Source of the DNA: an uncultured Eubacteriales bacterium
GTDB taxonomy: Bacteria; Bacillota_A; Clostridia; Peptostreptococcales; Anaerovoracaceae
Reading direction: 5' to 3'
Assembly (NCBI GenBank): GCA_902790885.1
Contig: CADATR010000010.1
Location: forward strand, 1-21,090
DNA length: 21,090 nucleotides
Shown here: in pieces, positions 1 to 21,090 of the stretch
How positions within the stretch are numbered: position 1 is the stretch's first letter
How the letters are laid out: the number at the start of each line of letters is the position of its first letter
The notes under the pieces: generated by a model
Database searches by the model: none
What the model was told of the DNA's origin: nothing
The model's input: the letters and a program-made list of their open reading frames with translations, nothing else
Translations under genes and position numbers: made by a program

Positions 1-310
1 TCAGGCGCTCGATGCGCTCGCGCAGGAACAGCTTGTTCCAGGGCGGATACAGCTGGTTCTGGTCGAACAGGCGAAACGCGGCCGCGCGGAACTCCCCCTG
101 CGTCTGGTACACGGCGTCTGCGCAGGACTTGAGCTCCGTCGTGTGCTCGTCCGCGCTGCCGTAGTTGCGGAGGAACTTCGATGTCAGCACGAGGAAGTCC
201 TTCTGGACGCTGTCGACGTCGGCGCATTCCCACTGATAATACGTGTCTGTCGCAAGTTCTGCGTTCCGGAACAGCTCCGTCAGATAATCGGATGCGTTCC
301 CGAGCGTTAT
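1..310 (-). CDS. Unrecognised protein fragment, GC-rich, cut at both ends
   Basis: One minus-strand frame is open from about position 325 to the window edge and reads as plausible protein with mixed composition, for example LTSKFLRNYGSADEH and NQLYPPWNKLFLRERIERL. Codon use is clearly unlike the rest of the window: third positions are mostly G or C and arginine is mainly CGC, whereas neighbours prefer AGA. The frame has no credible start. Reading upstream, it runs into sequence that on the other strand encodes a TetR C-terminus and meets a stop at 326-328. The real gene therefore appears to have lost its 5' end at a junction near 295-320, and its 3' end lies outside the window. I do not recognise the family. 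It may be foreign DNA or a wrongly joined read. Confidence 0.45.
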   Translation of the reverse strand, partial: MTLGNASDYLTELFRNAELATDTYYQWECADVDSVQKDFLVLTSKFLRNYGSADEHTTELKSCADAVYQTQGEFRAAAFRLFDQNQLYPPWNKLFLRERIERL

Positions 311-601
311 ACGCAGAACGATCTGTCACAGCTGTATGTTCTGAAGGAGAAGTATCCTTCGGTATACAGGCACTGGAAATTCTGCCGTGAAAACTACTGG
401 GAGGGAGTCGCGGTGCTGCTCGAGAAGGGCATAAAAGAGGGCTCCATCAGACCGGTATCGCTGCCGATCCTTAAGACCATGTTCCAGGCGACTGTCGAAC
501 AGTTCTTCCAGAAGGATGTACTCATAAAGAATCACATCACTTACAGGGAGGCGCTTGCTTCTGTCGCTGACATCCTGGTCAACGGGATAATCATGAAGTA
601 A
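299..601 (+). pseudogene. TetR/AcrR-family regulator, C-terminal fragment
   Basis: The last roughly 95 residues resemble the ligand-binding C-terminal half of a TetR-type repressor: a helical stretch with LYVLKEKYPSVYRHW, then WEGVAVLLEKGIKEGSIRPV, then a final amphipathic helix. The N-terminal DNA-binding helix-turn-helix is missing. The frame stays open back to an ATG at 143, but codons before about 300 are the antisense of the GC-rich fragment and give an implausible protein, so a 152-residue product is unlikely. The fragment ends 86 bases before the flavoprotein gene, where a local regulator would be expected to sit. Whether it is a true pseudogene or an assembly artefact cannot be told here. 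Confidence 0.6.
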
Positions 602-630
602 CAACCGGACCGGCATTACTCAGGTAAACA

Positions 631-645
631 GCCTCCGAGAGAGGC
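631..645 (+). terminator. Weak hairpin after the TetR fragment
   Basis: A perfect 5-bp stem (GCCTC 631-635, GAGGC 641-645) with a 5-base loop is followed by ATTTATAAAAAT. The stem is short and the tract is not a clean T-run, so it is at best a weak terminator. No convincing -35/-10 pair was found in 602-687. Confidence 0.3.
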
Positions 646-687
646 ATTTATAAAAATAGATATTGTAAGAGAAAGAGAGGGAAGAGT

Positions 688-3480
688 ATGGCTAAAAAAG
701 CTAAACAGCTGAGCCACGACGAGAAGATCTTCAAGCTTACGAAGATCGTCACTGACCGTAAAGAGATCCTCCTTGGACTCGAGAAGCCTTCAAAGGATTC
801 TCCTGAGTACTGGGGATTTGACTGCGGATATCAGTACGTTGTCAGGAGATATGGCAAAGACATCGCGGAGGATTGTCTTGACACCGCTCTTGTTATGGGT
901 AAGCGCAAGCCAAGAACATTCGCTAAGATGAAGGAACTGACCGGATACGATGATGAGCATCTGAAGACAGTTCTTGAAGCACTCGGACAGTACGGACTCG
1001 TGGAGTGGAATAACGAGAACGAGGACGGCAAGAATCCTCAGCACGAGAGACGTTACATTCTCGACCAGTTCGTACCGGGTTCAGCTGAGATCATGGTTAT
1101 GAGAGATCAGATCATGTGCGAAACTCCTGAGATAGCTGACTTCTTCGAGAGAATGACTTATCTGCCTCTTGCCGGCATCACTCAGATGGTAGCACCTGGC
1201 GGTTCCGGAATCGGAATGCACGTCATCCCTGTAGAGAAGGCTATCCCTGCAGAGTGCGAATCGCTCGACATCGAGCACATCTCGTACTGGCTCAAGAAGT
1301 ATGAAGGTCAGATCGGCCTCGGAATCTGCTCCTGCCGTAAGCAGCAGACAGAGAGAGGCGAGGGATCCGGAGACATCATGCAGTACTGGTGCATGGGACT
1401 CGGCGACTTCGCTGACTACTGCAAAGAGACCGGCATGGGCTATGACATCACTTATGAAGAAGCTCTCGAAGTGCTCGAGAAGGCTGAAGAAAAGGGATAT
1501 GTACATCAGGTCACAAACATCGACGGCGCAAACAAGATCTTCGCTATCTGCAACTGCGCTGTAGGTGTCTGCAACGCCCTCCGTACATCACAGCTCTTCA
1601 ACACACCTAACCTGTCTGCTTCGCCGTACCGCTCAGAGGTTGACGCTGAGAAGTGCGTAGCATGCGGCAAGTGCGTTGAGGTCTGCCCTGCAGGCGCTGT
1701 CAGACTCGGACAGAAGCTCTGCACAAAGCACGGCGAGATCGAATATCCTAAGCAGGAGCTCCCTACAAACAATGTATGGCCTGAGGATAAGTGGAACTGG
1801 AACTACAAGAATGAGAACGGCGTCATCCAGACATGGCCTACGGGTACTGCGCCATGCAAGGCTGCATGCCCGCTCCATATAGCTATTCAGGGTTACATCG
1901 ATATGGCTTCGAGAGGCGAGTATCAGGAAGCTCTCAAGCTGATCAAGAGAGATAACCCGTTCCCTGCAGTCTGCGGCGCTATCTGCCATAAGTACTGCGA
2001 GCTCGAGTGCACAAGAGGCACAGTTGACGAGGCTCTGGCTATCGATGACATCAAGGCATTCATCGCAGCCAAGGATCTCGAGGATGAGCACAAGTACATC
2101 CCGCCAATGGTCTCCACAACAAGAGAACCATTTGAACAGAAGATCGGTATCATCGGATCCGGCCCTGCAGGACTGTCCTGCGCATACTTCCTGGCTATCG
2201 AAGGCTACAAGCCTGTAGTATTCGAGAAGCAGGAGATGCCTGGCGGAATGATGACACTCGGAATCCCTAACTTCAGACTCGACAAGAAGGTCGTAAACGC
2301 TGAGATCGAGATCCTCAAGGCTATGGGCGTTGAGATCAGATGCGGAGTTGAAGTTGGTAAGGACGTAACATTCCAGTCGCTGAGAGAAGAAGGCTTCAAG
2401 GGCTTCTTCGTAGGAACAGGACTCCAGTCCTGCGGCAAGCTGGGAATCCCTGGCGATGACGCAGAAGGAGTAATCGGCGGCGTAGATTATGTAAAGAGCG
2501 TAACACTCGGCAAGGCCAAGAAGCTGAGCGGTGATGTAGTAGTCATCGGCGGCGGAAACATCGGAGCTGACGTTGCCCGTACAGCTATCCGTCAGGGAGC
2601 AAAGAGCGTACACCTATACTGCCTCGAGTCCTATGACGAGATGCCTATGGGAGCTGAGGATCAGGAATTCCTCCAGAACGAGGGCATCGTTATCCATGAC
2701 GGATGGGGCCAGACAGAAGTCGTTACAAAGGACGGCAAGGTTGCCGGCATCAAGTTCAGAAAGTGCCTCAGCGTAAAGAACGCAGAAGGCAGATTCGATC
2801 CTAAGTTCGACGACAACGAAACAACAGAGCAGGCCTGCAAGACAATCCTGTTCTCGATCGGCCAGAAGCCTGATTACGGCACACTGTTCGAGGGAACAAA
2901 GGTCGAGCTCAGCCCTCGCGGCATGATCATCGCAGACCCTGTCACACTGCAGACAGCAGAGCCTGACATCTTCGCAGGCGGAGACAGCGTAAGCGGACAG
3001 AAGTTCGTAGTAGACGCTCTGGCAATGGGACGCGAAGGCGCGGTATCACTGCACAGATTCGTCAACAAGGGCCAGCACCTGATGATCCACAGAAATACAC
3101 GTCAGTTCACTCCTCTCAACAAGGAAGACGTTGTTATTCCTGCAGCTGACTTCAGAAAGCCTCCTCGTCAGATCAGAGAGATCGATGAGGCAAAGAAGCT
3201 CACAATGGATTATGAGATCAAGCAGTTCAGCGAAGAGCAGATCAAGAAGGAAGCAGAGAGATGTCTCAAGTGCGGACGCAGCGTAGTTGACACCAACAAG
3301 TGCATCGGCTGCGGAATGTGCACAGTACAGTGCAAGTTCGACGCTATCCACCTCTTCCGTCTGCCTGATGGAGACAAGTACTCCAACATGATCCCTGCAG
3401 AGAAGAAGTTCCTTGGCATCGGCAAATACATGCCGTCCCGTGTTGCAGGCATCGTAAAGAAGAAAGTAGCTGGCAGATAA
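688..3480 (+). CDS. GltD-like FAD/NAD(P) oxidoreductase fused to iron-sulfur domains
   Basis: A 930-residue cytosolic multidomain redox protein. Residues about 1-300 hold a helical region and a first cysteine set (CSCR at 214-217, C235, C288, C290, C295). A ferredoxin-type motif follows at C323, C326, C329, C333. A GltD-like domain then has its own cysteines (C390, C394, C429, C433, C437, C441), an FAD Rossmann motif GSGPAG at 490-495 and an NAD(P) motif GGGNIG at 621-626. The C-terminus has CxxC at 859/862 and a ferredoxin motif at C872, C875, C878, C882. This resembles the flavin subunit of glutamate synthase and NfnB, so electron transfer between NAD(P)H and a ferredoxin-like partner is likely; the substrate is not evident. 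The start has a purine-rich ribosome site (AGAGGGAAG). A HypA-like gene begins 19 bases downstream. Confidence 0.88.
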   Translation: MAKKAKQLSHDEKIFKLTKIVTDRKEILLGLEKPSKDSPEYWGFDCGYQYVVRRYGKDIAEDCLDTALVMGKRKPRTFAKMKELTGYDDEHLKTVLEALGQYGLVEWNNENEDGKNPQHERRYILDQFVPGSAEIMVMRDQIMCETPEIADFFERMTYLPLAGITQMVAPGGSGIGMHVIPVEKAIPAECESLDIEHISYWLKKYEGQIGLGICSCRKQQTERGEGSGDIMQYWCMGLGDFADYCKETGMGYDITYEEALEVLEKAEEKGYVHQVTNIDGANKIFAICNCAVGVCNALRTSQLFNTPNLSASPYRSEVDAEKCVACGKCVEVCPAGAVRLGQKLCTKHGEIEYPKQELPTNNVWPEDKWNWNYKNENGVIQTWPTGTAPCKAACPLHIAIQGYIDMASRGEYQEALKLIKRDNPFPAVCGAICHKYCELECTRGTVDEALAIDDIKAFIAAKDLEDEHKYIPPMVSTTREPFEQKIGIIGSGPAGLSCAYFLAIEGYKPVVFEKQEMPGGMMTLGIPNFRLDKKVVNAEIEILKAMGVEIRCGVEVGKDVTFQSLREEGFKGFFVGTGLQSCGKLGIPGDDAEGVIGGVDYVKSVTLGKAKKLSGDVVVIGGGNIGADVARTAIRQGAKSVHLYCLESYDEMPMGAEDQEFLQNEGIVIHDGWGQTEVVTKDGKVAGIKFRKCLSVKNAEGRFDPKFDDNETTEQACKTILFSIGQKPDYGTLFEGTKVELSPRGMIIADPVTLQTAEPDIFAGGDSVSGQKFVVDALAMGREGAVSLHRFVNKGQHLMIHRNTRQFTPLNKEDVVIPAADFRKPPRQIREIDEAKKLTMDYEIKQFSEEQIKKEAERCLKCGRSVVDTNKCIGCGMCTVQCKFDAIHLFRLPDGDKYSNMIPAEKKFLGIGKYMPSRVAGIVKKKVAGR

Positions 3481-3499
3481 ACAAGGTGGCAAGGGTTTA

Positions 3500-3910
3500 A
3501 TGCACGAATTAGGACTTGTAAATTATGCAGTTAAAGAGGTAAGCAAGATCGCTGAGCAGAACAACGTGTCGCGGATCAAGTCCGTGACACTGGAGTTCGG
3601 CGAGGTCTCGGGCATCGTTACGGACTATCTCTACGATTACTGGAAGTGGTATTCGAAAAAGTTTCCTATGTTTGAGGATTCCACTCTGTATTGCGAGGAG
3701 ATACCGGCCGTAACATGGTGCGACAACTGTAAGATCCAGTATTCTACAGTTGCGTACGGCAAGACCTGCCCTCATTGCGGAAGCGGCCGCACCTGGCTGC
3801 TGCGCGGCAATGAGATGAGGATCAAGTCGATAGAAGTGTATGACTCGGATGACGCGTCATCCGCGGACGGCGGAGATATCGAAGCATCCGGAGAATACAA
3901 ACCTCAGTGA
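3500..3910 (+). CDS. hypA: HypA-like nickel metallochaperone
   Basis: A 136-residue protein beginning MHEL. The N-terminal Met-His-Glu is the nickel-binding signature of HypA/HybF, which delivers nickel to hydrogenase or urease maturation. The zinc site is present as two CxxC motifs, C74/C77 and C90/C93. It is longer than typical HypA (about 113-120 residues) because of an acidic, Ser/Asp-rich tail from about residue 114. No hydrogenase or other hyp gene is visible in the window, so its client is unknown. It is 19 bases after the flavoprotein gene and probably co-transcribed, which makes service to that protein or to a partner an inference worth testing. Confidence 0.85.
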   Translation: MHELGLVNYAVKEVSKIAEQNNVSRIKSVTLEFGEVSGIVTDYLYDYWKWYSKKFPMFEDSTLYCEEIPAVTWCDNCKIQYSTVAYGKTCPHCGSGRTWLLRGNEMRIKSIEVYDSDDASSADGGDIEASGEYKPQ

Positions 3911-3938
3911 TCGGTACCTGTTTATTAAGGAGGCAATA

Positions 3939-4139
3939 ATGACCAAAAAGGAAATGCGCGACGTCGTAAAAGCGCTCAACGTCGAGCTGTTCAAGATGAA
4001 CTATAAGGCCGGCGTCCGTCTGCCGAATCTCGAGGCCTTCCTGGCTGGAGATGATGATGCTTTCGCATATGATCCGAAGGCAAAGGACAGACTCGAAAAG
4101 ATGCTCGAGCAGGAAGTCAAGGCCAGCAAGAAGAAATAG
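3939..4139 (+). CDS. Small hypothetical protein, 66 residues
   Basis: A strong AAGGAGG site at 3928-3934 decides the ATG at 3939; the frame is open further upstream, but those codons overlap hypA and have no ribosome site. The product starts MTKKEMRDVVKALNVELF, is charged and probably helical, has no membrane segment or cysteine, and ends in a lysine-rich tail (KASKKK). I do not recognise it. It lies 28 bases after hypA and is likely in the same transcript. A 7-bp inverted repeat (AGCAAGA 4125-4131, TCTTGCT 4140-4146) brackets its stop codon. Confidence 0.7.
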   Translation: MTKKEMRDVVKALNVELFKMNYKAGVRLPNLEAFLAGDDDAFAYDPKAKDRLEKMLEQEVKASKKK

Positions 4140-4169
4140 TCTTGCTCGGTAAGTGAATAGTAATCACAA

Positions 4170-4410
4170 GGGCCGCCGCCTTGCGGCATCCCCTTATGAT
4201 AAGTCCGCAGTCATGTTCGTGGTTGAAAGTCCAGGCCAGATACGGGCAAAGGGACCCACGTAAGCAGCAGGCAGGAGGCCGCTGTGATCATGGCGTATCT
4301 TAGAAGTAAGTCCTCCGCAAAGCGGGTAAAGGCAGGTGTGGGGTCAAAGACCAGGTCGAGTGACTGCGGAAAACATCTTAAAAGGGGCAGCCGGCATTTG
4401 AAGACGGCCT
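4170..4410 (+). ncRNA. Structured pseudoknotted RNA, probable raiA motif
   Basis: This noncoding stretch holds several long-range pairings. An outer helix joins 4185-4195 to 4382-4392 (CCCCTT with AAGGGG, GGC with GCC). A perfect 9-bp helix joins CCGCAGTCA 4205-4213 to TGACTGCGG 4361-4369. Inside, AGATACG 4238-4244 pairs with CGTATCT 4294-4300, and GACCCAC 4253-4259 pairs with GTGGGGTC 4338-4345; these two helices cross, giving a pseudoknot. Local hairpins are CAGC-A-GGC/GCC-GCTG (4265-4284) and CCGC-AAA-GCGG (about 4314-4325). Size, pseudoknot and position shortly upstream of a raiA/hpf homologue fit the raiA motif known from Firmicutes and Actinobacteria. The family name is inferred from context and architecture; the structure itself is directly visible. 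Confidence 0.68.
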
Positions 4411-4452
4411 TACGATGTGCTAATCATTAACAGAAGTCAGGGGGAAAACACA

Positions 4453-4695
4453 ATGGCTATAATGAAAGATCCTACAATGGATATCCCGATGGAAGAACTT
4501 GAAATGATCCTTGCAGGTATTTCCGATGACGGAACGATCAGCAAGGAAGCTGAGAAGGCTCTTCTGGCACGTATAGAAGAGGGAAGATCCAGAGAATATA
4601 TCAACACTATGGGAGAGGTCAAGAGACAGCTCAGATGCAAGCTCGGTCCTGTTGAGGGCAAGAAGCTCTCTGATGCCGTAGATAAGCTCTGGTAA
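4453..4695 (+). CDS. Small hypothetical protein, 80 residues
   Basis: The ATG at 4453 is preceded by AGGGGGAAA and chosen over an in-frame ATG at 4417, which lies in the 3' part of the structured RNA. The product starts MAIMKDPTMDIPMEELEMIL, is acidic in the N-terminal half and basic after residue 45, has one cysteine (in QLRCKLG), no membrane segment, and ends KKLSDAVDKLW. It is probably helical and soluble. I do not recognise it. It is the only gene between the structured RNA and the terminator at 4723-4757, so RNA and protein may share a transcript. Confidence 0.68.
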   Translation: MAIMKDPTMDIPMEELEMILAGISDDGTISKEAEKALLARIEEGRSREYINTMGEVKRQLRCKLGPVEGKKLSDAVDKLW

Positions 4696-4722
4696 TCCGG
4701 AATTCTTAATAAATCAATATAT

Positions 4723-4757
4723 TGTGTGCTTCTTCACATAAGGAGCACACATTTTTT
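4723..4757 (+). terminator. Intrinsic terminator before hpf
   Basis: An 8-bp stem, TGTGTGCT 4723-4730 with AGCACACA 4744-4751, is followed directly by six T. This is a clean Rho-independent terminator ending the transcript that carries the structured RNA and the 80-residue gene. Confidence 0.88.
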
Positions 4758-4767
4758 GTGTATCTTG

Positions 4768-4776
4768 TGGTACAAT
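4768..4776 (+). promoter_or_regulatory. Extended -10 promoter for hpf
   Basis: TGGTACAAT (TG at 4768-4769, -10 TACAAT at 4771-4776) lies 36 bases before the hpf start and just after the terminator T-run. No good -35 exists at the usual distance, as is common for extended -10 promoters. Confidence 0.6.
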
Positions 4777-4812
4777 AAGTTAGGAAATTATGACATCAGG
4801 AGGATAAGTGAT

Positions 4813-5346
4813 ATGAAGATCAACATTTCATCAAAAAATTATCCAATGAGCGACAAGCTCAGCGACTACATCGAAAAGAAACTGGCCAAGATAGGCAAAT
4901 ATTTTGACGAGGACACGACTGCGAATATCGTAGTTTCAAAGCTCAGGGATACTCCTAAGTTTGAGGCAACTATCAATGCGAAGCAGGCTGTACTCAGAGC
5001 TGAGATGGCAAATGACAGCATTTATGACGCAGTTGACATGGCCACAGACAAGCTTACAAATCAGATGAGCAAACTCAAGGGAAGGCTTGAGTCAAGATAT
5101 AAGGAAAACAAGGCTCTTAAGCTCGAGTTCATTCCGGAACCGGAAGATGAAGACTTTGAAGAAGAAATGGCTATCGTAAGGAGAAAAGAGGTAGAACTCA
5201 CTCCTATGGTGGCAGAGGAAGCCATCCTTCAGATGGAAATGCTCGGACATGACTTCTTTGTATTCCTCGACATGGATACAGATGATGTCAGCGTGGTATA
5301 CAAGCGCAAGGGCAACGCTTACGGACTGATAGAAACAAAAAGATAG
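4813..5346 (+). CDS. hpf: Long-form ribosome hibernation promoting factor
   Basis: A 177-residue HPF/RaiA/YfiA-family protein. The N-terminal about 100 residues (MKINISSKNYPMSDKLSDYI, then KIGKYFDEDTTANIV) form the beta-alpha ribosome-binding domain that occupies the mRNA/tRNA path of the 30S subunit. After an acidic linker (EPEDEDFEEE) comes the C-terminal dimerisation domain (ELTPMVAEEAILQMEMLGHDFFVFLD), which in long HPF drives 100S ribosome dimers. Length is typical for the long form. The start at 4813 has a strong CAGGAGGA site; an in-frame ATG at 4726 lies inside the upstream terminator and is unlikely. It has its own extended -10 promoter, and the LCP gene follows after 12 bases. Confidence 0.95.
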   Translation: MKINISSKNYPMSDKLSDYIEKKLAKIGKYFDEDTTANIVVSKLRDTPKFEATINAKQAVLRAEMANDSIYDAVDMATDKLTNQMSKLKGRLESRYKENKALKLEFIPEPEDEDFEEEMAIVRRKEVELTPMVAEEAILQMEMLGHDFFVFLDMDTDDVSVVYKRKGNAYGLIETKR

Positions 5347-5358
5347 GAAATTTAAAGT

Positions 5359-6909
5359 ATGGCAAATAACGACTGGGACCTCGACGATCTTCTGGAATTC
5401 CATTTTGACCGTGAGGTCCCGGGAAAAAGCAAAAAGATCGACGACATTGATGAAGACAGAAAGCTCTACGAAGAGCTGAGGAGACAAAGTAAGAGCAGCA
5501 ATGCTCCTGCTTTTGATGTGCCCGAACCTCTGGGCAGCCACAAATGGATCGACGATGAAAGCGATATCTTCGCGCAGTACGATAAAGAGCATGCTTCTGC
5601 GCGCAGATCTGAAAAAGCTCCTGTAGAGGAAGTCAGTGAACATCCGCATCACAACATCCATGAGATAGAAGCTATCAAGCAGGCATCTCAGGAAGCTTAC
5701 GACAGGTACAGAAGCAACTACACCAGAAATAAGAACAAAAAGATCAAGAAAGCCGGACGAAGAAGGGTAAATGGTTTTCACAGAGTGCTGACCACGATCT
5801 ATATGATAGCATTCGGCATATTCGCTGCTACAATGATATTCATGAATGTGCTGCCTTTCGGAATGGGCGCAGTAATGTTCGGGATCCTGATCCTTCTGAG
5901 TCTGGTCATCTTTATACAGACCCGCAGCAGAAAGAGCAAAAACTGGGGCAAGGTACTTGCTACACTGACAGCAATGCTGCTTATAGGGTTTTATGGAGTG
6001 GGAACTGCCTATGCTCTGGGAACTCTGTCGTTCCTGAGCGGCACCTCCGTAAAGAATGAAAGCGCTGTGTCCGATGTGACCAAGCACCCATTCAACTTCA
6101 TCATCACCGGTATAGACGTAGACGGAACCATCGATACTGAGGGCAGGAGCGATGTCAACATGGTTGTGACTGTCAATCCGAAGACTCAGCAGATACTTAT
6201 GACCTCTATACCGAGAGACTATGAGATATACATGCCTGACTTCGATAACGCGATGGACAAGCTGACGCATACCGGTTTCTATGGGGTGCAGACAACTATC
6301 GGGGCCGAGGAGCAGTTGTTCGACACAGAGGTCAACTACTATGTGAAGGTCAACTTCACCACAGTAGAGCGCTTTATCGACGCTGTTGGCGGAGTCGATG
6401 TCGAATCGGAGTACGAGTTCACTCCTACTAAACTGAAAGAGTGGACAGTACAGAAGGGCATGAATCACATGAACGGCAAGCAGGCGCTGGCTTTTGCCAG
6501 AGAACGCAAGGCTTTCGTGGACGGAGATCATCAGAGGATAAAGAACCAGCAGCTGGTTTTCGAAGCGCTTATCAAGAAGGCTACGAGCAGCCGCACCATG
6601 ATCCTCAGCTACAACAAGGTGCTGACGAGCCTGCGCGACTACTTCGAGATGAGCTTCAGCTCGCGCGAGATAAGGCGGCTCGTAAAGTTCCAGCTGGCGA
6701 AAGATCCTGACTGGAAGATATTCAAAAACACAGTAGTAGGCGGAGACGGCTCAATGCCGACTTACTCCACAGGCGGAGCGTACGCTTACGTAATGACACA
6801 GGATCCTGAAAGCATAGAGAACGCGAAGACTCTCATGAACGCCGTGCTCGAAGGAAAGGACCTTCAGACAGATGAAGAGGGCGTCGTGACAGTCGCCGCA
6901 GGCGAATAG
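5359..6909 (+). CDS. LytR-CpsA-Psr (LCP) family wall-polymer ligase
   Basis: A 516-residue membrane protein. Residues 1-135 are a long charged cytoplasmic region ending in a basic patch (NKNKKIKKAGRRR). Three predicted membrane helices follow at about 144-164, 167-187 and 199-221, then an extracytoplasmic LCP domain from about 245. Family motifs are visible: GIDVDG with R263-SDVNM, SIPRDYEI at 283-290, DKLTH at 300-304, and ALAFARERK near 376-384 followed by DGDHQRIKNQQ. LCP enzymes transfer undecaprenyl-linked glycopolymers to peptidoglycan or proteins. The three-helix anchor and the long N-terminal tail are larger than in one-helix LytR/TagU proteins. It sits between hpf and cdaA on the same strand, with short gaps. 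Confidence 0.92.
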   Translation: MANNDWDLDDLLEFHFDREVPGKSKKIDDIDEDRKLYEELRRQSKSSNAPAFDVPEPLGSHKWIDDESDIFAQYDKEHASARRSEKAPVEEVSEHPHHNIHEIEAIKQASQEAYDRYRSNYTRNKNKKIKKAGRRRVNGFHRVLTTIYMIAFGIFAATMIFMNVLPFGMGAVMFGILILLSLVIFIQTRSRKSKNWGKVLATLTAMLLIGFYGVGTAYALGTLSFLSGTSVKNESAVSDVTKHPFNFIITGIDVDGTIDTEGRSDVNMVVTVNPKTQQILMTSIPRDYEIYMPDFDNAMDKLTHTGFYGVQTTIGAEEQLFDTEVNYYVKVNFTTVERFIDAVGGVDVESEYEFTPTKLKEWTVQKGMNHMNGKQALAFARERKAFVDGDHQRIKNQQLVFEALIKKATSSRTMILSYNKVLTSLRDYFEMSFSSREIRRLVKFQLAKDPDWKIFKNTVVGGDGSMPTYSTGGAYAYVMTQDPESIENAKTLMNAVLEGKDLQTDEEGVVTVAAGE

Positions 6910-6940
6910 AAACAGAGAAGGGCATACAGAAGGGTAAAAA

Positions 6941-7780
6941 ATGCTTGATAATCTTATGGGAATCCTCATGAGCATAAAGCCGACGGATGTCATAGACATC
7001 CTTATTGTCGCTTACCTGCTGTACAGACTGCTTGGGTTCATAAAAGAGACCCGTGCACAGCAGCTGTTCAGGGGAGTCCTTTTGATTGTCGCCTTTTTCC
7101 TCATCTCAGAAGTATTCAACCTGAGCCTGCTCAACTGGCTGTTTACGAGACTCATCACCATCGGTCTCCTTGCTGTCGTGATACTCTTTCAGCCTGAGAT
7201 ACGTAGAGGCCTTGAGCAGATAGGGCGCAGGGGCGTTCTGAGCTGGCAGTTCAGGGACATGGGCAAGGAAGAGATGTACGCTACCGTGCATAAGATAGTC
7301 GATGCCGTAGATGACTTCTCTTCAACGCAGACCGGAGCGCTGATGGCGATCGAGCGCGAAACCATGCTCAGCGATATCAGCGAGAGCGGAGTCATAGTGG
7401 ACGCCGAGATCTCGGTAAGACTTCTCGGGAATCTGTTCTACGAGGGATCGCCGCTCCACGACGGAGCCGTGATCATCCGCGGAGACAGGGTGCACGCTGC
7501 AAGCTGCGTTCTTCCGCTTACTGAAAGACAGAACATCGGAAAGAATCTTGGCACCAGACACAGGGCTGCGCTTGGGCTCAGCGAGGTGTCGGATGCATTC
7601 GTTATAGTGGTCTCTGAGGAGACAGGGGCTATTTCGGTCGCGCAGAACGGCGAGTTCAGACGCTTCCTCGATCTCAAAACGCTCGAGAAGATGCTCCTTG
7701 ATATTTATCTGCCTTCAGCTGATGACCGCAACCTGCTTTCGAAGATCGGAATACTGAAAGGAAACAGGGGAAATGACTGA
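6941..7780 (+). CDS. cdaA: Diadenylate cyclase CdaA
   Basis: A 279-residue membrane-bound c-di-AMP synthase. Three N-terminal hydrophobic helices lie within residues 15-85, followed by a coiled linker (EQIGRRGVLSWQF) and the DAC domain. Catalytic signatures DGA at 174-176 and RHR at 206-208 (in GTRHRAALG) are intact, so it should condense two ATP into c-di-AMP, the second messenger for potassium, osmotic and wall homeostasis. Length matches the CdaA/DacA class. It is 31 bases after the LCP gene and its last 8 bases overlap the start of cdaR, indicating translational coupling. The ribosome site is GAAGGG. Confidence 0.96.
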   Translation: MLDNLMGILMSIKPTDVIDILIVAYLLYRLLGFIKETRAQQLFRGVLLIVAFFLISEVFNLSLLNWLFTRLITIGLLAVVILFQPEIRRGLEQIGRRGVLSWQFRDMGKEEMYATVHKIVDAVDDFSSTQTGALMAIERETMLSDISESGVIVDAEISVRLLGNLFYEGSPLHDGAVIIRGDRVHAASCVLPLTERQNIGKNLGTRHRAALGLSEVSDAFVIVVSEETGAISVAQNGEFRRFLDLKTLEKMLLDIYLPSADDRNLLSKIGILKGNRGND

Positions 7781-8729
7781 CAGATCCAGAAGAATGATCA
7801 ATATAATACTTTCTCTGATCGTCGCCACGGGAGCCTGGTTCTTTGTTGTGTATAATTACGACCCTATGACGAACGCGAGATATTCCGAAGTGCCTATCAA
7901 ATATACCGGACTCGACACACTTGCTAACCGGGGATATGCGGTGGCAGGCACTAACTATAAACACGTTGAAGTGACGCTTCAGCAGAGAAGGGTGGATACG
8001 ACCAGCATTTCGGCAGATGATATTTCCGTGACAGCGGATGTAAGCGGCCTGTCCACGGGCGAGAATACAGTCGCTCTTCGTGTCACGGGGCCGGAGGGCA
8101 CGCACGTAAGAGACGTTTCCGTCAGGAATGTCAATGTGGAGATCGCGAGTGCCATGACTGTTGAGATGCCGATATCGGTCGAGTACTCAGGTGAACCTGA
8201 AGAAAACGCGGTGCCTCTCGTCGAGAACAAATCGGTAGAAACAGCAACTGTCATCGCTTCAGAGGAAGAGCTTGCCGAGATAGACAGGGTGGCCGCCGTG
8301 ATAGATCCGGAAGACCTTGGCGAGCAGTTCCAGGCAATGACTCTGAAGATCGCGGCTCTCGACAAAGAAGGCAATAGGGTGATGAACGTTGTAATATATC
8401 CGGAGACTGTATCGTTCAGGGCAGCACAGGGATATACCAAGGAGGTAAGGCTGGTAGTACCTGTAAAGGATGATTCGGATGATTCCTATGAGAGGACTTA
8501 TACCGTACCTGAGACGGTTGTCATAAAGGGCAAACAAAGCACCGTCGAGGAGTTTACCGGCATAACCGCGAAGGAGATCAACATAGGCGGCTATTATGAA
8601 GACAGTGAGATACCTGTCGAATTCGATCTGCCTGAGGGCCTGACACTTGCCGACGGGCAGGAGGGTACACTGCTTGTGTCTCTGAAGGTCACCGAAAAGG
8701 AAAAGGACAAGGACAAGGATGATAATTAG
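7773..8729 (+). CDS. cdaR: CdaA regulator, YbbR-domain protein CdaR
   Basis: A 318-residue protein with an N-terminal signal-anchor helix at about 9-27 (IILSLIVATGAWFFVVYN) and an extracytoplasmic part built of repeated beta-rich YbbR modules (for example VPIKYTGLDTLANRGYAVAG, MPISVEYSGEPEENAVPLV, VRLVVPVKDDSDDSY). The tail is highly charged (EKEKDKDKDDN). CdaR binds and modulates CdaA at the membrane. The ATG sits inside the cdaA stop region (ATGACTGA). Its stop shares bases with the stop of the convergent HTH gene: TAG at 8727-8729 and, on the other strand, TAA at 8728-8726. No terminator separates the two. Confidence 0.93.
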   Translation: MTDRSRRMINIILSLIVATGAWFFVVYNYDPMTNARYSEVPIKYTGLDTLANRGYAVAGTNYKHVEVTLQQRRVDTTSISADDISVTADVSGLSTGENTVALRVTGPEGTHVRDVSVRNVNVEIASAMTVEMPISVEYSGEPEENAVPLVENKSVETATVIASEEELAEIDRVAAVIDPEDLGEQFQAMTLKIAALDKEGNRVMNVVIYPETVSFRAAQGYTKEVRLVVPVKDDSDDSYERTYTVPETVVIKGKQSTVEEFTGITAKEINIGGYYEDSEIPVEFDLPEGLTLADGQEGTLLVSLKVTEKEKDKDKDDN

Positions 8730-9445
8730 ATAAGCCGTGATGGATCGCAGCCCAAGGCCCGGGAGAGCGCTATCAGATACTCTGCGCGGGCTTTAGCGAG
8801 ATCCTTCTGACGCTGTTCATATTGCTGGATCGTTCTTAGAGGAACGCCGCTGGCCTTAGCCAGGCCGCTCTGGCTGAGGCCGTTTTTTATGCGCATTTTT
8901 TTGAGAGGCGTATCACGCGATGCGCCGGCGGACACCGGCTCTGCTGTCTCTGAAATAAAGTGTGAGACCGCGTCTTCCGCAAAATGTTCACCGAAGGATC
9001 GTATCTTTGCTGCTCTTTCCGTCTCTGTTATGTCAAGCGGAAGGCTGTCAAGAAATGAGAACCTATCTCTTCCGTATCCTGTTATGAAAGCCTGGGGCTG
9101 GAATGTCCTGACTATCTCCTCGAACGGCAGGCCGCTTTCCCACTGCATCCGGGCCAGTGCGTTACCGCACCAGTACTCCGGGCTCAGACTTTTGGTATAG
9201 CGGGGCTGCGTACGCTCATACGCAATGCCGCTTTTTTCGAGAACTTCATACGCGAGCTCTATGCCCGACATTCCGGCTATAGTCCGGATATCCCCGCGCG
9301 CGAAAAGACCAGCGGTGCCGGAGGCGATAAAGAGTTCGATTATGGCTGAAATGTCATAACGAAGGCTGTGCACCGAATAATCCAGCATGCGGCCGAGCGT
9401 ATCTGCCGCTCTGTCAAGAAAGACCTTATCGTAAGCGATTGTCAT
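8726..9445 (-). CDS. Two-domain HTH regulator, probable antitoxin
   Basis: A 239-residue protein. Residues about 1-120 form a helical domain with a recognisable core, FIASGTAGLFARGDIRTIAG followed by MSGIELAYEVLEKSG, then YWCGNALARMQWESGLPFEE. Residues about 181-239 are an XRE-type helix-turn-helix (LSQSGLAKASGVPLRTIQQY). I recall this domain pair from Clostridia, usually beside DUF3990 genes. The start at 9445 overlaps the DUF3990 gene by 20 bases and has a GGGAGGAG ribosome site, so the two are translationally coupled with the DUF3990 gene first. It likely represses its own promoter and may neutralise the partner; the antitoxin role is inference. Confidence 0.78.
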   Translation of the reverse strand: MTIAYDKVFLDRAADTLGRMLDYSVHSLRYDISAIIELFIASGTAGLFARGDIRTIAGMSGIELAYEVLEKSGIAYERTQPRYTKSLSPEYWCGNALARMQWESGLPFEEIVRTFQPQAFITGYGRDRFSFLDSLPLDITETERAAKIRSFGEHFAEDAVSHFISETAEPVSAGASRDTPLKKMRIKNGLSQSGLAKASGVPLRTIQQYEQRQKDLAKARAEYLIALSRALGCDPSRLI

Positions 9446-10091
9446 ACGGGCGTATCTCCTCCCTGATCATATCGGTTATAAAGAAGTCGCCGCTGCCGGC
9501 AGACGGAGCGATGCTCCTGACTGACCTTATCTCACGGCTTCTGGCTGCGGGATAGGATTCCTCGCCGAAAGCGGGATCATATCCGGTGAAAACTATCCTG
9601 TCGAAGGCGCGGTTGCTCTTCAGCACAAACTGTCTGTTATGATCGTCCGCTGTCAGAGCGCTCCTGAAGCTTTTGTACGAAAGCTTCGCGTCGAGGAAGT
9701 CCTGGGCAAACATGAAGCAGCTGTTGTCCGCGCGGTATCCTATTATGCAGTCACATGCCTGATGATCCACGAAAAAATACTTGCTTATATATTCGCGGGC
9801 CCTGTATGCGCTGTCTGATGAAAGATCGAATTCGCGGTAGTTGAAGAGGAGCCCGAGCCAGTGCAGGGGATCGTATTGCGTGCTGCAGAGATTTATGACG
9901 CGCAGGCCGTCAGTGTCGATGCTGTAGGCGGAGACAAAGCCGTTACTGCCTGAGCGCGCGGCCCACTCGGCTGCATACCGGGCGGACTCAGTGCAATAGA
10001 ATCCCAGACCGAAGTCGTTATATTGTCTGCCAGTGCCGAAGATGGGCTTTCTTACGATTTTTTCGCCTCCGTGGTATATCGTTTTGTTCAT
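9426..10091 (-). CDS. DUF3990-type protein, probable ADP-ribosyltransferase-fold toxin
   Basis: A 221-residue protein with the DUF3990 signature near its start: IYHGG at 5-9, GR at 21-22, DFGLGFYCT at 26-34 and AAEWA at 40-44. A second conserved region, about residues 75-150, includes FFVDHQACDCIIGYRADNSC and the FAQDFL region. To my recollection DUF3990 falls in the ADP-ribosyl fold group; His7 and Tyr32 would sit where the H and Y of such enzymes sit. The last about 50 residues (AARSREIRSVRSIAPSAGSG and onward) are less typical. Neither a signal peptide nor a membrane helix is seen. The gene opens a two-gene minus-strand unit with its own promoter. Toxin activity is inferred from fold and the coupled HTH gene. 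Confidence 0.76.
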   Translation of the reverse strand: MNKTIYHGGEKIVRKPIFGTGRQYNDFGLGFYCTESARYAAEWAARSGSNGFVSAYSIDTDGLRVINLCSTQYDPLHWLGLLFNYREFDLSSDSAYRAREYISKYFFVDHQACDCIIGYRADNSCFMFAQDFLDAKLSYKSFRSALTADDHNRQFVLKSNRAFDRIVFTGYDPAFGEESYPAARSREIRSVRSIAPSAGSGDFFITDMIREEIRPYDNRLR

Positions 10092-10132
10092 GCTGAGCTC
10101 CCTGAATGCGTTGATTGCAGTGCTTTGCTTAT

Positions 10133-10161
10133 AGTGTACTCCTGTGGGAGTATAATTTCAA
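10133..10161 (-). promoter_or_regulatory. Promoter and operator of the DUF3990-HTH pair
   Basis: Read on the minus strand, a -35 TTGAAA (10161-10156), a 17-base spacer and a -10 TACACT (10138-10133) lead into the DUF3990 gene. A perfect inverted repeat, TACTCC 10137-10142 and GGAGTA 10147-10152 with a 4-base centre, lies across the spacer and the edge of the -10, a classic place for autorepression by the HTH partner. Confidence 0.65.
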
Positions 10162-10180
10162 TTTTTTTGAGCTTCATGCA

Positions 10181-10209
10181 TTTACTGCTTAAAAAGTGAA
10201 TGGTAAAAT
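10181..10209 (+). promoter_or_regulatory. Promoter for nagB
   Basis: TTTACT at 10181-10186, a 17-base spacer and TAAAAT at 10204-10209, with an extended -10 TG at 10201-10202. The transcript would have a leader of about 90 bases before nagB. A perfect TATAAT at 10151-10156 on this strand overlaps the divergent operator but has no well-spaced -35. Confidence 0.55.
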
Positions 10210-10307
10210 GCTAACTGGTTTAAAACGGCTTTGCGTCATAAGGAATCCCCCCCTCTGCACGGGTCCTTCCCTGTGACGTGTCCGCAGAGAATGAAAGGAG
10301 AAAACAA

Positions 10308-11099
10308 ATGAGAGTTGTAATCCAGGACGATTATGAAAAAATGTGCAAGTGGGCTGCAGACTACATTGCAGACAAGATCAACAACCATAAAGAAGACAGA
10401 CCGTTCGTACTTGGACTTCCTACAGGTTCATCCCCGATCGGTGTATATAAGAACCTTATCGCAAAGAACAAGGCAGGCGAGCTTTCGTTCAAAAACGTTG
10501 TTACATTCAACATGGACGAGTATCTCGGTCTCCCTCATGAGCACGACCAGAGCTACTGGTACTTCATGCACGACAATTTCTTCGATCACCTCGTAGACAT
10601 GGATCCTGCAAACATCAACATCCTCAACGGAATGACAGACGATCCTGAAGGCGAGTGCGCAAGATATGAAGAGAAGATCGCTTCCTACGGCGGCATCGAC
10701 CTCTTCATGGGCGGCATCGGAGTAGACGGACACCTCGCGTTCAACGAGCCTTTCACATCGCTCACATCGCGCACAGGTCTCAGAGACCTCACAACGGATA
10801 CAAGAATAGTCAACTCAAGATTCTTCGGAAACGATCCTGAAGCTGTTCCTGCACAGGCTCTTTCGGTAGGTATCGGCACAGTTACAGATGCTAAGGAAGT
10901 CCTCGTTCTTATCAGCGGCCACAACAAGGCAAGAGCGATGGCAGCAGTAGTTGAGGGCGGCGTCAGCCAGAAGTGGACATGCTCTGCACTCCAGATGCAC
11001 AACGGCGCTATCATCGCATGCGATGAAGAGGCCTGCGGCGAGCTCACAGTTGACACATACAAGTACTTCCTCGATATCGAGAAGGATCAGAGACTCTAA
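10308..11099 (+). CDS. nagB: Glucosamine-6-phosphate deaminase NagB
   Basis: A 263-residue cytosolic enzyme interconverting glucosamine-6-phosphate with fructose-6-phosphate and ammonia. Visible motifs are the phosphate loop GLPTGSSP at 36-43, the catalytic region NMDEYLGL with D70 and E71, and GIGVDGHLAFNEP with D140, H142 and E147, matching the known NagB residues. After FNEP the usual GSS is replaced by FTS. The ATG at 10308 follows AAAGGAG; an upstream in-frame GTG at 10278 has no ribosome site. Unusually, it stands next to glmM rather than nagA, which raises the possibility that it feeds amino-sugar synthesis. Confidence 0.94.
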   Translation: MRVVIQDDYEKMCKWAADYIADKINNHKEDRPFVLGLPTGSSPIGVYKNLIAKNKAGELSFKNVVTFNMDEYLGLPHEHDQSYWYFMHDNFFDHLVDMDPANINILNGMTDDPEGECARYEEKIASYGGIDLFMGGIGVDGHLAFNEPFTSLTSRTGLRDLTTDTRIVNSRFFGNDPEAVPAQALSVGIGTVTDAKEVLVLISGHNKARAMAAVVEGGVSQKWTCSALQMHNGAIIACDEEACGELTVDTYKYFLDIEKDQRL

Positions 11100-11270
11100 T
11101 AAAAGAAGCGGCACACGCAGCAAAATTGCCCGTCGGCGCGTGACAGCGACTGGAGGGAATTTTGCGACGCTATCGGAGGAGCTTGCCTCCGGAGATCAAT
11201 GCTTTCCACATTACGGCAACGCCGTACGATCAAAGAAAGCATTTGATGTGCAGAAAAAAGGAGAAAACAA
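11100..11270 (+). promoter_or_regulatory. Structured leader between nagB and glmM
   Basis: Four inverted repeats fill this gap: GCAAAATT 11120-11127 with AATTTTGC 11158-11165; CGGAGG 11174-11179 with CCTCCG 11186-11191 (6-base loop); ATCAATGCTTTC 11195-11206 with GAAAGCATTTGAT 11235-11247; and nested in the last, TACGGC 11212-11217 with GCCGTA 11221-11226. No T-run follows any stem, so they are not ordinary terminators. It does not match the glmS ribozyme core as I know it. A ribosome site identical to that of nagB follows. It could be a 5' regulatory RNA, an mRNA-stabilising or processing element, or a short palindromic repeat. Confidence 0.5.
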
Positions 11271-12620
11271 ATGGGTAAATATTTCGGAACAGACGGCTTC
11301 CGCGGCGAAGCCAATAAGAATCTGACATTCGATCACGCCATCAAGATCGGCCGTTACCTTGGCTGGTATTACGGCAAAAGACTCGACCGCAAGGCGAAGG
11401 TCGTTATCGGAAAGGATACAAGAAGATCGAGCTATATGTTCGAGTATGCTCTCTGCACGGGCCTCATGGCTTCGGGAGCTGATGCCTACATCATGCACGT
11501 AACTACGACTCCTTCTGTGTCGTATATCGCCAGAGTCGACGACTTCGACTGCGGCATCATGATCTCGGCTTCTCACAATCCGTACTATGACAACGGAATC
11601 AAGATCGTCAATAACAACGGCGAGAAGATGGATGAGGAGACACTGCTCAAGATCGAAGCTTATCTCGACGGCGAAATGGAAGTTCCTATGGCTGAGCGCG
11701 ATGAGATAGGACGCACAGTAGACTACGTATCGGGACGCAACCGCTACATCGGATACCTCATCTCGATGTCGAAGTTCAGCTTCAAGGATGTCAAGGTAGG
11801 CCTCGACGTTGCCAACGGAGCGGCATGGTCGATAGCCAAGGGCGTATTCGATGCTCTCGGCGCAAAGACTTACGTGATGAATGACGAGCCGGACGGGTAC
11901 AATATCAATACTAACTGCGGCTCCACACACATAGAGCACCTTCAGAAATTTGTAGTCGACAAGGGCCTCGATGTAGGCTTCGCTTATGACGGTGATGCCG
12001 ACAGATGCCTCTGCGTAGACGAGAAGGGCAATGTGGTAACAGGCGATCACATCCTGTATATCTACGGAACATACATGAAGGACAGAGGCAAGCTCCTCAA
12101 CAACAAGGTAGTTACTACCGTAATGTCCAACTTCGGCCTTTACAAGGCTCTCGACGCGGCCGGAATCGAGTACGAGCAGACCAAGGTAGGCGACAAATAC
12201 GTGTATGAGAACATGGTGCAGAATGGCCACCGTATCGGCGGAGAGCAGAGCGGACACATCATCTTCACCAAGTATGCTACAACAGGAGACGGAATCCTTA
12301 CATCACTCAAGCTGATGGAGGCGATGCTGGCAAGAAAGAAGAAGATGAGCGAGCTCGCTGCCCCTGTAGTGTTCTATCCTCAGGTGCTCAAGAACGTAAG
12401 AGTTAAGAGCAAGGAAGAATGCATGAGCGATCCTGACGTGCTCGCAGCAGATGCAGCTGCCAAGAAGGCACTCGGCGACAAGGGCCGCACACTGCTTCGT
12501 GAGTCGGGTACCGAGCCTGTAGTCAGAGTAATGGCTGAGGCACCGTCCGAAGAAGAGTGCGAGAAGTACGTCAACCAGATCATCGACGTGATCCGCGCGA
12601 AAGGACACCTTGTAGACTGA
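11271..12620 (+). CDS. glmM: Phosphoglucosamine mutase GlmM
   Basis: A 449-residue cytosolic enzyme converting glucosamine-6-phosphate to glucosamine-1-phosphate on the way to UDP-GlcNAc and peptidoglycan. It begins GKYFGTDGFRG as usual for GlmM. The phosphoserine loop ISASHNP places the catalytic Ser at 101, the metal site DGDADR is at 240-245, the sugar loop is GEQSGH, and the phosphate-binding loop RESGTEP is at 410-416. All key residues are intact and length is normal. The gene follows nagB after a structured leader and precedes an acetyltransferase gene by 23 bases. In Bacillus, glmM follows cdaAR directly; here a DUF3990/HTH pair and nagB intervene. Confidence 0.96.
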   Translation: MGKYFGTDGFRGEANKNLTFDHAIKIGRYLGWYYGKRLDRKAKVVIGKDTRRSSYMFEYALCTGLMASGADAYIMHVTTTPSVSYIARVDDFDCGIMISASHNPYYDNGIKIVNNNGEKMDEETLLKIEAYLDGEMEVPMAERDEIGRTVDYVSGRNRYIGYLISMSKFSFKDVKVGLDVANGAAWSIAKGVFDALGAKTYVMNDEPDGYNINTNCGSTHIEHLQKFVVDKGLDVGFAYDGDADRCLCVDEKGNVVTGDHILYIYGTYMKDRGKLLNNKVVTTVMSNFGLYKALDAAGIEYEQTKVGDKYVYENMVQNGHRIGGEQSGHIIFTKYATTGDGILTSLKLMEAMLARKKKMSELAAPVVFYPQVLKNVRVKSKEECMSDPDVLAADAAAKKALGDKGRTLLRESGTEPVVRVMAEAPSEEECEKYVNQIIDVIRAKGHLVD

Positions 12621-12643
12621 TAAGAGAAAGGGTTCAAATCACT

Positions 12644-13303
12644 ATGTATACAATAAATGATCTTTACGATCTCGACCATACGCTTGCGAAGGATTACCTT
12701 TCGCAGTTCACATATCCGTGGGAAGCTCTGAAGGGCATCAAGGACTTCATTCTGGAGCTCGGACCGACTCTCGATCCTGAAGAGTACGAAGAGGTCAGCG
12801 AGAACGTATGGGTGCACAAGACTGCGAAGGTGTTCCCGAGCGCTTATCTTGGCGCGCCTTGCATAATCGGACCTGAGACTGAAGTCAGACACTGCGCGTT
12901 CATAAGAGGATCCGCTCTTGTCGGAAACAAGTGCGTGGTGGGAAATTCAGTTGAACTGAAGAACGTCATCCTGTTCGATAATGTTCAGACTCCTCACTAC
13001 AACTATGTCGGGGACTCTATTCTCGGGCACTACAGCCACATGGGCGCAGGCTCCATAACTTCAAACGTAAAAGCTGACAAACAGCTTGTAGTGGTGCACA
13101 ACGGAACAGAGCAGATCGAGACCGGCATCAAGAAGTTCGGCGCAATGCTCGGCGACCACGTTGAAGTAGGCTGCAACGCCGTCCTCAATCCGGGGACTGT
13201 CATCGGACGCAATTCAAATGTTTATCCGACATCATGCGTAAGAGGCGTGATCCCTGAAAACAGCATCTGCAAAAATGGCGGGGATATCGTTGAAAAACGA
13301 TAA
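12644..13303 (+). CDS. Left-handed beta-helix acyltransferase, GlmU C-terminal-like
   Basis: A 219-residue protein with a helical N-terminal segment (about 1-45) followed by hexapeptide repeats typical of left-handed beta-helix acyltransferases (VWVHKTAKVFPSAYLGAPCI, CAFIRGSALVGNKCVVGNSV). The stretch PHYNYVGDSILGHYSHMGAG resembles the acetyltransferase active-site region of GlmU, with H118 where GlmU has its catalytic His; GAGSITSNVK also matches the GAGT-N-Y signature. The uridylyltransferase half of GlmU is absent. Directly after glmM, it is a good candidate for acetylating glucosamine-1-phosphate, although related proteins are often annotated simply as UDP-GlcNAc pyrophosphorylase-like. 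The ATG at 12644 lies 23 bases after glmM; the ribosome site (AAAGGG) is modest. Confidence 0.78.
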   Translation: MYTINDLYDLDHTLAKDYLSQFTYPWEALKGIKDFILELGPTLDPEEYEEVSENVWVHKTAKVFPSAYLGAPCIIGPETEVRHCAFIRGSALVGNKCVVGNSVELKNVILFDNVQTPHYNYVGDSILGHYSHMGAGSITSNVKADKQLVVVHNGTEQIETGIKKFGAMLGDHVEVGCNAVLNPGTVIGRNSNVYPTSCVRGVIPENSICKNGGDIVEKR

Positions 13304-13323
13304 AAGACAATAAAAAAGACAGA

Positions 13324-13368
13324 ACCGATGCAGAAATGGTGACCTATCCATGGATGCATCGGTCTTTT
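13324..13368 (+). terminator. Terminator after the hexosamine genes
   Basis: A 9-bp stem, ACCGATGCA 13324-13332 with TGCATCGGT 13355-13363, encloses a smaller ATGG/CCAT hairpin and is followed by CTTTT. It ends the nagB-glmM-acetyltransferase unit. Confidence 0.8.
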
Positions 13369-13372
13369 CGTA

Positions 13373-13381
13373 TGGTATAAT
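13373..13381 (+). promoter_or_regulatory. Extended -10 promoter for pyk
   Basis: TGGTATAAT, with a perfect TATAAT at 13376-13381 and TG at 13373-13374, starts five bases after the terminator T-run. No -35 element is evident because that position is in the terminator stem. Confidence 0.6.
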
Positions 13382-13425
13382 CATTTTGAATAAGCCGGCT
13401 TGTGAAAACAAAAGAGGAATTTGAT

Positions 13426-14850
13426 ATGAGAAAGACTAAGATCGTATGCACCATGGGCCCGAGGGAATCCGATGAAAAGATCCTCGCGGAGCTTGCGAAG
13501 GAGATGGATGTTGCCAGATTCAATTTTTCGCACGGAACTCACGAGAGCCATCTCGAGATGCTGACAAGAGTCAGAAAAGCCGCAAAGGAAGCCGGCAGAC
13601 CTATCGCCATGCTTCTTGACACCAAAGGTCCGGAGATACGTACCGGACTGCTCGAAGATCACAAAAGCGTCAAGCTCGTAAAAGGAAAAGATGTGATCAT
13701 TTCATACGCTGAGGATCCTGCTGCAGAGGGCAGTGCTGAGCACATCTATGTCACATATAAGGACATGGCTGCAGATCTTTCTGCCGGAGATACAGTGCTG
13801 ATCGATGACGGAGCCATCGAACTCAGAGTGGAGTCTGTCGAGGGCGGAGAACTCAAGTGCCGCATAATCAACGGCGGTACCCTTTCGGAAAGAAAGGGCG
13901 TGAACCTGCCGGGCATCAAGGTAGGCCTGCCTGATCTTACTGAAAAGGATTATGAAGACATCAGATTCGGACTTGAAAACGAGTACGATTTTATTGCAGC
14001 CTCTTTTGTCAGAAATGCAGGCACAATAAACAAGATACGTAAACTTGCTGAGGAATACGGCTCGCGCATAAAGATCATAGCCAAGATAGAATCCGGCGAA
14101 GGCATCGATAATCTTGAAGAGATCATAGATGCAGCGGACGGTGTAATGGTTGCAAGAGGAGACCTCGGAGTCGAGGTGGAAGCTCGGATGATCCCGCAGC
14201 TCCAGCGTGAGATGATCGCCAGATGCAATGAGAAAGGCAAGATCGTCATTACCGCGACACAGATGCTCGATTCCATGATGCGCAACCCTCGCCCTACAAG
14301 AGCGGAAGTAACAGACGTTGCCAATGCCGTTTATGACGGATCCGATGCGGTAATGCTTTCAGGAGAGACCGCAAGCGGAGAGTATCCGGTCGAGGCTCTC
14401 AAAATGATGGTTTCCATAACTGAATATACGGAGCAGTTTGCAGTGAATCACCATGTGCTTCAGGATTCGGACAAGGCCTCTATCTCGAGCACCACATGCA
14501 TGGCAGCCGTGACTGCCGCAAAGGAGCTCAAGGCAAGAGCCATCCTGGCGCCTACTTCATCGGGATCGACCGTAGTGCAGGTATCCAAGTGCAGACCGGA
14601 CTCCGATATCTATGCATTTTCACCGGAGCCTATGGTCGTAAGGCAGATGAACCTCCTCTGGGGTGTAAAGCCTATGCTGTCCGAAAGAGCGCATTCCACA
14701 GACGAGCTGATGGAGGACTGCCTTGATATCATGAAAGAGAACGGACTGTCTGCAAGAGGAGACGTCATGGTGTTCATAGCAGGTGTCGTAAGAGGCAGAC
14801 ACAGCTATCAGAGATCGCAGACCAACACAATGAAAATAATAGAGATATAA
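13426..14850 (+). CDS. pyk: Pyruvate kinase
   Basis: A 474-residue glycolytic enzyme converting phosphoenolpyruvate and ADP to pyruvate and ATP. Signatures from the N-terminus: KIVCTMGP, then RFNFSHG with R31, N33 and S35; DTKGPEIRTG; the catalytic stretch IIAKIESGEGI with K220 and E222; ARGDLGVE with D246; and MLDSMMRNPRPTRAEVTDVA. The C-terminal regulatory domain is present and there is no extra PEP-utiliser domain. ATG 13426 follows AGAGGA; an in-frame ATG at 13402 has no ribosome site. The gene is flanked by terminators, so it is likely monocistronic. Confidence 0.96.
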   Translation: MRKTKIVCTMGPRESDEKILAELAKEMDVARFNFSHGTHESHLEMLTRVRKAAKEAGRPIAMLLDTKGPEIRTGLLEDHKSVKLVKGKDVIISYAEDPAAEGSAEHIYVTYKDMAADLSAGDTVLIDDGAIELRVESVEGGELKCRIINGGTLSERKGVNLPGIKVGLPDLTEKDYEDIRFGLENEYDFIAASFVRNAGTINKIRKLAEEYGSRIKIIAKIESGEGIDNLEEIIDAADGVMVARGDLGVEVEARMIPQLQREMIARCNEKGKIVITATQMLDSMMRNPRPTRAEVTDVANAVYDGSDAVMLSGETASGEYPVEALKMMVSITEYTEQFAVNHHVLQDSDKASISSTTCMAAVTAAKELKARAILAPTSSGSTVVQVSKCRPDSDIYAFSPEPMVVRQMNLLWGVKPMLSERAHSTDELMEDCLDIMKENGLSARGDVMVFIAGVVRGRHSYQRSQTNTMKIIEI

Positions 14851-14860
14851 TAAAAGTATG

Positions 14861-14890
14861 ATACGGCCGTCCAAAAAGGACGGCTGTATT
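14861..14890 (+). terminator. Terminator after pyk
   Basis: ATACGGCCGTCC 14861-14872 pairs with GGACGGCTGTAT after an AAAAA loop, allowing one G-T pair. The downstream tract (TATT) is weak in T but the stem is strong and lies 10 bases after the stop. Confidence 0.72.
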
Positions 14891-14891
14891 A

Positions 14892-14920
14892 TTGAAGTAG
14901 ACAATTTCTGGTGATAAAAT
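14892..14920 (+). promoter_or_regulatory. Promoter for the CofE-like gene
   Basis: TTGAAG at 14892-14897, a 17-base spacer and TAAAAT at 14915-14920, with TG at 14912-14913 as an extended -10. It follows the pyk terminator and lies about 50 bases before the gene start. Confidence 0.7.
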
Positions 14921-14971
14921 CATAAGGTCGTATGTTAAATCAAAACCTTAAGGGTGAGAAGGGAAGGAATC

Positions 14972-16177
14972 ATGAGTACAGAAAGAAAAGTTGGAACTGT
15001 ATCCCGCGGCATTAGATGCCCTATTTTCCGCGAGGGAGATGACCTGGCGCAGATGGTAGTAGACAGCGTGCTCGAAGCTGCTGCTTCTGATGACGGATTT
15101 GATGTGAGAGACAGAGACGTAGTCTGCATCACGGAGTCGGTAGTTGCAAGATGCCAGGGAAACTACGCAGGCGTCGAAGATATAGCAGCTGACGTCAGAG
15201 CAAAGCTCGGCGGAAAGACAGTCGGAGTCATCTGGCCGATCCTTTCAAGAAACAGATTCGCTATATGCCTGAGAGGGATCGCAATGGGAGCAGAAAAAGT
15301 CGTGCTCATGCTCAGCTATCCTTCTGACGAGGTAGGCAATGCGCTTCTCACCATGGATCAGATAGATGAGGCAGGGATCAATCCTTACAGCGATGTTCTT
15401 ACTCTGGAGAAGTACAGAGAGCTCTTCGGAGAGAACAAGCACCAGTTTACAGGCGTTGACTACGTTTCGTATTACGGCGATCTTATCAGGGACGCAGGAG
15501 CTGAGGCTGAGATAATCTTCGCAAACCACGCAGAGGAGATCCTCAATTACACAGAAAACGTCATCAACTGCGATATCCACACACGTGCCCGCACAAAGAG
15601 GATACTCAAGGCAAAAGGCGCCAATGTATACGGAATGGATGACATCCTTGATGCTCCTGTAAACGGCAGCGGATATAACGCTGACTACGGACTGCTCGGA
15701 TCAAACAAGGCTACAGAGAACACAGTCAAGCTCTTCCCGAGAGATGCTCAGCATATCGTTGATGACATCCAGGCTAAGATGCTTGAGAAGACCGGAAAGT
15801 GCGTCGAAGTAATGATCTACGGAGACGGAGCTTTCAAGGATCCTGTCGGAAAGATCTGGGAGCTCGCTGACCCTGTTGTTTCCCCGTTCTATACACCGGG
15901 ACTCGAGGGCACACCTAACGAGCTGAAGCTCAAGTACCTCGCAGACAATGACTTCGCGAACCTGACAGGCGAGGAGCTCAGAGAAGCTATCTCCAAGGCG
16001 ATCGCTGACAAGCCGCAGGAGAGCCTTGTAGGCAACATGGTATCCGAGGGTACTACACCGAGAAGACTTACAGATCTTATCGGATCACTTTGCGACCTCA
16101 CATCGGGCTCCGGCGATAAGGGCACACCGGTCGTATACATCCAGGGCTACTTTGATAACTACACAACAGGTAAATAA
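14972..16177 (+). CDS. CofE-like (F420-0:glutamate ligase family) protein
   Basis: A 401-residue protein related to coenzyme F420-0:L-glutamate ligase. The family start is clear: RGIRCPIFREGDDLAQMVVD, then VRDRDVVCITESVVARCQGN, then KTVGVIWPILSRNRFAICLR. The C-terminus carries SLVGNMVSEGTTPRRLTDLI. It is longer than archaeal CofE (about 250 residues), as expected for the clostridial branch. No other F420 gene is visible, and most Clostridia are not known to make F420, so the real amide- or peptide-forming substrate is uncertain. ATG 14972 is selected by GGGAAGGA; an in-frame ATG at 14954 has no such site. A 61-residue gene begins 20 bases downstream. Confidence 0.85.
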   Translation: MSTERKVGTVSRGIRCPIFREGDDLAQMVVDSVLEAAASDDGFDVRDRDVVCITESVVARCQGNYAGVEDIAADVRAKLGGKTVGVIWPILSRNRFAICLRGIAMGAEKVVLMLSYPSDEVGNALLTMDQIDEAGINPYSDVLTLEKYRELFGENKHQFTGVDYVSYYGDLIRDAGAEAEIIFANHAEEILNYTENVINCDIHTRARTKRILKAKGANVYGMDDILDAPVNGSGYNADYGLLGSNKATENTVKLFPRDAQHIVDDIQAKMLEKTGKCVEVMIYGDGAFKDPVGKIWELADPVVSPFYTPGLEGTPNELKLKYLADNDFANLTGEELREAISKAIADKPQESLVGNMVSEGTTPRRLTDLIGSLCDLTSGSGDKGTPVVYIQGYFDNYTTGK

Positions 16178-16197
16178 AAACCGAAGGAGGCACTGAT

Positions 16198-16383
16198 ATG
16201 AAAAAACTATTGGCTTGCACAGCAATCGTAGGCGGAGTTGCCGGCACAGTTGCGTATCTTAACAAAAACGGACTTCCTGTAATAGGAAATCTTACCATGC
16301 ATCTTCCGTTCAAGCTTCCTTATGACGGCTGGGATCTTTTCACGGCAGCGCTAATGTTCGCGGACGGAAAGATCGCGCTGTAG
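16198..16383 (+). CDS. Small membrane-anchored peptide, 61 residues
   Basis: A strong GAAGGAGG site precedes the ATG. The product starts MKKLLACTAIVGGVAGTVAY, a short basic start and hydrophobic helix consistent with a signal anchor, followed by a polar segment with conserved-looking LPFKLPYDGWDLF. Cys7 lies within the helix but is not in a clear lipobox. I do not recognise the family. It follows the CofE-like gene by 20 bases and precedes the DJ-1 gene by 53, so it is probably co-transcribed with both. Confidence 0.72.
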   Translation: MKKLLACTAIVGGVAGTVAYLNKNGLPVIGNLTMHLPFKLPYDGWDLFTAALMFADGKIAL

Positions 16384-16400
16384 AGAGTTCAGGTCTCAGA

Positions 16401-16415
16401 GCGGCCTGCGGCCGC
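16401..16415 (+). repeat. Perfect 6-bp hairpin between small peptide and DJ-1 gene
   Basis: GCGGCC 16401-16406 and GGCCGC 16410-16415 with a 3-base loop form a very stable hairpin upstream of the DJ-1 ribosome site, with no T-run. It may be an mRNA processing or stability element. Confidence 0.4.
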
Positions 16416-16436
16416 GGCGGAATGAGGAAAAATAGT

Positions 16437-16982
16437 ATGAAAGCGATAGTATTTCTGGCAGACGGCTTCGAGGAGTGTGAGGGTCTCATTGTAGTGGACA
16501 TTCTCCGCAGGGCTGGTGTGGACACAGTGATGGCTTCCGCGATGAGCGGTCTGCAGATAGATTCATCGAGACATATCAAAGTGATGGCGGACGCCATGGC
16601 ATCGGATGTCGATTACGATGCAGCAGATCTTATTGTGCTGCCGGGCGGACGCCTGGGCACCGAAAACCTCGGAGCGAATCCGCTGGTCGTCGAAAAATGC
16701 AGGGAATTCGCCGCTGGCAAATATCTGGCAGCGATCTGTGCCGCGCCGTCGCTCCTGGCTGCGCTTGGACTCCTTGAAGGCAGAAAGGCGACCTGCCATC
16801 CGGATTTTGAGAGCCAGATGCAGGGTGCGGTGCTGACAGGGGAGAGCGTTGCTGTCGACGGCAACATCATCACGGGTCAGGGCCTTGGTGCCACCTTTGA
16901 CTTCGCCTTTGAGCTGGTCAGCATGCTGGCCGGCGGTGATACTGCGGAGCAGATCAAAAGGGCGATATGTTACAGAAAATAG
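16437..16982 (+). CDS. DJ-1/PfpI family protein
   Basis: A 181-residue protein of the DJ-1/PfpI superfamily, cytosolic, with a flavodoxin-like fold. It begins MKAIVFLADGFEECEGL, with E15 as the conserved acidic residue, and carries the nucleophile elbow AAICAAPSLL with Cys101. LPGG at 68-71 and GQGLGATFDFAFELV near the C-terminus are also typical. Family activities include deglycase/glyoxalase, chaperone and stress roles; which applies cannot be told. ATG 16437 has GAGGAA upstream; an in-frame ATG at 16422 is poorly placed. It ends its operon just before a strong terminator. Confidence 0.9.
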   Translation: MKAIVFLADGFEECEGLIVVDILRRAGVDTVMASAMSGLQIDSSRHIKVMADAMASDVDYDAADLIVLPGGRLGTENLGANPLVVEKCREFAAGKYLAAICAAPSLLAALGLLEGRKATCHPDFESQMQGAVLTGESVAVDGNIITGQGLGATFDFAFELVSMLAGGDTAEQIKRAICYRK

Positions 16983-17005
16983 CGTACCAAACGCGTTAAA
17001 AGCAT

Positions 17006-17037
17006 CAAAAAAGCAGCCGACTCTCCGGCTGCTTTTT
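17006..17037. terminator. Bidirectional terminator between convergent genes
   Basis: AGCAGCCG 17012-17019 pairs with CGGCTGCT 17026-17033, with A-residues before and five T after. On the plus strand it ends the CofE-like/DJ-1 unit; on the minus strand the A-run becomes a T-run, ending the gltX/nucleotidyltransferase unit. Confidence 0.9.
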
Positions 17038-17074
17038 GTAATGCTCTTTATCGTGTTTCAGGATCTCCCGGTGA

Positions 17075-17983
17075 TCAGTCCCACAGGTTGAGAGGGTAGG
17101 TGCCGTCTGCTTTCAGAGCCGCGAACTTCGCAACTACATCAGGCTTGTCCTCTTTGTATGTGACTCCGAACCACTTGTCTGAAGATGTGAGTACTTCATA
17201 TGTGGCGGATCCGTCGGCTATCTGATCGTTGATGGGAGTCTGGATGTAGTACTCGCCTTTCATAGGGTTTTCTTCCATGATGCGGACGAGAGCCTTTCTG
17301 AAGCCCTCCTCAAGGACCTTCATGTACTCGAGCCCGAATCCCCAGAGATTCATGGAAACAGGAGCGTCGGAAGGGATGATCTCCTTGCTGCCGTCCGGAA
17401 GAGTATCGGTTATGGTGCCGTCGGCTTCCTTGCCGATCTTGAGGTGCTCAACTATGTCTGTGAGATATCCGTCCTTAGCCTTGCAGATGCCGCGCGATAC
17501 CGTGCCGTTCTCGGACAGTGTCTTTTCGACTTCGAATCCCACCATGCAGTTGTGGGAAGCGTCTGCCTTTGTTGTCAGGAATTCATATATCTTTTCAAAG
17601 CCCTCTCTGCCGTAATAGTCGTCAGCGTTTATGACGGCAAACGGAGCGTCGATGATATCGCGTGCCGAGAGAACTGCCTGGCCGGTGCCCCATGGCTTTG
17701 TGCGGCCTTCAGGGAGGCTGAAGCCCTCAGGAAGATCGCTGCCTTCCTGGAACGCGTAGTGCACTTCATACTTTTTGGCTGCGCCGTTTTCGATGTGCTC
17801 TTTGAAGACATCTTCAAAATCGTGCTTTATGATGAAGCATACCCTGCGGAATCCCGCCTGATAGGCATCATAAAGACTGAAATCCATTATGATGTCGCCC
17901 TGATCTGTGATGCGGTCGAGCTGCTTGTTTCCGCCATATCTGCTGCCCATTCCCGCAGCCATGATGACTAAAATAGGTTCCAT
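17075..17983 (-). CDS. Sugar-phosphate nucleotidyltransferase-like protein
   Basis: A 302-residue protein with the NTP-transferase start ILVIMAAGMGSRYGG (residues 4-18), followed by DFSLYDAYQAGFRRVCFIIK, KPWGTGQAVL at 96-105 and the metal-binding region NADDYYG at 119-125. These are hallmarks of enzymes that activate sugar phosphates with NTP. The G-x-G-S-R-Y-G-G loop resembles the glucose-1-phosphate nucleotidyltransferase group, but the sugar and nucleotide are not clear. The gene is 12 bases after gltX on the minus strand with a strong AAAGGAGG site, so both form one transcript. A functional tie to the forward hexosamine genes is possible but unproven. Confidence 0.85.
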   Translation of the reverse strand: MEPILVIMAAGMGSRYGGNKQLDRITDQGDIIMDFSLYDAYQAGFRRVCFIIKHDFEDVFKEHIENGAAKKYEVHYAFQEGSDLPEGFSLPEGRTKPWGTGQAVLSARDIIDAPFAVINADDYYGREGFEKIYEFLTTKADASHNCMVGFEVEKTLSENGTVSRGICKAKDGYLTDIVEHLKIGKEADGTITDTLPDGSKEIIPSDAPVSMNLWGFGLEYMKVLEEGFRKALVRIMEENPMKGEYYIQTPINDQIADGSATYEVLTSSDKWFGVTYKEDKPDVVAKFAALKADGTYPLNLWD

Positions 17984-17995
17984 GTGATCCTCCTT

Positions 17996-19666
17996 TTACT
18001 GTAATGCCGCGTTGAGGCGTGCGCGCACCATCTCTTCACCCATGATCTGCTGGATAGCCCAGACGTCAGGGGACTGCGCGCGTCCCATAAGCGCTATTCT
18101 TATCACTGTGCTCACATGTCCCACATGCCCTTTGTATTCTTCAGGATGTTTTTTGAAATCCTTCGGCTTTGCCGCGTAGCCGAGTGAAACGGCGATCTCC
18201 CTTATTTTGCCGAACCACTGCTCGTTGTCATCGGAATGATCATAGCTGTCGAGATAAGCCTTAAGGATGGCTTCGGCATCCTCAGCCGCTTCAGCCGGAT
18301 ACTCATCCTTTCTGCTGAAGGACTCGTCAAAGAAGTAATCGATGAATTCCATTATCTGCTTAGCGTAGACGAGATCCGCTCTCGGACGCGCGTCGTACCT
18401 TCCGAGGTCGAGTATCTCAGCGAGATGATCGATGTCTTTGAACATGAAGCCGTACTCGGGCGCGAATTCATCAGACCATGACTTCAGCCATAAAGCAAGC
18501 TCGCGTGCGTCGATGTGAAGCAGGGTATTCTTGCTTACATCGTTAAGCTTGTCGAGGTCGAAGAGAGCTCCGCTGCTCGACATCTTCTCTGTAGTGAATT
18601 TAAAGCTGTCAGCAGGAGCATCAGGATTCTCGATGCGCCACTCCTCGTAATTCGAGTTGAGTATGGTGAGCAGATATTCCCTGACTGCTGCCGGGTGGTA
18701 GCCCTCCTTGCGGTAGAAGTCGAGCGAGAGCTCAGGATCCTTGCGCTTTGAAAGCTTGCGCTTGTTTCCGTCTTCGCCTATCTTCATCAGCTGCGCCGTG
18801 TGACAATAGACCGGAAGCTCCCATCCGAGATCCTCAAAGAGCTCTACGTGGATAGGAAGTGAAGGCAGCCATTCTTCGCCGCGGACCACGTGGGTGGTGC
18901 GCATCAGATGGTCGTCAACGACATGCGCAAAATGGTATGTCGGGATGCCGGTCTGCTTTATGATGACTACATCAAGGAAGTTGTCTGGCACCGAAAGCTC
19001 GCCGCGGATGGCGTCGCTTACCGTGTGCCTCGCGGTCTCTTCTGCTGAGGCGTTAGGCACGCCATTTGATTTAAGTCTGATGACGAAAGGCTCGCCGGCC
19101 TTTATCCTCGAAACGACTTCAGCTTCAACTGCTTCGTCCTTGTCCCAGTCTCTGTATTTTGACCAGCCTGCATAGATTCCAGGGGCCAGCTTTTCTGACT
19201 CCTGCTGCTCGCGGATCGCGCTTATCTCGTCTTCGCTGAGGAAGCACGGATAGGCGAGCCCCTGTGCCAGGAGTTTTTTGGCGAATGTCCTGTATATCTC
19301 TCCTCTGTGGCTCTGGGTGTAGTCTCCGTAGTCGCCGATGTCGCCGTTTTCGGTAACGCCTTCGTCAAAGCGGATGCCGAAAAAGTCGAGTGAGCCGATG
19401 ATGGTCTCTACAGCGTTTTCAACAAAGCGCTTGTCGTCGGTATCCTCGATCCTGAGGAAAAACCTGCCGCCGCTCTGGTGCGCCAGTCTTTCGTCCACAA
19501 AGGCTCCGTAAAGATTGCCCAGATGGATGAATCCTGTAGGGCTCGGTCCGAGCCTGGTCACCATCGCTCCGGCCGGAAGATCTCTCTGCGGATACATATC
19601 CTCGTATTCCTCCGGTGTGTGAGGGAGCGAAGGATATATGAGTTCGCTTAATTCCTTATAATCCAT
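17996..19666 (-). CDS. gltX: Glutamyl-tRNA synthetase
   Basis: A 556-residue class I aminoacyl-tRNA synthetase charging tRNA-Glu. A leading extension of about 35 residues precedes the core RLGPSPTGFIHLGN at 38-51, where HLGN replaces the usual HIGH. LRIEDTD is at 71-77, YHFAHVVDDHLM at 244-255, VRGEEWL at 261-267, and the KMSKS-type loop appears as KLSKRK at 304-309. The helical C-terminal anticodon-binding region is present. These deviations are familiar from clostridial GltX and should not mean loss of function. No T-box leader is visible in the short upstream region. Confidence 0.95.
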   Translation of the reverse strand: MDYKELSELIYPSLPHTPEEYEDMYPQRDLPAGAMVTRLGPSPTGFIHLGNLYGAFVDERLAHQSGGRFFLRIEDTDDKRFVENAVETIIGSLDFFGIRFDEGVTENGDIGDYGDYTQSHRGEIYRTFAKKLLAQGLAYPCFLSEDEISAIREQQESEKLAPGIYAGWSKYRDWDKDEAVEAEVVSRIKAGEPFVIRLKSNGVPNASAEETARHTVSDAIRGELSVPDNFLDVVIIKQTGIPTYHFAHVVDDHLMRTTHVVRGEEWLPSLPIHVELFEDLGWELPVYCHTAQLMKIGEDGNKRKLSKRKDPELSLDFYRKEGYHPAAVREYLLTILNSNYEEWRIENPDAPADSFKFTTEKMSSSGALFDLDKLNDVSKNTLLHIDARELALWLKSWSDEFAPEYGFMFKDIDHLAEILDLGRYDARPRADLVYAKQIMEFIDYFFDESFSRKDEYPAEAAEDAEAILKAYLDSYDHSDDNEQWFGKIREIAVSLGYAAKPKDFKKHPEEYKGHVGHVSTVIRIALMGRAQSPDVWAIQQIMGEEMVRARLNAALQ

Positions 19667-19710
19667 AGTGTTTTGTGTTTCCTTTGCCGTGATTGAAATT
19701 TACCTCATGT

Positions 19711-19740
19711 ATTCTAACACATATGCAGTGAACAATTCAC
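19711..19740 (-). promoter_or_regulatory. Promoter of gltX with adjacent palindrome
   Basis: On the minus strand TGTTAGAAT (19719-19711) is an extended -10, about 45 bases before the gltX start. GTGAA-CAA-TTCAC (19728-19740), a perfect 5-bp inverted repeat, covers the expected -35 region and could be an operator. Confidence 0.5.
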
Positions 19741-19873
19741 GCAAAGCTTCAAAAAGAGCCGGTCCGTGACGCGAATAAAGGGGTGCGGGCCTTCTTTGCC
19801 GTATATGACAAAGAAATGATGCGCATTTTGTGACGCCCGACAAAATAAAATAAAAAATATAAGGTGTGCGGCA

Positions 19874-19902
19874 TTGACTGACAAAGGGTATGAGATTATA
19901 AT
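19874..19902 (+). promoter_or_regulatory. Consensus-like promoter for pfp
   Basis: TTGACT at 19874-19879, a 17-base spacer and a perfect TATAAT at 19897-19902: the best sigma-A-type promoter in the window. It gives a leader of roughly 105 bases before pfp containing a small hairpin (CGGT/ACCG near 19960-19970). Confidence 0.85.
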
Positions 19903-20014
19903 TGCAATGATTTTTGTTTAACAAACTAATAAACATATTGAAATATCAAGCAAGTGAGAGTCGGTAACCGCTCAGGACAGGGCGGTGCAGAGACCAAAGA
20001 AGAAGGGAAAAGAT

Positions 20015-21090
20015 ATGAAAGGGAATCTCATTATCGGACAGTCCGGCGGACCGACCGCCGTCATCAATTCCAGCCTCGCAGGAGTTATCAAGGCCAGCTG
20101 GAAGGCAGGAATCAGAAGGATCTACGGAATGCATTACGGCATCGAAGGTCTTCTGAATGAGGATATCGTAGATATCGAAGACTATATCACAAGCGGTCAG
20201 GATCTTTCGCTCCTCAAGAGAACACCGTCATCGTTCCTCGGAACATGCCGTTACAAGCTGCCTCCAATAGAGGGCAACGAGGATATCTATGAAAAGATCT
20301 TCGACATACTCGACAAAAAGAACATCGAATTCTTCCTGTACAACGGCGGAAACGACTCGATGGATACCATCAAGCAGCTTGCTGATTACGGAATCGCTCA
20401 TCAGAAGAAGCAGAAATTCATGGGTATCCCTAAGACCATCGATAACGACCTTCCTATGACAGACCACTGCCCTGGCTACGGTTCGGCCGCGAAGTACATC
20501 GCTACATCGATGAAGGAGATCATAAGAGACAACGAGAGCTACGGCCTATCCAAGCCGACCATCTGCATCGTTGAGATCATGGGACGCCACGCCGGATGGC
20601 TCACAGCAGCTGCTGCTCTCTCGAAGGACATTGACTGCTCAGGCCCTGATCTTATCTACCTGCCGGAAGTCACATTCGATATCAAGGACTTCATCAAGAG
20701 AGTCAAGGAGCTCGCTAAGACAAAGAAGTCGATCGTTATCGCAGTTTCCGAAGGACTCAAGACAGCGGACGGCAAGTTCGTATGCGAACTCGGAACAGTT
20801 AATGATCACGTAGACGCTTTCGGACACAAGCAGCTCGCCGGTACAGCGGCATATCTCGCAAGCCTCGTAACACAGCAGACAGGACTCAAGTCCCGTTACA
20901 TCGAGTTCTCATCGCTTCAGAGATGCGCGGCGCACCTCGCTTCGAGAAGCGACTCCGATGAGGCTTACAACGTCGGTTTCCTTGCCGCGAAAGCAGCCTT
21001 TGAAGGAAACACCGGAAAGATGGTGACCATCCAGGTGCAGTCGAGAGAGCCTTATGTTGAGACTTACAGCATGTTCGACATCCATGAGGT
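20015..21090 (+). CDS. pfp: PPi-dependent 6-phosphofructokinase, 3' end outside window
   Basis: The first 358 residues are present; the gene runs past the window edge (family members are usually about 400 residues or more). It phosphorylates fructose-6-phosphate using pyrophosphate, reversibly. The start reads GQSGGPTAVINSSLAGV; the donor loop is GGNDSM at 111-116, with Asp114 where ATP-dependent PfkA has Gly, and the catalytic loop is PKTIDND at 139-145 with Lys140, also a PPi-type mark. The substrate motif MGRHAGWL is at 189-196. The start at 20015 follows AGAAGGGAAA and a near-consensus promoter. With pyk, it gives the window two key glycolytic steps. Confidence 0.94.
   Translation, partial: MKGNLIIGQSGGPTAVINSSLAGVIKASWKAGIRRIYGMHYGIEGLLNEDIVDIEDYITSGQDLSLLKRTPSSFLGTCRYKLPPIEGNEDIYEKIFDILDKKNIEFFLYNGGNDSMDTIKQLADYGIAHQKKQKFMGIPKTIDNDLPMTDHCPGYGSAAKYIATSMKEIIRDNESYGLSKPTICIVEIMGRHAGWLTAAAALSKDIDCSGPDLIYLPEVTFDIKDFIKRVKELAKTKKSIVIAVSEGLKTADGKFVCELGTVNDHVDAFGHKQLAGTAAYLASLVTQQTGLKSRYIEFSSLQRCAAHLASRSDSDEAYNVGFLAAKAAFEGNTGKMVTIQVQSREPYVETYSMFDIHE

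Follow-up and report, generated by a model that had tools for sequence, protein, structure and literature searches.

A raiA (ModT) RNA between co-directional small genes of an apparent operon in rumen Mogibacterium-like bacteria

Introduction

The window examined here, a 21,090-nucleotide stretch of DNA from an uncultured Eubacteriales bacterium, raises the question of how a structured RNA is made, and whether it controls the neighboring hpf gene, when it lies between two small protein genes that precede hpf. An initial annotation had described this RNA as a pseudoknotted, raiA-like element that is uncoupled from hpf by a terminator and a separate promoter and had proposed that it acts as a stand-alone RNA. 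Where its level has been measured, raiA (also named ModT) is among the most abundant RNAs, and its conservation is reported to span over 2,500 species, many non-spore-formers among them (PMC11706538). PMC12286853 and PMC11477304 were also consulted.

Results

A short-form raiA RNA upstream of ORF80

An Rfam covariance-model scan of the whole window, the check for which the initial annotation had called, returned a single match over cut-off, which was to raiA (RF03072) on the forward strand (129 bits against a gathering cut-off of 101.3 bits; E 6.6e-32). The RNA is thus a member of the raiA family, which is already known. The matched core lies inside the span of 4185-4392 originally proposed, and the additional length reflects flank pairing that extends helix P1 in this sequence. 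The features of the locus are collected in Table 1.

Table 1. Features of the raiA locus in the window
Feature	Position	Strand	Basis
First gene of the apparent operon: pyridine nucleotide oxidoreductase (Fe-S/FAD, 930 aa)	688..3480	+	Pfam, NCBIfam
HypA-like nickel chaperone	3500..3910	+	PF01155, 102 bits
ORF66, small protein, adjoins ORF80 in RNA-free relatives	3939..4139	+	185 homologues
5' flank GTGAATAG, arm of P1 extension, common to most embedded loci	4153..4160	+	folds
Hairpin-forming insertion between P1 extension and P1	4161..4205 (approximate)	+	sequence comparison
raiA (ModT) structured RNA, short ~163-nt form	4206..4368	+	RF03072 match and covariation
Helix P1, 5' strand, outer 8 pairs	4206..4213	+	Rfam structure mapped onto window
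P3 stem GCC/GGC, closes the 7-nt loop that forms pk-1	4235..4247	+	comparison with PMC11751092
pk-1 strand a, AGATACG	4238..4244	+	covariation alignment
pk-1 strand b, CGTATCT	4294..4300	+	pairs with strand a
Helix P1, 3' strand	4361..4368	+	Rfam structure mapped; covariation
Insertion 3' of P1, can pair with 4185-4200	4369..4416 (approximate)	+	only in window among 22 loci
3' flank CTAATCA, arm of P1 extension, common to most embedded loci	4420..4426	+	folds
ORF80, small 80-residue protein	4453..4695	+	135 homologues
Intrinsic terminator (hairpin 4723-4751 and T-run)	4723..4757	+	like terminator behind raiA in L025, L027, L031, L037
Extended -10 of hpf promoter, TGGTACAAT	4768..4776	+	sequence motif
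hpf, long-form ribosome hibernation factor, S30AE N and C domains	4813..5346	+	PF02482, PF16321

Structural support was sought in an alignment of 37 RNAs, comprising 23 from other loci and 14 of the 22 that share the gene order of the window (the window included), hereafter termed embedded. The structure tested contains 39 pairs, the two pairs of pk-2 being left out; one of the 39 (columns 52/90) is formed in none of the 37 rows, which lowers the figures slightly. Pairing was observed in 95.9% of cells, as compared with 83.2% after shuffling and 27-42% when the partner strand was slid, and 20 of the 39 pairs showed two-sided changes against a shuffled mean of 13.7. Two-sided changes were found in all eight pairs tested at the base of P1, and the three pairs of P3 were invariant across the 37 rows. 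The seven pairs of pk-1 were formed in 100% of cells, with two-sided changes in three of them, and the crossing pair that they constitute occupies the place of the published pk-1 (PMC11751092). The RNA that had been read from the sequence is thus real, with strong covariation and with the crossing pair present.

In the window RNA, 15 nt correspond to 58 positions of the Rfam model, and long relatives carry a further arm of ∼40 nt there. Among the matches listed in an order-wide survey, raiA RNAs fall into two length classes of about 198-245 and 161-178 nt; the form of ∼205 nt has the arm, and the short form that lacks it also occurs in stand-alone relatives. The 210-nt raiA of Clostridium acetobutylicum, for which a cryo-EM structure is described (PMC11751092), shares the mappable core elements P1, P3, and pk-1 with the window RNA but is of the long form. 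Accordingly, not all eight published helices, P1-P8, are found in the window RNA. Given that P5, P7, and P8 are reported to vary across the family, that P2 is reported to be absent from C. difficile raiA (PMC11706538), and that the Rfam score exceeds the cut-off, the missing helices were not taken as excluding membership. The order-wide survey found raiA over cut-off in 230 of 297 genomes, with one match in each positive genome listed.

Gene order around the RNA

Comparison of 80 hpf loci gave 21 in which the order oxidoreductase-hypA-ORF66-[RNA]-ORF80, followed by hpf, is that of the window as far as the contig reaches (one contig, L006, begins in ORF66). The RNA lies elsewhere in the stretch in 35 of the remaining loci, and the script found none in the stretch in 24. 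Judged by hpf, the window is closest to Mogibacterium-like metagenome genomes from the rumen and gut. Across the 22 embedded loci, P1 begins 23-87 nt behind the ORF66 stop (median 35.5) and ORF80 begins 34-84 nt behind P1 (median 37), and the RNA appears, from its position in these sequences, to sit between co-directional small genes of one operon.

The existence of the 80-residue gene between the RNA and hpf, which the initial annotation had noted, was confirmed: ORF80 is a real gene as judged by its homologues and by the distribution of differences over the three codon positions (62/35/194). Neither ORF66 nor ORF80 matched a Pfam or NCBIfam family. Both are predicted to form four helices (pLDDT 93 for ORF66 and 87 for ORF80). 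Profile searches of the PDB gave nothing convincing for either protein, the two matches of ORF66 below 0.01 being stretches of 12-13 residues, and fold searches gave a best Foldseek E of 2.1 for ORF80 and a weak likeness of ORF66 to small helix-turn-helix proteins (best E 0.41). For the oxidoreductase, no model among the 25 listed reached its NCBIfam cut-off, and the HypA-like protein scored 67.5 bits, under the NCBIfam equivalog cut-off of 88.1.

Elsewhere in the window, at 8726-10091 on the reverse strand, genes for HTH_3 and DUF3990 proteins with frames that overlap by 20 nt lie between ybbR and a glucosamine isomerase gene; this pair looks like a toxin-antitoxin system.

Separation of the RNA from hpf

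Both signals that had been placed between the RNA and hpf were found: the terminator pattern and an extended -10-like motif before hpf are each present in 21 of the 22 embedded loci, the exception in both cases being L006. In addition, the RNA and hpf lie on opposite strands in eight of the 35 non-embedded loci in which the script located the RNA, which is then either divergent and upstream of hpf (L044, L045, L047, and L048) or convergent and downstream (L054, L055, L058, and L073). Control of hpf in cis by the RNA was rejected on these grounds, the intervening terminator and promoter being recognized as sequence signals, and the initial annotation was right in holding that the RNA is not a simple cis-regulator of hpf.

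For the terminator itself, comparison suggests a different history. In L025, L027, L031, and L037, raiA is followed by a terminator, TGTGTGCTTCTT...GCACACA, like that behind ORF80 in the window, and neither ORF80 nor any other gene was seen between the two. An extended -10 precedes the RNA in three of these loci (scores of 10.1 in L025, 8.7 in L031, and 9.0 in L037), the contig of L027 being cut there. Since raiA stands alone before a like terminator in these relatives, the terminator of the window is most likely, from the sequence comparison, an old raiA terminator from which the RNA is now separated by ORF80. A terminator is thus present as first described, but its reading as a boundary between the RNA and hpf is not what the comparison suggests.

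Promoter and terminator signals of the RNA

Promoter-like sequence was scored 3-24 nt before P1 with a simple home-made SigA score (-10, TGn, and -35; threshold 9), fixed RNA coordinates being used for the 22 embedded loci. None of the 22 reached 9, the maximum being 5.7, and shuffled flanks reach 9 in 0.4% of cases; an own SigA promoter at the edge of P1 was therefore rejected for these loci. By contrast, at least 9 was reached by 27 of the 28 scorable loci in a long-form control, for which the 30 highest-scoring hits of the order-wide survey were taken, two of them being too short to score. A T-run after P1 (5 T in 8 within 26 nt) was absent from all 22 embedded loci, and a hairpin terminator of the RNA was absent from all 15 that could be scored by a regular-expression anchor, which missed the other seven. 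The long-form control gave 22 hairpin terminators and 19 T-runs among its 28 loci (L163 being read on the opposite strand in that count). The RNA of the embedded clade is thus without a recognizable promoter or terminator of its own.

A missing SigA consensus is not a missing promoter, as among the 37 non-embedded relatives for which the script found an anchor, 17 also score below 9 (20 reach it); a promoter, hairpin terminator, or T-run was found in 35 of the 37. The regular-expression anchors missed L040, L043, and L067 among the non-embedded loci, and in the comparison of locus sequences such anchors set the RNA at a wrong position in L007, L016, L019, L027, and L040. A stand-alone raiA gene in the embedded clade, driven by a promoter that the score does not recognize (through an alternative sigma factor or from within ORF66) and ended by processing or at 4723-4757, accordingly has to be considered. 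It would match the published raiA RNAs, which are very abundant and for which an own SigA promoter close upstream is described in four clostridial species (PMC11706538), and the window, L010, and L026 have a TATGAT 5 nt before P1. That hexamer belongs to a hairpin insertion and has no good -35, and ORF66 stop-P1 spacers, which can be as short as 23-28 nt, would then not hold a whole promoter outside ORF66. A promoter within ORF66 was rejected as well: sites over threshold, 214-225 nt upstream and near the ORF66 start, occur in only 4 of the 22 embedded loci, and the window has no site over 9 within the 460 nt scanned upstream. The sites in these four loci nevertheless weigh against the absence of a promoter. 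Taken with the split between embedded and long-form loci, this makes a stand-alone gene rather unlikely, although it retains a better claim than the other alternatives considered below. The own SigA promoter of published raiA is a feature of the gene and not of the RNA family. Of the proposal that this is a stand-alone RNA, the independence from hpf holds; a transcription unit of its own does not follow, no signals for one having been found in a position between co-directional genes. With that position and without signals of its own, a discrete RNA would need to be released by processing.

Two observations concern the ends of raiA in non-embedded relatives. In L034, L042, L043, L044, L045, L047, and L048, the extended -10 of raiA seems to lie within the last codons of an upstream gene that we take to be comFC-like. 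The encoded proteins end in ..SFANGADVVK in L034 and ..SFASGADVIKS in L043; the other five loci were judged by eye from the DNA. Such an overlap might explain why comFC is a frequent upstream neighbor. In L055, L063, L065, and L067, P1 and its extension run directly into a U-run at the end of raiA, and the closing helix may double there as the terminator stem.

RNA-free relatives and origin of the arrangement

ORF66 and ORF80 are adjacent with no raiA between them in seven genomes (G004, G029, G030, G031, G033, G034, and G043), where the gap is 12-105 nt and the same oxidoreductase and hypA lie in front. The window RNA thus occupies a junction that these genomes keep closed. A raiA over cut-off is present on another contig in five of them (G004, G029, G030, G031, and G033), and the search of G043 found no raiA. 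On a quick tree from hpf, LCP, and CdaA, the window groups with L015 and L021, and the embedded state requires one change when five cut-contig rows are left out and two when they are included, the second arising because L018, the contig of which starts 37 nt before hpf, is counted as "other." The embedded rows and L018 are joined by a branch with an SH-aLRT of 92, which is not starred. All 22 embedded loci seem to descend from one event.

The ORF66-ORF80 gap of L144 (G029) contains a hairpin with a left arm, GTCCGCAGTCATG, identical to the 5' end of raiA in the window, and a like hairpin is present in L154 (G043). The L144 hairpin may be a remnant of an operon copy since lost, or else a common intergenic palindrome.

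The closed junctions bear on whether the RNA has taken on a cis-acting role in the operon, such as that of a leader or insulator for ORF80. In all 22 loci ORF80 begins 34-84 nt downstream of the RNA, and Rfam types the family as "Cis-reg; riboswitch." Seven genomes nevertheless have ORF80 in the same operon without the RNA, the ribosome-binding site of ORF80 lies outside the P1 extension in most folded loci (it is partly paired upstream in L001), and action of raiA in trans is reported for two species, C. difficile and C. acetobutylicum, in which a deletion was complemented from other loci (PMC11706538). A cis-acting role within the operon is consequently improbable.

The remaining genome of the seven, G034, has a single raiA match (L189, G034:C89:13700-14400) of 45.8 bits, from which an internal segment around P3 and pk-1 strand a is deleted. 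This copy keeps promoter-like and terminator-like sequence and reflects either decay or an assembly error. That a related genome has such a raiA, and that embedded copies show no promoter or terminator signal, would suit a reading of the embedded RNA as a decaying relic. Such a reading is very improbable given the conservation of the core: identity to the window RNA is at least 0.920 (mean 0.942; 21 loci), as compared with 0.637 at third codon positions of ORF80 (17 loci), the changes in P1 are two-sided, and the embedded rows also carry the positions that do not vary across the 37-row alignment. Moreover, each of the 19 embedded genomes that were searched (L023 and L026 not being among them) has no raiA match other than the embedded copy.

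Extension of P1 by the flanks

TGAATAG precedes the RNA in 17 of the 22 embedded loci and CTAATCA follows it in 18, both being present in 16, and the two pair in folds. The 208-nt span 4185-4392 of the window folds with a z-score of -4.14 (0 of 200 shuffles as low), P1 being lengthened by pairing within 4185-4200 and 4375-4392. This span is the inner part of one long stem over 4140-4452 (z -3.25; 1 of 100 shuffles as low), which fills the space between the ORF66 stop and the ORF80 start and which the two insertions of the window lengthen. Immediately before P1, 3 of the 22 loci, namely the window (4161-4205), L010, and L026, carry a small palindromic insertion (..AAGGG...CCCCTTATGAT).

With the three loci that carry insertions left out, flank pairing outward of P1 had a mean of -11.6 kcal/mol in the remaining 19, as compared with -6.0 kcal/mol for shuffled flanks, and folds of individual loci gave z-scores of -0.2 to -3.3 (17 loci). 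When 3' flanks were swapped between loci the mean was -10.1 kcal/mol, and only L022 of three divergent loci clearly preferred its own flank. The small effect of swapping implies that the flank pairing reflects mostly shared ancestry, and covariation of the flanks was set aside as weak proof of a processing stem. The P1 extension is also not special to the operon form, since the stand-alone relatives L024 and L025 extend P1 as well (-17.6 and -12.1 kcal/mol, respectively).

Discussion

The window RNA resembles published raiA/ModT (RF03072) in sequence, in P1, P3, pk-1, and the conserved core, in its single match per genome searched, and in its frequent place near hpf in relatives. It differs in that it lies within an apparent operon and that neither a promoter nor a terminator of its own was found. 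A core that is conserved, action in trans as reported for other species, and the apparent lack of an own unit together suggest that the RNA is produced as part of the operon mRNA and then released from it. On balance we think it probable that a functional, trans-acting raiA RNA was captured once by the operon, is transcribed in its mRNA, and is now excised.

The sequence of events under this capture and excision would be as follows. A raiA RNA would have entered the oxidoreductase-hypA-ORF66-ORF80 operon once, in a rumen Mogibacterium-like clade, and would have lost its own promoter and terminator. It would then be transcribed inside a polycistronic mRNA that ends at 4723-4757 and would fold within that mRNA, with P1, lengthened by complementary flanks, perhaps serving as a processing stem of the kind found in rRNA. 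Stems of precursor rRNA are cut by RNase III. The likeness is one of working principle, a structured RNA between complementary flanks in a longer transcript, and not of homology. An endonuclease, with RNase III as the first candidate, would free the mature RNA, and release would leave ORF80 with its own ribosome-binding site; an RNase III family match is present in all 22 genomes searched, 19 of them embedded. More tentatively, a large, housekeeping-like RNA that normally has its own transcription may here have become internal to an mRNA and be released by the P1/flank stem, such that its supply would be tied to expression of the redox/HypA operon.

A literature search, which did not take in the principal synteny study (Soares et al. 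2024), turned up no report of an operon-internal raiA. The arrangement provisionally looks new.

The initial annotation had also suggested looking for a rise in expression in stationary phase or sporulation. In the species tested, published levels instead fall after entry into stationary phase (PMC11706538). With respect to sporulation, 58 genomes were searched, most of them metagenome genomes that may be incomplete. Spo0A_C proved a poor marker, since it matched 47 of the 58, mostly far more weakly than in SpoIVA-positive genomes, and SpoIVA was used instead. A SpoIVA match was present in 7 of the 58, one of them without raiA. With raiA over cut-off in 52 genomes (8 of 8 in one set and 44 of 50 in another), 46 raiA-positive genomes gave no SpoIVA match; GGDEF was over cut-off in 34 of the 58. 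Three isolates, M. kristiansenii, A. massiliense, and S5-A14a (G005, G006, and G007), have raiA and gave no match to SpoIVA or GGDEF, which makes it unlikely that sporulation or GGDEF-made c-di-GMP is the only role of raiA.

A clade that has seemingly lost the promoter and terminator of raiA while retaining the core would reveal what the locus can do without. An embedded raiA would argue again for a function in trans and would tie the supply of the RNA to a named operon, and the embedded clade would offer a natural construct for finding the enzymes that process raiA.
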